Shown piece by piece: positions 1 to 64,000 of a stretch of DNA of 64,000 bases (position 1 is the stretch's first letter; every line of letters begins with the position of its first letter). The translations under genes were made by a program, and so were the position numbers. This stretch comes from Amycolatopsis sacchari (lineage in GTDB: Bacteria > Actinomycetota > Actinomycetes > Mycobacteriales > Pseudonocardiaceae): the NCBI RefSeq assembly GCF_900114035.1, contig NZ_FORP01000017.1, forward strand, positions 62,001 to 126,000, given 5' to 3'. The notes beneath the pieces are model-generated. The model saw only the letters and a program-made list of their open reading frames with translations. It was not told where the DNA came from and did no database searches.

Positions 1-149
1 CCCAGGAGGGATTCTGGACGCTGGACGCCCCGGTGCTCAGGGTCGGAGCGGCGCACACTCCGGCGCCCTACGCGCCGGCGCTGGAGCGGGCATGGCTACC
101 GGACCAGGAGCGGATCAAGGCAGCCGTGAGGCGGTCGGTGCTGGGGTAA
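1..149 (+). CDS. E1-beta subunit of an alpha-ketoacid dehydrogenase, C-terminal fragment
   Basis: Only the last 48 or so residues are inside the window; the reading frame starts at base 3 and stops with TAA at 147-149. The visible tail contains APVLRVGAAHTPAPYAPALE followed by LPDQERIKAAV. This matches the end of the transketolase C-terminal domain in pyruvate, acetoin or branched-chain dehydrogenase E1-beta subunits (family signature: APV.RV.....P.P....LE..... P...I..AV). In the complex, E1-beta pairs with E1-alpha to decarboxylate a 2-oxo acid with thiamine diphosphate. Which 2-oxo acid cannot be told from the tail. It converges on the TetR gene that follows. Confidence 0.72.
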   Translation, partial: QEGFWTLDAPVLRVGAAHTPAPYAPALERAWLPDQERIKAAVRRSVLG

Positions 150-217
150 CAGCGGCAGCCGGATGGCCCTGCGGTTCGGCGTAGGGCCTCGATGCCGGAT
201 TCTGGGTGCTTCGGGGC

Positions 218-877
218 TTACGCCTCCTCCCGCTCCCGGAACCTCCGTACCCGTTCCTCCAGGTCGTCGGCGTCGTACTCGGGGCTGCGGAAGCCTGAGA
301 TCAGCGTCGCGCAGTACTCCCTCGACAGGAACTCCGCGTTCCACTCCCCGCCGGGCTTCGCCCACTGGTAGGTGTGGTTGTGCATGTTCAGGAACTGCAG
401 CATGGCCAGCCGGGGATCGAGTTCGCGGAAGGCACCCGTCTTCATCGCGGCGATCAGCAGGTCCTGCACGATCTTCTCGAACTCCCGGCGCTGGCGCAGC
501 AGCCGTGCCCGGTTCGCGCCCCTCAGGTGCCGGTAGTCGTGCTCGTAGACCCAGATGTGGTCGAGCCGCGCGAGAATGAGCTCCAGCAGGGTCTGTGACA
601 GCAACCGCAGCCGCAGCACCGGATCCTCGTCGAGCGCCGCGATGCGCCGGGCGGCGGTGAGCAGTGGCCGCAGCACCCGGTCCTGGATCTCGACGAGCAG
701 GTTCTCCTTCGAGCCGATGTAGTAGTACAGCGCGCCCTTCGCCAGGCCGGCCACCTGGCCGATCTCGGCGATGCCCGTGGCGGCGTAGCCCTGCCTGGCG
801 AACAGTTCGGCGGCCTGGTCGATGATCTGCTGACGCTTGATCTCGTAACCCGGCCCGTGGCCCGGTGGTCTCGGCAT
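218..877 (-). CDS. TetR-family transcriptional regulator
   Basis: 219 residues, the normal TetR length. The N-terminal helix-turn-helix lies at about residues 14-60 (IIDQAAELFARQGYAATGIA followed by AGLAKGALYYYIGSKENLL). The rest is a helical ligand-binding and dimerisation domain of no recognised subtype. The gene is divergent from the hydantoinase-like operon that begins at 1062, with a 184-bp shared region carrying a palindrome at 1000-1027. By position it is the likely local repressor of that operon, probably released by a substrate or CoA thioester of the pathway. The ligand is not deducible from sequence. Confidence 0.9.
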   Translation of the reverse strand: MPRPPGHGPGYEIKRQQIIDQAAELFARQGYAATGIAEIGQVAGLAKGALYYYIGSKENLLVEIQDRVLRPLLTAARRIAALDEDPVLRLRLLSQTLLELILARLDHIWVYEHDYRHLRGANRARLLRQRREFEKIVQDLLIAAMKTGAFRELDPRLAMLQFLNMHNHTYQWAKPGGEWNAEFLSREYCATLISGFRSPEYDADDLEERVRRFREREEA

Positions 878-999
878 GGCTCAACAGCCTATCGGCCCCT
901 CCCGCCCCCCGGGAGAAGAGTCCACTTCGTCCCCCGCGCTCTCACCCGGTACGGGCTTGTCAGTCCGCCGCCCCGAGCCTTACAGTGCTTCCCGTCACC

Positions 1000-1027
1000 G
1001 TTTCGTAGACCGACTGGTACACGAAAC
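1000..1027. promoter_or_regulatory. Imperfect palindrome, candidate TetR operator
   Basis: Arms GTTTCGT (1000-1006) and ACGAAAC (1021-1027) are exact inverted repeats. Inside them ACC (1009-1011) and GGT (1016-1018) are also symmetric about the same centre. The element lies between the TetR gene and the operon starting at 1062, 35 bp from that start, where a repressor would block transcription. Binding by the local TetR protein is inference. Confidence 0.5.
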
Positions 1028-1061
1028 TCGCCACCGGCACAACACACTGGAGTGATGGCCC

Positions 1062-1328
1062 GTGAGTGATCATCAAACCGCTGTCCCGCAAGGGCTTTCC
1101 GTGCCCCGCGAAGAGGTCTCCGAAGCCGAGCTGCGGGAGCTGGGGGTCGACCTGGCGCGGGATTTCCCTGGCAGCACGGCCGCGGACTTCCGCCGTTACC
1201 CGGTGCTGTCCGAAGGCGGGTGGTTCCTCGCCGTGAAACACCAGAAAACGCTCGTCTCGGTAGCCCGCGAGCCGTGGCAGCTGCTCGGCCCGATCACCCT
1301 GACGTCCGACGGTCTCGACGTCTACTGA
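1062..1328 (+). CDS. Small acidic protein, first gene of the hydantoinase-like operon
   Basis: 88 residues from a GTG start; GGAG lies about nine bases upstream. I do not recognise the family. It has no cysteine, no signal peptide and no membrane segment. The C-terminal half (about residues 45-86: YPVLSEGGWFLAV, SVAREPWQLLGPITL) looks like a small globular domain. It is 16 bp upstream of the hydantoinase A-like gene. ATP-dependent acetone and acetophenone carboxylases contain a small extra subunit besides the A/B-like ones, so by position this could be the equivalent. However, the absence of cysteines argues against a cysteine-ligated zinc subunit. Confidence 0.75.
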   Translation: MSDHQTAVPQGLSVPREEVSEAELRELGVDLARDFPGSTAADFRRYPVLSEGGWFLAVKHQKTLVSVAREPWQLLGPITLTSDGLDVY

Positions 1329-1344
1329 GGAAGGAGAACCACCC

Positions 1345-3375
1345 ATGATCGGAGTAGACGTCGGCGGCACGTTCACGGACGTGGTGGCCATCGAGAACGG
1401 TGAGATCAAGACCGTCAAGGTCGCCACGGACGTGCGCACCACCGAACGCGGCGTGCTCAAGGGCGCCGAGGAGGCCGGGGTCAGCGCCGCGGAGGTGTTC
1501 AACCACGCCAGCACGCACGGGCTCAACGCCATCATCACCCGCCGCCTGCCCAAGATCGCCTTCCTCACCACCGACGGGCACCGCGACATCCTCGACATCG
1601 GCCGCACCTGGCGCCCGGTCGAGGGCCTGATGAACCCGGCGTGGCGCCGCTCCTACGGCGACGCGAACCGGCCGCTCGTGCCCCGTTACCTGCGCCGGGG
1701 CATCCGCGAGCGGCTCACCGCGGACGGCGGGGTGCTGATCCCGCTCGACGAGGAGCAGACGCGGGCCGAACTGGCCGTGCTGCGCCGCTGCGGCGTCGAG
1801 GGCGTGGCGATCTGCCTGCTCAACGCCTACGTCAACGACTCGCACGAGGAACGCCTGCGGCAGCTCGTGCACGAGGAGCTCGGTGACATCCCGGTGTCCA
1901 TCTCCAGCGAGGTCTCACCGCTGGCCAAGGAGTTCGCGCGCGCCTCCACCACCGTGATCGACGTGTTCATGCGGCTGATCTACGACGACTACACCCGGCG
2001 CCTCGACGCGGGACTGCGGGAACTCGGCTTCGCCGGGGACCTGAACTTCGCCGACTGCGCCGCCCAGCTCGTGCGCTCCGACGTCGCCATGGAGCACCCG
2101 TTCCGGATCGTGTTCGCCGGCCCCGCCGCGGGCACCGTGTCCAGCGCGCACTTCGGCGGCCTGATCGACGCCACCAACCTGCTCTGCGCGGACGTCGGCG
2201 GCACCTCGTGCGACATCAGCATGGTCACCGACGGCAAGCCGTTCGTGAACACGACGTTCGAGCTGGAGCACGACCTCATCGTCAACGCACTGTCCAATGA
2301 GGTCTCCAGCATCGGTGCCGGCGGCGGCAGCCTCGTCACGATCAGCCCCGCCGGCGAGCTGAAGGTCGGCCCCGGCAGCGCGGGCGCCGACCCCGGCCCC
2401 GCGTGCTACGGCATCGGCGGCACCCAACCGACGACCACCGACACCTGTCTGCTCATGGGCATCATCGACCCCGACGGGTTCGCGGGCGGCCGGATGAAGC
2501 TCGACCCGGAGCTGTCCCGCCGGGCGTTCGAGGCGCTGGACACGAAGCTGTCGTTCGAGCAGCGCGTGTCGTACGCCTTCAACATCGGCATCAACAACAT
2601 CGCCGAGGGCGTCACGAACATCGCCATCCAGCACGGCGTCGACCCGCGTGACTACAGCCTCGTCGCTTACGGCGCGGCGGGCCCGATGCTGCTGCCCGCG
2701 GTGCTCGACCTGGTGCACGCCGCCGAGGTCATCGTGCCGCCGCACCCCGGGCTGTTCTCCGCGCTCGGTCTGGTCAGCTCCGACCTCGTCTACGCCGACA
2801 GCCGCAGCGCGTACACGCTGCTGACCGCCGAAGCCGCCGAGTCGGTCGACAAGGTGTACCGGTCGATGGAGCAGCGGCTGACCGAGCGGCTGAAGGAGTC
2901 CGACCGCGGCAGGGTCACCTTCGTCCGCAGTTTCGACGGACGGCTGGCGGGCCAGACGTGGGAGACGCCGTTCATCGCGGTGCCCGACGGGGAGATCACC
3001 GCCGAGGGCGTCGAGCGGATGGTCGCGAACTTCCACGAGGCGTACGCCGAGCGCTCGGGCAACAAGTTCGAGGCGCTGCCGGTGCAGGGCGTGACCTACC
3101 GCGTGCAGGCCGTCGTGCACGCCGACAAGGTCGACTACCCGGTGCTGCCGGAGCGGCGTGCGGGCGAGAAGCCGGTGCCGACGCGCACACTCACGATCCG
3201 GTACCTCACCGGCGAGGACCTCGCGGCCGCCGAGTACCAGCGCGCGGACCTGCGTGCCGGGGACGAGATCCCCGGGCCCGCCGTGATCCGCGAGCCGTTG
3301 TCCACCACGTTCCTCGTGCCCGGCCAGACGGCGCACGTCGGGACCTACGGCGAACTGCGCATCCGCAAGGCGTGA
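1345..3375 (+). CDS. Hydantoinase A / acetone-carboxylase beta-like subunit (ATP-binding)
   Basis: 676 residues, usual for the HyuA family. It opens directly with the first phosphate-binding loop (IGVDVGGTFTDVV, residues 2-14). A second ASKHA-type motif (ADVGGTSCDIS) is near residue 282, and the C-terminal beta domain ends with a typical SYGELRIRKA-like strand (TYGELRIRKA). Family members use ATP to phosphorylate a substrate carbonyl or bicarbonate, in 5-oxoprolinase, N-methylhydantoinase, caprolactamase and acetone or acetophenone carboxylases. An AAGGAG ribosome site precedes the ATG. HyuB follows after 11 bp, so the two are co-translated. The neighbouring SDR and ligase genes favour a ketone carboxylase over a lactamase; that choice is inference. 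Confidence 0.9.
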   Translation: MIGVDVGGTFTDVVAIENGEIKTVKVATDVRTTERGVLKGAEEAGVSAAEVFNHASTHGLNAIITRRLPKIAFLTTDGHRDILDIGRTWRPVEGLMNPAWRRSYGDANRPLVPRYLRRGIRERLTADGGVLIPLDEEQTRAELAVLRRCGVEGVAICLLNAYVNDSHEERLRQLVHEELGDIPVSISSEVSPLAKEFARASTTVIDVFMRLIYDDYTRRLDAGLRELGFAGDLNFADCAAQLVRSDVAMEHPFRIVFAGPAAGTVSSAHFGGLIDATNLLCADVGGTSCDISMVTDGKPFVNTTFELEHDLIVNALSNEVSSIGAGGGSLVTISPAGELKVGPGSAGADPGPACYGIGGTQPTTTDTCLLMGIIDPDGFAGGRMKLDPELSRRAFEALDTKLSFEQRVSYAFNIGINNIAEGVTNIAIQHGVDPRDYSLVAYGAAGPMLLPAVLDLVHAAEVIVPPHPGLFSALGLVSSDLVYADSRSAYTLLTAEAAESVDKVYRSMEQRLTERLKESDRGRVTFVRSFDGRLAGQTWETPFIAVPDGEITAEGVERMVANFHEAYAERSGNKFEALPVQGVTYRVQAVVHADKVDYPVLPERRAGEKPVPTRTLTIRYLTGEDLAAAEYQRADLRAGDEIPGPAVIREPLSTTFLVPGQTAHVGTYGELRIRKA

Positions 3376-3386
3376 AGGGGACGACC

Positions 3387-5318
3387 ATGACTGTTTCACT
3401 GAAAGATCTCGACGACGCGCAGTTCGCGGAGCGGTACGGCGCCGACCGGTTCACCGCCTCCGTGCTCGCCAGCCGGATGCGCTACATCGTGCAGCACATG
3501 TGCACGGGGCTGCTGAACAACGCGTTCTCGCTGATCCTGCGTGACTGGTACGACTTCGCCGCGACGATCTCCGGCCCGCCGGAGCAGAACTACCCCATGT
3601 CGTCGGTGAGCAACAGCCTCGCGATGTTCCTCGGCACCATGTCGGAGGCCGTGCGCAACACGATCGAGGAGTACGGGCCGGAGAACCTGCGGCCCGGGGA
3701 TGTGGTGATCTGCAACGACCCCTACCGCGCCGGCAACCACGTCAACGACATCTGCTTCATCCGCCCCGTGTTCTCGGGGGAGCGGTTGATCTCGTTCGTG
3801 ACCCTGCGGGCGCACCAGCTCGACATGGGTGGGGTGGTGCCCGCGGGGTTCAGCGGCACCAAGCGCAACGTGTACGAGAACGGTCTCGTCATCGCGCCGA
3901 CGCTGCTCTACCGCGACGACAAGCCGGTCAAATCGGCGTTCAACCTGATCTTCGACAACGCCCGCTACTGCGCGCTGCTGCTGCCCGACATCAAGACGAT
4001 CTACGCGAACCTGCTGCTGGGCGAGCAGCTGATCCTGGAGAGCGTCGAGCGCTACGGCGTGGCCGCCTACCTCGGCGCGATCCGCTACAGCACCGACGTG
4101 TCCGCGGAGGCGATGCGCACCGCGCTGGCCGAGCTCCCGGACGGCGTGTACGAGGCAGAAGAGGGCATCGACTGCGACGGCATCGACGACTCCATCGAGT
4201 ACCGGATCAAGGTGCGGATCACCAAGGCGGGGCCGCGGATGGAGGTGGACTTCAGCGGTACGTCCCCGCAGGCCCGCACGAGCATCAACGCGGGCATCCT
4301 CGACACCAAGACCGCGGTCGGCGTCGCGCTGAAGTTCCTCATCGACCCGGTCACGCCCTTCACGTCGGGTGCCTACCGCGACATCGACATCGTGCTGCCC
4401 GCGGGCACGTTCATCAGCGCCACCCCGCCGGACGGCGCGGTGTTCCTCTACTGGGAGAGCACCGGCCCGGTGCTGCTCGCGGTGTTCCGGGCACTGGAAA
4501 AGGCGCTGGGCCGCAAGGCCGTGGGCGGCGACTACGGCTCGCTGAACATCCACAACGCCAACGGGGTCCTGGAGGACGGCACGCCCTGGGTCACCACCGC
4601 GCAGTGCGGCGGCGAGCACGGTCCGTGGGGTGCGACGGAAGCGGGTGACGCCGACAGCTACTCCGTGGTGTACCAGGCGAACAACCTCGACCCGGCCACC
4701 GAGGCGATCGAGTCGGAGCTGCCCGCGGTGGTGCTGCGGAAGGAGTACGTGGCCGACAGCGGCGGCGCGGGGACCAACCGCGGCGGCGCGGCGGTCATGA
4801 AGGACACGCTCTACCTCACGGCGGCCGAGCACTGGTCGAGCCCGTTGCACACCAAGCGCGCCAGCGGCGTGGGCGTCTACGGCGGCCGCAGCGGCGGGCT
4901 CGGCGCGACGTGGGTGTTCTCGCCCGACCACGTGGACGTGGTGCGCAGCAAGGACCTCATCCCCACCGGCGACGAGGTCTACGCGGGCGCCACTCCGGTC
5001 GCCGGCATGCTGGACCCCGAGACGAAGTGCGTCGACCCGGACGGGGAGTACTTCTACTTCGCCAGCACGCCGGTCTGGCACACGAAACCACGCGCGGTGT
5101 TCCGCTACCTCACCAACGGGGGCGGCGGCTGGGGCAAGCCCACCGACCGCGACCCCGAGCGCGTCAAGACCGACGTGCGTGATGAGTACGTGACGATCGA
5201 GGGCGCCTACCGCGACTACGGCGTGGTCATCACCGGCGACCCCCGCACCGATCCGGAGGGGCTGCGGGTGGACCTCGCGGCCACCGAGAAGCGCCGCGCC
5301 GAGATGGCCGCGCAGTAA
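3387..5318 (+). CDS. Hydantoinase B / acetone-carboxylase alpha-like subunit
   Basis: 643 residues from ATG 3387, which follows a GAAGGGG site. An in-frame extension further upstream only reads through the HyuA gene in another frame. Typical HyuB features are NDPYRAGNHVND near residue 110, a following RAHQLDMGG segment near 138, the conserved DFSGTSPQ near 290, and the glycine-rich NGGGGWG close to the end (about 577). HyuB is the obligate partner of HyuA and carries the hydrolase or carboxylase half-reaction. Together with the HyuA-like gene it should form a soluble cytoplasmic hetero-oligomer. Substrate unknown. Confidence 0.9.
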   Translation: MTVSLKDLDDAQFAERYGADRFTASVLASRMRYIVQHMCTGLLNNAFSLILRDWYDFAATISGPPEQNYPMSSVSNSLAMFLGTMSEAVRNTIEEYGPENLRPGDVVICNDPYRAGNHVNDICFIRPVFSGERLISFVTLRAHQLDMGGVVPAGFSGTKRNVYENGLVIAPTLLYRDDKPVKSAFNLIFDNARYCALLLPDIKTIYANLLLGEQLILESVERYGVAAYLGAIRYSTDVSAEAMRTALAELPDGVYEAEEGIDCDGIDDSIEYRIKVRITKAGPRMEVDFSGTSPQARTSINAGILDTKTAVGVALKFLIDPVTPFTSGAYRDIDIVLPAGTFISATPPDGAVFLYWESTGPVLLAVFRALEKALGRKAVGGDYGSLNIHNANGVLEDGTPWVTTAQCGGEHGPWGATEAGDADSYSVVYQANNLDPATEAIESELPAVVLRKEYVADSGGAGTNRGGAAVMKDTLYLTAAEHWSSPLHTKRASGVGVYGGRSGGLGATWVFSPDHVDVVRSKDLIPTGDEVYAGATPVAGMLDPETKCVDPDGEYFYFASTPVWHTKPRAVFRYLTNGGGGWGKPTDRDPERVKTDVRDEYVTIEGAYRDYGVVITGDPRTDPEGLRVDLAATEKRRAEMAAQ

Positions 5319-5328
5319 GGAGACCGCA

Positions 5329-5730
5329 GTGTCCTCTGTGGAACTGACCGAGCAGCAGCGGGAGCTGCGCGAGCGGTTCGTGTCCGAGCGCGGCTACTGG
5401 AACCAGTTCTGGGAGGGGCTGCTCAGCCTCGACCAGGAGTTCTTCGAGGCGTACCTGAATTTCTCCGCCGTGCCCTGGCGCAAGGGCGTGCTGGAGCCGA
5501 AGGTGCGCGAGCTGATCTACACCGCCATCGACGCCTCCACCACGCACCTCTACGAGCCCGGCCTGCGGCAGCACATCCGCAACGCGCTCGGCTACGGGGC
5601 GACGAAGGAGGAGATCATGGAGGTGCTGGAGCTGACGAGCGTGCTCGGCATCCACACGTGCACGCTCGGGGTGCCGGTGCTGATGGAGGAGCTCGCCGCG
5701 CACGAGCAGCGCAACGGCCGGCTGTCGTGA
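5329..5730 (+). CDS. Carboxymuconolactone decarboxylase (PcaC/AhpD-fold) family protein
   Basis: 133 residues, GTG start ten bases after hyuB behind AAGGAG. The CMD signature is clear at about residues 84-105: QHIRNALGYGATKEEIMEVL. It lacks the AhpD CxxC pair (only one cysteine, in IHTCT), so a peroxidase role is unlikely. It resembles the PcaC-type fold, whose members use an acid/base site on lactones or keto acids. In this operon it may act on a carboxylated or lactone intermediate, but no substrate can be assigned. Its last bases overlap the GTG of the next gene. Confidence 0.85.
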   Translation: MSSVELTEQQRELRERFVSERGYWNQFWEGLLSLDQEFFEAYLNFSAVPWRKGVLEPKVRELIYTAIDASTTHLYEPGLRQHIRNALGYGATKEEIMEVLELTSVLGIHTCTLGVPVLMEELAAHEQRNGRLS

Positions 5731-6467
5731 CCGGCGTGCTCGACGCGGGCGGTCCCGCCGGGATGCGCGGCCGCCGGGCCGTCGTCACCGGCGCCGCCCG
5801 CGGCATCGGGGCCGGGATCGCCCGTGAGCTGGCCGCCGCGGGCGCCGAGGTGACCGTTTTCGACCTGCGGGACCCGGCCGGAACGGTAACCGCCATCCGG
5901 GAAGCCGGTGGCCGGGCCACGGGCAGGACGCTGGACGTCTCGGACCGCGCCGCCGTCGAGGAGGCGTTCGGCGAGCTGCCCGGGCTCGACACCCTGGTCA
6001 CGTGCGCCGCGATCTACGGCGACACGGTGGCGGTCGACGAGCTGGGAGAGTCCGAAGTGGACGCGGTGCTGGGCGTGAACGTCAAGGGCACGCTGTGGTC
6101 GATCAAGGCCGCGCTGCCGTTGCTGCGGGACGGCGGCGGCACCGTGGTCTGCATCGGTTCGGTGGCGGGCAAGGTCGGCGGCGTGCTCGCCGGGCCGCAC
6201 TACGTCGCCAGCAAGGGCGCCGTGCACGCGCTGGTGAAGTGGCTCGCCAAAACCGAGGCGCGGCACGGCATCACCGCCAACGCGGTCGCCCCCGGCGTGG
6301 TGGACACCGACATGGTGGCGGGACGGGGCTACCGGCCGGATTACTGCCCGCTGGGCAGGCTCGCCCGGCCCGAGGAGATCGCGCGGGTCGCGGCGTTCCT
6401 CGCTTCGCCCGCCGCGAGCTACCTGACCGGCGCCGTGGTGGACGTCAACGGCGGCTACGCGATGTGA
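5727..6467 (+). CDS. Short-chain dehydrogenase/reductase (SDR) 1
   Basis: 246 residues from a GTG that overlaps the previous stop (GTGA), a sign of translational coupling. ATG 5763 is a possible later start. Classical SDR features are TGAARGIG at 21-28 for NAD(P) binding, catalytic Ser about 145, and Y159xxxK163 (YVASK). An acidic residue after beta-2 (FDLRD) suggests NAD(H) preference. It probably oxidises a secondary alcohol or reduces a ketone in the pathway served by the HyuA/B-like enzyme. Confidence 0.9.
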   Translation: MTGVLDAGGPAGMRGRRAVVTGAARGIGAGIARELAAAGAEVTVFDLRDPAGTVTAIREAGGRATGRTLDVSDRAAVEEAFGELPGLDTLVTCAAIYGDTVAVDELGESEVDAVLGVNVKGTLWSIKAALPLLRDGGGTVVCIGSVAGKVGGVLAGPHYVASKGAVHALVKWLAKTEARHGITANAVAPGVVDTDMVAGRGYRPDYCPLGRLARPEEIARVAAFLASPAASYLTGAVVDVNGGYAM

Positions 6468-6477
6468 GGAGGCAGGA

Positions 6478-7251
6478 ATGGACTGCGCTGTAGTCACCGG
6501 CGCCGCGTCCGGGATCGGGCGGGCGTGTGCGCTGCGCTTGGCGGAAAGCGGTTTCACCGTGGCGCTGCTGGACGTGGGCGACGCGGGGGAGACCCGTCGG
6601 CTGGTGGAGGAGCGGGGCGGCACGGCTGCCGGTTTCGCGGTCGACGTCACCGACGAGGCCGCCGTCGCCGGCGTCGTCGGGCGGCTGCCCGGCCCGCCCA
6701 GGGTGCTCGTCAACGCCGCGGGGATCATCATCCGCAAGAAGCTGCTGGAGACCTCGGTGCAGGAGTGGCGCCGGGTCGTCGACGTCAACCTCACCGGGTA
6801 CTTCGTCCTGCTGCGGCAGGTCATCCCGGCGATGGCCGCGGCAGGGGGCGGCTCCATCGTGCAGATCGCGTCGATCGCCGGTCACACCGGCTACGGCTTC
6901 TCGTCCTACACCGCGGCGAAGGGCGGGGTCCTCGCGCTGACCCGCCAGCTCGCCGCGGAACTGGCCGAGCAGGGCATCCGGATCAACTCGGTCAGCCCCG
7001 GGGTGGTCCACAGCGGACTGAACAGGGACACGCTGGGCAACGAGGTCATCCGCTCGGCCACGGTCGGCAACATCCCACTGGGCCGCATCGGCGAGCCCGA
7101 CGACATCGCGAAGGTCGTCGCGTTCCTCGCCGGGCCGGACGCGGCGTTCGTCACCGGTGCCGATCTGGTGGCCGACGGGGGCATGATCAGCACCATCCAC
7201 TGGGGCAAGGCCGGCGGCGAGCTGCACAGCTTCCACAGCAGGGAGGGTTGA
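6478..7251 (+). CDS. Short-chain dehydrogenase/reductase (SDR) 2
   Basis: 257 residues; a GGAGGCAGG site precedes the ATG. Motifs are TGAASGIG (7-14), NAAG (79-82), Ser132 and Y144xxxK148 (YTAAK), with LLDVGD after beta-2 pointing to NAD(H). It ends in a TGATG overlap with the acyl-CoA synthetase gene. It is distinct in sequence from SDR 1 and SDR 3, so three different redox steps or substrates are likely in one operon. Confidence 0.9.
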   Translation: MDCAVVTGAASGIGRACALRLAESGFTVALLDVGDAGETRRLVEERGGTAAGFAVDVTDEAAVAGVVGRLPGPPRVLVNAAGIIIRKKLLETSVQEWRRVVDVNLTGYFVLLRQVIPAMAAAGGGSIVQIASIAGHTGYGFSSYTAAKGGVLALTRQLAAELAEQGIRINSVSPGVVHSGLNRDTLGNEVIRSATVGNIPLGRIGEPDDIAKVVAFLAGPDAAFVTGADLVADGGMISTIHWGKAGGELHSFHSREG

Positions 7252-8762
7252 TGGACAACTTCGCCGGGGTGCTCGACCACAACGTCGGCCGTTACCCCGA
7301 CAAGATCGTGCTCACGCAGGGCGAGCGGCGGCAGACCAACCGGGAGTTCCTCACTCGCGTCAACGCGCTCGCGGCCGGGTTGCGGGAGCTGGGCATCGGC
7401 CGTGGGGACGTGGTGGCCCTGCTGCTGTACAACCACCTCGAGTTCCTGGAGGCGGTGTTCGCGCTCAACCGGATCGGGGCGGCGTTCCTCCCGCTGAACT
7501 ACCGGCTCTCACCCGCCGAGTGGGAGTTCATCCTCGGGCACGCCGAGGCGGCGGCGTTGCTGACCGAGCCGGAGTTCGCCGACGCGGTGTGCGGGATTCC
7601 CGTGCCGCGCAAGCTGTTGCTCGGCGGTTCCCGCGACGGCTGGGTGTCCTACGAGGACCTGGTAGCCGGGCACCTCGGGGAGAGCGTACCCGTCGAACCG
7701 GTGGGGCCGGACGACCTGCAGCGCCTGATGTACACCTCGGGCACCACGTCGCGGCCGAAGGGCGTGCGCATCACCCACACCAACCTGCTGGCCAAGAACC
7801 TCGGCCACATCGTGGAATTCGGCATCACGGGTGAGGACACCACGCTCGTCTGCGGTCCGCTCTACCACGTCGGCGGCCTCGATCTGCCCGGGCTCGGTAC
7901 CCTGCACGCGGGTGGTTCCCTGGTCGTGCTGCGGAAGTTCGACGCCCGCGAGGTGGTGGACACGATCGAACGCGAGCGCCCGACGAACGTGTGGCTCGCG
8001 CCGTCGATGATGAACGCCCTGCTCCAGCTGCCGGATCTCTCCCGGCGGGACACGTCGTCGATCCGCTTCATCATCGGTGGCGGGGAGAAGATGCCGGTGC
8101 CGCTGGTGGAACGCATCCGCGCCGCGTTCCCGTCCGCGTGGTTCGCCGACGCCTACGGGCTCACCGAAACCGTCTCCGGCGACACGTTCAACGACCCCGG
8201 GCACATGCTGTCGAAGGTGGGGTCCGTCGGGCGGCCCGTGGTGCACCTTCGGGTGCGGATCGTGGACGAGCTGGGTGCCGAGGTGCCCGCCGGGCAGCTG
8301 GGCGAGATCACGTTGTCCGGACCGAAGGTGTTCGCCGGTTACTGGCGTGACGAGGAAGCGACGGCGAAGGCGTTGCGGAACGGGTGGTTCCACACCGGCG
8401 ACATCGGCCGCGTCGACGAGGACGGCTACCTCTACGTGGAGGACCGCAAGAAGGACATGATCGTTTCCGGGGGCGAGAACATCGCCACGCCCGAGGTGGA
8501 ACGCGTGCTGTACGAGCACCCGGACGTGGTGGAGGCCGCCGTCGTGGGCAAGTCCCACGAGCGGTGGGGCGAGGTGCCGCTGGCGTTCGTGGTGCTGCGC
8601 GCAGGCGCGGCGGTGACGGCGGAGGAGCTGGCGGCGTTCTGCCGCGCACGACTCGCGAAGTTCAAAGTGCCCGCGGAGATCCGGTTCCTCGACGAACTGC
8701 CACGCACGCCGTCGGGCAAGGTGCTCAAGCGCGACCTGCGGTCCCTGCCGGTGATCGCGTGA
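7251..8762 (+). CDS. AMP-forming acyl-CoA synthetase (fatty-acid/aryl-CoA ligase type)
   Basis: 503 residues from the ATG overlapping the SDR 2 stop. ANL-superfamily motifs: P-loop YTSGTTSRPKG at about 161-171, the YGLTET adenine motif near 302, HTGDIG near 381, and the PRTPSGKVLKR loop near 485 with the adenylation lysine. It activates a carboxylic acid to its CoA thioester with ATP in the cytoplasm. A ligase downstream of a HyuA/B pair parallels benzoylacetate-CoA ligase after acetophenone carboxylase in anaerobic ethylbenzene degradation. The acid here is unknown. Confidence 0.92.
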   Translation: MDNFAGVLDHNVGRYPDKIVLTQGERRQTNREFLTRVNALAAGLRELGIGRGDVVALLLYNHLEFLEAVFALNRIGAAFLPLNYRLSPAEWEFILGHAEAAALLTEPEFADAVCGIPVPRKLLLGGSRDGWVSYEDLVAGHLGESVPVEPVGPDDLQRLMYTSGTTSRPKGVRITHTNLLAKNLGHIVEFGITGEDTTLVCGPLYHVGGLDLPGLGTLHAGGSLVVLRKFDAREVVDTIERERPTNVWLAPSMMNALLQLPDLSRRDTSSIRFIIGGGEKMPVPLVERIRAAFPSAWFADAYGLTETVSGDTFNDPGHMLSKVGSVGRPVVHLRVRIVDELGAEVPAGQLGEITLSGPKVFAGYWRDEEATAKALRNGWFHTGDIGRVDEDGYLYVEDRKKDMIVSGGENIATPEVERVLYEHPDVVEAAVVGKSHERWGEVPLAFVVLRAGAAVTAEELAAFCRARLAKFKVPAEIRFLDELPRTPSGKVLKRDLRSLPVIA

Positions 8763-9496
8763 TCGGTTTCGACCTGACCGGGCGCACGGCGTGGGTGACG
8801 GGTGCGGGCAAGGGCCTCGGCCGCGCGATCGCGCGGGGCCTCGCCGCGGCGGGCGCGAGGCTGGTGCTCACCTCCCGCACCCGCGCCGATCTCGAGGACC
8901 TGGCCGCGGAGCTGGGGGAGGGCACGCTCGTCCTGCCCGGCTCCGTCGCCGATGCCGGGTTCGCGGACGAGTGCGCCGAGCGCATCGGGCACCTCGACGT
9001 GCTCGTCCACTGCGCCGGGATCAGCCCGACGTTCAAGCGCAGTGAGCGCGTGACCGACGAGGAGTGGCAGCAGGTGCTGCGCGTCAACCTCGACGGGACG
9101 TGGTTCTGCTGCCGCGCCGCCGGGCGGCGGATGCTGGAACGGGGCGGGGGCAGCATCGTCACCGTCTCGTCCGTGCACGGCACGACGGGCTTCGAGCGGA
9201 TCGCGGCGTATGCGGCGAGCAAGGGCGGGGTCGAGGCGCTGACCCGGGTGCTGGCGGTGGAGTGGGCCGACCGCGGCGTGCGCGTGAACGCCCTCGCGCC
9301 CGGCTACTTCGCCACCGACCTGTCCGGCGGGCTGATGGCGAGCCGCTGGGGCGAGGTGATCCGCCGCGGCGTGCCGCAGGGGCGGATCGGCGCGGCGGAT
9401 GAGCTGGCGGGCGCGGCTGTCTTCCTGGCGAGCGACGCCTCGTCGTACGTCACCGGCACCACCCTCTACGTCGATGGTGGCTGGACGGCGCACTAG
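8759..9496 (+). CDS. Short-chain dehydrogenase/reductase (SDR) 3
   Basis: 245 residues, GTG start overlapping the ligase stop (GTGA). Motifs are TGAGKGLG (14-21), the NAAG equivalent HCAG, Ser138 and Y151xxxK155 (YAASK). After beta-2 the sequence is TSRTR, with arginines that usually indicate NADP(H), unlike SDR 1 and 2. It resembles gluconate-5-dehydrogenase or 3-oxoacyl reductase-like SDRs. It is the last gene of the 1062-9496 operon; its TAG overlaps tail-to-tail with the tiny minus-strand ORF at 9493. Confidence 0.9.
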   Translation: MIGFDLTGRTAWVTGAGKGLGRAIARGLAAAGARLVLTSRTRADLEDLAAELGEGTLVLPGSVADAGFADECAERIGHLDVLVHCAGISPTFKRSERVTDEEWQQVLRVNLDGTWFCCRAAGRRMLERGGGSIVTVSSVHGTTGFERIAAYAASKGGVEALTRVLAVEWADRGVRVNALAPGYFATDLSGGLMASRWGEVIRRGVPQGRIGAADELAGAAVFLASDASSYVTGTTLYVDGGWTAH

Positions 9497-9609
9497 GCTG
9501 CTGGGTCTTCCCGAGCTTCTTCGTACGCGTTCGCGTCGCCCCGTGCCCACGCCTCGGCGAGCGAGCCGACCACCAAGGTCACTGCCGTCCTCAGCTCGGG
9601 TGCGGCCAC
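9493..9609 (-). CDS. Tiny ORF (38 aa) downstream of a strong palindrome
   Basis: A 38-residue reading frame starts at GTG 9609-9607, preceded by GGGAGGAAG with ideal spacing. This is a much better ribosome site than usual for a chance ORF. The peptide (VAAPELRTAVTLVVGSLAEA...) is mostly helical in appearance and acidic at the end, with no recognised family. A longer open frame upstream would have to be read through the palindrome at 9632-9666 and is rejected. It may be a genuine small protein under an autoregulated promoter, or the remnant of a longer gene. Confidence 0.4.
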   Translation of the reverse strand: MAAPELRTAVTLVVGSLAEAWARGDANAYEEAREDPAA

Positions 9610-9631
9610 GATCTTCCTCCCCGGGTGACGT

Positions 9632-9666
9632 ATCTGTATTTGTGCAATATCTGCACAAATACAGAT
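9632..9666. promoter_or_regulatory. Perfect AT-rich palindrome, candidate operator
   Basis: Two exact 15-bp arms, ATCTGTATTTGTGCA (9632-9646) and TGCACAAATACAGAT (9652-9666), surround a 5-bp centre (ATATC). The element is far more AT-rich than anything around it and lies just upstream of the tiny ORF's ribosome site. Such long perfect dyads are typical of dimeric repressors, including GntR or phage/plasmid-type regulators. It could also fold as a hairpin in RNA. No regulator gene of an obvious matching kind is adjacent. Confidence 0.6.
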
Positions 9667-9999
9667 GATGTTCGTGGCAACCTCGACGCCTGCACCGTCC
9701 GAGTGGTACGCGCTCAGCCCGCTCGCCCTCGAGGGGCCGTAGACCTCCGGCCAGCTGTCCGCCGCCACGGGCCGGGCACGTACGCCGGAGCGGGCACCCG
9801 GAGGATCGCCGCAAGGTGGTGGTCGAACGGGTCCCCGGCGCACGGTCCGAGATCGAAACGATCGTCGGCCCCCGGCGCCACATCGCCGACGTCCTCACGC
9901 GGACCGGGGCGTGCCGGGCCGAACGCGCAGCCCCCCGAGCGATCGGTCCCGGCACGCACCGCCATTGTCCCTGGTCAGCGCTCCGTGTGCGGGACGGTT
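9667..9999. other. Gene-poor stretch, possible decayed coding sequence
   Basis: About 330 bp without a convincing gene. Around 9816-9930 on the plus strand there is a short run with coding-like GC bias (VVERVPGARSEIETIVGPRR in frame from 9816) but no start context and no recognisable family. It could be a gene remnant. No repeats or RNA structures were seen here. Confidence 0.4.
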
Positions 10000-10602
10000 T
10001 CAGCCGAACGGGCGGAAGCGCGGCGGGGTCTCGCCCGCCTCCCACAGCAGTCGCGCGCACGTGTCGACCAGGACGAACGGGAGTTCCTCCGTGACGGGCA
10101 TGTGCCGGATCGCGGGGTAGACCGCCTCGCCGAGCACGACCGGCTGCGAGGTCTGGAGCACGGCGGGCTCGCCGTCGGCGTCGAGGGTGACCACGACGGC
10201 GGTGCCGTCGGCCATCCGCAGGATGGTCGTGCCCGCGGAGTCGCTGTTCGGCGGGGTGAACCGGGCGCCGGTGCCGGCGTAGTGGCCGCGCAGGCCGGGA
10301 TCGATGCGCTGCCAACGGGTGTCGCCGCCCGAGACCAGCCGCGGGTCGCCCGTCGCGGCGAGTTCCTCGCGCACCGCCTCGACCACCTGCCGGACGGGGA
10401 TCGAGGGGTCGACGGGCTCGATCACCTCGTAGAGGAGGAAGCGCGTCTCGCCCGGGGCGGGCGGCAGCAGGAACAGGTGGAGCAGGGTGAAGTGCTCGTC
10501 CGCCGCCCGGGTCATCGTGATCAGCCTGCGCACCAGCAGGCCGCGCAGCCGGGCCGCCCGTTCGCCGTCCATCGCCGAGAGACTCGGCGCCAGGGATCGC
10601 AC
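10000..10602 (-). CDS. Conserved-looking hypothetical protein
   Basis: 200 residues; family not recognised. No signal peptide or membrane segment. The middle (LHLFLLPPAPGETRFLLYEV at about 40-60; GTTILRMADGTAVVVTLDAD near 130) looks like alternating beta strands of a soluble domain. It has good coding bias and stands alone, divergent from the lipoprotein gene across 104 bp that hold a palindrome at 10639-10658. An internal ATG (residue 11) is a possible alternative start. Confidence 0.7.
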   Translation of the reverse strand: MRSLAPSLSAMDGERAARLRGLLVRRLITMTRAADEHFTLLHLFLLPPAPGETRFLLYEVIEPVDPSIPVRQVVEAVREELAATGDPRLVSGGDTRWQRIDPGLRGHYAGTGARFTPPNSDSAGTTILRMADGTAVVVTLDADGEPAVLQTSQPVVLGEAVYPAIRHMPVTEELPFVLVDTCARLLWEAGETPPRFRPFG

Positions 10603-10638
10603 ACCCGCACCCTACAAAGCGTCGCTTACGTGACGATC

Positions 10639-10658
10639 ATCACACCTGTAAGTGTGAT
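10639..10658. promoter_or_regulatory. Inverted repeat between divergent genes
   Basis: ATCACAC (10639-10645) and GTGTGAT (10652-10658) form a 7-bp dyad with a 6-bp spacer. It lies between the hypothetical gene ending its 5' side at 10602 and the lipoprotein start at 10707. The shape suggests a dimeric regulator site; the protein is unknown. Confidence 0.35.
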
Positions 10659-10706
10659 CGCCGATTGGGGGGCATCCGAGGCGCACTGGGAGCGAAGGAG
10701 GACAAC

Positions 10707-11591
10707 ATGCGCACAGCGTTGGGGGCGGCCTCGGGAGCCGCGCTGGTGGCGGCGGGTCTGGCCCTTTCGGCCTGCTCGGCGGACGGGAGCACGGCGGCGC
10801 CGGCCGCCCAGCAGGAGAACTCGCCGGACCGGGTGGTGGCCGCGGCGTACGAGAAGACGACGGACGCGCGCACCGCGAAGACGAAGATCGACACCCAGGT
10901 GTCCGCGAACGGGCAGTCCATGCCGATCAGCGCGTCCGGCGTGATCGACTTCGCCGGCCGCGCCGCCCAGCTGACCACGACCCTGCCGGGCGGGGCGGGC
11001 ACCAGCGAGACCAGGTTCGTCAACGGCACCGTCTACCAGCAGCTGCCGGGTCAACTGGGGGCCCAGCTCTCCGGCGGCAAGCCGTGGATCTCGATCGACG
11101 CGGAGAAACTGGCGCAGCAGCAGTACGGCGCCTCGCTGGACGACCTGGGCACCAATCTGACCGACCCGGCCGACACGCTGGGCTACCTGCGTGGCGCGAG
11201 CGACCAGGTGCGGGAGATCGGGCCGGACACGGTGGACGGCACGCCGACGAAGCACTACGACGTGACGCTGAACCTGGACAAGGCCGCCGCCGGGCAGTCG
11301 CCGCAGGTGCAGCAGGGGACCCAGCGGCTGGAGCAGCAGCTGGGCACGCACACCCTGCCCGCCCAGGTCTGGCTCGACGACCAGGGCCGCCTGCGGAAGC
11401 TGACCACGGAGGAGAAGATCACGCCGACGACGAGCGCGTCCGCCTCGCCGGGCGCCGCGCAGACCGGGCCGGTGACCATCTCGATCACGGAGACCTTTTC
11501 CGACTTCGGCACGCCGGTGAGCGTGACCGCGCCGCCCGCGGACCAGACCGCGGACGTGACGGACCGGCTCACGCAGCAGGGCGGTCGCTGA
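10707..11591 (+). CDS. Secreted lipoprotein, LppX/LprG-like
   Basis: 294 residues from ATG 10707, chosen because GAAGGAGG precedes it and a lipoprotein signal peptide follows at once: charged MRTALG, a hydrophobic stretch, and a lipobox LSAC with Cys23 as the lipidated residue. A 14-residue upstream extension has no ribosome site. The mature part (KTTDARTAKTKIDTQVSANG ... GVIDFAGRAAQL) has the repeated beta-strand pattern of actinobacterial LppX/LprAFG lipid-carrier lipoproteins. It is expected on the outer face of the membrane. Its 3' end overlaps the convergent dipeptidase gene by 23 bp. Confidence 0.8.
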   Translation: MRTALGAASGAALVAAGLALSACSADGSTAAPAAQQENSPDRVVAAAYEKTTDARTAKTKIDTQVSANGQSMPISASGVIDFAGRAAQLTTTLPGGAGTSETRFVNGTVYQQLPGQLGAQLSGGKPWISIDAEKLAQQQYGASLDDLGTNLTDPADTLGYLRGASDQVREIGPDTVDGTPTKHYDVTLNLDKAAAGQSPQVQQGTQRLEQQLGTHTLPAQVWLDDQGRLRKLTTEEKITPTTSASASPGAAQTGPVTISITETFSDFGTPVSVTAPPADQTADVTDRLTQQGGR

Positions 11592-12207
11592 CCGGGCCGT
11601 AGCGGGTGGCGGTGGCACTGGTCAGGTGGGCCCAGTAGCGCTCACCGTACGACCAGTGCCACCACTCGGTGGGGTAGTTGACCAGGCCCGCCCGGGTGAG
11701 CGCGGCGGCGAGGAGGTCGCGGTTCCGGCGGGCCCGGGCGGAAATCCCGGCGGCGTCGGTGAAACAGGCGCCGCGGCTGCTTTCCGGGTCGGCGTTCACC
11801 GCGGTGCCGAGGTCGAGTTCCTCGCCGTCGGCGGTGGCCAGTGTGAGGTCGACGGCCCCGCCGGTGCAGTGCGGCGCGACCTCGGGCGGGGAGACGAACT
11901 TGCTCGCCTCCACGTGCAGCCGTTCGCCGGACCAGTCGGGGTGGTTGGCCCGGAGTTGCGCCTGGTAGCCGGAGAAGTAGCGTTCCTGCAGTTCGGGGGA
12001 GCGGTAGCCCTCGACGATCAGCAGCCGCAGGCCGCCGGGGAGCGCGGCTTGTGCGGAGAGCAGCCGCCGGACGACGTCCTCGCGGAGCAGCGGCGAAATC
12101 CCGGGGGAGCGCGGGGCGAACGGGAGCCCGGGTGAGGTGATCAGCTCCTCGCCGTTGTCGGAGACGGGGATGGCGGCGATGCGCGGGTCGGACAGCAGCA
12201 CGGTCAT
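11569..12207 (-). CDS. D-alanyl-D-alanine dipeptidase (VanX/DdpX family)
   Basis: 212 residues. Zinc and catalytic residues are visible: HxxGxAxD as H113CTGGAVD120 and E181WWH184, close to the positions used in enterococcal VanX, plus the GYRS arginine (R69). It hydrolyses D-Ala-D-Ala to D-alanine in the cytoplasm, for peptidoglycan recycling or, with VanH/VanA, glycopeptide resistance. No VanH or VanA is nearby, so a recycling role is more likely. The ATG lies 30 bp from the divergent aldolase start. Confidence 0.9.
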   Translation of the reverse strand: MTVLLSDPRIAAIPVSDNGEELITSPGLPFAPRSPGISPLLREDVVRRLLSAQAALPGGLRLLIVEGYRSPELQERYFSGYQAQLRANHPDWSGERLHVEASKFVSPPEVAPHCTGGAVDLTLATADGEELDLGTAVNADPESSRGACFTDAAGISARARRNRDLLAAALTRAGLVNYPTEWWHWSYGERYWAHLTSATATRYGPVSDRPAA

Positions 12208-12212
12208 GGCAC

Positions 12213-12233
12213 CCATCCTGTACGGCAGGATGG
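12213..12233. promoter_or_regulatory. Back-to-back leaderless promoters (face-to-face -10 elements)
   Basis: Only 30 bp separate two divergent start codons (12207 and 12238). The space holds an exact inverted repeat CCATCCTG / CAGGATGG around TACGG. Each arm presents CAGGAT (a nAnnnT -10-like hexamer) six to seven bases before the start codon on its own strand. There is no ribosome site for either gene. This is the spacing expected for leaderless mRNAs in actinobacteria. Confidence 0.5.
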
Positions 12234-12237
12234 CCCC

Positions 12238-12858
12238 GTGGACGAGCTGATCGCGAAGCTGGCCGAGGTCGGGCGCCGGGCGGTGGAGCTGGGGCTGGTG
12301 GTGGCGAGCGGCGGCAACCTGTCGGCGCGGCTGCCCGGCGCTCGGGAATTCGTCGTGACAGCCGCCGGGACGTGGCTGGACCGGCTGCGGCCCGAGGACT
12401 TCGTGAGGATGACCCTCGACGGCGAGACCGTCAGCGGGGCCGCGCGGCCGTCGAGCGAGTGGAAGCTGCACCAGCGCACGTACCGGGTGCGCGAAGACGT
12501 GAATGCGATCGTCCACGTGCACCCGCAACACGCCGTGCTCGTCGACGCGCTCGGCCACCCGATCCGGCTGTTCACCCTCGACCACGCGACGTACGTGCGC
12601 AGCGTCGGGCGCGCCGCCTTCCACCCCAACGGTTCTGACGAGTTGGCCGACGCGGCGGCGGAGCAGGCCAGGGAGCACAACTGCGTCCTGCTGGCGCACC
12701 ACGGCTGTTCCACACTGGGCGCCGACGTCGACATGGCGTTCCGGCGGGCGCTCAACCTGGAGGAAGCGGCAGTGGCGACCTACAGGGCCCTCACCCTCGG
12801 CGACACGACGACCGCCTTTCCCGCGGAGGCATGGGGTTCGGTACACGAGGTGGGTTGA
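12238..12858 (+). CDS. Class II aldolase/adducin family protein
   Basis: 206 residues, GTG start with no ribosome site, consistent with a leaderless transcript. Family motifs are ASGGNLSAR near 22-30, the metal histidines in HVHPQHA near 94-98, and AHHG near 155. Members are zinc enzymes such as L-fuculose-phosphate aldolase, ribulose-phosphate 4-epimerase or methylthioribulose-1-phosphate dehydratase. The sequence does not let me choose. It is divergent from the dipeptidase gene. Confidence 0.85.
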   Translation: MDELIAKLAEVGRRAVELGLVVASGGNLSARLPGAREFVVTAAGTWLDRLRPEDFVRMTLDGETVSGAARPSSEWKLHQRTYRVREDVNAIVHVHPQHAVLVDALGHPIRLFTLDHATYVRSVGRAAFHPNGSDELADAAAEQAREHNCVLLAHHGCSTLGADVDMAFRRALNLEEAAVATYRALTLGDTTTAFPAEAWGSVHEVG

Positions 12859-12941
12859 GCAGTGGGCGCCGCCTGTTCGCCTACGGGACCAAACCCCTGG
12901 GCCGCGTTGGCTGCGGCCGTCCTGCTCGTGCGGCTGACCGA

Positions 12942-13895
12942 TCAGGCGTTCACACCCGCCCGGAACGCCCGCCGGTAGGCGCCCGGCGTCGTGCCCAGGG
13001 CGGTCGCGAAACGCCGGCGCAGGTTGGTCGCCGACGACAGGCCCGTGCGCCGGGCGATCGCGTCCAGCGGGAGGTCCGTCGACTCCAGCAGGTCCTGCGC
13101 CGCCGCGATCCGCTGCGTCAGCAGCCACTGGCCGGGGCTCGTGCCGAGCTGGTCGGCGAAGCGCCGCGCCAGGGTGCGCGGCGACAGGCCCGCGTGCGCC
13201 GCCATGTCCTCCAGCGTCACCGGGTCACCGAGCCGCCCGGTGACCCACTCCAGCAACGGCGCCAGCGTGCCGTCGATCTGCGCGGGGTGCGGCGGCGCCG
13301 CGTACTGCAGCTGCCCGCCCTCGCGGTGCGGCGGCATCACCATCCGGCGCGCGACCTGCGCCGCGTACCGGGCGCCCTGGTCCTTGCGCACCAGGTGCAG
13401 GCACAGGTCGAAACCCGCCCCGGCACCCGCGCTCGTGGCCACGTCACCGTGGTCGACGTACAGCACGTCCGGGTTGAGCCGGACGCGCGGGAAGCACGCC
13501 GCGAACTCCTCCGCCTGCGCCCAGTGCGTCGTCGCCTCGCGGCCGTCGAGCAGGCCGGCGTGCGCCAGCGCGAACGCGCCCGAGCAGATGCTCACCACGC
13601 GCGCCCCGCAGGAGTGCGCGTCACGCAGGGCCTGGACGACGGCGGGGGAGGGCGGCACCTCCGTCGGCAGCCAGCCGGGCACGATCACCGTGTCGGCGCG
13701 GCCGAGCGCGTCCAGCCCCTGCCGCACCAGCATGTCGAACCCGGCGTACGTGCCGACCGGGCCGGGCTCCTCCGTGCACACCTCGAAGGCGTACCGCGTC
13801 GGCAATCCCTGTCGCTCCACCCCGAACACCTGTGCCGCGCACCCCAGTTCGAACGTCGACTGCGGCGCGCGGACGAGGGCCACCACGCGATGCAT
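12942..13895 (-). CDS. GlxA-type AraC-family regulator with DJ-1/PfpI domain
   Basis: 317 residues. The N-terminal half (about 1-170) is a DJ-1/PfpI-like domain with the nucleophile-elbow motif VVSICSGAFALA. The C-terminal 100 residues carry two AraC helix-turn-helices (TLEDMAAHAGLSPRTLARRF; LPLDAIARRTGLSSATNLRR). Such regulators activate small catabolic or stress genes. It is divergent from a cupin gene at 13967, its likely target; the 71-bp gap holds a short dyad. Confidence 0.92.
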   Translation of the reverse strand: MHRVVALVRAPQSTFELGCAAQVFGVERQGLPTRYAFEVCTEEPGPVGTYAGFDMLVRQGLDALGRADTVIVPGWLPTEVPPSPAVVQALRDAHSCGARVVSICSGAFALAHAGLLDGREATTHWAQAEEFAACFPRVRLNPDVLYVDHGDVATSAGAGAGFDLCLHLVRKDQGARYAAQVARRMVMPPHREGGQLQYAAPPHPAQIDGTLAPLLEWVTGRLGDPVTLEDMAAHAGLSPRTLARRFADQLGTSPGQWLLTQRIAAAQDLLESTDLPLDAIARRTGLSSATNLRRRFATALGTTPGAYRRAFRAGVNA

Positions 13896-13910
13896 GGCAA
13901 AAAAGTACCG

Positions 13911-13926
13911 CAGGATGTCTTTCCTG
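13911..13926. promoter_or_regulatory. Short dyad between GlxA-type regulator and cupin genes
   Basis: CAGGA (13911-13915) and TCCTG (13922-13926) are inverted around a 6-bp spacer in the 71-bp divergent region. It is a weak candidate regulator site; the arms are only 5 bp. Confidence 0.25.
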
Positions 13927-13966
13927 ACACTCGGCGGTGCGGCACCCGTTCGTCAGGCTGGTGCCC

Positions 13967-14296
13967 ATGACGACACAGCACACCCCCGGTTACGTGTGGT
14001 CCGCGGTCGAGGACGCCCCGGTCCGCGAGCTCTTCCCCGGTATCCGCCTGCGCACGCTGTGGCGCGGCGACGGTGGCGCCACGGCGCACGTCCTGGAGAT
14101 GGACCCCGGTTCGCACTGGGAGGGCATCGACGTGCACGAACCGGGCCCCGAGGAGGTTTTCGTGGTTTCCGGCGTCTTCAACGACGGCGAGCGGGACTAC
14201 CCGGCGGGCTCGTTCATCCACGCCCCCGCCGGGTCCTCCCACGTGCCGCAGACGACGGCCGGCTGCACGCTGTTCCTCTTCTACCCCGAGGGCTGA
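13967..14296 (+). CDS. Small cupin protein (ChrR-like cupin)
   Basis: 109 residues from ATG 13967; an in-frame upstream ATG lacks context. A single cupin barrel is visible: HVLEMDPGSHWEGIDVHEPG then PEEVFVVSGVF and PAGSFIHAPAGSSH, supplying His and Glu metal ligands. Members bind a metal and act as dioxygenases, sensors or anti-sigma domains. It is divergent from the GlxA-type regulator and convergent with the pao operon end at 14297. Confidence 0.85.
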   Translation: MTTQHTPGYVWSAVEDAPVRELFPGIRLRTLWRGDGGATAHVLEMDPGSHWEGIDVHEPGPEEVFVVSGVFNDGERDYPAGSFIHAPAGSSHVPQTTAGCTLFLFYPEG

Positions 14297-16477
14297 CTAC
14301 AGCAGCTTGTCCAGGGTGATCGGCAGGTCGCGGACGCGGACGCCCGTCGCGTGGTGGACCGCGTTCGCGACCGCCGCGGCCACGCCCGTGATGCCGACCT
14401 CACCGGCCCCGAGGATGCCCAGCGGCGTCGACGGATCCGGATCGTCCAGAGTGGACACTTCGATGGGTGGCACGTCGGCGTGCACGGGGAGGTGGTACTC
14501 GGCGAGGCTCGGGTTCATCACGCGTCCCGTGCGCGGGTCGACGAGGGTTTCCTCCGCCAGCGCCATGCCCAGCCCCATCACGATGCCGCCGCGCAGCTGG
14601 CTGTGCGCCGTCTTGCGGTTGACCACCGTGCCGATGTCGAACACCGCGAGCCAGCGCGAAACCCGCACCTCGCCGGTTTCCGGGTCCACCCGCACCTCGC
14701 AGAAGTGCGCTCCCGACGCGGCTTTCACCCAGCGCCGCTGCTCCCGGAGGTACCGGGCCACGAACCGCACCTGCCCGGTCACCCGCCCGAACCGGCTGTC
14801 CGAACCGACCGCCGCCTCCACGTACGGCTTGGCCGCCCGCCGCAGGATCTCGGCGGGGGAGTCACCGCCGGTGCGCTTCGCCAGCGACGCCAACGACCGC
14901 TGGACCTTTCCGCACGCTTCGCCGAGGCTCCGCGCTACGCTCGCCGTCTGCGCGGACCCGCCCGCGGCGGGCCCCATCGGCAGCGCGGAGTCCCCGTACT
15001 CGACGCGCACGGCGTCGAACGGCACGCCCAGCGCGTCCGCGGCGATCTGCGCCTGCGCGGTCGCGCCGCCCATGCCCATCTCCTGGAACCCGCAGCGCAC
15101 CACCACGGTCCCGTCGGCGGACACGCGCACCCGCACGTTCGCCGGGAACTCCACCGCCGGGTGGTACGCCGAGGCCGCCCCGAACCCCACCAGCCAGCGG
15201 CCGTCCCGCATGGACCGCGGCCGCGGCGCCCGCTCGTGCCAGCCGAACCGCTGCGCGCCCACCTCGTAGGCCTGGCGCAGCCTCCGGTGCGAGAACTGCT
15301 TGCCGTCCAACGGGTGCCTGTCCGGTTCGTTGCGCAGGCGTAGTTCGACGGGGTCCACGCCCAGTTCCTCCGCCAGCTCGTCCATGGCGGACTCCAGTGC
15401 GAAGGTGCCGATCGACTCGCCGGGCGCGCGCATGAACGTGTTCGGCAGCAGGTCCATCGTCACGGTCTCCTGCCGCACCAGGATGTTCTCCGCGCCGTAC
15501 AGGTGCCGCGACTGAGAGGTGATCTGCTCGGGCATCCCGCCGGTCCGCCCGAGCCGCGCGACGCTGGTGTGCACCAGCGCGGTCAGCTTCCCGTCCCGGC
15601 CGGCGCCCAGCGCGACGCGCTGCACCGACGGAGTGCGGCCGCCGACCGTCCGGTAGACCCCTTCCCTGGTCTGCAGGAGCCGCACCGGCCTGCGGGTCGC
15701 CCGCGCCGCGAGCGCGGCGAGGATCGTGCCGGCCCAGACGCTGCCCTTCCCGCCGAACCCGCCGCCGACGAACGGCGCGATCACCCGCACGTCGGTGACC
15801 GGGATGCCGAACCGCACCGCCAGCTGCGAACGGAACCAGTCGATCCCCTGTGTGGAGTCGTGCACGGTGAGCCGGTCGCCCTCCCACACCGCCGTCGTGG
15901 CGTGCGGTTCGATCGCGTTGTGCGAGTGGCCCGGCGTGGTGTAGCGGTGGTCGACGGACACCGGTGCGGCGGCTAGCGCGGCTTCCGCGTCGCCCTTCTT
16001 CTCCTCGCCCTTCGCCAGCATGCTGTTCGCCTGGGGCTCGGCGTTGGGTACCGCCGCCGCGAAGTCCACAACGGACGGAAAGGTCTCGTACTCGGCCCGT
16101 ACCAGCCCGGCCGCCTTGCGCGCGGCGGTGGAGGTCTCCGCGACGACGACCGCGATCGGTTGCCCGTCCCAGTGCACCTCGTCGTCCTGCAGGTAGTTCA
16201 CCGAGGTGCCGGACGCCATCGAGCTGAGGTTCAGCGGGGTGACCTTCGGCGCCGGCTTGAGCGGCGGCGCGTTGAGGTGGGTGAGCACGGTGAGCACGCC
16301 CGGTACCGCGGCCGCCTCCTCCGTGTGCAGCCTGGTGATCCGGCCGCGGCTCACGGTCGCGAACGCCAGCGCGGCGTGCGCGAGGCCCGGGTAGGTCTGC
16401 TCCGCGGCGAAACGGGCCGCGCCGGTGGTCTTGGCCCCGCCGTCGACGCGGTCCAGTGGCTGTCCGACGACGGTCAT
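14297..16477 (-). CDS. paoC: Molybdenum aldehyde oxidoreductase, large (Mo-binding) subunit, PaoC-like
   Basis: 726 residues from the ATG overlapping the FAD-subunit stop (ATGA). The xanthine-oxidase-family fold is clear: PFVGGGFGGKG near 260, FQEMGMGGATAQAQ near 490, and GAGEVGITG with the catalytic base Glu at about 693. It binds molybdopterin cytosine dinucleotide and oxidises aromatic or other aldehydes to acids. It is the third gene of a Fe-S, FAD, Mo operon in PaoABC order. No maturation gene of the PaoD/XdhC type is in the window. Confidence 0.9.
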   Translation of the reverse strand: MTVVGQPLDRVDGGAKTTGAARFAAEQTYPGLAHAALAFATVSRGRITRLHTEEAAAVPGVLTVLTHLNAPPLKPAPKVTPLNLSSMASGTSVNYLQDDEVHWDGQPIAVVVAETSTAARKAAGLVRAEYETFPSVVDFAAAVPNAEPQANSMLAKGEEKKGDAEAALAAAPVSVDHRYTTPGHSHNAIEPHATTAVWEGDRLTVHDSTQGIDWFRSQLAVRFGIPVTDVRVIAPFVGGGFGGKGSVWAGTILAALAARATRRPVRLLQTREGVYRTVGGRTPSVQRVALGAGRDGKLTALVHTSVARLGRTGGMPEQITSQSRHLYGAENILVRQETVTMDLLPNTFMRAPGESIGTFALESAMDELAEELGVDPVELRLRNEPDRHPLDGKQFSHRRLRQAYEVGAQRFGWHERAPRPRSMRDGRWLVGFGAASAYHPAVEFPANVRVRVSADGTVVVRCGFQEMGMGGATAQAQIAADALGVPFDAVRVEYGDSALPMGPAAGGSAQTASVARSLGEACGKVQRSLASLAKRTGGDSPAEILRRAAKPYVEAAVGSDSRFGRVTGQVRFVARYLREQRRWVKAASGAHFCEVRVDPETGEVRVSRWLAVFDIGTVVNRKTAHSQLRGGIVMGLGMALAEETLVDPRTGRVMNPSLAEYHLPVHADVPPIEVSTLDDPDPSTPLGILGAGEVGITGVAAAVANAVHHATGVRVRDLPITLDKLL

Positions 16478-17457
16478 GCCGCGCTCCTCTCCCGCAGCCC
16501 GCGCAGCGCCGAGACGATCGTGCGCCGGGCCAGTGTCACCTTGAACTCGTTCTGCGGCCGGGTGACCGCGGCGGCGAGCTCGGCCTCCGCCGCGCGGGCG
16601 AAGGACTCCTCCGTCGCGGGCGCGCCCAGCAGCACGCGCTCGGCTTCCCTTGCCCGCCAAGGTTTTGTGGCCACGCCGCCCAGTGCCAGGCGCACGTCGG
16701 CGACCACGCCGTCCTCGACGGCCAGCGCGGCGGCGACCGACACCAGCGCGAAGGCGTACGACGCGCGGTCGCGCACCTTGCGGTAGCGGGAGTTCGCCGC
16801 GACCGCCACGGCGGGCAGCTCGACGGCGGTGATCAGCTCGTCCGGGGCCAGCGTCGTCTCGACGTGGGGCCTGTCGCCGGGCTCGCGGTGGAACTCCGCG
16901 AACGGGATGCGCCGGACACCCCGGGTGCTCTCGACCTCGACGGTCGCGTCGAGCATCGCCAGCGCGACGGCCAGGTCGGACGGGTGCGTCGCGATGCAGT
17001 GCTCGCTCACGCCGAGCACGGCCGTGCCGCGCGAAAACCCTTCCAGGGCGTCACATCCGCTGCCGGGGGAGCGCTTGTTGCACGCCGCCGCGTCGTCGTA
17101 GAAGTACAGGCAACGCGTGCGCTGCAACAGGTTCCCGCCCACCGTGGCCATGTTCCGCAGCTGCGCCGAAGCGCCGTTCAGCACCGCCTGCGCCAGCACG
17201 GGGTACCGCGCGCGGATGAGCGGGTCGGCGGCCAGCTTGCTGTTGCGCACCAGTGCGCCGATGCGCACCCCGCCGTCCGGCAGTTCCTCGATGCCGGTGA
17301 GCGGCAGCCGCGTGATGTCCACGAGCGTGCCCGGCGACTCGATGCGCTCACGCATCAGGTCCACGAGGTTCGTGCCGCCGCCGAGGAACTTCGCGTCGTC
17401 GTCCTCGGTGATGGCGCGCAGGGCCGTGGCGACGTCCGGAGCGCTGACGTACCTCAT
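16474..17457 (-). CDS. paoB: Aldehyde oxidoreductase FAD-binding subunit, PaoB-like
   Basis: 327 residues; the start overlaps the stop of the Fe-S subunit (ATGA). FAD-binding motifs are AKFLGGGTNLVDLM (near 22-35) and ATVGGNLLQ (near 104-112). The stretch from 113 to 155 contains Cys116, 126, 135 and 154. This insertion is known from E. coli PaoB to bind an additional [4Fe-4S] cluster and separates this type from ordinary xanthine dehydrogenases. Electrons pass from the Mo site through Fe-S clusters to FAD. Confidence 0.9.
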   Translation of the reverse strand: MRYVSAPDVATALRAITEDDDAKFLGGGTNLVDLMRERIESPGTLVDITRLPLTGIEELPDGGVRIGALVRNSKLAADPLIRARYPVLAQAVLNGASAQLRNMATVGGNLLQRTRCLYFYDDAAACNKRSPGSGCDALEGFSRGTAVLGVSEHCIATHPSDLAVALAMLDATVEVESTRGVRRIPFAEFHREPGDRPHVETTLAPDELITAVELPAVAVAANSRYRKVRDRASYAFALVSVAAALAVEDGVVADVRLALGGVATKPWRAREAERVLLGAPATEESFARAAEAELAAAVTRPQNEFKVTLARRTIVSALRGLRERSAA

Positions 17458-17939
17458 TCGGCCACCTCCTTGATGGCCGCGACGATGCCGTTGTAGGCGC
17501 CGCAGCGGCAGAGGTTGCCGCTCATCCGTTCGCGGATCTCCTCGTCGGTCAGCTCGGCGGACTCCTCGACGTCCTCGGTGACCGCGCTGGGCATGCCCTC
17601 CTTGTGCTCGGCCAGCATGCCCACGGCGGAGCAGAGCTGGCCCGGCGTGCAGTAGCCGCACTGGAACCCGTCCGTCCGCACGAACGCCTCCTGCAGCGGG
17701 TGGTCGAGCCCCTCGACGGTGGTGATCTCGCGCCCGTCGTACTGGACGGCGAGGGCGAGGCACGAGTTGATGCGCTCGCCGTCGGCCAGCACCGTGCACG
17801 CGCCGCACGCCCCCTGGTCGCAGCCCTTCTTCGTGCCGGTGAGCCCGAGGTGCTCGCGGAGCGCGTCGAGCAGGCTCACCTCCGGTTCGAGTTCGAGTGA
17901 TCTGGCGGATCCGTTGACCCGCAGGGATATCGCGGTCAT
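17454..17939 (-). CDS. paoA: Aldehyde oxidoreductase 2Fe-2S subunit, PaoA-like
   Basis: 161 residues with both [2Fe-2S] sites: C40xxxxC45xxC48 with C60 (ferredoxin-type), then CGYC near 94-97 and LCRCGAYNG near 144-146. Unlike E. coli PaoA it has no twin-arginine leader, so this complex should stay in the cytoplasm. It is first gene of the operon; its promoter lies in the palindromic region 17980-18014. Confidence 0.92.
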   Translation of the reverse strand: MTAISLRVNGSARSLELEPEVSLLDALREHLGLTGTKKGCDQGACGACTVLADGERINSCLALAVQYDGREITTVEGLDHPLQEAFVRTDGFQCGYCTPGQLCSAVGMLAEHKEGMPSAVTEDVEESAELTDEEIRERMSGNLCRCGAYNGIVAAIKEVAE

Positions 17940-17971
17940 GACTGCCTCCCGGTCAGCGCCTGTGACCGCCG

Positions 17972-18034
17972 AAGCTAGCAGAACGCTGTACTCTTAACAA
18001 GAGGACGCCGTTCTTTAAACTGGGGGCATAGAAT
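17972..18034. promoter_or_regulatory. Divergent pao/TetR promoters with large operator
   Basis: For the pao operon, TTGTTA (plus-strand TAACAA, 17995-18000) and TAGCTT (plus-strand AAGCTA, 17972-17977) are spaced by 17 bp. For the TetR gene, TAGAAT (18029-18034) is placed ten bases before the ATG. A dyad at 17980-18014 pairs AGAACG with CGTTCT and CTCTT with AAGAG about one centre, with GT/AC between. It covers the pao -35 and lies over the TetR gene's upstream region, so a TetR dimer there would control both genes. Confidence 0.6.
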
Positions 18035-18043
18035 GATCCGGAC

Positions 18044-18688
18044 ATGTCCAAGGGAGCGTTTCTGCGGGCCAGGCGCCCGGAGCACAAGGAGCAGCGCCGC
18101 GAGGCGATCCTCGCCGCGGCGCGAGAGCTCGCGCTCCAGTCGGGCGTGGGCAAGGTGAGCCTCGGCGCGGTCGCCGAAGCGGTGGGGCTGGCGAAGTCCA
18201 ACCTGGCCCGGTACTTCGCGACGCGCGAGGAGATCTTCCTCGAACTCAGCGTGCGGGAGTGGCAGGACTGGGAACGGGCGGCGTGCGAGCAGCTCGAAGC
18301 CGGGGCCGACGTGGTGGACGCGCTCGTGGACACGATCGTCGTGCGGCCGCTGTTCTGCGATCTCGTCGCCCACAGCTCCCTGACCCTGGAGCACAACATC
18401 ACCAGGGAGGCGGCGCGCGCCTTCAAGCTGGGCGTGCTCGCCGCCACCGGGAACATCGCGCGGGCGGTCGCGCGGGCCCGGCCCGATCTGACGGAACGCG
18501 AGACGGTCGAGCTGGTCGGCGCCACGGCCGGGTTCGCGTCGATGCTGTACCCGGCGGCGAACCCGCCGCCCGTGCTGGCGGAGCTGTACGCGACGGACCC
18601 GGAGGTGGCCGCCGCGTGCATCCCCTTCGGGCCGACCGTCCGGCGGGCGGTCGCCGCGATCGCGGCGGGACTGCCCGCGTTGCGCTGA
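18044..18688 (+). CDS. TetR-family regulator of the aldehyde oxidoreductase operon
   Basis: 214 residues; helix-turn-helix at about 20-64 (AILAAARELALQSG, SLGAVAEAVGLAKSNLARYF). The C-terminal domain (YPAANPPPVLAELYATDPE) resembles the TetR subgroup common in actinobacteria next to oxidoreductases. It is divergent from paoA with a shared palindromic operator, so autoregulation and repression of pao by an aldehyde-responsive regulator is a fair inference. Its promoter -10 is so near the ATG that the mRNA may be nearly leaderless. Confidence 0.9.
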   Translation: MSKGAFLRARRPEHKEQRREAILAAARELALQSGVGKVSLGAVAEAVGLAKSNLARYFATREEIFLELSVREWQDWERAACEQLEAGADVVDALVDTIVVRPLFCDLVAHSSLTLEHNITREAARAFKLGVLAATGNIARAVARARPDLTERETVELVGATAGFASMLYPAANPPPVLAELYATDPEVAAACIPFGPTVRRAVAAIAAGLPALR

Positions 18689-18691
18689 GCC

Positions 18692-19207
18692 TCAGCCCTC
18701 GACGAGGAGCTTCGCCGGGCCCACGCTGAGCGTGCCGTCGGTCACTGGCACGCACCGCACGCCGCCGTGGCCGCGCAGCGCCTTGAACGCGCCGGGCGCG
18801 AGCACGGTGTCCATCCACGCGCAGGGGTGCGCGGGCCGGTGGGCCTGGAAGCGGACCGGCCCGTCGCCGGAATCGAGGCTGAACTCGCGTCCTCTGGGCA
18901 GTTCGTCCACGGGGTAGCCGCGCAGGATGATGTTGCGGCGGGTCAGCAGCGGGTCGGGGACGGCGGGCAGGCCGAGTTCGGCGGCCAGGCGGTCGAGCAC
19001 GTCCGCGTCGAACACCGTCACCGCCGCGTTCCGGTGGGCGGGGTGGTCGAAGTAGCGGTCGCCGACGAGGCCGAGCCCGGCCCGCACGCTCACGCGGCCG
19101 GTGCCCGCCGCGGCCGGATCGGGGCGCGGTCCGTCCGCCGGGCGGCCCTCGAAGGCGTGCACCGGCGAGACGAGCAGCGCCACGATCTCGATGTCCACGG
19201 TGAGCAC
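18692..19207 (-). CDS. MOSC-domain protein
   Basis: 171 residues. The MOSC core is visible: LGLVGDRYFDHP near 46-56, RRNIILRG near 90-97, and the conserved cysteine in HPCAWMD (C129), followed by KALRGHGGVRC. MOSC domains take sulfur or molybdenum cofactor and serve as sulfur carriers or in N-hydroxylated-base reduction. The GTG at 19207 is the annotated start; a second GTG nine bases in is possible. It follows the LysE-type gene on the same strand by one base and lies near a molybdoenzyme operon. Confidence 0.88.
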   Translation of the reverse strand: MLTVDIEIVALLVSPVHAFEGRPADGPRPDPAAAGTGRVSVRAGLGLVGDRYFDHPAHRNAAVTVFDADVLDRLAAELGLPAVPDPLLTRRNIILRGYPVDELPRGREFSLDSGDGPVRFQAHRPAHPCAWMDTVLAPGAFKALRGHGGVRCVPVTDGTLSVGPAKLLVEG

Positions 19208-19208
19208 G

Positions 19209-19817
19209 CTAGGGGATCAGCAGTGTCACGCCGACCGTGACCATCGTCGCGGCGACCAGCCCGTCCAGCACGCGCCACGACGAGGGGCGCGCGAAGAAGC
19301 CGGTGAGCAGGCGGGCGCCGAAGCCGAGCGCGGTGAACCAGCAGACGCTCGCCAGCACCGCGCCGAGCGCGAACTCCCAGCGCAGCGCGCCGTGCGTGGC
19401 GGCGATCGAACCGAGCAGCAGCACCGTGTCGAGGTAGACGTGCGGGTTGAGCCAGGTCATCGTGAGGCACGTCAGCGCCGCCCGCCGGGAGGAACCCGCG
19501 GTCGTGCCCGAGACGGTGAGCGCGGCGGGCCGGAACAACCGGCGCGCGGCCAGCACCCCGTAGCAGATCAGGAACCCGCCGCCGAGCACGCCGACGACGG
19601 TGAGCGCGGCGGGCTGTGCTCGCACGACCGAGCCGATGCCGGCCACCCCGAGCGCGATGAGCACGGCGTCGGAGGCGGCGCAGATGCCGACGACGAGCGG
19701 CACGGCTTCGCGGCGGATCCCTTGGCGCAGCACGAAAGCGTTCTGCGCGCCGATGGCGACGATGAGCGAGAGGCCGGTGCCGAAACCGGCGGCCACGGCC
19801 AGCAGGAGCGGGGACAC
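19209..19817 (-). CDS. lysE: LysE/ArgO-family basic amino acid exporter
   Basis: 202 residues, GTG start, about six hydrophobic segments. It has the family's early GLSLIVAIGAQNAFVLRQGI motif (16-35) and NPHVYLDT near 128-135. It exports lysine or arginine across the cytoplasmic membrane to prevent toxic accumulation. It is divergent from a LysG/ArgP-type regulator 65 bp away, the classic lysE-lysG arrangement of actinobacteria. Confidence 0.92.
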   Translation of the reverse strand: MSPLLLAVAAGFGTGLSLIVAIGAQNAFVLRQGIRREAVPLVVGICAASDAVLIALGVAGIGSVVRAQPAALTVVGVLGGGFLICYGVLAARRLFRPAALTVSGTTAGSSRRAALTCLTMTWLNPHVYLDTVLLLGSIAATHGALRWEFALGAVLASVCWFTALGFGARLLTGFFARPSSWRVLDGLVAATMVTVGVTLLIP

Positions 19818-19854
19818 ACCCCGACGTTAGGAAGTGTGCTGTCAAGAGTCCAGC

Positions 19855-19866
19855 TAAGGATTCTTA
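19855..19866. promoter_or_regulatory. Candidate LysG/ArgP binding dyad
   Basis: TAAG (19855-19858) and CTTA (19863-19866) are inverted about GATT in the 65-bp region between lysE and the LysR-type gene. LysR proteins typically bind such short dyads (T-N11-A class) in the intergenic region they share with their target. Confidence 0.4.
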
Positions 19867-19882
19867 CGTATCATTAGCGCTC

Positions 19883-20773
19883 GTGATGCCACTGGACCAG
19901 GTCCGCACCCTGCTGGCCGTCGTCGACGAAGGCACCTTCGACGCCGCGGCAGCGGCGCTGCACGTGACGCCCTCGGCGGTGAGCCAGCGGATCAAGGCGC
20001 TGGAGCAGAGCACCGGCCGCGTGCTGCTCCTGCGCACGAAACCGGTGCGGCTGACCGAATCCGGCGAGGTCGTGGTGCGCCTGGCGCGTCAGCTCGCGCA
20101 GCTGGAACACGACGCCCGGCGCGAGCTGGGCCTGGCGCACGAGGGCGAGCCGGCGACGCTCCCCATCGCCGTGAACGCCGATTCGCTCGCGACGTGGTTC
20201 CTGCCCGCGCTCACGCGGGTGCCCGCCGAGCTGCGTGTGTGCTTCGAGCTGCGCCGCGAGGACCAGGACCACACGACGACGTTGTTGCGGGAGGGCGTCG
20301 TGATGGCGGCGGTGACCTCGTCGCCCGACCCGGTGCAGGGTTGTTCGGTGACCGCGCTCGGGCGCATGCGCTACGTCCCCGCGGCGAGCCCGGAGTTCGT
20401 GGCGCGGTGGCTGGACGGCCCGCTGCGCCAGGCGATCGGGCGGGTGCCGGTGGTGGTCTTCGACCGGCGTGACGACCTGCAGGACCGCTTCGCCCGGCGG
20501 CTCACCCGCGGCCGGGACGCCGGCAGGCTGCGGCACCACGTCCCGTCGTCGGAAGGTTTCCTCGACGCGGTGCTGGCCGGGATGGGCTGGGGCCTCGTGC
20601 CGAGCGCGCAGGCGGAACCGCGCCTGCGCGAGGGCGGGCTCGTGCTGCTGGACCCCCGGCGCGCCGTCGACGTGCCGCTGTACTGGCAGCAGTGGAAGCT
20701 CCACTCACCCGCCCTCGCCGCGACGGCGGAAGCGGTGGCCGCGGTGGCGGGGGAGGCGCTGGAGCCGTTCTGA
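19883..20773 (+). CDS. lysG: LysR-family regulator LysG/ArgP
   Basis: 296 residues from GTG; ATG at 19886 is equally possible. The N-terminal HTH (TLLAVVDEGTFDAAAAALHV TPSAVSQRIKALE) is followed by a LysR effector domain with the ArgP-like PRRAVDVPLYWQQWKL ending. LysG/ArgP bind lysine, arginine or histidine and switch on the exporter gene, here the divergent lysE. Confidence 0.93.
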   Translation: MMPLDQVRTLLAVVDEGTFDAAAAALHVTPSAVSQRIKALEQSTGRVLLLRTKPVRLTESGEVVVRLARQLAQLEHDARRELGLAHEGEPATLPIAVNADSLATWFLPALTRVPAELRVCFELRREDQDHTTTLLREGVVMAAVTSSPDPVQGCSVTALGRMRYVPAASPEFVARWLDGPLRQAIGRVPVVVFDRRDDLQDRFARRLTRGRDAGRLRHHVPSSEGFLDAVLAGMGWGLVPSAQAEPRLREGGLVLLDPRRAVDVPLYWQQWKLHSPALAATAEAVAAVAGEALEPF

Positions 20774-20807
20774 GGGCGGGTGGCTCAACCCAGCCGCGAC
20801 CCGCCCC

Positions 20808-22040
20808 TCACCGCAGCGGGAAGCCCAGCGCCCGCCCGCCTTCCCGCAACTCCTCGCGGGCGTCCGGGTGTGCGACGTTGTCCACGATCTCCTGCGCCTG
20901 GCTCGCCGCGTCGCGGCCCCAGATCGTCGCCGTGCCTTGTTCGCTCACGATGAAACTGTGCTGGAACGACGTGACGGGGCCGGCCAGCCGCGGCACGACC
21001 GTCGAGACGTCCGCCTTCGGGTGCCACGAAGGCAACGCGATGACCGCCCTGCCACCGGGGGAGTGCAGCGCCCCCACGACGAAGTCCGTCTGCCCGCCGA
21101 ACCCCGAGTAGATCACCCCGTGCACGCGCCCGGCGTTCGCCTGCGCGTACAGGTCCACCTGCAGCGCGCTGTTCACCGACACCAGCGCGGGCTGCCGCGC
21201 GATCAGGCCCGGATCGTTCGTCTTCTCCGTGCGCAGCATCCGCACCCTCGGGTTGCGGTCCACCCAGTCGTACAGCTCCGCACTGCCGAAGACGAACGAC
21301 GCCGTCAGCGGCACCTCCTCGTCGAGCGCGCCCGCCTTGTCCAGCCCCAGCACACCGTCGCTGAACATCTCGGACCAGATCTTCAGCCCGCGGCGGGCCG
21401 TGAGCGCGGCGAGCGTCGCGTCCGGGACCGCGCCGATACCCAGTTGCAGCGTCGCGCCCTCCGGTACCAGCTCCGCGACCCGGGCGCCGATCGTCTGCGA
21501 GACCTCGTTCGGCGGGCGCGGCACGGGGTTCGGCAGCGGCTCGTCCACCTCGATGGCGTAGTCGATCTCGTCCAGCGTCAGCACCGCGTCGCCGTTGGTG
21601 AACGGCATCTGCGGGTTGACCTGCGCCACCACGAGACCGCCGCGTGCCCTGGCCGCCTCCACCGCCGCGGGCAGGATGTTCACCTCCGTGCCCAGCGAAA
21701 CCGTGCCGTCCCGCGGCACCGATGTGTGCAGCAGCACCACGTCGGGCGGCAGCGTCTGCTTCAGCAGCGGCGGCACCAGCGACAGCCGCGACGGGAAGTA
21801 CCGCAGCCCCGGCTTGCCCCGCATCCCCGGGCCGACGAACGGCGTCTCCAGCGTCACCCCCGGCCGGTCCGGCACCCCGTGCTGCGCGTTGAGCATGAAC
21901 AGCCGGTACTCGGCCAGCGCCCCGTCGAGGAGCGCGAGCGCCCGTGCCGGCGTCGCGAAATTGCCCGCCGCCACGACCCGGGGCACGCCGGGCAGCCGCG
22001 AGAGGGCCGCCGCGAGCTGGGAGTCAGAGATCGTCCGCAC
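20808..22040 (-). CDS. Acetyl-CoA hydrolase/transferase (4-hydroxybutyrate CoA-transferase-like)
   Basis: 410 residues from GTG 22040, chosen because GGGAAG lies nine bases upstream; a GTG 33 bases earlier has a weaker site. The Cat1/AckA-CoA-transferase fold shows QLGIGAVPDATLAAL (about 205-219), the SEMFSDGVLGL segment that contains the conserved glutamate, and GVIYSGFGGQTDFVVGA. It moves or hydrolyses CoA from acetyl-CoA-like thioesters. It follows the M20 peptidase gene on the same strand. Confidence 0.88.
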   Translation of the reverse strand: MRTISDSQLAAALSRLPGVPRVVAAGNFATPARALALLDGALAEYRLFMLNAQHGVPDRPGVTLETPFVGPGMRGKPGLRYFPSRLSLVPPLLKQTLPPDVVLLHTSVPRDGTVSLGTEVNILPAAVEAARARGGLVVAQVNPQMPFTNGDAVLTLDEIDYAIEVDEPLPNPVPRPPNEVSQTIGARVAELVPEGATLQLGIGAVPDATLAALTARRGLKIWSEMFSDGVLGLDKAGALDEEVPLTASFVFGSAELYDWVDRNPRVRMLRTEKTNDPGLIARQPALVSVNSALQVDLYAQANAGRVHGVIYSGFGGQTDFVVGALHSPGGRAVIALPSWHPKADVSTVVPRLAGPVTSFQHSFIVSEQGTATIWGRDAASQAQEIVDNVAHPDAREELREGGRALGFPLR

Positions 22041-22085
22041 GAAGCCATTCTTCCCGGCCCGGGGGGCAGGCACGGGGGACCTTGG

Positions 22086-23255
22086 TCACCGTTCGGCCGC
22101 CGCTTGCCGCGAGAACTCCGCCCACGCCGCGTCCTTCGCGCCGGTGAGCACGTCCACCGCGGTCCTCGCAAGCGCTTTCGCCGACGCCAGCACCACGGTC
22201 CTGGCCCGCTCGCTCGCGGCCGCGGCGGCGAACTCCGGCGTGTGGTCGGACTGCTCCGGCCCGGTGATCGCGACGAACGGGTGGATCGCGGGCACGGTCG
22301 TGCTGACGTTGCCGATGTCGGAGGAGCCGAGGAACACCCCGGGTTCCGGCGCGGACATCGGGATGCCCAGCTCACCGAGGTGCCGGGCGAACGCCTCCGA
22401 CAACACGGTGTTGTTGCGGAAGTGCGCATAACCCTCCCGCGGCCGCTCGACGGTGACGGTGGTGCCTGTCGCCTGCGCGATGCCCTCCGCGGCCTCCCGC
22501 AGCTGCCCCGCCAGGCGGTTCAACGCGGCCGTGGTCAGGCCGCGCAACCCGAACCGGCCCTCGGCGAGGTCGGGCACGATGTTCGTCGCCTCACCGCCGC
22601 GCGTGATGATGCCCTGCACGTGTGACCCCGCCGGAAGGCGGCGTTGCAGCACCGCCAGCACGTTGAACAGCTCGATCAACGCCGCGAGCGCGTCGACGCC
22701 CTCCGTGGGGTTGCCGGTGGGGTGCGCGGCGCGGCCGTGGAAGGTGACGGTCAGCTCGGTCTGCGCGGTCAGCGGCGCCCAGGACCAGCTGTGCGTCCCG
22801 GGGTGCATCATGAGCGCCGCGTCCGTCCCGTCGAACACACCCGCCGCCAGTTCGAGGACCTTCCCGCCGCCGTTCTCCTCGGCCGGGGTGCCCACGGCGA
22901 GCACCGTGCCGGGCAGCTGCGCCTGCCGGAGCGCCAGCGCCGCGCCGAGCGACGCGGCGGCGATCAGGTTGTGCCCGCACGCATGCCCGAGCCCGGGCAG
23001 CGCGTCGTACTCCATCAGCAACGCGACCCGTGGACCGCCTTCGCCCGCACGGCCAGTGAAGGCGGTCGGCATCCCCGCGACCCCGCGCTCCACCGAAAAT
23101 CCACCCTCGGTCAGCTCCTCGCACAGCCGCGCGGCGGCGCGGTGTTCCTCGAACGCCAGCTCGGGGTCGTGGTGCAGCGACAGCGCCACGTCCCACAGGC
23201 GGTCCGCGAGCCCGTCCACGGCACTGTCCACAATGGGGTACCAGCGATCAGCCAT
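22086..23255 (-). CDS. M20-family amidohydrolase (aminobenzoyl-glutamate/N-acyl-amino acid hydrolase type)
   Basis: 389 residues. It shows the M20 metal-site motif EYDALPGLGHACGHN near 82-96, TPAEENGGG near 122, MMHPGTHSW near 150 and SSDIGNVS near 314 with SDHTPEF near 337. It lacks a signal peptide and should be a cytoplasmic dinuclear metal hydrolase cleaving an amide or peptide bond. It lies upstream of the CoA-transferase gene and divergent from the decarboxylase-like gene by 61 bp. Confidence 0.9.
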   Translation of the reverse strand: MADRWYPIVDSAVDGLADRLWDVALSLHHDPELAFEEHRAAARLCEELTEGGFSVERGVAGMPTAFTGRAGEGGPRVALLMEYDALPGLGHACGHNLIAAASLGAALALRQAQLPGTVLAVGTPAEENGGGKVLELAAGVFDGTDAALMMHPGTHSWSWAPLTAQTELTVTFHGRAAHPTGNPTEGVDALAALIELFNVLAVLQRRLPAGSHVQGIITRGGEATNIVPDLAEGRFGLRGLTTAALNRLAGQLREAAEGIAQATGTTVTVERPREGYAHFRNNTVLSEAFARHLGELGIPMSAPEPGVFLGSSDIGNVSTTVPAIHPFVAITGPEQSDHTPEFAAAAASERARTVVLASAKALARTAVDVLTGAKDAAWAEFSRQAAAER

Positions 23256-23316
23256 GATGTCCGGCTACCCGGGCCGCGGCGGTTTGATCCCCCGCCCGCG
23301 CGGGCATTTCCGGAGC

Positions 23317-24765
23317 ATGGACCACAGTCGGGCACCGGCGCTGGAGGCGTTGCGGGAGTTCCACGAGCGCGGCTACGTGCCGTTCAACCCACCGGGGCAC
23401 AAACAGGGCCGCGGCGTGGACGAGGACGTGCTGGACGCGGTCGGGGAAAGCGTGTTCACGGCCGACGTGATCTCGGTGAACGGGCTCGACGACCGCCTGT
23501 CGAGGCAGGGCGTGCTGTCCCGGGCGCAGGAGCTGATGGCCGACGCCGTCGGCGCCGAGCACACGTTCTTCTCCACCTGCGGCAGTTCGCTGTCGGTGAA
23601 GAGCGCCATGCTGGCCGTCGCGGGCCCGCACGAGAAGCTGCTGGTCGCCCGGCACGCGCACAAGTCCGTGATCTCCGGGCTGATCGTCAGCGGTGTCGAG
23701 CCGGTGTGGGTGGACCCGCGCTGGGACGCCGAGCAGCACCTGTCGCACCCGCCGGGCGTGGACGAGGTGCGCGACGCGTTCGACCGCGCGCCCGAGGCGA
23801 AGGGCATGCTGCTGGTCACGCCCACCGACTACGGCACGTGCGGCGACATCGCGGCGATCGCGGAACTGTGCCACGAGCGGGACCGGACGCTGATCGTCGA
23901 CGAGGCGTGGGGCGCGCACCTGCCCTTCCACGACGACCTGCCGCCGTGGGCGATGAACGCGGGCGCCGACCTGTGTGTCACGAGCGTGCACAAGATGGGC
24001 TCGGCGGTTGAGCAGAGTTCGGTGTTCCACCTGCAGGGCGACCGCGTGGACCCGGCCGTGCTCAAGGCGCGGGAGGACCTGCTCGGCACGACCAGCGCGA
24101 CGTCGCTCGTGTACGCGACGTTGGACGGCTGGCGGCGGCAGATGGTGCAGCACGGCAAGGAGCTGCTGAGCGCTGCGCTGGAACTGGTGCATTCGGTGCG
24201 GGCGCGGCTCGACGGGATGCCGGGGCTGCGGGTGCTGGCGGAGGAGTTCGCGGAGCTGACGAGTTCCTACGACCCGCTGAAGGTGGTCGTGGACGTCTCG
24301 GGGCTCGGGATCAGCGGCTACCAGGCGGCCGACTGGCTGCGGGAGCACCAGTGCGTGACGGTCGGGCTGTCGGACCACCGGCGGGTCGTCGCGCAGTTCA
24401 CCTACGCGGACCGGGAGGAGACGGCGGAAGCGCTGGTGTCCGCGTTCGAGGCGCTGGGCGGAGCGAAGCTGCCCGAGCCGAAGCCGGTGGACCTGCCGAC
24501 CCCGGACGAGCTGCGGCTGGAGACGGCGATGCTGCCGCGGGACGCGTTTTTCGGCCCTGCCGAACAGGTTCCGGCGGAGCAGGCGGTCGGCCGGGTCGCG
24601 GCGGAGATGCTCACGCCGTACCCGCCGGGCGCGCCCGCGGTGGTGCCGGGCGAGGTCATCACGCGCGACGTGCTGTCGTACCTGCGCTCGGGTCTCGCGG
24701 CCGGGATGTCGGTCCCGGACGCGGCCGACTCCTCGCTGGACACCATCAGGGTCGTGGCGAAATGA
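23317..24765 (+). CDS. Orn/Lys/Arg decarboxylase-like PLP enzyme
   Basis: 482 residues from ATG 23317, after CGGAG; upstream in-frame sequence is only a shadow of the minus-strand peptidase gene. The fold-I PLP signature is D195EAWGAH and the Schiff-base lysine in SVHK226MGSA. The NPPGHKQG entry near 24-31 is typical of the biosynthetic, wing-less decarboxylase group (Gram-positive SpeA/YaaO type). It should decarboxylate lysine, ornithine or arginine to a polyamine precursor. Confidence 0.9.
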   Translation: MDHSRAPALEALREFHERGYVPFNPPGHKQGRGVDEDVLDAVGESVFTADVISVNGLDDRLSRQGVLSRAQELMADAVGAEHTFFSTCGSSLSVKSAMLAVAGPHEKLLVARHAHKSVISGLIVSGVEPVWVDPRWDAEQHLSHPPGVDEVRDAFDRAPEAKGMLLVTPTDYGTCGDIAAIAELCHERDRTLIVDEAWGAHLPFHDDLPPWAMNAGADLCVTSVHKMGSAVEQSSVFHLQGDRVDPAVLKAREDLLGTTSATSLVYATLDGWRRQMVQHGKELLSAALELVHSVRARLDGMPGLRVLAEEFAELTSSYDPLKVVVDVSGLGISGYQAADWLREHQCVTVGLSDHRRVVAQFTYADREETAEALVSAFEALGGAKLPEPKPVDLPTPDELRLETAMLPRDAFFGPAEQVPAEQAVGRVAAEMLTPYPPGAPAVVPGEVITRDVLSYLRSGLAAGMSVPDAADSSLDTIRVVAK

Positions 24766-25210
24766 CCGGCCGCCAGCCGCCGGAGGTGCGTTCGACGAAG
24801 TAGGGCCCGAGGACCGGGGTCCGGCACGGCAGCAGCTCGCGGACGACCTCGCCGACGCGGTTCGCACCCGCGCCGAGCGCGAGCGTGACGTGTGCGGGAG
24901 GCGTGTCGCCGTAGCGGCCGTCGTAGGGCGTCGTCGTGGGGAACTCCGCGCGCAGCCGGGCCAGCACCGGGTCGAGGTCCGGCGTGGTCGCGCCGACGAA
25001 CCCGTCCTCGACGAGCAGGCCGGTCAGCTCGATTTCGCCGGGCAGGTCGAGCGCCGCGATGCGCCCGGCCGTTTCCGCGCTGGCGGGCGGGCCGGGGTAG
25101 AGCAGCGAGACGTGCGCGGGCAGGGCCCTGACCAGCTCCGGCGCGACGCGGCGGACGGCGTCGAGCAGAGGTTCGGCAGCGGGGGTCAGCACCACGACAG
25201 CGGTGGAAAT
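24746..25210 (-). CDS. 2'-5' RNA ligase-like 2H phosphoesterase
   Basis: About 150 residues with the two H-x-[ST]-x motifs of the 2H superfamily: PAHVSLLYP and PAHVTLAL. Members act on cyclic phosphates or RNA ends. The start is uncertain. GTG 25195 or 25198 has no ribosome site nearby. A perfect GGAGG sits five bases before an in-frame ATT at 25210-25208 that gives the N-terminus ISTAVVVLTP. I list the ATT start as the better-supported reading. The 3' end overlaps the convergent decarboxylase gene by 20 bp. Confidence 0.8.
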   Translation of the reverse strand: MSTAVVVLTPAAEPLLDAVRRVAPELVRALPAHVSLLYPGPPASAETAGRIAALDLPGEIELTGLLVEDGFVGATTPDLDPVLARLRAEFPTTTPYDGRYGDTPPAHVTLALGAGANRVGEVVRELLPCRTPVLGPYFVERTSGGWRPVISPRP

Positions 25211-25309
25211 CGTGTCCTCCGGTCGGTAGGGGGGCCAGGATTCGTACCAATGCGTAACGGTTGAGTGACTCAGCGCACCCGGCGGTGTCCGTCGTCCTTA
25301 TCGTGGAGT

Positions 25310-25666
25310 ATGACCGAGAACTCGCCCCTTGCGGTGATGCGGCAGGTCGAGTTGAACCAGCTCCTGATGGAGGTACGGCGCCGTCAGGTTGACCCGCACG
25401 TCCTCGTCACGGAGCTGGATCTGCTCGGTGACGACCTGTTCTCCCACCGGATCAGCCCCGCCGAACGGCGGCGCTCCCTCGCACTGGTCCTGCTCGGGAT
25501 CCTCACCGGGATCCTGCTGGTCGGTGTGCTCGTGCTGGCGCTGCTGAGCCAGCCCATCCCGGACCTGCTCTCCGGCCTCGCCGGCAGCGGGCTCGGTGCC
25601 ATCGCCGGGATCCTGACGTCCTCCGGCGCCCCCATCGATGTCCCGAGGGCGGGAACACCGGTCTAG
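25310..25666 (+). CDS. Small membrane protein of unknown function
   Basis: 118 residues from ATG 25310 (GTGGAGT upstream); a 15-residue longer frame lacks a site. The N-terminal 50 residues are charged and cytoplasmic (MRQVELNQLLMEVRRRQVDP). Two hydrophobic segments follow: SLALVLLGILTGILLVGVLV at about 56-75, and a weaker one, GLAGSGLGAIAGILTSSG. It ends in a proline-rich tail. Family not recognised. Confidence 0.72.
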   Translation: MTENSPLAVMRQVELNQLLMEVRRRQVDPHVLVTELDLLGDDLFSHRISPAERRRSLALVLLGILTGILLVGVLVLALLSQPIPDLLSGLAGSGLGAIAGILTSSGAPIDVPRAGTPV

Positions 25667-25738
25667 CGGTTTGGATGGCTTGCGAGCCGGTGCGGGTAGC
25701 GGAACCTGAGGCCCGCCCGCCAGCCCGACCACCACGCC

Positions 25739-25909
25739 TCACGGACGCTCCGCGGCTGTGCCTCCCACCACGTCAGCGCTGTCCTCGCGAGGAACCGCCC
25801 ACCCGTCGCCCACCACCACCCTCAACGGACGCGCTCCGCGCGGCAGAGCCGATTCAGACCCGCGGCGGTGCCGGTTGCGCGGGTGGGAAAAGCTGCGGCT
25901 GCGCGACAT
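25739..25909 (-). CDS. Possible 56-aa basic peptide in a repeat-bearing intergenic segment
   Basis: An open frame starts at ATG 25909, five bases after the ROK gene stop. It gives a basic, histidine- and arginine-rich N-terminus (MSRSRSFSHPRNRHRRGSES) and then VVVGDGWAVPREDS. No ribosome site is seen. The same stretch contains an imperfect direct repeat on the minus strand (GGAGCG..TCCGTTGAGGGTGG and GGAGCGTCCGTGAGGCGTGG) about 80-90 bp apart. It may be a repeated intergenic element rather than a gene. Confidence 0.25.
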   Translation of the reverse strand: MSRSRSFSHPRNRHRRGSESALPRGARPLRVVVGDGWAVPREDSADVVGGTAAERP

Positions 25910-25914
25910 CACAT

Positions 25915-27084
25915 CTAGCCCAGCCACCGCACCGGGTCGGCGAGGAGGGTGGACAGGGCGCGGAAGGCGGCGCCCGTCGCGCCGGGGGCTGGGATCGGTT
26001 GTGCCGCCTCGATCTTCGGCGGGGTCCAGCGGGCGGACAGCACACGGGTCCGCAGCTGCTCCTCCAGGTCGTCCCGGAGCAGGTCGGCGAGGTGGGCCAG
26101 GTGCCCGCCGAGCACGACGGTGGGGATGTCGAGCACGTTGACCACTCCCGCCAGCGCCACCCCGAGCGCCCGCGCCGCCGTCCCGATCGCGGCGAGTGCC
26201 CGTGCGTCCCCCTCGGTCGCACGGGCTGCCAGTTCCGCCGGGCTCGACAAGCCGGCCGCGGCCAGCAGCGCCGTCCTGCCCGCGTAGGTCTCCAGGCACC
26301 CCGTCGACCCGCAGCGGCAGCGCGGGCCGTTCGGGTCGGCGGTGACGTGCCCGATCTCGCCGGCCCAGCCGTGCCGCCCGCTCATCACCCTGCCGCCGAG
26401 CACCGCGGCCCCGCCGATGCCGATTTCGCCTGACAGGTAGACGAAATCCGACACCGCGCCGGGCCTGCCGGGTGCCGTCTCCGCGACGGTGCGCGCCGCG
26501 AGCGCGGCTTCGTTGTCCACCAGCAGGTCCAGCCCGTCCGGCACCGCGTCCCGCAGCAGCGGTTCCGGGCGCACGTCCGACCAGCCGAGGTTCGGCGCGC
26601 GCAGCAGCGTGCCCGTTTCCGCCGCGACCAGACCGGGCAGCGCCAGCCCCGCGCCCGTCAGCGTGACCGGGCGCGGCAGGTCGCCGAGCACCCTCCGGCA
26701 CAGCCGCGCGAGCCTGCCGAGCGTGGCTTCCGGGTCGCTGCCCACGAAGTCGTCCTGCTCCTGCGCCTCGCCGACGACCTCGCCCCGCAGGTCGATCACC
26801 CGCACCGCGAGGTAGCCGGCGTTGACCTGCAGCCCGAGCGCGGCGAACCGCGAGCCCGGCACGAGCGGGGTGGCCGGCCGTCCCCGGCCCGCCGCGGCGG
26901 GCTCGGTCTCGGCGAGCACCCCGCCCGCGACCAGTTCGTCGACCAGCCGCGACGCGGTCGCCCTGGTCATCGACGTGGCGGCGGCGACGTCGGCGCGCGA
27001 CGGCGGGAGCGCCGCCGCGCACACCGTGCGGGCCACCAGCGCCAGGTTGGTGGCCCGCAGGGTCGACTGCCGCGCGCTCGTCAC
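25915..27084 (-). CDS. xylR: ROK-family transcriptional regulator (XylR-like)
   Basis: 389 residues. A winged HTH at about 10-65 (ADVAAATSMTRATASRLVDEL) is followed by a ROK sugar-kinase-like domain. That domain has DNEAALAA near 190, EIGIGGAAVLGG, and the zinc motif C-x-C-G-x-x-G-C (PRCRCGSTGCLETYAG). It starts 4 bp after the xylA stop on the same strand, so it is co-transcribed with xylose isomerase. It is probably a xylose-responsive repressor of this operon. The intact kinase fold does not prove catalytic activity. Confidence 0.9.
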   Translation of the reverse strand: MTSARQSTLRATNLALVARTVCAAALPPSRADVAAATSMTRATASRLVDELVAGGVLAETEPAAAGRGRPATPLVPGSRFAALGLQVNAGYLAVRVIDLRGEVVGEAQEQDDFVGSDPEATLGRLARLCRRVLGDLPRPVTLTGAGLALPGLVAAETGTLLRAPNLGWSDVRPEPLLRDAVPDGLDLLVDNEAALAARTVAETAPGRPGAVSDFVYLSGEIGIGGAAVLGGRVMSGRHGWAGEIGHVTADPNGPRCRCGSTGCLETYAGRTALLAAAGLSSPAELAARATEGDARALAAIGTAARALGVALAGVVNVLDIPTVVLGGHLAHLADLLRDDLEEQLRTRVLSARWTPPKIEAAQPIPAPGATGAAFRALSTLLADPVRWLG

Positions 27085-27088
27085 CGGC

Positions 27089-28267
27089 TCAGCCGATGAG
27101 GTGCTCGAGGGCCAGGTTCTGCAGCCGGACGAAACCGAAGTCCCGCTGCGCGGCCTTCTCCGGGTCGAACCCGTCGTCGGTGGCCAGGAACGACTCGACG
27201 CTCTCGCCCGGGTCCAGCGTCGGCGTCGCCAGGTCGTACACGCCCGCGTACGCCATCGCCTCCTGCACCCGCGAGTCGGCGCGGAAGGCCTTCGCCTTGT
27301 CCGCCAGCATCAGGTACGTCGACATGCAGGCGCGCGCCGACTCCCAGACGCCGTCGAGGTACTCCGTGCGCGAGGGCTTGTAGTCGAAGTGCCGGGGACC
27401 GGTGTAGCGCGGGCCGTCGGGGTAGCCGGGGAAGCCGTTCTCGATCAGGTCCACGGTGAAGAACGCGGAGATCAGGTCGCCGTGCCCGAAGACCAGGTCC
27501 TGGTCGTACTTGAGCCCGCGCTGCCCGTTGAGGTCGATGTGGAACAGCTTGCCGCTCCACAGCGCCTGCCCGAGCGCGTGCGTGTAGTTGAGGTTGGCCA
27601 TCTGCTCGTGCCCGGTCTCGGGGTTGAGGCCGACGATGTCGCCGTGCTCCAGCTGCGCGATGAGCGCGAGCGCGTGGCCGACGGTGGGCAGGAAGATGTC
27701 ACCCCGCGGCTCGTTCGGCTTCGGCTCCAGGCCGATGCGCAGGTCGTAGCCCTGGGACTTGATGTAGCCCGCGACGGTGTCCAGGCCCTCCTTGTACCGC
27801 TCGAAGGCGGCGTAGACGTCCTTCGAACCGTCGTACTCGGCACCCTCGCGGCCGCCCCACATGACGAACGTGCTCGCGCCCATGTCGGCCGCGAGGTCCA
27901 CCGCCTGCAGGATCTTGCGCAGCCCGAACCGCCGGATCGAGCGGTCGTTCGAGGTCAGGCCGCCGTCCTTGAACACGGGGTGGCTGAAGGTGTTGGTGGT
28001 GACCATCTCGATCACGAGGCCGGCCTTGTCGGCCGCGTCCTTGAGCCGCCCGCTGATCCGCTGCTTCGTCGCGGTGTCCGCGTCGAACGGGAAGACGTCG
28101 TTGTCGTGGAACGTGATGCCCCACGCACCCAGTTCGGCGAGCTTGTCGGAGTACTCCCACGGGTCGAGCGCGGGCCGGCTCGGACCCCCGAAGGGGTCGG
28201 TCCCGGTCCAGCCGACGGTCCACAGACCGAACGAGAACTTGTCTTCGGGGGTGGGCTGGCGCAGCAT
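27089..28267 (-). CDS. xylA: Xylose isomerase
   Basis: 392 residues from ATG 28267, which follows GGAGGAGCGAAG and yields the standard actinobacterial start ([16 protein letters not shown]). An earlier ATG at 28294 adds nine atypical residues. Catalytic features are [10 protein letters not shown] with the active-site His, [11 protein letters not shown] (metal Glu and active-site Lys) and [10 protein letters not shown]. It interconverts D-xylose and D-xylulose (and glucose/fructose) with Mg or Co in the cytoplasm. No xylulokinase gene is adjacent. An AT-rich patch at about 28283-28306 upstream may hold the promoter. Confidence 0.96.
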
Positions 28268-28344
28268 CTTCGCTCCTCCATTTTGTTTTTCCATGTAACT
28301 TATTCGCGGACGTGGAGGAGCGTCAAGGGGCCGGGGTCACCGGA

Positions 28345-28965
28345 TCAGCGGCGGACGACGCCCAGGACGCCGCCGATCAGGGAGACGACCCCGGCGATGA
28401 GGAAGAAGTAGTAGCCCAGCGACGTGCTGTCGGGGTTCGGGTCGCCCCCGGTCAGCCAGAACACCGCGCCGACGACCATGAACACCGACAGCACGAGCGT
28501 CACGACGCCGATCGGCCGGTGGTTGCGCATCGGCACGAACATCGTCGCCCCGAGCAGGATCTCCAGCGCGCCGCCGATGAGGACCGCCCACACGCCGATC
28601 TCGATCAGGGTCGCGCTCGAACCCGCGCCGAACGCGCTCGCCGCGCTCGCCAGGTCGGCGACGTCCATGCCGGTGGCGTGGACGTTCGAGAAGCTCGAGT
28701 CGATCCACGGCAGGAAGAACTGCAGCACGCCGAACAGGCCGCCGAGGACGAGCACCGCGCCGGCCCAGATGTTGGGCCGCGAGAGCGCGGGCGGCTGCCC
28801 CCACTGGCCCGGCTGGCCGTAGGGCCCCGGCTGCCCGTACCCGTACTGCTGCTGCCCGTACGGCCCCGGCTGCTGCGGGTACTGCCCCGTGGGGGGCTGC
28901 TGCGGGTACTGCCCCGGCTGCTGGCCGTACGGGTTCCACTGCGGTGGCTGGTTCGGATAGCTCAC
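28345..28965 (-). CDS. Membrane protein with Pro/Gln/Tyr/Gly-rich N-terminus
   Basis: 206 residues, GTG start. Residues 1-60 are a low-complexity tail of PYGQQPGQYPQQ-type repeats, a common cytoplasmic leader in actinobacterial membrane proteins. Four hydrophobic segments follow (IWAGAVLVLGGLFGVLQFF; LIEIGVWAVLIGGALEILL; IGVVTLVLSVFMVVGAVFW; YFFLIAGVVSLIGGVLGVV). No enzyme motif. Function unknown. Confidence 0.82.
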   Translation of the reverse strand: MSYPNQPPQWNPYGQQPGQYPQQPPTGQYPQQPGPYGQQQYGYGQPGPYGQPGQWGQPPALSRPNIWAGAVLVLGGLFGVLQFFLPWIDSSFSNVHATGMDVADLASAASAFGAGSSATLIEIGVWAVLIGGALEILLGATMFVPMRNHRPIGVVTLVLSVFMVVGAVFWLTGGDPNPDSTSLGYYFFLIAGVVSLIGGVLGVVRR

Positions 28966-29044
28966 GGTGCCCCCTGGAGAAAACGGCTTCCTGCTCGCGC
29001 GGAATCGTACTGCCCCCGGGGCCCGGTACCACCCCGCCGAGCCG

Positions 29045-30265
29045 TCACGCCCGGCTCGGTTCCACCGTTTCGCCCAGTGTGAAGCCCCGCACCAGGAGCA
29101 CGGTGAGCCCGGCGAGGGCGACCTGCGCCAGCCCGGAGATCACGAACGTCGTGCTCGCGTGACCCGCCAGGCGCGTCAGCGCGCCGCCGAGCAGTGCCCC
29201 GACGGGCACCGCCCCCCACACGACCGTGCGCCACGCGCCGAGCACCCTGCCGAGCAGCTCGCCGGGGACGAGCGCGTGCCGGGCCGTCGCGAGCACGACG
29301 TTGACCGCCACGACCGCGGCCGCGAACACCCCGAAGCACACCGCCGCGGCGACCGAGTGCCGGATCAGCCCCATGGCGAGGAAACCGAGCCCGCCGGCCA
29401 GGATCCCGCCCACCAGCACGGAAGTCCGGCCGGTGCGCCGGACGAGCCACGGCGCGGCGGCGGCGCCGGCCAGCCCGCCGAGCCCGCCCACGAAGCTGAA
29501 CACCCCGAACGCCGCCTCGCTCAGCCGCAGGTCTTCGAGGGCGTAGAGGACGAGCTGCGCCTGCGCGAGCTCGCTGGTGACGCTGATCAGCCCCGCGACC
29601 AGCACCAGGCGCAGCAGCAACGGGTTCCGGGCGAGCCAGCGCAGCCCGTCGGCGAGATCGGTGCGCAACCGCGTGGGGTTCGCGGGCGCGCGCGGCCGGT
29701 AGCTGCCCGCCATGCCGAGCAGCAGTGCGGCCGCGATCGCGAACCCGGCGGAGGAGAGCAGGAACGGCAGCGTGGCGAACAGGGCGAACGTGGCGCTGCC
29801 GAGCGGGCCGCCGAGGAAGGTCTGGCCGAGGATCTCGGCGGCCTGGAACCGGCTGTTGGCCTGCTCCAGCCTGCCGCCCTCGGCCACGGCGGGGATCACC
29901 GCGTTCACCGCGCTCTCGGCCACCGTCTCCGCGGCGCCCAGCAGCAGGGCCACGAGGTAGATCAGCCAGATCGACAGCGCGCCGGACCACAGGAGCACCG
30001 CCGTGCCGAGGACGAGCACGGCCCTGGCGGCGTTGGCGAGCAGCATCGCCCGCCTGCGGTCGACGCGGTCCACGAGCGCGCCCGCGACCGTGCCCAGCAG
30101 CAGCCACGGCACGAACTGCGTCGCCGACAGCGCGCCGATCTGCACCGGGTCACGCGTGATCGTGGTGGCCAGCAAGGGAAAAGCGACCTTGCCGATGCCG
30201 TCCGCGAGGTTGCCGGCACCCGCCGACCCCAGCAGCCACCACACTCGACGACCCGACAACGACAT
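29045..30265 (-). CDS. MFS transporter (enterobactin-exporter/EntS-like group)
   Basis: 406 residues from ATG 30265 (the upstream in-frame GTG at 30298 is less likely). About 12 hydrophobic segments; GTVAGALVDRVDRRRAML is the MFS loop 2-3 motif. The overall pattern (NLADGIGKVAFPLL at the start, GPLGSATFALFATLPFLL) fits actinobacterial MFS exporters related to macrolide or siderophore efflux. The substrate cannot be deduced. It is divergent from the SfnG-like gene. Confidence 0.85.
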   Translation of the reverse strand: MSLSGRRVWWLLGSAGAGNLADGIGKVAFPLLATTITRDPVQIGALSATQFVPWLLLGTVAGALVDRVDRRRAMLLANAARAVLVLGTAVLLWSGALSIWLIYLVALLLGAAETVAESAVNAVIPAVAEGGRLEQANSRFQAAEILGQTFLGGPLGSATFALFATLPFLLSSAGFAIAAALLLGMAGSYRPRAPANPTRLRTDLADGLRWLARNPLLLRLVLVAGLISVTSELAQAQLVLYALEDLRLSEAAFGVFSFVGGLGGLAGAAAAPWLVRRTGRTSVLVGGILAGGLGFLAMGLIRHSVAAAVCFGVFAAAVVAVNVVLATARHALVPGELLGRVLGAWRTVVWGAVPVGALLGGALTRLAGHASTTFVISGLAQVALAGLTVLLVRGFTLGETVEPSRA

Positions 30266-30428
30266 CCCCCAGGCTGGCACTTCCCGTGAACTCCACAATC
30301 ACAGTACGGGCAACTCGCCGCAACGGGGCCGGAATCGGCCGGACGACTCATCCGGGTGATGCCGGGTGGAGTAGTCCAGATGCTGAACGGTTTTGCGCCC
30401 ATTCGCCGTCGTTGCTCTACTCCCTGTC

Positions 30429-31571
30429 GTGGCCGAAAACGAAAACCCGTACGGGGAACTCCTCAAATTCGCCTACTGGGTCCCGAACGTCAGCGGCGGA
30501 CTCGTCACGAGCAAGATCGAACAACGCACCGACTGGGGGTACGACTACAACAGGGAACTCGCCGTCCTGGCCGAGCGCAACGGGTTCGAGTACGCGCTCA
30601 CGCAGGTCCGCTACACCGCCAGCTACGGTGCCGCCTACCAGCACGAATCCACCGGCTTCAGCCTCGCGCTGCTGCTCGCGACGCAGCGGCTCAAGGTGAT
30701 CGCCGCGGTGCACCCCGGTCTGTGGCACCCCGGTGTGCTGGCGAAGTTCGTGGCCAGCGCCGACGTCCTTTCCGGTGGCCGCGCGGCGGTCAACGTGGTG
30801 AGCGGCTGGTTCAAGGACGAATTCACCGGATTGGGCGAGCCGTGGCTGGAGCACGACGAGCGCTACCGCCGTTCGGAGGAGTTCATCCGCGTGCTGCGGG
30901 AACTGTGGACCGACGACCACGCGGAATTCCGCGGCGACTTCTACCGCATTCACGACTTCGACATCAAGCCCAAACCGCTCACCGGACCGGGGCGTCCGCA
31001 TCCCGAGATCTTCCAGGGCGGCAACTCGACCGCCGCCCGCAAGCTCGCCGGGCGCGTGTCCGACTGGTACTTCAGCAACGGCAAGGACTTCGACGGGTTC
31101 TCCGAGCAGGTCGACGAGGTGCGCGGGTACGCCGCCGAGCACGGCCGCACCGTCCGCTTCGGACTGAACGGCTTCGTCATCGCCCGTGACACCGAGCGCG
31201 AGGCGAAGGACGTCCTGCGTGAGATCGTGGAGAAGGCGGACACCCAGGCCGTCGAAGGGTTCCGCGGCGCCGTCAAGCAGGCTGGTAAGTCCACATCGGA
31301 CGGCAAGGGGATGTGGGCCGACTCCGAGTTCGCCGATCTCGTGCAGTACAACGACGGCTTCCGCACCGGGCTGATCGGCACGCCCGAGCAGATCGCCGAT
31401 CGCGCGATCGAGTACAAGCGACGTGGCGCGAACCTGCTGCTGCTCGGTTTCCTGCACTATCACGAGGACGTCGAATACTTCGGCAGGAACGTGCTGCCGA
31501 TCATCCGTGAGAAGGAACGCGACCTCGCCCGCGGGGCCGCGACACCCGAACCCGTGGGGAGCCTGTCATGA
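30429..31571 (+). CDS. sfnG: LLM-class flavin-dependent monooxygenase, SfnG-like
   Basis: 380 residues from GTG 30429. The bacterial luciferase-like fold shows KFAYWVPNVSGGLVTSKI at the N-terminus, ADVLSGGRAAVNVVSGWFKDEF near 120-140 and the QGGNSTAARKLAGRVSDWYF stretch. This matches the dimethylsulfone monooxygenase SfnG group, which uses FMNH2 to cleave sulfones to sulfinates for sulfur supply. It overlaps the next gene by four bases (ATGA), and that gene is also of the sulfone-sulfur type. Confidence 0.85.
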   Translation: MAENENPYGELLKFAYWVPNVSGGLVTSKIEQRTDWGYDYNRELAVLAERNGFEYALTQVRYTASYGAAYQHESTGFSLALLLATQRLKVIAAVHPGLWHPGVLAKFVASADVLSGGRAAVNVVSGWFKDEFTGLGEPWLEHDERYRRSEEFIRVLRELWTDDHAEFRGDFYRIHDFDIKPKPLTGPGRPHPEIFQGGNSTAARKLAGRVSDWYFSNGKDFDGFSEQVDEVRGYAAEHGRTVRFGLNGFVIARDTEREAKDVLREIVEKADTQAVEGFRGAVKQAGKSTSDGKGMWADSEFADLVQYNDGFRTGLIGTPEQIADRAIEYKRRGANLLLLGFLHYHEDVEYFGRNVLPIIREKERDLARGAATPEPVGSLS

Positions 31572-32752
31572 CCAGCAGCCAGGAATGGGTCGAGATCGCG
31601 CGGGACATCGCCGCGAAGCTCGCCGTGGACGCGGTGGAGCGCGACCGGGCGCACGAGACCCCGTACGAGGAGGTGCGGCTGCTCAAGGACAGCGGCCTGG
31701 TCACCCTGCTCGGGCCGGCCGAGCACGGCGGCGGCGGGCAGACGTGGGAAACCGCGTACCGCGTGATCCGGGAGGTGGCCCGCGGCGACGGTTCGATCGG
31801 GCAGCTGCTGGGCTACCACTACCTGTGGGCGTGGGCGGTGCGGCTCGTCGGGACCGAGGCGCAGATCGCGGCCGTCGAGGAGCTGTACACGAAGGACAAG
31901 CTGTTCTTCGGCGGGGCGGTCAACCCGCGTGACTCGGACCTGACCATCACCGAGGACGGTGACGAGCTCGTCTACTCCGGGCACAAGTCGTTCTCCACCG
32001 GCAGCAAGGTGTCCGACCTGACGGTGCTGGAGGGTGTGCTCGAAGGCACCGGGGACCACATCTTCGCGATCGTGCCGTCCCGGCAGGAGGACATCGTCTT
32101 CCACGACGACTGGGACAACATCGGCCAGCGGCTGACCGAGTCGGGCAGCGTGACGATCAAGAACGTGCGGGTCCCGTGGGCGAGCGCGGCCGGGTACGTC
32201 GACCGGAAGTTCCAGCCGCTCACGTACAACACCCTGAACGTGCCGGCGATCCAGCTCGTGTTCACGAACTTCTACCTCGGCATCGCCCAGGGAGCGCTGG
32301 ACACGGCGCTCGCGTACACCCGCGACCACACGCGAGCCTGGCCCTACGGCGGGGACGACAAGGCGTCCGCGGGGGAGGAGTGGTACATCCTCGAAGGCTA
32401 CGGGGACCTGCAGGCGAAGCTGTGGGCCGTGGAGGCGCTCGTGGACAGGGCGGGTGCGGAGATCTCGGAGGTGCTGCACGCGCCGCGCGAGCAGCTCACC
32501 CCGCAGCGGCGCGGCGAGCTGGCCGTGCTCATCGCGGCGGCGAAGCAGCGGGCGAGCGACACCGGGCTGGAGGTCGGCACGAAGATCTTCGAGCTGACCG
32601 GGGCCCGTGCCAGCGCGGCGAAGTACGGGCTGGACCGGTTCTGGCGCAACCTGCGCACGCACTCGCTGCACGACCCGGTGGCGTACAAGCGGCGTGAGGT
32701 GGGCGCGTACGCGCTGCTGGGGCAGCTGCCGGAGCCGACCTGGTACACGTGA
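31568..32752 (+). CDS. sfnB: Acyl-CoA-dehydrogenase-fold sulfur-acquisition oxidoreductase, SfnB/DszC-like
   Basis: 394 residues, ATG overlapping the SfnG stop. It has the acyl-CoA dehydrogenase fold but not its catalytic glutamate context. Features such as GGAVNPRDSDL, YSGHKSFSTGSKVSD and the helical C-terminal DTGLEVGTKIFELTGARAS match flavin-dependent SfnB/DszC monooxygenases that work on sulfur compounds. Together with SfnG it suggests use of alkyl sulfones or dimethyl sulfide derivatives when sulfate is short. A terminator hairpin follows at 32759. Confidence 0.85.
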   Translation: MTSSQEWVEIARDIAAKLAVDAVERDRAHETPYEEVRLLKDSGLVTLLGPAEHGGGGQTWETAYRVIREVARGDGSIGQLLGYHYLWAWAVRLVGTEAQIAAVEELYTKDKLFFGGAVNPRDSDLTITEDGDELVYSGHKSFSTGSKVSDLTVLEGVLEGTGDHIFAIVPSRQEDIVFHDDWDNIGQRLTESGSVTIKNVRVPWASAAGYVDRKFQPLTYNTLNVPAIQLVFTNFYLGIAQGALDTALAYTRDHTRAWPYGGDDKASAGEEWYILEGYGDLQAKLWAVEALVDRAGAEISEVLHAPREQLTPQRRGELAVLIAAAKQRASDTGLEVGTKIFELTGARASAAKYGLDRFWRNLRTHSLHDPVAYKRREVGAYALLGQLPEPTWYT

Positions 32753-32758
32753 CGAGGT

Positions 32759-32784
32759 CCGGCCCGCCGCGTGCGGCGGGCCGG
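32759..32784. terminator. GC-rich hairpin between SfnB-like and CBS genes
   Basis: CCGGCCCGCCGC (32759-32770) pairs with GCGGCGGGCCGG (32773-32784). It lies between two convergent genes (stops at 32752 and 32797) and has no T-run, as is usual in actinobacteria. Likely bidirectional. Confidence 0.65.
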
Positions 32785-32796
32785 CAACCCCGTCCG

Positions 32797-33192
32797 TCAG
32801 GAGTTGGACGTGGCAGCGCTGATGTCGCCCAGCGCGGAGTCGGAGTCCTTCTCCAGCGCCGCGTCGCCGAGGGTGAACACGCCGACCGCCCGGCCGTCCT
32901 CGACCACGGCGATGCGGCGCACCGCGGCCTCGCGCATGCGCTCGATCGCGGTGTCGATGTCGTCGTCCGGAGCGGCGGTGACCAGGTCGGAGCTGCACAC
33001 GTCCCGCAGGCGGCAGTCGCTGAGGTCGTCGCGGTCCGCCACGGCCCTGGTCACGATGTCCCGGTCGGTGACGATGCCCGCCACGCGGTCGTCGTCGAGC
33101 ACTAGCACGTTGCCGATCTCGCGCTCGCGCATGCGCTGGGCGGCCTCGCGCACGGGGGTGTCCGCGGGCAGCGCGACGGGGTTGGTGGTCAT
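32797..33192 (-). CDS. CBS-pair domain protein
   Basis: 131 residues, essentially two CBS motifs: PVREAAQRMREREIGNVLVLDDDRVAGIVTDRDI in the first half and DIDTAIERMREAAVRRIAVVEDGRAVGVFTLGD in the second. Stand-alone CBS pairs bind adenine nucleotides and regulate partners. No partner gene is adjacent, so the function is open. Confidence 0.9.
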   Translation of the reverse strand: MTTNPVALPADTPVREAAQRMREREIGNVLVLDDDRVAGIVTDRDIVTRAVADRDDLSDCRLRDVCSSDLVTAAPDDDIDTAIERMREAAVRRIAVVEDGRAVGVFTLGDAALEKDSDSALGDISAATSNS

Positions 33193-33277
33193 GACCTCGC
33201 TGAGTCGGGTGGTGTTGCCGCGAGCGGGGTGGTCAAACGCGCGGCGCTCACTCCGGACGGGTGGCCCACGGGCAGGC

Positions 33278-34015
33278 TCAGCCCGCCACGAGGGCGGCCA
33301 GCCCGTCCAGCACGCGGGCGAGGCCGAAGCGGAAGGCGTGCTCCGGGTCGTAGGCGCTGCCGTGCGCCTGCCCCGCCGCGGACCCGACGCGGACGGCCCT
33401 CGGGTAGGCCTTCTCGTCGAACACCCGCGCCAGCAACGGTTCGCTCGCGTCCCACCACGACTGGTCGTCCCGCTGCTGCGCGGCGGCCGCCTGGGCGCAC
33501 GACCGCACGAACGCCAGCAGGAACGCCAGCGCGTCGTCGAGCGTCACGTCATCGAGGTCCAGACCGTCCAAAGCGGACAATTCATGCTCGTACTTCGCCA
33601 GCTGGCCCGGTCCGAGCACGGGCCGGTTCGTCGCGATGCCCGCTGCCCACGGGTGCGTCCGGTACAGCGCCAGGTTCTCCTCCGCGACGACGGTCAGGCG
33701 CTCGCGCCAAGGGCGGCCCGACGTGTCCTCGCGCGGCATGCGGGCGTACGCGGCGTCCAGCATCAGGTCGAGCAGCTCCGCCTTGCCCGGCACGTACGTG
33801 TACAGCGTCATGGGCGCGACGCCGAGCGCCTGCGCGACACGGCGCATGCTCACCGCCTCGAGTCCCTCGGCGTCGGCGAGGGCGGTCGCGGCGTCGACCA
33901 CCGCGTCGATCGTCAGCCCCTGGCGCGGTCCCCGCTTCGGCGCCGCCACCGGATCCCGCCACAGCAGGCGCAGGGTGCGGGCCGGGTCACCGGCGCCGCT
34001 TCGTTCGGTCGACAT
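33278..34015 (-). CDS. TetR-family regulator (TetR_C_1 type)
   Basis: 245 residues; the HTH is offset to about 38-85 (IDAVVDAATALADAEGLEAVSMRRVAQALGVAPMTLYTYV). A C-terminal domain of the larger tetracycline-repressor-like class follows. It is divergent from a VOC-family gene; the 53-bp gap has GTAC-GGT-GTAC. Likely an autoregulator and repressor of the VOC gene. Confidence 0.9.
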   Translation of the reverse strand: MSTERSGAGDPARTLRLLWRDPVAAPKRGPRQGLTIDAVVDAATALADAEGLEAVSMRRVAQALGVAPMTLYTYVPGKAELLDLMLDAAYARMPREDTSGRPWRERLTVVAEENLALYRTHPWAAGIATNRPVLGPGQLAKYEHELSALDGLDLDDVTLDDALAFLLAFVRSCAQAAAAQQRDDQSWWDASEPLLARVFDEKAYPRAVRVGSAAGQAHGSAYDPEHAFRFGLARVLDGLAALVAG

Positions 34016-34042
34016 GGGGCAATCTTCGCGTATGCTTACTCT

Positions 34043-34053
34043 GTACGGTGTAC
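34043..34053. promoter_or_regulatory. GTAC-GGT-GTAC operator core
   Basis: GTAC (34043-34046) and GTAC (34050-34053) flank GGT in the gap between the divergent TetR and VOC genes. This is a typical TetR-family operator shape. Assignment to the neighbouring TetR is inference. Confidence 0.5.
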
Positions 34054-34068
34054 GAAGAAAGGGGTTCC

Positions 34069-34446
34069 ATGCGCATCACCTCCTCCGCGGTGTCCCTCAC
34101 CGTCGACGATCCGGCCGCGTCGAGCGCGTTCCTGGCGAAGCACTTCGGGTTCACCGAGCAGATGTCCGCCGACGGTTTCGCCTCGCTGGGCAGGCCGGAC
34201 GCCGGGATGAACGTGATCTTCCTGCGGCGCGGGCTGCCCACCCTGCCCGCCGACCAGCGCGACGAGCGCGCGTCGGGCCTGATCCTCGCCTTCGTGGTCG
34301 ACGACCTGGAGGGCGAGCTGGCCCGGCTCGAAGCCGAGGGGGTGCCCATCACGATGCCGCTCACCGTCGAGGAGTGGGGCGAGCGGGCGTTCCAGGTGCG
34401 TGATCCCAACGGGGTCATCGTGCAGCTGGTCGACTGGCAGGGCTGA
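34069..34446 (+). CDS. VOC-family (glyoxalase/bleomycin-resistance-like) protein
   Basis: 125 residues with two beta-alpha-beta-beta-beta modules; RITSSAVSLTVDDPAASSAF opens the first and AFQVRDPNGVIVQLVDW closes the second, typical of VOC proteins. These bind metal and act as glutathione or glyoxalase-type isomerases, dioxygenases or drug-sequestering proteins. Its likely controller is the divergent TetR gene. Confidence 0.85.
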   Translation: MRITSSAVSLTVDDPAASSAFLAKHFGFTEQMSADGFASLGRPDAGMNVIFLRRGLPTLPADQRDERASGLILAFVVDDLEGELARLEAEGVPITMPLTVEEWGERAFQVRDPNGVIVQLVDWQG

Positions 34447-34489
34447 ACCGGGCATCGAGCGCCAAACCGCCCACGCTCCACAATAGACG

Positions 34490-34515
34490 TCCGGCGGTAG
34501 CCGCCCGCCGCCGGA
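34490..34515. terminator. Possible hairpin after the VOC gene
   Basis: TCCGGCGG (34490-34497) and CCGCCGGA (34508-34515) form an 8-bp stem with a 10-nt loop, 44 bp after the VOC stop. Weak but placed where a terminator is expected. Confidence 0.3.
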
Positions 34516-34579
34516 TGTTCGCCGAAGTTTCGCCTTTTCGGTGGTGTACCCGCGGGCCGGGATCAGCAGACTGTGCCCC

Positions 34580-36598
34580 ATGACCGACCTCAACCGCCGC
34601 CGGTTCCTCCAGGTCGCCGGCGGTACCGCGGCCGCGTCGATGCTCACCGACAGCATCGCCCGCGCCGCGGCGATCCCCGCCCACTCCCGTACCGGCAGCC
34701 TGCGCGACGTCGAGCACGTCGTCGTCCTGATGCAGGAGAACCGGTCCTTCGACCACTACTTCGGCTCGCTGCGCGGCGTCCGCGGCTTCGGCGACCCGCG
34801 CCCGGTTTCGCTGCCGAACGGCAAGCCGGTGTGGTACCAGTCGGACGGGACGCGGGAGATCCTCCCGTTCCGGCCCGAGGTGAAGGAACTGGGCCTGCAG
34901 TTCATCCAGGACCTGCCGCACGGCTGGAACGACACGCACGCGGCGTGGCACGACGGGCACTACGACCGGTGGGTGCCCGCCAAATCGGCCACCACCATGG
35001 CCTACCTGACCCGCGAGGACATCCCCTTCCACTACGCGCTGGCCGACGCCTTCACCATCTGCGACGCCTACCACTGCTCGTTCATGGGCTCGACCGACCC
35101 GAACCGGTACTACATGTGGACCGGCTACACGGGCAACGACGGCCAGGGCGGCGGCCCGGTCATCGGCAACGACGAGGCCGGCTACAGCTGGACCACCTAC
35201 CCCGAGCGACTCGAGAAGGCCGGGGTGTCGTGGAAGATCTACCAGGACGTCGGCGACGGGCTGGACGCCGCGGGCTCGTGGGGCTGGATTCCCGACGCCT
35301 ACCGCGGCAACTACGGCGACAACTCGCTGCTGTACTTCAACCAGTACCGCAACGCCAAGCCCGGCGATCCCTTGTACGACAAGGCTCGCACCGGTACGGA
35401 CGCCAAGAAGGGCGAAGGGTTCTTCGACATCCTGAAGGCCGACGTGAAGGCCGGGCGGCTGCCGCAGGTCTCGTGGATCGTGGCGCCGGAGGCGTTCACC
35501 GAGCACCCGAACTGGCCCGCCAACTACGGCGCCTGGTACATCTCGCAGGTCCTCGACGCGCTCACCGCCGCGCCCGAGGTGTGGAGCAAGACGGCGCTGT
35601 TCATCACCTACGACGAGAACGACGGCTTCTTCGACCACATCGTGCCGCCGTACCCCGCGCCCTCCGGCGCGAAGGGCGCTTCGACGGTCGACACGCGCTA
35701 CGAGATCCTCAACGGCGTGCCCTACGGCCTCGGCCAGCGCGTGCCGATGCTCGTCGTGTCGCCGTGGAGCCGCGGTGGCCGGGTGTGCTCGGAGGTCTTC
35801 GACCACACGTCCATCGTGCGGTTCCTGGAGCGGCGCTTCGGGGTGCGCGAGCCCAACATCTCGCCGTGGCGCCGTGCCGTCGTGGGGGACCTGACCTCGG
35901 CGTTCGACTTCTCCCGCACCGAACGCGCCGTGCCGCGCCTGCCGTCCACGGCCGCGTACGTGCCCCCGGACCGCGACCGGCACCCCGACTACGTGCCCAC
36001 CCCGCCCGGCACCCCGTCGCTCCCGCGGCAGGAGCGGGGGCAGAAGCCGGCGCTGCCGCTGCCCTACGACCTGCACGTCGACGGGCAGGTGCGCGGTGAG
36101 CGCCTGACGCTGGAGTTCGGCAACGACGGTTCGGCGGGCGCGTGCTTCCACGTCACGTCGTCCAGCGACCAGAACGGGCCGTGGACGTACACCGTCGAGC
36201 CCGGGAAGAAGCTCTCCGCGGACTGGACGCTGTCGGGTGCCTACGACTTCAGTGTCCACGGCCCCAACGGTTTCCACCGCCGGTTCGCGGGGCAGGGGAG
36301 CGGGGTCGAGGTCAGCGCCCGCGCCACCGGCCCGGCCGGGGACCTGACGCTCGTGCTGACGAACTCCGGCAGCGCCCCGGTGTCCGTCACCGTCGCCGAC
36401 GCGCCCGGGTACGGCCACGGCCGCCCGGACAGCTACGGCCTGCGGCCGGGGGCGCGCGTCGTGCACGTGGTGCGGACCGGCGGTACCGCGGGCTGGTACG
36501 ACGTGTCCGTCACCGCGGGCCGGTTCGTCCGGCGCCTCGCGGGCCACGTGGAAACCGGCCGGATCACCCTCACCGATCCGGGTATCGGGGCCCGCTGA
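34580..36598 (+). CDS. plcC: Phosphocholine-type phospholipase C, Tat-exported
   Basis: 672 residues. The twin-arginine leader NRRRFLQVAGGTAAASML is at residues 4-22. The phosphoesterase domain shows EHVVVLMQENRSFDHYFGSL near 45-63 and FITYDENDGFFDHIVPP near 340-355. The C-terminal part (about 470-670) carries the two beta-rich DUF756-like modules typical of bacterial non-haemolytic PLC. It is released across the membrane to cleave phospholipids, providing phosphate or lipid headgroups. A large terminator hairpin follows. Confidence 0.93.
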   Translation: MTDLNRRRFLQVAGGTAAASMLTDSIARAAAIPAHSRTGSLRDVEHVVVLMQENRSFDHYFGSLRGVRGFGDPRPVSLPNGKPVWYQSDGTREILPFRPEVKELGLQFIQDLPHGWNDTHAAWHDGHYDRWVPAKSATTMAYLTREDIPFHYALADAFTICDAYHCSFMGSTDPNRYYMWTGYTGNDGQGGGPVIGNDEAGYSWTTYPERLEKAGVSWKIYQDVGDGLDAAGSWGWIPDAYRGNYGDNSLLYFNQYRNAKPGDPLYDKARTGTDAKKGEGFFDILKADVKAGRLPQVSWIVAPEAFTEHPNWPANYGAWYISQVLDALTAAPEVWSKTALFITYDENDGFFDHIVPPYPAPSGAKGASTVDTRYEILNGVPYGLGQRVPMLVVSPWSRGGRVCSEVFDHTSIVRFLERRFGVREPNISPWRRAVVGDLTSAFDFSRTERAVPRLPSTAAYVPPDRDRHPDYVPTPPGTPSLPRQERGQKPALPLPYDLHVDGQVRGERLTLEFGNDGSAGACFHVTSSSDQNGPWTYTVEPGKKLSADWTLSGAYDFSVHGPNGFHRRFAGQGSGVEVSARATGPAGDLTLVLTNSGSAPVSVTVADAPGYGHGRPDSYGLRPGARVVHVVRTGGTAGWYDVSVTAGRFVRRLAGHVETGRITLTDPGIGAR

Positions 36599-36602
36599 AA
36601 CA

Positions 36603-36640
36603 GCGCCGTCCGCCCGGGTGCGCGCCCGGGCGGACGGCGC
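36603..36640. terminator. Strong bidirectional hairpin
   Basis: A perfect 16-bp stem, GCGCCGTCCGCCCGGG (36603-36618) with its complement at 36625-36640, and a 6-nt loop. It sits five bases after the phospholipase stop and just before the stop of the convergent oxidoreductase gene, so it can end transcription from both sides. Confidence 0.85.
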
Positions 36641-36642
36641 GC

Positions 36643-37581
36643 TCACACGGTGAGGACGACCTTGCCCTGGAGGTGCCCGCTTTCGAGCAGCCGGTGCGCG
36701 TCGGCGATGCGCTCGAACGGGAAGGTCTCCTGCACGTGGACGCGGAGCTTGCCCTGCTCGACCAGGTCGACGAGACCGCGCAGGGCGACCGGGTCGGGAT
36801 CGACCCCGATGCCGCTGAACCGCATGCCCGCGGCCTCGAACTTCGCGATGAGTGCGGTGTCCTCCTCGGCGACCGCCGTCACGAGGTGCCCGCCGGGGCG
36901 GAGTACCGCGAGCGACCGCTCGACGGTGCTGCCGCCGATCGTGTCGAGCACGAGGTCGACATCGCGGACCGCCTCGGCGAAGTCGACCGCCCGGTAGTCG
37001 ATCACCTCGTCGGGGCCGAAGCCCTCGACGAACTCCCGTTTGCTCGCGCTCGCGGTGGTGATCACGTGTGCGCCCAGGGCTTTCGCGAGCTGGATCGCGA
37101 CGTGGCCGACCCCGCCGCCACCGCCGTGGATCAGGACGCGATCGCCTTCGGACACACCGCCGAGGTCGACGAGTCCCTGCCACGCCGTCAGCCCGACGAC
37201 CGGCAACGCCGCCGCCTCGACGTGCGAAAGCGACGCGGGCTTGCGGACCAGGTGCAACGCCGGTGCGGCCACGGCTTCGGCGTATGCGTTGGCGGCGCGT
37301 GGGAACCGTGGCATCCCGAACACCTCGTCGCCCGGCCTGAACCGCCACGTGTGCGCGTCTTCCACTACGCCGCTGATGTCCCAGCCGAGGGTGAACGGTG
37401 GCTGCCCGAGCAGCGGGAACTCGCCGGCGCGCAGGCGTGGTTCGAGCGGGTTCAGCCCGATGGCCTTGATGCGGACGAGGACCTCGGTCGGCAGGGGACG
37501 GGGCTCGGGCACGTCCACGACGGTGAGGACCTCGGGTCCCCCGAACTGGTGCTGGGTGATGGCTCGCATGGGTTCCACCAT
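36643..37581 (-). CDS. NADPH:quinone-reductase-like zinc-independent alcohol dehydrogenase family protein
   Basis: 312 residues from ATG 37581, or 308 if ATG 37569 (MRAITQHQFGGPEVL) is used; the latter matches the family start better. The MDR Rossmann motif GGGGGVGHVAIQLAKALGA is near 150-170, and there is no catalytic or structural zinc cysteine cluster, as in quinone oxidoreductases. It reduces quinones or enones with NADPH. The AraC-type gene at 37658 is divergent and may control it. Confidence 0.9.
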   Translation of the reverse strand: MVEPMRAITQHQFGGPEVLTVVDVPEPRPLPTEVLVRIKAIGLNPLEPRLRAGEFPLLGQPPFTLGWDISGVVEDAHTWRFRPGDEVFGMPRFPRAANAYAEAVAAPALHLVRKPASLSHVEAAALPVVGLTAWQGLVDLGGVSEGDRVLIHGGGGGVGHVAIQLAKALGAHVITTASASKREFVEGFGPDEVIDYRAVDFAEAVRDVDLVLDTIGGSTVERSLAVLRPGGHLVTAVAEEDTALIAKFEAAGMRFSGIGVDPDPVALRGLVDLVEQGKLRVHVQETFPFERIADAHRLLESGHLQGKVVLTV

Positions 37582-37657
37582 GGTCTCGGGGTGTCAGGCG
37601 GACCACCGTCCTCCCGCCAGGAAATGCCGGGAATCCGCCACGGTTAGTCTGGATCTC

Positions 37658-38428
37658 GTGACCGAAGTTGCCCACGAGCCGGTGTTCTTGGACGGCGATG
37701 TGGTCGAGTGCGAGCCCCTGTCCCACGGCGAGGTCGTCGCCCCGCACTGCCACGACTTCGGGCAGCTCCGGTACGCCGTTTCGGGAGCCCTGGTCACGAC
37801 GACCGAGGTCGGCACGTGGGTGACGCCCGCGAACCGCATCACGTGGGTGCCGCCGTTCCACGTCCACAGCAGCCGTGCGCATGGTGAGACCGACATCAGG
37901 CTGCTCCGGGTTCCGGCGGACCGGGCGGGGCAGCTCCCGGCGGAACCGTCGGTGTTCGTGGCGAGCGCGTTGCTGCGAGAGGCCTACCTGGCGCTGCTCG
38001 GGGATTCCGATCAGGGGCCGCGCGCCCGGCTGTTGCTCGACGTCGTGCTGATGGAACTCGCGCGTGCTCAGCGGGAACCACTGCGCCTCCCGGAGCCGGC
38101 GGACCCCCGCCTCAAGGCCGTGGCCGACCTGCTGCACGCGAACCCGGCCAGCCCGGCGACGCTCACGGAGCTGGGGCGGCGGACGGGGTCCAGCGAACGG
38201 ACGTTGAGCCGGTTGTTCAGCGGGGAGCTGTCGATGAGCTTCCACCAGTGGCGCACGCTGCTGCGGGTGCAGCGGGCGGTGCTCGACCTCGCCGAAGGCG
38301 CGTCGGTCACGGACACGGCGATGCGCCTGGGGTGGGCGAACCCGAGCAGTTTCATCGAGGCCTTCACGGCGCTCGTCGGCCAGACCCCGGGCCGGTACCG
38401 CGCCACGGCTCGCGCGGGCCGGGGGTAG
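37658..38428 (+). CDS. AraC-family regulator with cupin sensor domain
   Basis: 256 residues from GTG 37658. The N-terminal cupin (HCHDFGQLRYAVSGALVTTTEVGTWVTPANR) contains an HCH metal-binding-like motif. The C-terminal 100 residues have the AraC HTH pair (PATLTELGRRTGSSERTLSRLF and SVTDTAMRLGWANPSSFIEAF). It is divergent from the quinone-reductase-like gene, its probable target. The gene ends at the edge of the large repeat block. Confidence 0.92.
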   Translation: MTEVAHEPVFLDGDVVECEPLSHGEVVAPHCHDFGQLRYAVSGALVTTTEVGTWVTPANRITWVPPFHVHSSRAHGETDIRLLRVPADRAGQLPAEPSVFVASALLREAYLALLGDSDQGPRARLLLDVVLMELARAQREPLRLPEPADPRLKAVADLLHANPASPATLTELGRRTGSSERTLSRLFSGELSMSFHQWRTLLRVQRAVLDLAEGASVTDTAMRLGWANPSSFIEAFTALVGQTPGRYRATARAGRG

Positions 38429-39596
38429 TGGGGGGTTGGTTTCTGGGGGCGGTTGGCTTTTGTTGGGTGGTCCCGCGCCTGCCCACGCGCGCCCACTCGC
38501 TTCGGTTGGTGGGGCCCGCAGGGCTCCGCTCCGCTCCGCCCGCCGCCGCTCGGCGCCCGCGCCCGCCCGCCGCTCGGCGCCGCTCCTGCGCCCGCCGCCG
38601 CTCGGCGCCGCCTCGCCCGCGCTCACTCGCTCTGCTGGCCGAGCCCACGTGCGCGCCCGCCCGCCGTCGCTCCTGTGCCCGCGCCCGCCCGCCTCGGCGG
38701 AGCCCGCACGGCTCGGCGGGAGCCCGTGCGGCTCCGCTCCGCCCGCTCGGCCACCGGCGCGCGGTTCGCTCGGCGGGGCGCGCCCCCTCCGGTCCCACGG
38801 CTCGCCTCGGCTCGCCCCGCTCCCGCCCCCGCGCACTCGCTGGCGCCCCCGCTCGCTCCGCTGGCACTGCCGCCTCCGCTCCGCCGCGTTCGCCCGCTTC
38901 GCTCGGACGTGCGCTCGCCTGGCTTCCGCCCGCACGCTCCGCCGCGCCCGCCCGCTCCCGCCTGCCTCCGCTCCGCCGCGCTCGCCCGCTTCGCTCGGCG
39001 GGGCGCGCCCCCTCCGCTCCCACGGCTCGCCTCTGCTCGCCCCGCTCCTGCCCGCCTCCGCTCCGCCGCGTTCGCCCGCTTCGCTCGGACGTGCGCTCGC
39101 CTGGCTTCCGCCCGCACGCTCCGCCGCGCTCGCCCGCTTCGCTCGGCGGGGCGCGCCCCCTCCGCCGCGCTCGCCCGCTTCGCTCGGCGGGGCGCGCGCC
39201 CTCCGCTCCCACGGCTCGCCTCTGCTCGCCCCGCTCCTGCCCGGCTTCCGCGCCGCTCGTTCCGCTGCCGCTTCCGCTCCGCCCGCTCGCCCGCTCCGCT
39301 CCGCCCACCCGCGCCCGCCTCCGCTCCGCCGCGCTCGTTCCCGCCCGCACACTCCGCCGCGCTCGCCCGCTCCGCCGCGCCCGCCCACCCGCGCCCACCT
39401 GCGCTCCGCCGCGCCCGCCCCCGCTTGCCCCGCTCCGCCGCGCTCGCCCGCTCCGCCGCGCCCGCCGCTCGCCCGCCCCGCGCCGCTCGCTCCGCTCCCG
39501 CCGCCTCCACCCCCACCTCCCGACATCCCCACCCGTTCCCGGCACCTCCGGCATCCCGCCCCTCCCGGGCAAGTGGGACAAGTCACCCCTTAGATA
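38429..39596. repeat. 1.2-kb GC-rich low-complexity direct-repeat block, gene-free
   Basis: The plus strand is almost free of A and is built from CGCTCCGCCGCGCTCGCCCGC-like words. Longer copies are exact or nearly so. A 77-bp unit at 38871-38947 recurs at 39053-39129. An 84-bp unit at 38971-39054 recurs at 39160-39243 with one clear mismatch. A 41-bp partial third copy lies at 39119-39159. The 12-bp palindrome GGGGCGCGCCCC occurs at 38775, 39000 and 39148. Every frame is open only because stops are excluded by composition. The 77-bp copies lie 182 bp apart, not a multiple of three, so the repetition is not kept in a protein frame. Confidence 0.85.
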
Positions 39597-39638
39597 GTTG
39601 CCACATACAACTACAGGGCTATAGTTGTATGTGACAAC
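39597..39638. promoter_or_regulatory. MarR promoter with two operator sites
   Basis: Two 15-bp pseudo-palindromes of the form GTTGT-N5-ACAAC lie at 39597-39611 (first half GTTGC) and 39624-39638. The two sites are themselves inverted, giving 17-bp arms with one mismatch. A promoter TTGCCA (39598-39603), 16 bp, TATAGT (39620-39625) runs through them. Binding of MarR dimers would cover both -35 and -10, so autorepression of the MarR-exporter pair is expected. Confidence 0.7.
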
Positions 39639-39657
39639 CAACTGGGAGGTGGGTGCG

Positions 39658-40146
39658 ATGGGGGCCGGCGGCGACAAGGCGGTCGCGCTGATGCGGGAGC
39701 TGCGCCTGTCCGCGCAACTGCAGCACGCCTGGGTCCACCAGGCCTGGCAGCGCGAGGACACGTCCCTGCACCCGGCGGCGCTCATGCTGCTCTCGGAACT
39801 CGACCGGCACGGCGAGTGCCGCCCGTCCGACCTGGCCAAGCGCAAGATGGTCGACGTCTCGGTGGTCAGCAGGCAGATCGCGCAGCTGGCCGGCGCCGGC
39901 CTGATCGAGCGCAGACCCGCACCCGAGGACGGCCGCGCCAGCCTCGTGCGCATCTCCGCCGAGGGCGTGCGGCGGCTCGCGCGCTGGCGGACGCAGTACC
40001 TGGAGTACGTGGACCGCGCGCTCGGCGAGTGGACCGACGCCGAGCTCGACACCCTGACCACCCGGCTGGCCCTGATGAACCAGGGACTGCGCGACGCGCT
40101 CGCGCCGGTCGCCTGCCCGCCCCAGGCGGGGGAGAAGAGGAAGTGA
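39658..40146 (+). CDS. MarR-family repressor
   Basis: 162 residues from ATG 39658 (GGGAGGTGGG upstream; an in-frame ATG at 39625 lies within the operator and is rejected). The winged helix shows HPAALMLLSELDRHGECRPSDLAKRKMVDVSVVSRQIAQLAGAGLIER followed by the wing DGRASLVRISAEG. It overlaps the exporter gene start by four bases (GTGA). It probably senses the exporter's substrate. Confidence 0.92.
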   Translation: MGAGGDKAVALMRELRLSAQLQHAWVHQAWQREDTSLHPAALMLLSELDRHGECRPSDLAKRKMVDVSVVSRQIAQLAGAGLIERRPAPEDGRASLVRISAEGVRRLARWRTQYLEYVDRALGEWTDAELDTLTTRLALMNQGLRDALAPVACPPQAGEKRK

Positions 40147-42467
40147 GCCCGAAGGTGAGTGCCTCCGCACAGGCAGCACAAGCCCCGATGACCCCGCGCC
40201 AGGTGGCGCGCGCGTTCTCGGGGCTGCTACTGGCGCTGCTGGTCGCCGTGCTGTCGTCCACGATCGTTTCGAACGCCCTGCCGACCATCCTGGCCGACCT
40301 CGACGGTTCGCAGAGCCAGTACACCTGGGTGGTCACCGCCACCCTGCTGGCCTCGACGGCGAGCACCCCGATCTGGGGCAAGCTGTCGGACCTGTTCAGC
40401 AAGAAACTGCTGTACCAGCTGTCCATCGTGATCTTCACGGCGGGCTCGGTGCTCGGCGGCATCTCGCAGTCCATGCCCGAGCTGATCGCGTTCCGCGCGG
40501 TGCAGGGCCTGGGCATGGGCGGGCTGCAGGCGCTGATCCAGGTCGTGATCGCGGCGATGATCTCGCCCCGCGACCGCGGCCGCTACAGCGGCTACATCGG
40601 CGCGGTGTTCGCGCTCGCCACGGTCTCCGGGCCGCTGCTGGGCGGCCTGATCGTGGACTCGCCGCTGGGCTGGCGCTGGTGCTTCTGGATCACGGTGCCC
40701 GTCGCCGTGCTCGCGTTCATCGTGCTCGGCAGGACGCTGCACCTGCCGGTGCTCAAGCAGCAGGTGAAGATCGACTGGCTCGGTGCGACCCTGCTCGTCG
40801 GCGGTGTCTCGCTGCTGCTGATCTGGATCTCGCTGGCGGGCGGCAGCTTCGGCTGGTGGTCGTGGTCGACGCTGCTGTACGTGCTGGGCGGCGTGGCGAC
40901 GCTGGCGCTCGCGGTGTTCGTCGAGTCCCGCGTGAGCGACCCGGTCGTGCCGCTGCGGCTGTTCCGCGGCCGGACCTTCACGCTCGCGGTGATCGGCAGC
41001 CTGTCGGTCGGCACGGCGATGTTCGGCGGCGCGGTGTTCCTCGGCCAGTACTACCAGCTGGCCCGCGGCTACTCGCCCACGCACGCCGGTCTCATGACGA
41101 TCCCGCTGATGCTCGGGCTGTTCCTGTCCTCGACGGTCGCCGGGCAGGTCATCTCCCGCACCGGCAGGACCAAGCCGTGGATGATCGGCGGCGCGGTGCT
41201 GCTGGTCGCGAGCCTGTTCCTGCTGTCCACCATCGACCACGGCACGAACCTCGTGCTGATGGGCGGCTACCTGGCGCTGCTGGGGCTGGGCGTCGGCGCG
41301 CTGATGCAGAACCTGGTGCTGGTCGTGCAGAACACCGTGGCGATGAAGGACATGGGCTCCTCGTCGTCGGTGGTGACGTTCTTCCGCACGCTCGGCGGTT
41401 CCGCCGGGGTCTCGGCGCTGGGCGCCCTGCTCGCGGCGAAGGTCAGCGACCACGTCGCCAGCGCGCTGGCCGCACTCGGCATCCACGGCGGCACCGGCGG
41501 TTCGGGCGGCAGCCTGAACCTCGGCGCGCTGCCCGAGCCGATCCAGAGCATCGTGCGCGCGGCCTACGGCGACAGCATCGGCTCGGTGTTCTTCGCGGGC
41601 GGCATCATCGCGGTGGCCACGCTCGTCGCGGTGCTGTTCATCAAGGAGGTCCCGCTGCGCCGCAGCATCGACCTGACCACCGAGGAGCCCGCCGCCACGC
41701 CGGTGCCGGGCGCGAACGTCTCGGGTGTGGTGAGCACGCCGTCGGGTCGGCCGATCGCCGGTGCGGCGCTGACGCTGACCGATCCGGCCGGGCACCAGGT
41801 CGCCCGTGCCGTGACCGGCGAGGACGGCCACTACGAACTGGCCGCGCCCCCGAACAGCGGCTACGTGCTGATCGCCTCGGCGGGCCGGTTCCAGCCCAGT
41901 GCCACCGCGCTCGCGGTGAACGGGCAGACGGTGCGGCGTGACGTGACGATGACGGGGGCCGGCGGGCTCAGCGGCGTGGTGCGGTCCCGTGCCGGGCACC
42001 CGGTCGGCGGCGCGACGCTGGTGCTCACGGATTACCGCGGCGAGGTGGTCGCCTCCGTCGTCACCGGCGGAGACGGCTGGTACCACGTGGACGACCTGCC
42101 CGGCGGCACGTACACGGTGACGGTCGCGGCCGCGGGACACCGGCCGTCCGCCACACAGCTGTCCACTGTGGACGGCGAGGAGTCGGCGCACGACGTCGAG
42201 CTGGACTCGGCGGCGGAGCTGACCGGCGTCGTCCGGTCCGGCAGGCTCGGCGTCCCGGTGCCGGAGGCGCGGGTGAGCCTCGTCGACCCGGCCGGTGAGG
42301 TCGTGGCCGTCACGACCACAGACGCCGAGGGCCGCTACCGGTTCACCGACGTCCCCGAGGGCGACTACACGCTCGTCACCAGCGGTTTCGCCCCGGTGAG
42401 CGCGCCGCTCGCGGTCAGCGCGGGCCACGCCGTCTCGCGGGACGTGGAACTGGGCGCCACCGCCTGA
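40143..42467 (+). CDS. DHA2-type MFS drug exporter with three C-terminal carboxypeptidase-regulatory-like repeats
   Basis: 774 residues from GTG 40143, translationally coupled to the MarR gene. Residues about 15-505 are a 14-segment DHA2 exporter (EmrB/QacA type): SSTIVSNALPTILADLDGSQSQYTWVVTATLL is the family motif C region, and RAVQGLGMGGLQAL follows. Residues 524-774 add three tandem beta-sandwich modules of about 83 residues, each starting [LV]SGVV or LTGVV, then T/SLxDPAGxxVA, DGxY and a GxYTLxV-like ending. That is a CarboxypepD_reg/CNA-B-like pattern. DHA2 exporters end in the cytoplasm, so such Ig-like domains there are unusual. Confidence 0.9.
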   Translation: MSPKVSASAQAAQAPMTPRQVARAFSGLLLALLVAVLSSTIVSNALPTILADLDGSQSQYTWVVTATLLASTASTPIWGKLSDLFSKKLLYQLSIVIFTAGSVLGGISQSMPELIAFRAVQGLGMGGLQALIQVVIAAMISPRDRGRYSGYIGAVFALATVSGPLLGGLIVDSPLGWRWCFWITVPVAVLAFIVLGRTLHLPVLKQQVKIDWLGATLLVGGVSLLLIWISLAGGSFGWWSWSTLLYVLGGVATLALAVFVESRVSDPVVPLRLFRGRTFTLAVIGSLSVGTAMFGGAVFLGQYYQLARGYSPTHAGLMTIPLMLGLFLSSTVAGQVISRTGRTKPWMIGGAVLLVASLFLLSTIDHGTNLVLMGGYLALLGLGVGALMQNLVLVVQNTVAMKDMGSSSSVVTFFRTLGGSAGVSALGALLAAKVSDHVASALAALGIHGGTGGSGGSLNLGALPEPIQSIVRAAYGDSIGSVFFAGGIIAVATLVAVLFIKEVPLRRSIDLTTEEPAATPVPGANVSGVVSTPSGRPIAGAALTLTDPAGHQVARAVTGEDGHYELAAPPNSGYVLIASAGRFQPSATALAVNGQTVRRDVTMTGAGGLSGVVRSRAGHPVGGATLVLTDYRGEVVASVVTGGDGWYHVDDLPGGTYTVTVAAAGHRPSATQLSTVDGEESAHDVELDSAAELTGVVRSGRLGVPVPEARVSLVDPAGEVVAVTTTDAEGRYRFTDVPEGDYTLVTSGFAPVSAPLAVSAGHAVSRDVELGATA

Positions 42468-42476
42468 CCCTGGTGC

Positions 42477-42519
42477 GGAGTCGACCGCGTTCCGGCAGGA
42501 CAGGAACGCGGTCAACTCC
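42477..42519. terminator. Hairpin terminator after the exporter gene
   Basis: Arms at 42477-42493 (GGAGTCGACCGCGTTCC) and 42503-42519 pair over 17 bp with one mismatch, and the loop is 9 nt. It starts ten bases after the exporter stop and has no T-run. Confidence 0.7.
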
Positions 42520-42577
42520 GGCCCGAACCCTTGACGCCACCGGCGCCGCCGACGAAAACTCCAGGTGCGGTTTCTGT

Positions 42578-42591
42578 TGACAACGTTGTCA
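42578..42591. promoter_or_regulatory. Perfect LacI-type operator
   Basis: TGACAACGTTGTCA (42578-42591) is a perfect 14-bp palindrome with the central CG typical of LacI-family operators. It lies 15 bp before the ATG of the large secreted protein. It differs from the TTAACCGGTTAA sites near 52.7 kb, so it should belong to another LacI-family regulator not found next to it. Confidence 0.65.
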
Positions 42592-42606
42592 GGAAGGCAG
42601 GGGTGC

Positions 42607-45600
42607 ATGAGCGGGCAGTCGTTCCACGTCCGGCGGCGGGCGGTGCTGCAGGCGGCGGGTGTCCTGGCGGTGGCGGCCGGGCTGCCACGGGCGGCGGCCG
42701 CGGCGGAGAGCACGAGCGCGGCGCCCGACCCGGTCGCGGAGACCTACCACCGGGTGCTGCTGCGGCACACCCGCTGGGCGGAGCAGCAGTTCGACTCGGC
42801 GCTCGGCTACTACCGCCGCACCGACTTCTCCTTCGCCGTGGTGCTCGGCAACGCCCTCCTGCTGACCCGGGGCCGGTACGACGCGTCGCTCGCGGGGGTG
42901 GACCGCGAGACGCTGCGGGCCCACACCCTGGCCACCATCCGGCACTTCGCGGCGAGCAACGTCGTGGCCGGAGGCAGCGAGTGGGGCCAGACCTTGTTCT
43001 TCGACACCACGTTCCAGTCCTACTTCGTGCTGGCCGCGCGTCTACTGTGGACTGAACTCGACGACGCGACCCGGGCCGACGTGGACCGGATCGTGCGGGG
43101 CCAGGCTGCCTACACCGCGTCGCTCGGCACCGGCAACGACCCGCGTTCGGGCAGCTGGACGCCGAACGGGCTGACCGGCGGCTACCAGGGCGACACCAAA
43201 CTGGAGGAGATGGGCGTCTACGCGCAGTCGCTCGCCCCGGCGCTGGCGTGGGCAGCGGACGACCCGGACGCCCCGCGGTGGCGCGAGCTGTTCGGCCGCT
43301 GGAGCCGCAACGAGACCGGGCTGCCCGCGTCCGACCTGGCGACGCCCACGCTGGTCGACGGCGTGCCGGTGTCGGACAACACCGCGACGAACCTCTACGA
43401 CACGTTCATCGTCGAGAACCACGGCTCGTTCGGCCCGCACTACCAGGAAGAGCTGTGGCGGACCTCGGGCCGCAACGCGATCCACTTCCTGCTCGCCGGC
43501 CGGCCGCTGCCGGAGGTCCTGACGCGGCAGCCGAACGGGGAAGCGTTGTGGCGCACCATCCTGCTGACGATGAGCGACGCCGGTGAACCCCTGATGCCGA
43601 TGGTCGACGACCGCGAGCACCTGTACGGGCGTGACGTGCTGCCTTTGGCGTTCCGGTCCCAGGTGCTCGGCGACGCCCTCGCCGCCCGTGCGGAGGCGGA
43701 GCTGGCGGCCCGGCTGGAGCCGTACCAGGACTACGCACCCGCCACGCGCATCACGAAGTTCTCGGGGGAGCCGAAGTACGAGCCGGAGGCCCGCGCGGAA
43801 CTCGCCATCAGCTACCTGCTGCACGAGTGGCGGGCGACGCAGCGCGGCGCCGTGACCGCCGTGTCGCGCGAGCGGCTGTTCGCCGACTCGGCCGGGGTGC
43901 GGGATTTCGGGGCGGGGCCAGGACTTGTCGCGCAGCAGAGCGCCGCCGCGTGGGCGGGTGCGGTGAGTAAGCCCGGGTTCACGAAGTTCGCGTGGCAGCC
44001 GGGGCACGACGACTGGCTGTTCGCGCTCGGCGGGGGCACGCCGATGTTCCTGCCCTCGACCGGCCTGGCGGTGACACGCCGCACGACGCAGGTCTACCGC
44101 GGTGTGCGTGACGGGTTCGACGGCTCGGTCACGGTGCTGTCGTTCGCCACCGGGCGCGCGGGTTTCGCGACCCTGCCGACCGGCTCGGTCGTCTACGCCA
44201 GCACGGGCCTCGGCGACGGCGAGGGGTGCGTTTCGGTGCACAACCTGACCATGCCGGGTGTGCCGGGGCTCGACGGTGACCGGACGTACACCTTCGCCGA
44301 GGGCACGGTGTCCATCCCGGCCGCGGATGCCCGGTCTCTGCCGCCGGGAGTGTCTCGTGTGGACGATCTGACGTTCCCGGTTACCGCCGTGCGGTACGTG
44401 CGGATGCTCGGCGTGACTCCGCATCCCGTCTACGGTTACTCGTTGTTCGAGGTCGAAGTCCGCAACGGCGCGGACGGTCCGGACCTCGCACTGGGCGGCA
44501 CGGCCACCGCGTCCTCGGCCGACACCGGCCGCGCTGCGTCGTACACAGTGGACGGTTCGTACAGCACGCGCTGGGCCGTGTCCCGTGCCGACCGCAGTCG
44601 GGCGGACAGCTGGCTGTCGGTCGACCTCGGGTCGGTGAAGGGCGTCGACCGGGTGCGGTTGTTCTGGGAGACGGCGGCGGGCAGCCGGTACGTGGTGCAG
44701 GGGTCCGTCGATGGCAGCTCTTGGCGGGACCTGGCGTCGTACCCGGATCCGGACGTGCGCAGCATCGGTGGCTGGCTGGCGGTCGACGACCGGGCGAGTT
44801 TCGTCGTGCGCGGCCCGAATCCGCTGACCGTGCAGGGGGACCGGATCGTGCTGTCCGACGGACCTGCCGCGCCCGTGCTGGTGGAAGGACATGTGGGCCG
44901 GGTTCGGCCCGGGCCGGCGCCGGTGGCATCGGGCGGATTGCGGGCGAGCCTGGTCGACGGCTACCTCGTGGTGTTCAACCTCGGCGACACGACGACGACT
45001 GCGACGGTCACGGTGCCGCTGAGCGGCGAGATCCCGCTGTACGAGGGCACTCAGCGGATCGGGTCGGACGGCAGCGTGCTGACGGTCACGCTCGAGGCGG
45101 GCACCGGTCGTGTCTTCGCGCCGAGGTTCCATCTGGACGGACGAGTTTCGTCGGCAACCGTCTACAACGGACAGTCGGTGGAGCTGTCCGGACCGCGGTC
45201 GTTGGTGCAGCTGACCGCCGGGACAGGGCGCGCCCGACCGGTGGCGGTGAGCCCGCGGGGAACGTCAGTGGTCTTCCCGGAAGTGCCCGCCTACCCACTC
45301 GATGACCTGGCCCTCGGCTGCGACACCTTCCCCGCACCGCCGGTACTGCCACCGGGCATGACCGACCCGGCGGCCGCGGTGGACGGCGACGCGCGGACGT
45401 CGTGGACACCGGGGCCGGGCGGGCGGATGGTGGTCGACCTCGGGAGGTCCCGCCCGCTCCGGGAGGTGGTGCTGACCTGGGCGGGCGGCAGGCTGCCCGC
45501 CGTCGCGCTCGCCGTGAGCGACGACGGCCGGACCTACACGCCCGTTCCCGTGCCAGGCCGCACCACCCGCCGTACGGTGGTCGCCGTGCGGGCCACGGGG

Positions 45601-45672
45601 CGTTACCTCGCGGTGTCCACTCCAGACTGGCGGCACGGCGACGCGCCGTTGACGTCGGTTTCGGTGCGTTAG
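42607..45672 (+). CDS. Large Tat-exported discoidin-domain protein, putative polysaccharide-active enzyme
   Basis: 1021 residues. A twin-arginine-like leader (VRRRAVLQAAGVLAVAAGLP, residues 8-27) gives export. Residues about 40-430 look all-helical (repeated aromatic and Trp helices: HTRWAEQQFDSALGYYRR, SEWGQTLFFDTTFQSYF, IVENHGSFGPHYQEELW), as in alpha/alpha-toroid lyases or hydrolases, but I cannot assign a CAZy family. About 430-620 and 740-890 are beta-rich, as in lyase C-terminal sandwiches. Two F5/8-type-C (carbohydrate-binding) domains lie at about 626-725 and 898-1021. A LacI-type operator upstream supports sugar control. Confidence 0.75.
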   Translation: MSGQSFHVRRRAVLQAAGVLAVAAGLPRAAAAAESTSAAPDPVAETYHRVLLRHTRWAEQQFDSALGYYRRTDFSFAVVLGNALLLTRGRYDASLAGVDRETLRAHTLATIRHFAASNVVAGGSEWGQTLFFDTTFQSYFVLAARLLWTELDDATRADVDRIVRGQAAYTASLGTGNDPRSGSWTPNGLTGGYQGDTKLEEMGVYAQSLAPALAWAADDPDAPRWRELFGRWSRNETGLPASDLATPTLVDGVPVSDNTATNLYDTFIVENHGSFGPHYQEELWRTSGRNAIHFLLAGRPLPEVLTRQPNGEALWRTILLTMSDAGEPLMPMVDDREHLYGRDVLPLAFRSQVLGDALAARAEAELAARLEPYQDYAPATRITKFSGEPKYEPEARAELAISYLLHEWRATQRGAVTAVSRERLFADSAGVRDFGAGPGLVAQQSAAAWAGAVSKPGFTKFAWQPGHDDWLFALGGGTPMFLPSTGLAVTRRTTQVYRGVRDGFDGSVTVLSFATGRAGFATLPTGSVVYASTGLGDGEGCVSVHNLTMPGVPGLDGDRTYTFAEGTVSIPAADARSLPPGVSRVDDLTFPVTAVRYVRMLGVTPHPVYGYSLFEVEVRNGADGPDLALGGTATASSADTGRAASYTVDGSYSTRWAVSRADRSRADSWLSVDLGSVKGVDRVRLFWETAAGSRYVVQGSVDGSSWRDLASYPDPDVRSIGGWLAVDDRASFVVRGPNPLTVQGDRIVLSDGPAAPVLVEGHVGRVRPGPAPVASGGLRASLVDGYLVVFNLGDTTTTATVTVPLSGEIPLYEGTQRIGSDGSVLTVTLEAGTGRVFAPRFHLDGRVSSATVYNGQSVELSGPRSLVQLTAGTGRARPVAVSPRGTSVVFPEVPAYPLDDLALGCDTFPAPPVLPPGMTDPAAAVDGDARTSWTPGPGGRMVVDLGRSRPLREVVLTWAGGRLPAVALAVSDDGRTYTPVPVPGRTTRRTVVAVRATGRYLAVSTPDWRHGDAPLTSVSVR

Positions 45673-46325
45673 AACAACTCCGTGCGGTAGGAGTGTTCCA
45701 GCATCGCGCTCAGCTGGGTCACGTGCTCGCCGAGGCTGTCCGCCATCTTGGCGGCGTTCTCGGCGAGCATGAGCGCCGACACGTCGCCGCCGAGCGTCAC
45801 CGCGTCCGCGAGGCCCCGCTCGTCGCCCTCCCAGAGCTTCGCCCTGATCACCGCCTTGCCGCACTGCGAGAACACCTCCCGCACCCGCACGACGGTCGCC
45901 AGCACCGCGGGTTTCCCGTCCGCGCTGAGCATTTCCAGCAGTTCCGGGTCGTCGCTGATGAACGCGTCCCCGTTGACGCGCACGCATTCGCGCAGCCCGG
46001 GCACGAAGAACACCAGCCCGACGTTCGGGTTGCGCGTGATGTTCTCGAAGGAGTCCGCGAGCTTGTTCCCCGGCCGGTCGGGGATCGCGATCGTCCACGG
46101 GTCCAGCACGCGCACCGAACCGGGCGGGTCGCCCTTCGGGCTCGTGTCGACCTGGCCCTCGTCGTCGGCGGTGGACACGCAGAAGAACGTGCTGTGCGCG
46201 ATGAACCGCGCGGCGAACTCGCCCACGCACGGTTCCTTCTTCTCCGCGATGAACGGCATCGGGTGGCCGATGATCTCGCGCACCCGCGCGATGTCGATCG
46301 CCCGGTAGTTGTCGGCCGCGATCAT
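45669..46325 (-). CDS. PPOX-class FMN-dependent flavoprotein (MSMEG_1061-like)
   Basis: 218 residues from ATG 46325. The pyridoxamine-phosphate-oxidase split barrel shows FCVSTADDEGQVDTSPKGDPPGSV, LVFFVPGLRECVRVNGDAFISDD and a C-terminal CGKAVIRAKLW. Members bind FMN or F420 and reduce or sequester small molecules. It is the last gene of the leftward set with the PDR-type reductase, 12 bp upstream. It converges with the large discoidin gene with a four-base tail overlap. Confidence 0.87.
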   Translation of the reverse strand: MIAADNYRAIDIARVREIIGHPMPFIAEKKEPCVGEFAARFIAHSTFFCVSTADDEGQVDTSPKGDPPGSVRVLDPWTIAIPDRPGNKLADSFENITRNPNVGLVFFVPGLRECVRVNGDAFISDDPELLEMLSADGKPAVLATVVRVREVFSQCGKAVIRAKLWEGDERGLADAVTLGGDVSALMLAENAAKMADSLGEHVTQLSAMLEHSYRTELF

Positions 46326-46336
46326 GGTCTTCCTCC

Positions 46337-47284
46337 TCACACGTCGAGCACGAGACGGGGGGTGCTGGCGCGGGACACGCACACGTACATGCGGTCGCCC
46401 GCCGCCCGGTCCTCTTCGGACAGGATGTCGTCGCGGTGGTCGGGAACCCCTTCCAGCACGCGGGTTTCGCAGGTGCCGCAGATCCCTTCCCGGCACGACG
46501 CGGCCACCGCGACCCCGGCGTCCTCCAGCGCGGACAGGATGCTGCGGCCCGGCGGCACGGTGACCGCGACGTCGGACTGCGCGCACACCACCTCGACGGC
46601 GGTGTCCTCGGCCGCCGGTTTCGGCCTGGCCTTGAAGCGTTCGAGGTGCAGCGTGCCCGGCCGCCAGTGCGCGGTCCGCGCCTCGACGGCGCTCAGCAGC
46701 GGTTCCGGCCCGCAGGCGTAGACCTCGGTGCCGTCCCTCGGCGTGCCGAGCCAGTCGTCGAGCGGGATCAGGCCGACCTCGTTCTCCGGGTACACGAACA
46801 CGCGGTCCTCGTAGTCCCGCAGCTCCTCCAGGAACGCCATCGACGACGCGTGCCGCCCGCCGTAGACGAGCTGCCACGGCGCGCCCCACGCCTGCGCCTG
46901 GCGCACCATCGGCAGGATCGGCGTGATCCCGATGCCGCCCGCGATGAACAGGTAGGACCGCGCCCGCGAGAACCCGAAGTTGTCGCGGGGCGGCCGGATG
47001 CGCACGGGCTGTCCCGGCCGCAGGTAGCTGTGCACGTACTCGGAACCGCCGCGGCTCGCGCGTTCCCGCAGCACGCCGATCCGGTAGGCCGAGCGGTCGT
47101 CGGGGGAGCCGCACAGCGAGTACTGCCGGGCGATCCCGGTGGGCAGCACGAGTTCGATGTGGGCGCCGGGCTGCCACGGCGGCAGGTCCTTGCCGTCGGG
47201 GTCGCTCAGCTCGACCGAGACGACGCCGGCCGCCTCCCAGCGCAGCTGGCGCACCACGGCGGGCAGTTCGGTGGTGGTGGACAT
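46337..47284 (-). CDS. PDR/VanB-type oxidoreductase (FMN/NAD reductase with C-terminal 2Fe-2S)
   Basis: 315 residues from ATG 47284, behind GAGGAG; a 12-residue longer frame is less likely. Flavin-binding RQYSLCGSP (about 63-71), NAD-binding YLFIAGGIGITPILPM (about 110-125) and a C-terminal plant-type ferredoxin domain with the cysteine cluster CREGICGTCETR and a final VCVSRA. It passes electrons from NADH to a partner oxygenase or demethylase. No oxygenase is adjacent; the neighbour is a PPOX flavoprotein. Confidence 0.9.
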   Translation of the reverse strand: MSTTTELPAVVRQLRWEAAGVVSVELSDPDGKDLPPWQPGAHIELVLPTGIARQYSLCGSPDDRSAYRIGVLRERASRGGSEYVHSYLRPGQPVRIRPPRDNFGFSRARSYLFIAGGIGITPILPMVRQAQAWGAPWQLVYGGRHASSMAFLEELRDYEDRVFVYPENEVGLIPLDDWLGTPRDGTEVYACGPEPLLSAVEARTAHWRPGTLHLERFKARPKPAAEDTAVEVVCAQSDVAVTVPPGRSILSALEDAGVAVAASCREGICGTCETRVLEGVPDHRDDILSEEDRAAGDRMYVCVSRASTPRLVLDV

Positions 47285-47313
47285 GGTGTTTCTCCTCGTG
47301 ATCGGGTGGTCGG

Positions 47314-48117
47314 TCATCCCGGTGCGGACCGGCCGAGCCGCCAGTAGCCGAAGAACGCGATGGCGGACTTGGGCACCTCACGTTCCCGGTGCAGGTACCG
47401 GCGCGCCCCGGTGGCCAGCGCGCTCTCCCCGGCGATCCACGCGTAGTCCGGCTGGGGGAAAGCGTTTGCGGTAAGCGCTTCCAGCGCGAGTTGCCCCGGC
47501 CTGGCGGTACCGTCGCGAGGCAGCCACGTGATGTCCACACCGGACGGTGCGGACACGTCGTGCACGTCGTCCTTGGCGGGGACTTCGAGCAGGACCGTCG
47601 CCGCCAGGTCCGCCGGGGCGGTCTCCAGGATCGCCAGCGCCGCGGGCACGGCGGTCTCGTCGGCGACGAGCAGCTGCCGCCGCGCGCCCTCCGGCGGGAG
47701 GTACGTCCGGCCCTCGTCGAACAGCCCGACCTCTTCGCCGGGCCGGGCCCGCAGCGGGAACGCCCCGCCCGGTCCGCCGTCGGCGTGCAGCGCGAACTCG
47801 ACGTCCAGTTCGAGCGGCTCCCGGCGGAAGGACCGCACCGTGTAGTTGCGCACCCACGGCCGGACCTCCGCCCGCATCAGCAGGGTCTGCACGATCCAGC
47901 CGTTCCCGGCGGCGGTGGGCAGGCGCAGTGCGTCCTGGCCCTCCCGACGGAAGAACAGGCGGAAGCACTGGTCGCCGCCGAGCGGTTCGAACGCCGCGAG
48001 GCCGGGGCCGCCGAGCGTCACGGTGGCGAAGTGCTCCGACGTGCGCTCGACGTGCAGGACGTGGGCCCGGACCAGGCTGCGCGTTTCCGGGGTCTGCCGC
48101 TTCGGCAGCAGGGACAT
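47314..48117 (-). CDS. Siderophore-interacting FAD-binding reductase
   Basis: 267 residues from ATG 48117. The family motif RNYTVRSF (FAD binding) is near 90-97, and the C-terminal SIP domain includes PDYAWIAGESALATGARRYLHRE. It reduces ferric siderophore in the cytoplasm with NAD(P)H to free iron. An iron-box-like palindrome lies 14 bp upstream of the start. It is transcribed toward the PDR-type reductase, 29 bp away. Confidence 0.92.
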   Translation of the reverse strand: MSLLPKRQTPETRSLVRAHVLHVERTSEHFATVTLGGPGLAAFEPLGGDQCFRLFFRREGQDALRLPTAAGNGWIVQTLLMRAEVRPWVRNYTVRSFRREPLELDVEFALHADGGPGGAFPLRARPGEEVGLFDEGRTYLPPEGARRQLLVADETAVPAALAILETAPADLAATVLLEVPAKDDVHDVSAPSGVDITWLPRDGTARPGQLALEALTANAFPQPDYAWIAGESALATGARRYLHREREVPKSAIAFFGYWRLGRSAPG

Positions 48118-48130
48118 GGCGGCCTCCCTC

Positions 48131-48144
48131 TTAGGCTTACCTAA
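48131..48144. promoter_or_regulatory. IdeR/DtxR-type iron box
   Basis: TTAGG-CTTA-CCTAA (48131-48144) is a near-match to the actinobacterial iron-box consensus TTAGGTTAGSCTAACCTAA, placed 14 bp before the siderophore-interacting protein start. Iron-bound IdeR would repress the gene. A partial copy (TTAGGCTTCCTCC, minus strand, 48790-48778) lies just upstream of the TetR gene. Confidence 0.65.
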
Positions 48145-48209
48145 TTGAAACGGTACTGTTCCGTACTCATCGGTGTCAAGGCGGGGCCCGGTGACTGCAC
48201 GACCGGTCG

Positions 48210-48776
48210 TCAGGAGACGGTGAACAGGGGCAGGACGATCTCGTCGGTGAAGCGCACGAGGTAGTCGTCGCTCAGTGCGGGTTCGTTCGGCAGGAGCTGG
48301 CTGGTGAACAGGCCTTCGCAGACGCGGTGCAGCCAGCCGAGGTCGATGCCGGGGCGCATCCCCTCGCGGCCGCGCCAGCGCTCGATGAGCGTCAGCCACA
48401 CGGCGTCGTGCGGTTCGGCGACCTGGCGCTGCAGCTCGCGTTCCAGCGCGGGCTCGCGGCGCGAGGCGTAGATGAGGAACTGGACGACGGCGCGGTTTTC
48501 GGCGAGCCAGCGGGCGCTGTTCCGGAGCGCGGCGAGCACGTCCTCGCGGAAGCTGCCCTCGTCGGGCACGCGGAACGCGTCGCGGCCCAGGCGCTGGACG
48601 GCCGCGATGAAGAGCTCGTCCTTGCTCGGCCAGCGCCGGTAGAGGGTGGCCTTCGAAGCACCGGCCCGCGCGGCGACGGCGTCGATCGTGACGCGGTCGA
48701 GGCCCTGTTCCATCATCAACTCGAACGCGACGGCGAGGATCTCGTCTTCTCGTTCCCGGGTCAGGCGGGGCGGCAT
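48210..48776 (-). CDS. TetR-family regulator
   Basis: 188 residues. HTH at about 10-56 (ILAVAFELMMEQGLDRVTIDAVAARAGASKATLYRRWPSKDELF), followed by a TetR_C_11-like helical domain. It is encoded upstream of, and on the same strand as, the siderophore-interacting protein gene, 92 bp away. A partial iron box overlaps its upstream region. It has no clear ribosome site. Its target is uncertain. Confidence 0.9.
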   Translation of the reverse strand: MPPRLTREREDEILAVAFELMMEQGLDRVTIDAVAARAGASKATLYRRWPSKDELFIAAVQRLGRDAFRVPDEGSFREDVLAALRNSARWLAENRAVVQFLIYASRREPALERELQRQVAEPHDAVWLTLIERWRGREGMRPGIDLGWLHRVCEGLFTSQLLPNEPALSDDYLVRFTDEIVLPLFTVS

Positions 48777-48824
48777 TGGAGGAAGCCTAACAACGCGGGT
48801 GCTGGGCGCGGTCGGCCGGGACCG

Positions 48825-48859
48825 GGCGGGGGCTCACGACGGTGTCGCTCGCCCCCGCC
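48825..48859. terminator. Hairpin after the GH1 gene
   Basis: GGCGGGGGC (48825-48833) and GCCCCCGCC (48851-48859) form a 9-bp stem with a 17-nt loop, directly after (leftward of) the GH1 stop at 48868. Plausible terminator for the GH2-GH1 operon. Confidence 0.5.
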
Positions 48860-48867
48860 GAAAGGGC

Positions 48868-50220
48868 TCAGTCCGGCAAAGCGTTGCGCCGCACGACGTC
48901 GGCGTACCAGCGGGCGCTCGCCTTGGCCGTGCGCCGCTGCGTCGGGTAGTCCACGTAGTACAGCCCGAACCGGCGGGCGTAGCCCTCCGCCCACTCGAAG
49001 TTGTCCATCAGCGACCAGCAGAAGTAGCCCGCCACGTCGACCCCCTCGTCGATGGCGTCACGCAGCGCCGACAGGTGCCCGGCCAGGAACTCGACCCGCT
49101 CCTCGTCGTCGATGCCGCCCTCCGGGTCGGCGTAGTCGTCGAACGCCGCGCCGTTCTCGGTGATCAGGATCGGCGGCAGGCGCGGGTAGTCGTCCCGCAG
49201 CCGGACCAGCAGCTCGCGCAGCCCGTCCGGTTCGATGGTCCAGCCCATCTGCGTGCGCGGCAGCCCCTCGGGGTGCACCTGGTGCGCGTCGAGCGCCGGG
49301 CGCAGCGGGTGCCGCAGCCCGGCCCGTTCCCCGGCGGCGATGTGCGTGCGCGTGTAGTAGTTGACGCCGAGGAAGTCCAGCGGCGCGGAGATCGCCTCCA
49401 GGTCACCGTCGGCGACCACGTCCTCGAAGCCGTACCACGACACCATGTCCTCCGGGTACCGCCCGGTCAGCACGGGGTCGAGGAACCACCGGTTCTGGCA
49501 GCCGTCCATCCGGCGCGCGGCCGCCACGTCCGCCTCGTCGTCGCTGACCGCGCGGATGGGGGAGAGGTTCAGCGTGATGCCGACCTGCCCGCCGGCTCCG
49601 CGCAGCACCGGCACCGCCGCGGCGTGCGCGCACAGCAGGTGGTGCGCGGCGAGCAGCGCCGACCGGCCGTCGGTGAGACCGGGCGCGTGCCGCCCGCTGC
49701 CGTAGCCCACGAACGACGAAACCCACGGCTCGTTCAACGTGATCCACCTCGGCACGCGGTCGCCGAGCGCCTCCGCCACCACCTCGGCGTAGCGGGTGAA
49801 CGCGTCGATCGTCACGCGCTCGGCCCAGCCGCCCTTGTCCTGCAGCGCCTGCGGCAGGTCCCAGTGGTACAGCGTGACCGCGGGCTCGATGCCGCGCTCC
49901 AGCAGGTCGTCGACGAGCCTGCGGTAGTGGTCGAGGCCCGCCTGGTTCACCGCGCCCGTGCCGTCCGGCACGATCCGCGGCCACGCCAGCGAGAACCGGT
50001 ACGAAGTCACGCCCAGCTCGGACAGTAGCCCGAAGTCCTCCTGCCAGCGCCGGTAGTGGTCGCACGCGATCGCGCCCGTGTCCCCGTGGCGCACCGCACC
50101 CGGCGTCGCGCTGAAGGTGTCCCAAATGGACGGTGCACGGCCGTCCACGTCCACCGAGCCCTCGATCTGGTAGGAGGCGGTGGCGACCCCCCAGCGGAAT
50201 CCTTCCGGCATGGCACGCAT
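48868..50220 (-). CDS. GH1 beta-glucosidase/beta-mannosidase
   Basis: 450 residues, TGATG overlap with the GH2 gene. Catalytic motifs are TLNEPW (acid/base Glu about 163) and ITENGAA (nucleophile about 351); the N-terminal FRWGVATASYQIEG and C-terminal WSLMDNFEWAEGY are standard GH1. It has no signal peptide, so it acts on imported di- or oligosaccharides. With the GH2 partner and a LacI-controlled importer, it probably cleaves beta-1,4-linked mannose or glucose disaccharides. Confidence 0.95.
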   Translation of the reverse strand: MRAMPEGFRWGVATASYQIEGSVDVDGRAPSIWDTFSATPGAVRHGDTGAIACDHYRRWQEDFGLLSELGVTSYRFSLAWPRIVPDGTGAVNQAGLDHYRRLVDDLLERGIEPAVTLYHWDLPQALQDKGGWAERVTIDAFTRYAEVVAEALGDRVPRWITLNEPWVSSFVGYGSGRHAPGLTDGRSALLAAHHLLCAHAAAVPVLRGAGGQVGITLNLSPIRAVSDDEADVAAARRMDGCQNRWFLDPVLTGRYPEDMVSWYGFEDVVADGDLEAISAPLDFLGVNYYTRTHIAAGERAGLRHPLRPALDAHQVHPEGLPRTQMGWTIEPDGLRELLVRLRDDYPRLPPILITENGAAFDDYADPEGGIDDEERVEFLAGHLSALRDAIDEGVDVAGYFCWSLMDNFEWAEGYARRFGLYYVDYPTQRRTAKASARWYADVVRRNALPD

Positions 50221-52670
50221 CAGTGGGCCCTCCTGGCGAGTTCGTTGGCGGTGTGCAGTACTTCGGCGAAAGCGGCGGGATCGGCCGCCTTCGGCGCCTG
50301 GACGCCGAAGGTGACCGTCTCCCCGGGCAGCACGGTCAGCAGTGCTTCGTCGCTGACAGCGCTTTCCGCGGCCTGGTCGGCCAGCAGGGTGAGGTCGAGC
50401 AGCAGCGTCTCCGCCGTGACCCACACCTCGTACCCGCCGGGCACGGGCCGCGGTTCGGCGCGGTAGCGGGCTTCCGGCAGGCGGAGTTCGAGGTCGGGCG
50501 CGAAGAACCAGGTGGCGCGTTTCGCGTCGGGGGTGTCCACGACGAGCAGTTCCGCGGCGGGTTCGTCGGGTTCGGCCAGCGGCAAGGGGACCTCGTGCCG
50601 TGCCATGCCGCGCGCGGGCACGTCCAGCGCCAGCGAGCTGCGTACGTGCTCGGTGCCGTCGAAGCCGATCCGCCGCAGCAGCGGCTCCGCCTGCCACGGC
50701 CGGTCCGTGTCGTTGACCGCCGTCAGCACGAGCCGGTCGCCGCGCCTGCCGATGGTCACGAGGCGGTCCGCGTAGCTGTCGCGCAACGCGTACCAGGCGG
50801 GCTTCAGCCGCTCGTCACCGTCCACAACGGACCACGAGATCACCGGCCAGCAGTCGTTGAGCTGCCACACGATCGTGCCCGCGCAGTCCGGGGCGAGCGA
50901 CCGGAAGTGCCGGATCCCGAGCCCGATCGCGCGTGCCTGGTTGAGCTGCGTGGCCCAGTGCCACGCCGGGAACGCCGCCGGCGGCGGGAAGTGCTCGGCG
51001 AGCCGGGCGGCCAGTTTCGCCGGGCCGTTCGCCGCCTTGTTGTGCGCGATCACGCCGGGGGAGTCCGGCGTGAGGTCACCGGACAACGCGCGGTGCAGCG
51101 TGGTGGCCGTGGGCGCGCCGCAGAAACCGAACTCCGACACGAACCTCGGCGTGTAGTCGAGGTAGCCGAGGTAGTCGCGCTGGTTCCACACGTCCCACAG
51201 GTGCGTGCAGCCGTGATCGGGGTCGTTCGGGTGGCGCTCGGCGGAGAACGACCACGGGCTGCTGGGGCAGTACGGCCGGGTGGGGTCCAGCTCCGCGACG
51301 ATCTTCGGCAGGACGTCGGTGTAGTAGCCCAGCCCCCACGTCCGGTCGCCGAGGCGCGGCTGCCAGCCCCAGTCGTGGTAGCCCCAGACGTTCTCGTTGC
51401 TGCCGTTCCACAGCACGAGGCTCGGGTGCGGTGCCAGCCGGGTCACCGCCTCCCGGGCCTCGGCCACGACCTCCCCGCGCAGCGGCTCCTCCTCGGGGTA
51501 CGCGGCGCAGGCGAACAGGAAGTCCTGCCACACCAGGATTCCCCGTTCGTCGGCGAGGTCGTAGAACTCGTCGCTCTCGTAGATCCCGCCGCCCCACACG
51601 CGCAGCAGGTTCACCCCGGCGTCGGTCGCCTGCGTGAACCGCCGTGCGTAGCGGTCCCGGCCGACGCGGTGCGGGAAGCAGTCGTCGGGGATCCAGTTGG
51701 CGCCCTTGGCGAACACTCGCTTGCCGTTGACGACGAACCGGAAGGCCGTGCCGTGCTCGTCCGCGCTCGTGTCCAGCTCCACCGACCGGAACCCGACCTG
51801 CCGCGACCACCGGTCCAGCTCCTCGCCCTCGGGCGTGGACAGGACGACTTCGAGCGGATAGCGGTGTTGTTCCCCGTAGCCGCGGGGCCACCACAGCCGG
51901 GGTTCAGGCACGTCCACGGTGACCACAGTGGACTCTTCGGACGTGGTCGTGGCCACCTCCTGCCCTGCCAGCGACACCCGCACCTCGACAGGTGCGTCGT
52001 CCTCCCGCTGCAGGGCGATGTGCACCTCGGCGTGCCCGGTGTTCCCGTCGACCGTGACGAGCGGGCGGACCGAAGCCAGCCGCGCCCGCCGCCACTGTTC
52101 GAGCGCGATCGGGCGCCAGATGCCCGCCGTGACGAGCACCGGACCCCAGTCCCAGCCGAAGTTGCAGGCCATCTTGCGCACGAGGTTGAACGGGTGGTCG
52201 TTGGTGTGCGGCAGGTCGCCGTAGTGCTCCCGCTGCGCCTCGGCGTGGTCGAGCGCGCTGGTGAAGGTGATCGCGAGCCGGTTGGTGCCCGGGGTGAGCA
52301 GGTGCGTGACGTCGAAGCGGTACCCGCGGTGCATGTTGGCGGTGGTCCCGATCTCGGTGCCGTTGAGCTCCAGCCGGGCGACCGTGTCCAGCCCGCCGCA
52401 CACCAGGTCCACAATGGACGCGTCCGGGGTGTGCTCGAACTCGGTCTCGTACCGCCAGTCCACGCGGCCGATCCACGCCAGCCGCGCTTCGTTCTCGTCG
52501 AGGTACGGGTCGGGGACCAGGCCGGCGGCCAGCAGGTCGGTGTGGACGCAGCCGGGCACGCTCGCGCGCACCGGTGCCGCGCCGACCGGAGCGGGCACTT
52601 CGCCGGAACCCGAACCGCCGACGGGGCGGAGGAGCCAGCCGTCGTGGAGCGTGCGGCGCCGCAGAGTCAT
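50220..52670 (-). CDS. GH2 beta-mannosidase-like enzyme
   Basis: 816 residues, within the usual range for bacterial GH2 beta-mannosidases. Acid/base Glu in VLWNGSNEN (about 424) and nucleophile Glu in RFVSEFGF (about 511). The W-rich HNDHPFNLVRKMACNFGWDWGP region is characteristic of the beta-mannosidase branch. No signal peptide; cytoplasmic. The start at 52670 lies about eight bases after a -10 (TACACA, minus strand, plus 52683-52678), so the mRNA is probably leaderless. It is under the LacI operator at 52690. Confidence 0.92.
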   Translation of the reverse strand: MTLRRRTLHDGWLLRPVGGSGSGEVPAPVGAAPVRASVPGCVHTDLLAAGLVPDPYLDENEARLAWIGRVDWRYETEFEHTPDASIVDLVCGGLDTVARLELNGTEIGTTANMHRGYRFDVTHLLTPGTNRLAITFTSALDHAEAQREHYGDLPHTNDHPFNLVRKMACNFGWDWGPVLVTAGIWRPIALEQWRRARLASVRPLVTVDGNTGHAEVHIALQREDDAPVEVRVSLAGQEVATTTSEESTVVTVDVPEPRLWWPRGYGEQHRYPLEVVLSTPEGEELDRWSRQVGFRSVELDTSADEHGTAFRFVVNGKRVFAKGANWIPDDCFPHRVGRDRYARRFTQATDAGVNLLRVWGGGIYESDEFYDLADERGILVWQDFLFACAAYPEEEPLRGEVVAEAREAVTRLAPHPSLVLWNGSNENVWGYHDWGWQPRLGDRTWGLGYYTDVLPKIVAELDPTRPYCPSSPWSFSAERHPNDPDHGCTHLWDVWNQRDYLGYLDYTPRFVSEFGFCGAPTATTLHRALSGDLTPDSPGVIAHNKAANGPAKLAARLAEHFPPPAAFPAWHWATQLNQARAIGLGIRHFRSLAPDCAGTIVWQLNDCWPVISWSVVDGDERLKPAWYALRDSYADRLVTIGRRGDRLVLTAVNDTDRPWQAEPLLRRIGFDGTEHVRSSLALDVPARGMARHEVPLPLAEPDEPAAELLVVDTPDAKRATWFFAPDLELRLPEARYRAEPRPVPGGYEVWVTAETLLLDLTLLADQAAESAVSDEALLTVLPGETVTFGVQAPKAADPAAFAEVLHTANELARRAH

Positions 52671-52677
52671 GCGTTCG

Positions 52678-52708
52678 TGTGTACTGAGGTTAACCGGTTA
52701 AGTCAATG
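52678..52708 (-). promoter_or_regulatory. GH2/GH1 promoter with LacI operator
   Basis: Reading leftward, TTGACT (plus 52708-52703), 17 bp and TACACA (plus 52683-52678) make a good promoter. Between them lies the perfect palindrome TTAACCGGTTAA (52690-52701). A repressor there would block RNA polymerase directly. The same operator core recurs before the SBP gene at 53778. Confidence 0.7.
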
Positions 52709-52762
52709 CCGCTGATCGGCTACTGTTTTCCCGGGGAAGGTTCCACGAACGACAGAGGTGGC

Positions 52763-53773
52763 ATGAAGCGCCCGACGATAGCCGACATCGCCAAGGCGGC
52801 CGGGGTGTCCAAGGGGGCGGTGTCCTACGCCCTCAACGGCAGGCCCGGCGTGGCCGAGTCCACCCGCGCCAGGATCCTGGAGATCGCGCAGAGCCTGGGC
52901 TGGGCGCCCAGCAGTGCCGCGAGGGCGTTGTCCGACGGCCGGGCCGGCGCGCTGGGCCTCGTGATCGACCGGCCGGCCCGGGTGCTGGCCGCCGAGCCGT
53001 ACTTCATGCACCTGCTCGCGGGCATCGAGGCCGCGCTCACCGGCAGCCCCTTCGCCCTGTTGCTGCAGGTCACCGACAACGCGTCGGCCGAGCTGGCCAC
53101 CTACCGCCGGTGGTGGGCCGAGCGCAGGGTCGACGGCGTGCTGCTGGTGGACCTGCGGGTGGACGACCCCCGCGTGCCGCTGCTGGCCGAGATGGGGCTG
53201 CCCGCCGTCGTGCTGGGCGGGCCGGACGGCGTGGGCGGGCTGCCGTGCGTGTGGACCGACGACGGGGTGGCGATGACCGAGGTGCTGCGGTACCTGGCCG
53301 CGCTCGGGCACCGGCGGGTCGTGCGCGTGGCCGGGCCGCCGGAGTTCGTGCACACCCGGACCCGCACCAACGCGTTCGAGGCCGAAGCGGTGGCGCTCGG
53401 CCTCGACGCCACCACCGTGCACGCCGACTACTCCGACGAGGGCGCCGCCGTGGTGGTGCGGCGGATCCTGACGGCGGGGGACGCGCCGACGGCGATGGTG
53501 TTCGACAACGACGTCATGGCGGTCGCGGCACTGGGCGTGGCGCAGGAGCTCGGGCTGCCCGTGCCGGAGCGGTTGTCGCTGATCGCGTGGGACGACTCCA
53601 CGCTGTGCCGTCTGGTGCGCCCGGCGCTGACCGCGGTCCGCAGGCCGATCTACGAGCGGGGCACGGACGCGGTGCGGCTGCTGCTCGCGGCGATCGCCGG
53701 TGAGCGGCCCGCGGACGTCCGGACGGAGCAACCGGTGCTGGTCGCGAGGGCAAGCACCGGCCGCAGGCATTGA
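52763..53773 (+). CDS. LacI-family repressor of the beta-mannoside locus
   Basis: 336 residues from ATG 52763 (AGAGGTGG upstream; in-frame sequence from 52706 lacks a site). HTH at about 3-50 (TIADIAKAAGVSKGAVSYALNGRPGVAESTRARI), with the hinge helix residues SSAARALS. The periplasmic-binding-like effector domain follows. It is divergent from GH2/GH1 and upstream of the ABC importer. Matching operators on both sides make it their likely regulator. Confidence 0.92.
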   Translation: MKRPTIADIAKAAGVSKGAVSYALNGRPGVAESTRARILEIAQSLGWAPSSAARALSDGRAGALGLVIDRPARVLAAEPYFMHLLAGIEAALTGSPFALLLQVTDNASAELATYRRWWAERRVDGVLLVDLRVDDPRVPLLAEMGLPAVVLGGPDGVGGLPCVWTDDGVAMTEVLRYLAALGHRRVVRVAGPPEFVHTRTRTNAFEAEAVALGLDATTVHADYSDEGAAVVVRRILTAGDAPTAMVFDNDVMAVAALGVAQELGLPVPERLSLIAWDDSTLCRLVRPALTAVRRPIYERGTDAVRLLLAAIAGERPADVRTEQPVLVARASTGRRH

Positions 53774-53798
53774 CAACTTAACCGGTTCATTGCAAGGT
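53770..53798 (+). promoter_or_regulatory. ABC-importer promoter with LacI operator
   Basis: TTGACA (53770-53775), 17 bp and CAAGGT (53793-53798) form a promoter. TTAACCGGTTCA (53778-53789), matching the 52690 palindrome in 11 of 12 positions, sits in the spacer. The -35 overlaps the LacI stop codon, so the importer can be expressed separately from the LacI gene. Confidence 0.65.
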
Positions 53799-53838
53799 GT
53801 GGCACGCGTCACCACACCCCATCGCACCGGGAGCGAAC

Positions 53839-55143
53839 GTGAGGTCATCGAAGACCGCGGCCGTGCTGGCCGTCCTGTTGCTCGCACTGGGTATCACCGC
53901 CTGTGGTTCCGGTTCGTCGTCCTCGGACGGCAAGACCCTGACCTACTGGGCGAGCAACCAGGCGGGCAGCCTCGAGGAGGACCGGCAGATCCTCCAGCCG
54001 GAGCTCGACAAGTTCGAGCAGCAGACCGGTATCCACGTGAACCTGGAGGTCATCGCCTGGCCCGACCTGCTGAACCGCATCCTCACGGCGACCACGAGCG
54101 GCTCCGGCCCGGACGTGCTCAACATCGGCAACACGTGGTCGGCCTCCCTGCAGGCCACCGGCGCGCTGCAGCCGTTCGACGACGCCACCTTCGCGAAGGT
54201 CGGCGGCCGCGAGAAGTTCCTCGCCACCAGCATGGCGGCGACGGGCGCCGCGGGTCAGCCGCCGGCGGCCGTGCCGCTGTACGGCCTGGCGTACGGGCTG
54301 TTCTACAACAAGAAGAAGTTCGCCGACGCGGGGCTGCAGCCGCCCACGACGTGGCAGGAGCTCGTGGACGACGCGAAGCGGCTCACCGACGCCGGCAAGG
54401 GCCAGTGGGGCATGGGCATCGAGGGCGCCAGCTACACCGAGGGCGCGCACTTCGCGTTCATGTTCGGCAGGCAGCACGGCGCCCAGCTGTTCCAGGGCGA
54501 CGAGCCCGGTTTCGACTCGCCCCAGATGGTGGCGGGCATCAAGCAGTACGTGGACCTGCTCTCCAGCGGGGTGGTCAACCCCAGCGACGCCGAGCACCAG
54601 AACAACACCGAGCTGATGCGTGACTTCGCGAGCGGCAAGACCGCGATGATCATGTTCCAGAACAACGCGGTCCAGCCGCTCAAGACCAACGGGATGGACG
54701 AGAGCCAGTACGGCGTCGTGCCGATCCCGGTCGTGGACCCGCTGCCGCCGGGCGGGGCGAAGGTCTCCAGCCACGTCGCCGGCATCAACATCGCCGCCTT
54801 CGCCGGCAGCAAGAACCTCGACGGGGCGCTGAAGTTCATCAACTTCATGACCGGCATCGACGAGCAGAAGGTGCTGAACGGCAAGCTCGGTTCGCTGCCC
54901 GTCGTGAGCGCCGCCTACCAGGACCCGCAGTTCCAGACGCCGCTCATCGGCACGTTCCGGCAGGTGCTGGCGAACGCGGCGGAGTCGATGCCGATGATCC
55001 CCAAGGAGTCGCAGTTCGAGACGCTCATCGGCACCGCCGTCAAGGAGCTGATGGCGTCGGCCGCGAGCGGCACCAGGGTCGACGACGCCGCCGTCAAGGC
55101 CAAGCTGACCGCCGCCAACCAGCAGATGAAGAGCGGCGGATGA
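53839..55143 (+). CDS. ABC sugar importer, solute-binding lipoprotein
   Basis: 434 residues from GTG 53839 (GGGAG upstream). Lipoprotein signal peptide with lipobox GITAC (Cys22). Mature family-1 SBP features: KTLTYWASNQAGSLEEDRQI, VLNIGNTWSASLQATGALQPF and PIPVVDPLPPGGAKVSSHVAGINIAAFAGSK. It is anchored outside the membrane and captures an oligosaccharide for the two permeases that follow; by context this is a beta-mannoside or beta-glucoside. Confidence 0.92.
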   Translation: MRSSKTAAVLAVLLLALGITACGSGSSSSDGKTLTYWASNQAGSLEEDRQILQPELDKFEQQTGIHVNLEVIAWPDLLNRILTATTSGSGPDVLNIGNTWSASLQATGALQPFDDATFAKVGGREKFLATSMAATGAAGQPPAAVPLYGLAYGLFYNKKKFADAGLQPPTTWQELVDDAKRLTDAGKGQWGMGIEGASYTEGAHFAFMFGRQHGAQLFQGDEPGFDSPQMVAGIKQYVDLLSSGVVNPSDAEHQNNTELMRDFASGKTAMIMFQNNAVQPLKTNGMDESQYGVVPIPVVDPLPPGGAKVSSHVAGINIAAFAGSKNLDGALKFINFMTGIDEQKVLNGKLGSLPVVSAAYQDPQFQTPLIGTFRQVLANAAESMPMIPKESQFETLIGTAVKELMASAASGTRVDDAAVKAKLTAANQQMKSGG

Positions 55144-56108
55144 GCCTCGACGCACCCGTGCGGCCGGCGTCCTCCGCCCGGCCGCACGGGGACCGCCGGC
55201 GCCGGCCCGTTTCGCGGCGCTGGCTGCCCTACGCACTGCTGCTGCCCGCGTTGGTCGCCGAACTGGCGGTGCACGTCATCCCCATGCTCGTCGGCGTGTG
55301 GATGAGCCTGCAGCAGATCAACCAGTTCACGCTGCGGAACTGGACGAAGTCGCCGTTCGTCGGGCTGCACAACTTCGCGCTCGCCGCGGACCTCGCCTCA
55401 CCGGCCGGGACCGAGCTGCTGCGCTCGTTCGGGGTCACGCTCGCGTACTCGGTGATCGTGGTCGCGGTGTGCTGGCTGCTCGGCCTGGCGGGTGCGGTGG
55501 CGCTGCAGAAACCGTTCCCCGGCAGGGGAGTGCTGCGCACGCTGTTCCTCGTGCCGTTCGCGTTACCGGTGTTCGCCGCGGTCATCACGTGGCGGTTCAT
55601 GCTGCAGCGCGACACCGGGCTGGTGAACACGGTGCTGGTGGACTGGCTCGGCCTGACCGACGAGCGGCCGTTCTGGCTCGTGGGCGGGAACAGCTTCATC
55701 AGCCTCGTGGTGGTGACGGTGTGGCGGCTGTGGCCGTACGCGTTCCTGACCATCACCGCGGGGCTGCAGAGCATCCCGAACGAGCTGTACGAGGTGGCCG
55801 AAGTGGACGGTGCCGGGCCGTGGCAGCAGCTGCGCCGGGTGACGCTGCCCATGCTGCGCCCGGTCAACCGGGTGCTGCTGCTCGTGTTGTTCCTGTGGAG
55901 TTTCAACGACTTCACGGTGCCGTACACGTTGTTCGGCGCGGTCGCGCCCGCCGGGGGCGACATCCTCGCCGTGCACATCTACCAGTCCTCGTTCGTCACC
56001 TGGAACTTCGGCCTCGGTTCCGCGATGTCGGTGCTGGTGCTGCTGTTCCTGCTGCTGGTCTCCGGGGTGTACATGCTGGTGTCGGGACGGAGGCGGGGCG
56101 ATGCGTGA
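55140..56108 (+). CDS. ABC sugar importer permease, MalF-like
   Basis: 322 residues, ATG overlapping the SBP stop (ATGA). Six or so membrane segments; the EAA loop EVAEVDGAGPWQQLRRVTLPML near 218-239 contacts the ATPase. It overlaps the next permease by eight bases. Confidence 0.93.
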   Translation: MSLDAPVRPASSARPHGDRRRRPVSRRWLPYALLLPALVAELAVHVIPMLVGVWMSLQQINQFTLRNWTKSPFVGLHNFALAADLASPAGTELLRSFGVTLAYSVIVVAVCWLLGLAGAVALQKPFPGRGVLRTLFLVPFALPVFAAVITWRFMLQRDTGLVNTVLVDWLGLTDERPFWLVGGNSFISLVVVTVWRLWPYAFLTITAGLQSIPNELYEVAEVDGAGPWQQLRRVTLPMLRPVNRVLLLVLFLWSFNDFTVPYTLFGAVAPAGGDILAVHIYQSSFVTWNFGLGSAMSVLVLLFLLLVSGVYMLVSGRRRGDA

Positions 56109-56943
56109 GGCGACCAGCTCGAAGGCTGTCCGCGTCGTTGTCGTCGTGGCCCTCACGGTGTTCGTGGCGGTGCCGCTGTACGTGATGCTCGTGTCGTCGC
56201 TGAAGCCGCTGCGGGACGTGCAGGGGCCGTTCACGGTGATCCCGTCGACGTTCACGCTGCAGCCGTTCGTGGACATGTGGCGGACGGTGCCGCTGGCGCA
56301 GTACTTCGTGAACAGCGTGTGGATCTCGCTGGGCGCGAGCGTGCTGTCGGTGCTGATCGCGATACTGGCGGCGTACGGGCTGAGCCGGTACCGGTTCCGC
56401 GGGCGGGCGCCGTTCCTCGGGATGGCGCTGTCGACCCAGATGCTGCCCGGGATCCTGTTCCTGCTGCCGCTGTTCCTGATCTACGTCAACCTCGACCGCG
56501 CGAGCGGGACGTCGTTGTTCGGCAGCCGCTTCGGGCTCATCCTGACGTACCTGACGTTCTCGCTGCCGTTCGCGATCTGGCTGCTGGTCGGGTACTTCGA
56601 CTCGATCCCGCGCGAGCTCGACGAGGCGGCGCTGGTCGACGGCGCGACGCCGATCGGCGCGCTGGTGCGGGTCGTGCTGCCCGCGGCGCTGCCGGGTGTC
56701 GCGGCGGTGACGATCTACGCGTTCATGACGGCGTGGACGGAGGTGCTGTTCGCGTCGGTGCTGACGAACACGGACACCAGGACGCTCGCCGTGGGCCTGC
56801 GCGCGTACGCCACGGAGGCGAACGTGTACTGGAACCAGGTCATGGCGGCGTCACTCGTCGTGAGCATCCCCGTCGTGGTGGGCTTCCTGTTGCTGCAGAA
56901 GGCACTTGTGCGGGGGCTGACCGCGGGGGCCGTCAAGGCCTGA
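56101..56943 (+). CDS. ABC sugar importer permease, MalG-like
   Basis: 280 residues, six membrane segments, EAA loop DEAALVDGATPIGALVRVVLPAALPG near 175-200. It completes the importer. There is no ATPase gene in this cluster, so a shared MsiK-type ATPase encoded elsewhere should energise it, as is usual in actinobacteria. Confidence 0.93.
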   Translation: MREATSSKAVRVVVVVALTVFVAVPLYVMLVSSLKPLRDVQGPFTVIPSTFTLQPFVDMWRTVPLAQYFVNSVWISLGASVLSVLIAILAAYGLSRYRFRGRAPFLGMALSTQMLPGILFLLPLFLIYVNLDRASGTSLFGSRFGLILTYLTFSLPFAIWLLVGYFDSIPRELDEAALVDGATPIGALVRVVLPAALPGVAAVTIYAFMTAWTEVLFASVLTNTDTRTLAVGLRAYATEANVYWNQVMAASLVVSIPVVVGFLLLQKALVRGLTAGAVKA

Positions 56944-57032
56944 GCGTCAGGAAGCCGTCAAGACCCGGCCGGCGGCGCACGGATTCCGGCAAGAAGGGTT
57001 CCGGCGCGGGAAACCCGAAGTGCACTGACCGC

Positions 57033-57467
57033 ATGCGGTGGAGGTTGCCCGGCGGTTCCGGGTTCCCGGTGGGGTTCGTGCTGGTGGTCGTCGTGGCGAC
57101 GGCGTCGGTCGCGGCGGGCGCCACGCGGCACCCCCTGGAGTCGCTGGTCGCGCTCGCCGTGGCGGCCGGGGTGGTGGCGGCGGTGGCGGACCCGGCCCCG
57201 GCGTTCGGCACCGCTGTGTTCGGCTGGTACGTGTACGACGGGTTCGTGCTCGGCAGGCGCGGTGAGCTGGTGTTCACGCCGGACTCGGCCACGGCCGCGG
57301 TGGTGCTCGCCTCGGCCGTGGCCGCCGTCGTGGGCTGGGGACTGGTGCGGGAGGTGGTCGCCGGTTCTACGCCGCCGCTCAATCCGCCCGTCACCGGCGC
57401 TTCGGCGGGGCGCAACGTCCCGGATCTACCGTTTGCGCGCCTTTCTCCCGAACCCCCGAAAAGGTGA
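57033..57467 (+). CDS. Small three-segment membrane protein
   Basis: 144 residues from ATG 57033; no clear ribosome site. Three hydrophobic stretches (VGFVLVVVVATASVAAG; LVALAVAAGVVAAVAD; AAVVLASAVAAVVGWGLVREVV) separate a conserved-looking central loop (FGWYVYDGFVLGRRGELVF). It has the layout of a short sensor-like membrane domain but no recognised family. It follows the sugar permease by 89 bp. Confidence 0.6.
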   Translation: MRWRLPGGSGFPVGFVLVVVVATASVAAGATRHPLESLVALAVAAGVVAAVADPAPAFGTAVFGWYVYDGFVLGRRGELVFTPDSATAAVVLASAVAAVVGWGLVREVVAGSTPPLNPPVTGASAGRNVPDLPFARLSPEPPKR

Positions 57468-57470
57468 CGC

Positions 57471-59006
57471 ATGTCCGAACCCTCCACCACCCGCCGTCAA
57501 GTCCTCCTCGCCGGGACCGCCGCGCTCGGCGCGGTCGCCGTCTCCGGCTGGGGCACCGCCTCCGCGAGCCCGGTCCGCGACCCCTTCACCCTCGGCGTCG
57601 CGTCCGGCGACCCCTGGCCCGACGGCGTGGTGCTGTGGACGCGGCTCGCGCCGGACCCGCTCGCGCCGGACGGCCTCGGCGGGATGCCGCGCCGCGTGGT
57701 GCCGGTGGAGTGGCAGATCGCGGCGGACGAGCGGTTCCGGCACGTGGTACGCGCGGGTGTCGAGTTCGCGCGGCCGGAGTCCGCGCACTCGGTGCACGCC
57801 GAGGTGTCCGGCCTACGCCCCGGTGCCGAGTACTTCTACCGGTTCCGCGTGGGCAACCAGCTCAGCCCGGTGGGCCGCACGAAGACCGCGCCGCGGCCGG
57901 GCGCGCGGCTGGACAGGTTCGCCTTCGCGTTCGCCAGCTGCCAGAACTACCCCGAGGGCTTCTACACCGCGCACCGGCACCTGGCGGACGAGGACCTCGA
58001 CCTCGTCGCGTTCCTCGGCGACTACATCTACGAGGGCTCGGCGCAGGGCTCGATCGGCCGCGGGCACTCCCCGGCGGCCGAGACGTTCACCCTCGCCGAC
58101 TACCGCGTGCGGCTGGCGCAGTACAAGAGCGACGCCGACCTGCGGGCGGCGCACGCGGCCTTCCCGTGGGCCGTGGTGTTCGACGACCACGAGGTCGAGA
58201 ACAACTGGGCGGGTGACCACTCGCAGCCCGACACCGAACCCGACCAGGACCCGGTGGTGTTCCGGCAGCGGCGGGCGCAGGCGTTCCAGGCGTACTACGA
58301 GCACATGCCGCTGCGGCGCGCGCAGCGCCCGTCCGGCCCGGACATCCGCATCCACCGGCGCCTGACGTTCGGCGACCTCGCGGACTTCCACCTGCTCGAC
58401 ACCCGGCAGTACCGCGACGTGCAGGTGGCGGGCGACGCGCGGCTCGACCCGTCGCGCACGATCCTGGGCGCACCGCAGAAGGAGTGGCTGCTGCGCAACC
58501 TCGCGGGCCGGACCGCGCGCTGGAACGTGCTGGCGCAGCAGGTGTTCTTCTCCCAGCGGGACTTCACCGCGGGCGACGCCGACTCGTTCAGCGACGACGC
58601 GTGGGACGACTACTACGTCGAGCGCAACCTGGTGCGCGACCACCTGGCGCGGGCGAGCAACCCCGTGGTCATCACCGGCGACGTGCACGCCAGCTACGTC
58701 GCGGACGTGAAAGCCGACTTCGAGGACCCCGCGTCGGCCACCGTCGCGACGGAACTGGTCGGCACCTCGATCACCTCCGGCGGCGACGGCACCGACCAGA
58801 ACTCCGGCGACGCGGTGCAGCTGCGGGAGAACCCGCACATCAAGTTCATCAACCGCAAGCGCGGGTACGTCCGCAACGTCCTCACGCGCGACTCGTGGAC
58901 CGCGGACTTCCGGATCGTCGACTACGTCAGCCGCCCCGGCGCCCCGATCACCGACCGCGCGCGGTTCGTGATCGAGGCCGGGCGGGCAGGCGCACAGCAG
59001 GCCTGA
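57471..59006 (+). CDS. phoD: PhoD-family alkaline phosphatase/phosphodiesterase, Tat-exported
   Basis: 511 residues. A Tat leader (TTRRQVLLAGTAALGAVAVSG, about 6-26) precedes a PhoD N-domain (FTLGVASGDPWPDGVVLWTRLAP). The metallophosphoesterase core follows: FASCQNY near 160, AFLGDYIYEG near 180, VFDDHEVENNW near 235 and ITGDVHASYVAD near 402. It releases phosphate from phosphodiesters outside the membrane, using Ca and Fe in the family. It starts three bases after the small membrane protein gene and ends in a strong terminator. Confidence 0.92.
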   Translation: MSEPSTTRRQVLLAGTAALGAVAVSGWGTASASPVRDPFTLGVASGDPWPDGVVLWTRLAPDPLAPDGLGGMPRRVVPVEWQIAADERFRHVVRAGVEFARPESAHSVHAEVSGLRPGAEYFYRFRVGNQLSPVGRTKTAPRPGARLDRFAFAFASCQNYPEGFYTAHRHLADEDLDLVAFLGDYIYEGSAQGSIGRGHSPAAETFTLADYRVRLAQYKSDADLRAAHAAFPWAVVFDDHEVENNWAGDHSQPDTEPDQDPVVFRQRRAQAFQAYYEHMPLRRAQRPSGPDIRIHRRLTFGDLADFHLLDTRQYRDVQVAGDARLDPSRTILGAPQKEWLLRNLAGRTARWNVLAQQVFFSQRDFTAGDADSFSDDAWDDYYVERNLVRDHLARASNPVVITGDVHASYVADVKADFEDPASATVATELVGTSITSGGDGTDQNSGDAVQLRENPHIKFINRKRGYVRNVLTRDSWTADFRIVDYVSRPGAPITDRARFVIEAGRAGAQQA

Positions 59007-59013
59007 CCGGACG

Positions 59014-59052
59014 CGGCCGTGAGGGGGCACCGCCGGCGCCCCCTCACGGCCG
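59014..59052. terminator. Strong bidirectional hairpin
   Basis: A perfect 15-bp stem (CGGCCGTGAGGGGGC at 59014-59028, complement at 59038-59052) with a 9-nt loop lies between the convergent PhoD and alpha-1,3-glucanase-like genes. No T-run. Confidence 0.85.
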
Positions 59053-59056
59053 GTCG

Positions 59057-61249
59057 TCACGACTGCCACGCCTCCAGTTCCGAAAGCTGCGCCGCGGGCC
59101 AGCCCGTGTTCGCCGTGACGGTGAGCCGGAGGTAGCGGATCGTCGCCGCCGGGAACGTGACCGTGGCCGTGTTGCCGCTCGCCGGGTCGAACGTGTACCC
59201 GCGCGACGAGACCAGCGTCTGGTACGCCGAGCCGTCACCGCTGCCGAGGACCGAAAGCGTTTGCGTCCTGGCACCCCACGCCGTCGACGGCGGCAGCTTC
59301 AGCACCACCCGGCTCACGGGCAGCGCCGTGCCGAGGTCCACCGTGAACGTCTGCGGGAACGAGCCGTTCGCGCTCTCCCAGTACGTCGACGCGTTGCCGT
59401 CCACCGCGTTCGGCGCGGGGTAGCCGCCGGTCGAGCTGCTCGCGGTCACCGGGCGGCCCTTGGCGAAGTTGCCGCTCGGCTGCGGGTTGCCCGAGTTCGG
59501 CGCGGGCCACGTCGAGCAGTCCAGCCACGTGCCGCTCCACCCCGAGTTGCCGCTGCCGTTCACCGCCAGCGGCGGGATGTTCGACGGGTACGGGCAGTTG
59601 TACGTGCCGGTGACGCCGACGCCGCTCGCCGTGACGTTGCTGACCGTCACCGAACCCGTCGTCTGCGCCTGCACCACGAACGTGCCCACGCCCTGCACCT
59701 GCGCGCCGTTCACGGTCACGCCCTGGATCGTCTTGCCCTGCCCGTTGCCGTCGATGAACTGGATCGCCGCATACGGGCTTTCGATCGCGCGCAGGCCGGT
59801 CACGTTGATGGTCACGCCGGTGATCGCGGTGTCCCGCGCGTCGAACCACAACGCGGCCACGCCGAACTGCCAGTTCGGGTCGAGCGCCCCGGCCCGCAGC
59901 GTCGTGTTGTCCGACACCGTGACCGTCCCGGACAGCGGCACCGAGTTGAACCGGTTGCCGACCAGGATCCCGCCGCCGAGCGCGTTCGTGTCCTGCACGA
60001 GGTTCCCGGTCACGGTGTTGTTCGCACCGCCGTAGATCGCGATGCCGTTGGCGAGGTTCGGCTGCACGACGGTGTTGTGCGACAACGTGTTCCCGCTGTC
60101 GGGTGCGCCGTTGGACCACAGCGCCAGCGCGTCGTCCCCGTTGTTGCGCAGGTAGTTGTTGCGCAGCACGGAGTTCGTGACGTTGCCGTCGAAGTTGACG
60201 CCGTCGGCCGTCGTGTCGAGGATGCGGTTGTTCTCGATCGTCAGGTTGCTCGACGCGCCGTTCATCAGCCACAGCCCGCACTTGGTGTTCTGGATCCACA
60301 GGCCCGACACGGCGGAACCGGCACCGAGCACACCGTGGAAAGCGTTGTCCGGGCTGCCGTCGTTGCGCTCGGTCACGTCCCCGAACACCGCGAAGTCGTA
60401 CAGCTTGATGTTGCCGGTGGCGCTGCCGTTGTTGAAGACGTTGTTGCCGTGCAACACCGTGTACCAGTTGCCCGCGCCGCGGATCGTCACCTGGTCCACC
60501 TGCAGCGCCTGCGGGATCTCGAACCGGCCCGGCGGTACCCACACCTCCTTGCCCTGCGAGCGGGCGGCGGAGATGGCGTTGCGGAAGGCCTGCGTGTCGT
60601 CGGAGCTGTCGTTCGCCGTGGCGCCGTAGTCGGTGACGGTCACCGAGTTCGCCGGACGGGTGCCCGCGCCGCCGACCTGCTCGAAGTCCGCGAGGTCGAT
60701 CGTGTAGGGCGCGGCGGAGTCCCCGGCGTCCACCTGCAACCGGACCTTGGCTCCGGCGCTGAGGTTCTGGCCGAGCTGGAGCCGGGCGTCGTCGTAGAAG
60801 TGGTGGGTCTTCGAGCCGGTGATCCAGCCGGTGTCGACATAGCTGTAGCGCGAGGTCACCGGCAGCCCGCCCGCGAGCTTCGTGCCGTTGACGTACACCG
60901 AAAGCGAGCCGCTGCGGCCGTCCGGCACGCTGTAGTGCACGTTGACCGCGTTCGCCGGCGCGGTGAGCGTGAACTCGACGTACTGGCCCTGCCCGGTCAG
61001 CTGCACGGCCCGCCTGCCGGACGCCTCCGACGCCAGGCTGCCCTGCGTGTAGTCGGGACCGATCGCCGATCCGTTGGTGGTGGCGCATTCGGCTTCCAGC
61101 GTGACGAACGGGACGCTGGCCCCGGCGTTGACGGACGTCGGGCACGTCGCGGCCTGGGCGGGAGCGGCCGTGGCCAGGACGGTCAGCCCGGCGGCGGCGA
61201 GGGTCGCCGCGAGTGCCGCGGCGCCACGCCGGAGGTGCGGTGGGTGCAT
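59057..61249 (-). CDS. Secreted GH87-like alpha-1,3-glucanase (mycodextranase-type) with CBM and discoidin domains
   Basis: 730 residues from ATG 61249. Sec signal peptide to about residue 34 (ending APAQA). Domains: an N-terminal CBM35/6-like sandwich (ATTNGSAIGPDYTQG ... VEFTLTAPANAVNVHYS), then a right-handed parallel beta-helix at about 190-560 with DTTADGVNFDG (about 345) and RNNGDDALALW (about 369). These Asp-rich segments resemble the GH87 active site. A C-terminal F5/8-type-C domain (about 590-730) completes it. It should cut fungal or bacterial alpha-1,3-glucan or nigeran outside the cell. Family by motif recall; pectinase-like beta-helix is the alternative. Confidence 0.75.
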   Translation of the reverse strand: MHPPHLRRGAAALAATLAAAGLTVLATAAPAQAATCPTSVNAGASVPFVTLEAECATTNGSAIGPDYTQGSLASEASGRRAVQLTGQGQYVEFTLTAPANAVNVHYSVPDGRSGSLSVYVNGTKLAGGLPVTSRYSYVDTGWITGSKTHHFYDDARLQLGQNLSAGAKVRLQVDAGDSAAPYTIDLADFEQVGGAGTRPANSVTVTDYGATANDSSDDTQAFRNAISAARSQGKEVWVPPGRFEIPQALQVDQVTIRGAGNWYTVLHGNNVFNNGSATGNIKLYDFAVFGDVTERNDGSPDNAFHGVLGAGSAVSGLWIQNTKCGLWLMNGASSNLTIENNRILDTTADGVNFDGNVTNSVLRNNYLRNNGDDALALWSNGAPDSGNTLSHNTVVQPNLANGIAIYGGANNTVTGNLVQDTNALGGGILVGNRFNSVPLSGTVTVSDNTTLRAGALDPNWQFGVAALWFDARDTAITGVTINVTGLRAIESPYAAIQFIDGNGQGKTIQGVTVNGAQVQGVGTFVVQAQTTGSVTVSNVTASGVGVTGTYNCPYPSNIPPLAVNGSGNSGWSGTWLDCSTWPAPNSGNPQPSGNFAKGRPVTASSSTGGYPAPNAVDGNASTYWESANGSFPQTFTVDLGTALPVSRVVLKLPPSTAWGARTQTLSVLGSGDGSAYQTLVSSRGYTFDPASGNTATVTFPAATIRYLRLTVTANTGWPAAQLSELEAWQS

Positions 61250-61278
61250 GGTGGGGACCACCTTTCTTCGAGGGGACT

Positions 61279-62886
61279 TCAGAGCAGGCGAAGCCAGGCC
61301 GTCGTGTCCGCGGGGAGCCGCCCGTCGGCGGTGAGCTCCCCGCTGGCGAGCAGCAGTTCCTCGTGCGGGGGCAGGGAAACCGGTTCGGCGCCGAAGTTCA
61401 CGACGCACGCGAAACCGGGCGCGCGGGTGAAGGCGAGCACCGACTCGCCCAGGGGGAGCCAGTCGAGCTCCCCGTCGCCGAGCGCGGGATGTTCACGGCG
61501 CAGCCGCAACCCGCGTCGGTAGAGCGACAACATCGAGCCCGGGTCCCGTTCCTGCGCTTCGACGGTGTACCCGGCCCACTCCGCGGGCTGCGGCAACCAC
61601 GTGCCGCCGGAACCGAAACCGAACGGCGGCGCCGACCCGGACCACGGCATCGGCACGCGGCAGCCGTCCCGGCCGGGATCGGTGCCGCCGCTGCGTATCC
61701 ACACGGGATCCTGGCGCAGCTCGGGCGGGATGTCCTCGATCTCCCACAGGCCGAGTTCCTCGCCCTGGTACACGTACAACCCACCGGGCAGGGCCATCGC
61801 CAGCAACGCCGCCGCCCGCGCGCGCCGGGTGCCCAGCTCGCGGTCGACCGGCGTGCCGTGCAGGCGATCGGCGAAGTCGAACCCGGTGTCACCGCTGCGG
61901 CCGTAACGCGTGACCGGGCGCGTCACGTCGTGATTGGACAGCACCCACGCGGCCGGAGCGCCCACGGCGCGGTGGTTGTCGAGGGTTTTCGTGATGACCG
62001 AACGGAACCGCGGCTCCTCCCACGGACACACGAGGAAGTCGAAGTTGAACGCCGCGTGCAGCTCGTCGTGCCGCAGGTACGCCGCCGCCTTCGCCGCGTC
62101 CGGCAACCACATCTCCGCGACCAGCACCCGTTGCCCCGGGTAGCTGTCCGCGATCTTCCGCCAGGACCGGTAGATGTCGTGCAGCCCTTCCCGTCCCGAG
62201 AACGGGGTCTCGTCGCCGGGTGGGGTGTCGGGCAGCGCGGGGTCCTTGACGAGGCCGTCGGCGACGTCGATGCGGAAGCCGTCCACGCCGCGGTCGAACC
62301 AGAACCGCAGGACGTCCTCGAACTCGGCCCGCACCTGCGGGTGCTCCCAGTTGAGGTCCGGCTGCCGCGGGCTGTAGAGGTGCAGGTACCACTCGCCGTC
62401 GGGCACCCGCGTCCACGCCGGGCCGCCGAACCGCGACCGCCAGTTGTTCGGCGGCAGCTCGCCGTCGCGCCCGCGGCCGGTGCGGAACCAGAACCGTTCG
62501 CGCTCGGGCGAACCCGGTCCGGCGGCGAGCGCGGCCCGGAACCACGGGTGCTCGTCGGAACAGTGGTTGGGGACGATGTCGATGATCACCCGCAGCCCCA
62601 GCCCGTGTGCGTCGGCGATCAGCGCCTCGGCCTCGCCGAGGGTGCCGAACACCGGGTCCACGTCACGGAAGTCGGCGACGTCGTAACCCCCGTCGTCCAT
62701 CGGGGAGGGGTACCACGGGGTGCACCACAGCGCGTCCACGCCGAGCGAGGCGAGGTAGGGCAGCCGGGCGCGGATGCCGCTGAGGTCGCCGACGCCGTCA
62801 CCGGTGCCGTCGGCGAAGCTGCGGGGGTAGATCTGGTAGATCGACGCGTCGCGCCACCAGGGGGAAACAGGCACAGGAGTGCTCAC
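61279..62886 (-). CDS. GH13 alpha-glucosidase (oligo-1,6/alpha-glucosidase type)
   Basis: 535 residues, cytoplasmic (no signal). The four GH13 regions are visible: DIVPNH near 103, GFRIDVAD with the nucleophile Asp about 201, LVAEMW with acid/base Glu about 256 and VLSNHDVTRP with the stabilising Asp about 315. It hydrolyses imported alpha-glucosides. It lies 24 bp after the permease gene and 29 bp before the secreted glucanase gene, all leftward, so it is one operon. Confidence 0.95.
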   Translation of the reverse strand: MSTPVPVSPWWRDASIYQIYPRSFADGTGDGVGDLSGIRARLPYLASLGVDALWCTPWYPSPMDDGGYDVADFRDVDPVFGTLGEAEALIADAHGLGLRVIIDIVPNHCSDEHPWFRAALAAGPGSPERERFWFRTGRGRDGELPPNNWRSRFGGPAWTRVPDGEWYLHLYSPRQPDLNWEHPQVRAEFEDVLRFWFDRGVDGFRIDVADGLVKDPALPDTPPGDETPFSGREGLHDIYRSWRKIADSYPGQRVLVAEMWLPDAAKAAAYLRHDELHAAFNFDFLVCPWEEPRFRSVITKTLDNHRAVGAPAAWVLSNHDVTRPVTRYGRSGDTGFDFADRLHGTPVDRELGTRRARAAALLAMALPGGLYVYQGEELGLWEIEDIPPELRQDPVWIRSGGTDPGRDGCRVPMPWSGSAPPFGFGSGGTWLPQPAEWAGYTVEAQERDPGSMLSLYRRGLRLRREHPALGDGELDWLPLGESVLAFTRAPGFACVVNFGAEPVSLPPHEELLLASGELTADGRLPADTTAWLRLL

Positions 62887-62910
62887 GAACTGCCCTTCCT
62901 TGTCGAGTGG

Positions 62911-63780
62911 TCAGCCCTTGAAGGCGCCGGAGCCGAGCCCGGCGAGGATCTGCCGCTGGAACACCAGGAACAACGCGACCATCGGCACGCCGGCCAGCAC
63001 GAGCCCGGCGACCAGCAGGTTGAGCGGCATGTCGATGGCCACCCGCTGCAGCAGCACGCTCAGCGTCTGCTTCCCGGGATCGGGGAACACCAGCAGCGGC
63101 CAGATGAAGTCCTTCCACGCGGTGACGACCGCGAAGATCGACACGACCGCGAGGATCGGCCGGGACAGCGGCAGCACGATCCGCAGCAGGATGCGCACCG
63201 GCCCGGCGCCGTCGAGCCGCGCCGACTCCAGCAGCTCGTCGGGGATCTGGTCGAAGAACCGTTTCAGGACGTAGATGTTGAACGCGTTGGCCGCGGCGGG
63301 CAGCCAGATCGCGGTCGGGGAGTTGAGCAGGTTGAGGTGCAGCAGCGGCACGTCGGTCACGGTGAGGTAGGTGGGCACCAGCAGGGCGGACGCGGGCAGC
63401 ATGAGCGTGGCCAGCATCAGCCCGAGCACGGCGTTGCCCAGCTTCGGCCGCAGTTTCGACAGCGCGAACGCGGCGGGCACGTCCACCACGAGCTGCACCA
63501 GCCACGCCCCGCCCGCGACGACGACCGTGTTCAGGAAGTAGCGCCCGAGGTCCATCTGCTGCCACGCCTGGACGTAGCTTTCCGGGTGCCACACCCGCGG
63601 CACCACCGTGGGTGGCGTGCGGGCGAGTTCGCCGGGGGACTTCATCGCGCCGGTGGCGGCCCAGTACAGCGGGAACAGGAACGCCAGTGTGAACGCCGCC
63701 AGCAGCAGCACGAGCAGCGACCAGTAGATGAGCCGCCCGCGCCGGCTGCGCAGTTGTGCGGGAGAAACGATCGTGCGCAT
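62911..63780 (-). CDS. ABC sugar importer permease, MalG-like (alpha-glucoside locus)
   Basis: 289 residues, six membrane segments (LLVLLLAAFTLAFLFPLYWA first) and the EAA loop ESARLDGAGPVRILLRIVLPLSRPI. It forms the importer with the truncated gene that follows on the right. No ATPase in view. Confidence 0.93.
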   Translation of the reverse strand: MRTIVSPAQLRSRRGRLIYWSLLVLLLAAFTLAFLFPLYWAATGAMKSPGELARTPPTVVPRVWHPESYVQAWQQMDLGRYFLNTVVVAGGAWLVQLVVDVPAAFALSKLRPKLGNAVLGLMLATLMLPASALLVPTYLTVTDVPLLHLNLLNSPTAIWLPAAANAFNIYVLKRFFDQIPDELLESARLDGAGPVRILLRIVLPLSRPILAVVSIFAVVTAWKDFIWPLLVFPDPGKQTLSVLLQRVAIDMPLNLLVAGLVLAGVPMVALFLVFQRQILAGLGSGAFKG

Positions 63781-63790
63781 GTCGTCCCTC

Positions 63791-64000
63791 CTAATCGGAC
63801 TTCCGGGTGAGCCGGACGTAGGCGGCGGAGAAGACGGCCAGCGCGGCGAACAGCAGCAGGCTCATCGCGCTCGCCGTGCCGAAGTCGTTGTAGACGAAGG
63901 CGTAGCGGTAGAGCAGCAGCAACACGGTGACCGTCGAGTCGTCGGGACCGCCGCCCGTCATCACGTACGGCTCGGTGAACACCTGCATCGTCGCGACGAT
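63791..64000 (-). CDS. ABC sugar importer permease, MalF-like, C-terminal part
   Basis: The gene runs off the right edge. The visible 69 or so residues (MQVFTEPYVMTGGGPDDSTVTVLLLLYRYAF ... SAMSLLLFAALAVFSAAYVRLTRKSD) are the typical end of a MalF/UgpA-type permease. The solute-binding protein gene is expected just outside the window. Co-directional with 62911-63780. Confidence 0.85.
   Translation of the reverse strand: MVATMQVFTEPYVMTGGGPDDSTVTVLLLLYRYAFVYNDFGTASAMSLLLFAALAVFSAAYVRLTRKSD

What the first reader, a model, noticed from the sequence alone, without database searches (positions are those of the whole stretch)
1062..9496. Possible ketone-carboxylation and CoA-activation operon in an actinomycete
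Seven overlapping or closely spaced downstream genes after a small first ORF combine a HyuA/HyuB pair, a small cysteine-free protein, a CMD-fold protein, three different SDRs (two with NAD-type, one with NADP-type features) and an AMP-forming CoA ligase. Hydantoinase or caprolactamase operons do not need SDRs plus a CoA ligase. The set matches secondary alcohol oxidation (SDR), ATP-dependent carboxylation of the ketone (acetophenone/acetone carboxylase are HyuA/B relatives) and CoA-activation of the resulting beta-keto acid, as in anaerobic ethylbenzene degradation. An aerobic actinobacterial version with a CMD-fold partner would be new to me. Substrate unknown.
Basis: partly seen in the sequence, partly recalled or inferred. 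Interest (0 to 1): 0.7.

Follow-up and report, generated by a model that had tools for sequence, protein, structure and literature searches.

The report
Three-subunit HyuA/HyuB enzyme in CoA pathway
A soil actinomycete (Amycolatopsis-like) carries a tightly conserved gene set for breaking down an unknown carbon compound, built around an ATP-using enzyme that probably adds bicarbonate to a ketone; its third small subunit belongs not to the known ketone carboxylases but to a zinc-ribbon type otherwise seen in a different family of CO2-handling enzymes, and here it has lost its zinc-binding cysteines.

Summary
The eight-gene operon (1062-9496) is real and conserved. The core is a three-gene unit: small protein, HyuA, HyuB. 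The small protein was present in all 46 loci of this HyuA clade examined (Actinomycetota, Pseudomonadota, Acidobacteriota, Bacillota, Desulfobacteraceae) but in only 1 of 15 other HyuAB loci. Distant homologues of it are four-cysteine zinc ribbons. They resemble VdcD, the activator subunit of vanillate decarboxylase, and are not detectably related to the gamma subunit of acetone/acetophenone carboxylase. The window's copy has lost all four cysteines. HyuA and HyuB trees place the clade on its own deep branch, outside Apc/Acx and outside the N-methylhydantoinase group. SDRs and CoA ligases accompany it significantly more often than they do control HyuAB pairs. A palindromic operator occurs only twice in the 7.6 Mb genome, before this operon and before neighbouring Zn-ADH/acyl-CoA dehydrogenase/enoyl-CoA hydratase and E1 genes, which indicates one TetR-controlled pathway. 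Most likely function: ATP- and bicarbonate-dependent carboxylation of an SDR-derived ketone, followed by CoA activation (about 0.45). An ATP-dependent hydrolase is not excluded. Substrate unknown.

The parts
218..877 (-). TetR-family regulator, divergent from the operon; orthologue travels with the cluster (64% identical in Pseudonocardia dioxanivorans)
   Evidence: PF00440 2.5e-14 and PF17932 2e-23; BLASTP 64% over 214 aa; cluster c4
957..986 (+). promoter-like TTGTCA-18-TACAGT
   Evidence: scan (1 found, 0.4 expected); conserved in alignment of upstream regions; function not tested
1000..1027 (.). palindromic operator-like site GTTTCGTAGACCGACTGGTACACGAAAC, probably bound by the TetR
   Evidence: near-identical in Amycolatopsis, Prauserella, Sciscionella, Thermocrispum; only 2 motif hits in the host genome, both in this cluster, 0 in the reversed control
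1062..1328 (+). small (gamma) subunit, 88 aa, cysteine-free derivative of a VdcD-like zinc ribbon
   Evidence: present in all 46 clade loci; Cys4 homologues; VdcD similarity; AF2 three-stranded sheet, pLDDT 87
1345..3375 (+). HyuA (alpha), ASKHA-type ATP-dependent kinase subunit
   Evidence: PF01968/PF05378/PF19278; ATP motifs intact; tree
3387..5318 (+). HyuB (beta), metal-site subunit (D56/H118/D121/H143 conserved)
   Evidence: PF02538; motif alignment; tree
5329..5730 (+). CMD-fold protein without CxxC; closest solved relative is an uncharacterised Burkholderia double CMD (2q0t)
   Evidence: PF02627 2.9e-12; PDB search; 67-68% identical tandem copies beside the Neobacillus homologue
5727..6467 (+). 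SDR1, NAD-type, most widely retained SDR of the set
   Evidence: PF13561 7.6e-49; orthologue-like hits 43-86% in many clade loci
6478..7251 (+). SDR2, NAD-type
   Evidence: PF13561 3.8e-59
7251..8762 (+). AMP-forming acyl/aryl-CoA ligase
   Evidence: PF00501 5e-86, PF13193; nearest solved: fatty-acyl/feruloyl-CoA synthetase 8weu/8wev
8759..9496 (+). SDR3, NADP-type
   Evidence: PF13561 1.5e-63; SRTR motif read from sequence

Best explanation
The operon encodes the middle of a TetR-controlled catabolic pathway for an unidentified nitrogen-free alcohol/ketone. SDRs oxidise a secondary alcohol to a ketone. A heteromeric alpha-beta-gamma enzyme then activates the ketone enol and bicarbonate with ATP in HyuA (alpha) and joins them at the metal site of HyuB (beta) to give a beta-keto acid. 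The AMP-forming ligase makes its CoA thioester. The divergently transcribed, co-regulated enoyl-CoA hydratase and acyl-CoA dehydrogenase (just upstream of the window) take it into beta-oxidation or hydrolytic ring cleavage. The small subunit is a degenerate VdcD-like zinc ribbon, probably a structural or allosteric activator docked on HyuB. Shown here: gene content, conserved three-subunit unit, intact ATP and metal motifs, separate phylogenetic branch, partner statistics, shared operator. Inferred: complex formation, carboxylation rather than hydrolysis, reaction order, TetR binding. Roles of CMD, Zn-ADH and the E1-type protein are not assigned; substrate unknown.
For: Small subunit in 24/24 non-redundant clade loci vs 1/15 control HyuAB loci, p=1e-9. 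Reverse search: 23 of 24 small-subunit hits in 61 genomes lie beside hyuA/hyuB and the 24th is a VdcD. SDR, ligase and ECH enrichment. Sister lineages L136, L147, L148 have Cys4 gamma plus a CoA ligase directly downstream. Desulfobacteraceae homologue lies with SDRs, two ligases and a thiolase-domain ORF. No N-metabolism families among the top neighbours. Motifs intact. Operator only at the two transcription units of this cluster, and in Pseudonocardia before the ligase and a BVMO, both ketone/CoA-type enzymes. Third subunit as in Apc/Acx, none in hydantoinases (PMC5214803). VdcD is a zinc-ribbon activator of a (de)carboxylase (PMC8379154).
Against: HyuA/HyuB branch away from Apc/Acx and share a side of the tree with hydrolases (midpoint root, long branches). 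The single best solved match is N-methylhydantoinase (336 vs 253 bits for ApcC). Small subunit not detectably homologous to Apc/Acx gamma. No thiolase in the host cluster. The CMD-fold protein could act on lactones or keto acids. The Desulfobacteraceae homologue sits in a sulfate-reducer lineage, for which ATP-costly ketone carboxylation has been argued unfeasible (PMC7888143). No residue is known that separates carboxylase from hydrolase (PMC5214803).
Confidence: 0.45

Rival explanations
1. ATP-dependent hydrolase: HyuABgamma phosphorylates and hydrolyses a cyclic amide, imide or strained lactone (IaaCE, hydantoinase or caprolactamase-like), and the resulting acid is CoA-activated and degraded.
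For: HyuA and HyuB are closer to N-methylhydantoinase and caprolactamase than to Apc/Acx. HyuAB lactamases can sit in CoA pathways (2-oxoindoleacetyl-CoA lactamase, PMC5214803). BVMO, which makes lactones, is co-regulated in Pseudonocardia.
Against: No amidase, carbamoylase, aminotransferase or nucleobase-transporter families among the top neighbour families. Known hydrolases are two-subunit without a small subunit. SDRs are strongly associated. Lactone hydrolysis does not need ATP (general chemistry).
Confidence: 0.27
2. ATP-dependent carboxylation of a non-ketone enolisable or phenolic substrate (phenol/enol carboxylation analogous to phenylphosphate carboxylase), with the VdcD-like subunit reflecting shared aromatic (de)carboxylase chemistry.
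For: Small-subunit similarity to VdcD. Nearest solved ligase is a feruloyl-CoA synthetase. One relative has an aromatic-ring hydroxylase-type FAD enzyme next to it (L047).
Against: No UbiD/UbiX gene seen in the cluster. SDR partners fit alcohol/ketone interconversion better. Subunit sharing need not mean shared substrate.
Confidence: 0.1
3. Loose catabolic island: HyuABgamma and the SDR/ligase set act in different pathways and merely sit together.
For: Full 8-gene synteny is limited to near relatives; distant members keep only gamma-alpha-beta plus variable partners.
Against: Tight operon with overlapping genes, same operator for both transcription units and nowhere else in the genome, partner enrichment across phyla, ligase/CMD/two SDRs recur beside the Neobacillus homologue.
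Confidence: 0.1

Closest known systems
Acetophenone carboxylase (ApcABCDE, Aromatoleum aromaticum; 5L9W)
   Same: HyuA-type alpha and HyuB-type beta with intact ATP and metal motifs; gene order small subunit-alpha-beta as in apcB-C-D; CoA ligase in the operon; secondary-alcohol dehydrogenation upstream of the ketone in the pathway
   Different: No alpha-prime or epsilon subunit; small subunit not detectably related to Apc gamma; HyuA/HyuB outside the Apc group in both trees
Acetone carboxylase (AcxABC; 5SVB/5M45)
   Same: Three-subunit HyuAB-type complex plan with one ATP-binding subunit
   Different: Acx gamma (PF08882) is a different small protein, encoded downstream; host lacks PF08882; separate tree position; lower similarity (181 bits)
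N-methylhydantoinase / caprolactamase / 5-oxoprolinase (7HK5, 6YRA)
   Same: Best phmmer match of HyuA and HyuB; same side of the tree
   Different: Those lack a small subunit; own clade with 100% support; no nitrogen-related neighbours. 5-oxoprolinase itself was not in the tree
VdcD (small subunit of vanillate/4-hydroxybenzoate decarboxylase VdcBCD; 7AE5)
   Same: CPxC...W.V..CxxCL zinc-ribbon pattern and three-stranded sheet in the small subunit's Cys4 homologues; only non-HyuAB genome hit of the small-subunit profile
   Different: Partner is HyuAB, not UbiD; window copy lacks all four Cys and has a 12-residue insertion; below NCBIfam cut-off; different C-terminal tail
2-oxoindoleacetyl-CoA lactamase (IaaCE)
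   Same: HyuAB enzyme inside a CoA-dependent catabolic pathway (PMC5214803)
   Different: No small subunit reported; acts on an N-heterocycle; not sequence-tested here

Membership tests
Hydantoinase/ketone carboxylase superfamily (HyuA/HyuB) | Pfam Hydantoinase_A/B domains with DxGGTxTD, DxGGT, GxxPGP and D/E-H-D-H metal tetrad | tested here: met
Acetophenone carboxylase (Apc) | Groups with ApcC/ApcD in trees | tested here: not met
   NCBIfam ApcC 260 vs cut-off 1500, ApcD 92 vs 1500
Acetophenone carboxylase (Apc) | Second HyuA-like subunit alpha-prime (ApcA) in the cluster | tested here: not met
   only one HyuA in the operon; true Apc cluster L127 has it
Acetophenone/acetone carboxylase | Orthologous Cys4 gamma subunit (CxxC about 50 residues before CxxC, PF08882-like) | tested here: not met
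   hhalign score 17.9 vs Cys-fixed permuted controls 15.4 +/- 3.8; no Pfam hit
Acetophenone/acetone carboxylase | ATP- and bicarbonate-dependent carboxylation of a ketone | not testable with these tools
   needs enzyme assay
Two-subunit hydantoinase/oxoprolinase/lactamase | HyuAB without a small subunit | tested here: not met
   small subunit in 46/46 clade loci
Two-subunit hydantoinase/oxoprolinase/lactamase | Falls inside the N-methylhydantoinase group or the caprolactamase equivalog | tested here: not met
   separate clade; CapA 376 and CapB 178 vs cut-off 1000
VdcD family (small subunit) | NCBIfam NF041205 over cut-off with four Cys and a UbiD partner | tested here: not met
   8/13 Cys4 homologues match, best E 1.2e-4; the reported member scores 14 bits against a 30-bit cut-off; window copy has no match and no Cys; partner is HyuAB
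VdcD family (small subunit) | Sequence resemblance beyond the Cys pattern (Cys4 homologues) | tested here: met
   hhalign prob 86.6, score 33.4 vs permuted max 25.6; blind genome hit to a VdcD; Foldseek rank 2 is 7ae5 VdcD but E 1.6, not significant
CMD / AhpD | AhpD-type CxxC peroxidase motif or PcaC equivalog score | tested here: not met
   no CxxC in the sequence; PcaC 20.6 vs 155.7 bits
TetR regulator | TetR_N HTH domain | tested here: met

The most novel reading that the evidence does not exclude
A third, independent lineage of ATP-dependent, biotin-free carboxylases in the HyuA/HyuB superfamily, spread over several phyla, which recruited a VdcD-type zinc-ribbon activator instead of the Apc/Acx gamma subunit; in the Amycolatopsis branch the ribbon has dispensed with its zinc.
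Probability: 0.38. Interest if true: 0.78.

Novelty: new variant of a known kind. Interest (0 to 1): 0.58.

Why it matters
Many HyuA/HyuB genes are annotated only as hydantoinase/oxoprolinase. This work marks off a branch recognisable by its small subunit and CoA-ligase/SDR company that is probably not a hydantoinase. If it carboxylates ketones, it would be a further biotin-free C-C bond former using bicarbonate, with one ATP-binding subunit and a compact 88-aa helper, in easily grown aerobes. The natural loss of the zinc site lets the long-open role of the small zinc subunit be tested by comparing Cys4 and Cys-free homologues. The shared VdcD-like helper would link two unrelated (de)carboxylase families.

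Tried and rejected
The small subunit as an Apc/Acx gamma homologue: rejected as undetectable by PDB profile search, Pfam/NCBIfam and hhalign with permuted controls. Foldseek of the window small-subunit model found nothing useful, and the Cys4 model only a non-significant VdcD match. Simple membership in N-methylhydantoinase or caprolactamase: rejected by trees and cut-offs. Menthone/terpenoid and other literature searches gave no characterised member; sulfate-reducer ketone papers describe a different, formylation-type pathway. A phylum-wide small-subunit search found only one additional HyuA-linked hit, which suggests the system is sparse.
Full report
WHAT IS THERE. The eight genes are real, on the + strand, with 4-bp overlaps to 16-bp gaps: small protein 1062-1328, HyuA 1345-3375, HyuB 3387-5318, CMD 5329-5730, SDR1 5727-6467, SDR2 6478-7251, AMP-forming ligase 7251-8762, SDR3 8759-9496. 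The host is an Amycolatopsis-like genome (window = G000:C23:62001-126000; named near relatives are Amycolatopsis and Prauserella). HyuA keeps the ATP motifs and HyuB the metal ligands D56/H118/D121/H143, matching motifs described for CapAB, Apc and Acx (PMC8453981), so the enzyme should be active.

A DISTINCT CLADE. HyuA has clear orthologues and close paralogues (64-94% identity); every other HyuA in 61 related genomes is at 37% or less, and the host has nine HyuA-like genes. A genome-collection scan added 25 loci from Prauserella, Pseudonocardia, Gordonia, Thermocrispum, Sciscionella, Rhodopila, Solirubrobacter, Acidobacteria, Gammaproteobacteria, Neobacillus and a Desulfobacteraceae MAG; Rhodococcus and Burkholderia plasmids carry it too. 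In a 72-row HyuA tree the clade has 100% SH-aLRT on a long stem. Apc plus Acx form another group (97), the N-methylhydantoinase structure lies in a third (98), and caprolactamase branches apart. An independent HyuB tree agrees. Both trees join the clade with three sister lineages (99). Caveats: quick search, midpoint root, long branches, reference rows reconstructed from PDB alignments, and no oxoprolinase, NS671 HyuA or IaaC among the references.

THE SMALL SUBUNIT. A small ORF lies next to hyuA-hyuB in all 46 clade loci (upstream of hyuA in 45, downstream of hyuB in L046) and in the three sister lineages. Among non-redundant loci it is 24/24 versus 1/15 for other HyuAB pairs (p=1e-9), and the one control is a sister lineage. 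Searching 61 genomes with the small-subunit profile gives 24 hits: 23 beside hyuA or hyuB, and one that reads as a VdcD. Distant homologues have CPxCG...KCQxCL; the window branch has FPGST...KHQKTL and a 12-residue insertion, so all four zinc ligands are gone while YPVLSEGGW...K...L...R...LGP is kept. The Cys4 state is present in the sister lineages and scattered through the clade; parsimony needs at least two changes on the tree, so the loss is probably derived. The Cys4 family resembles VdcD: NCBIfam VdcD matches 8 of 13 members (best 1.2e-4), and hhalign scores 33.4 against 15.8 +/- 4.0 (maximum 25.6) for 60 column permutations that keep the cysteines fixed. It does not detectably resemble Apc/Acx gamma (17.9 vs 15.4 +/- 3.8). 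AlphaFold2 gives a confident three-stranded antiparallel sheet for the window protein (pLDDT 87) and three longer strands for a Cys4 homologue; [quoted passage not shown] Foldseek lists VdcD second for the Cys4 model, but not significantly. Apc and Acx have a zinc gamma subunit and hydantoinases none (PMC5214803), so the clade shares the three-subunit plan with ketone carboxylases but with a different small protein. A true Apc-type cluster with canonical gamma sits in another Amycolatopsis (L127), which serves as a contrast.

COMPANY KEPT. The full set gamma-alpha-beta-CMD-SDR-SDR-ligase-SDR is confined to Amycolatopsis, Prauserella, Thermocrispum and Sciscionella (one Pseudonocardiaceae MAG lacks SDR2). 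Beyond them, partners vary but stay in one theme: SDR 20/24 vs 3/15 in controls (p=1.5e-4), ligase 15/24 vs 3/15 (p=0.02), SDR plus ligase or CoA-transferase 14/24 vs 1/15 (p=0.002), ECH 7/24 vs 0/15 (p=0.03). These p-values are uncorrected and the loci remain phylogenetically related. Neobacillus has tandem CMDs (67-68% identical to the window CMD), two SDRs, an ABC transporter and, about 9 kb away, a ligase 62% identical to the window's. The Desulfobacteraceae locus has SDRs, ligases and a thiolase-domain ORF. Of 132 other neighbours in 17 divergent loci, the top families are CoA-transferase III, alpha/beta hydrolases, aldehyde dehydrogenases, TetR, enoyl-CoA hydratases, MaoC and FMO/BVMO-type flavoproteins; nothing nitrogen-specific is in the top 25.

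ONE REGULON. Outside the window, the host cluster continues upstream with a divergent Zn-alcohol dehydrogenase, acyl-CoA dehydrogenase and enoyl-CoA hydratase, and a fused E1 alpha/beta thiamine-type dehydrogenase. Between the TetR gene (218-877) and the operon lie a promoter-like site and a 28-bp palindrome (1000-1027) conserved across genera. A degenerate form of the palindrome, allowing 3 mismatches, occurs exactly twice in the 7.6 Mb host genome: here and at C23:60087-60114 between the two divergent upstream units; the reversed control has none. Of eleven other genomes, nine have two such places, one Pseudonocardia has one and P. kujensis none; in Pseudonocardia they precede the ligase and a BVMO-like gene and the TetR orthologue (64% identical) is there. 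These genes are therefore likely one pathway; TetR binding is inferred.

MECHANISM AND JUDGEMENT. The best reading is alcohol to ketone (SDR), ATP- and bicarbonate-dependent carboxylation (alpha-beta-gamma), CoA thioester (ligase), then acyl-CoA steps. Its weak point is the carboxylation step: phylogeny puts the enzyme nearer to hydrolases, no diagnostic residue is known (PMC5214803), and sulfate reducers are thought unable to afford this chemistry (PMC7888143). A hydrophobic residue (the Phe of FAGPAAG) in this clade takes the place of Asn269 of CapA and Asn282 of Apc alpha, which is suggestive only. The CMD protein, Zn-ADH and E1-type protein are unassigned. Hence confidence 0.45 for ketone carboxylase and 0.27 for an ATP-dependent hydrolase. 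High confidence (above 0.9) attaches to the observation itself and to the conserved three-gene unit; about 0.8 to the VdcD-like nature of the small subunit.

Noticed in passing
window 1000-1027 and G000:C23:60087-60114 (L048:6087-6114): Palindromic TetR-type operator present exactly twice in the host genome and at ligase and BVMO promoters in Pseudonocardia.
   Followed up: yes
L048:3099-8146 (host, just upstream of the window): Divergent Zn-ADH, acyl-CoA dehydrogenase, crotonase and fused E1 alpha/beta dehydrogenase gene conserved with the operon and sharing its operator.
   Followed up: partly
L127:3393-11000 and L128 (G015, another Amycolatopsis): Two apparent acetophenone-carboxylase-type clusters (ApcA, C, D; canonical Zn gamma seen in L127) in the same genus.
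   Followed up: partly
L084, L088 (G180, G143): HyuB-like proteins with an Acx/Apc-gamma-type cysteine domain fused at the C-terminus (PF08882 over cut-off inside long HyuB frames).
   Followed up: no
L092 (G000:C58:301631-301840): The host also encodes a genuine VdcD, so both kinds of small subunit coexist in one cell.
   Followed up: no
L074 and L075 (Rhodococcus plasmids): Plasmid-borne copies with a CoA ligase and a nitronate-monooxygenase-family gene directly upstream of gamma-alpha-beta.
   Followed up: partly
L070:7158-7919 (Neobacillus): Two head-to-tail CMD homologues beside the Bacillota hyu cluster, echoing the tandem CMD protein 2q0t of Burkholderia.
   Followed up: no
L047:12963-13868 (G014): HMG-CoA-lyase-family gene (287 bits, over cut-off 246) and an aromatic-ring-hydroxylase-type FAD enzyme flank a divergent member of the clade, hinting at another substrate.
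   Followed up: no
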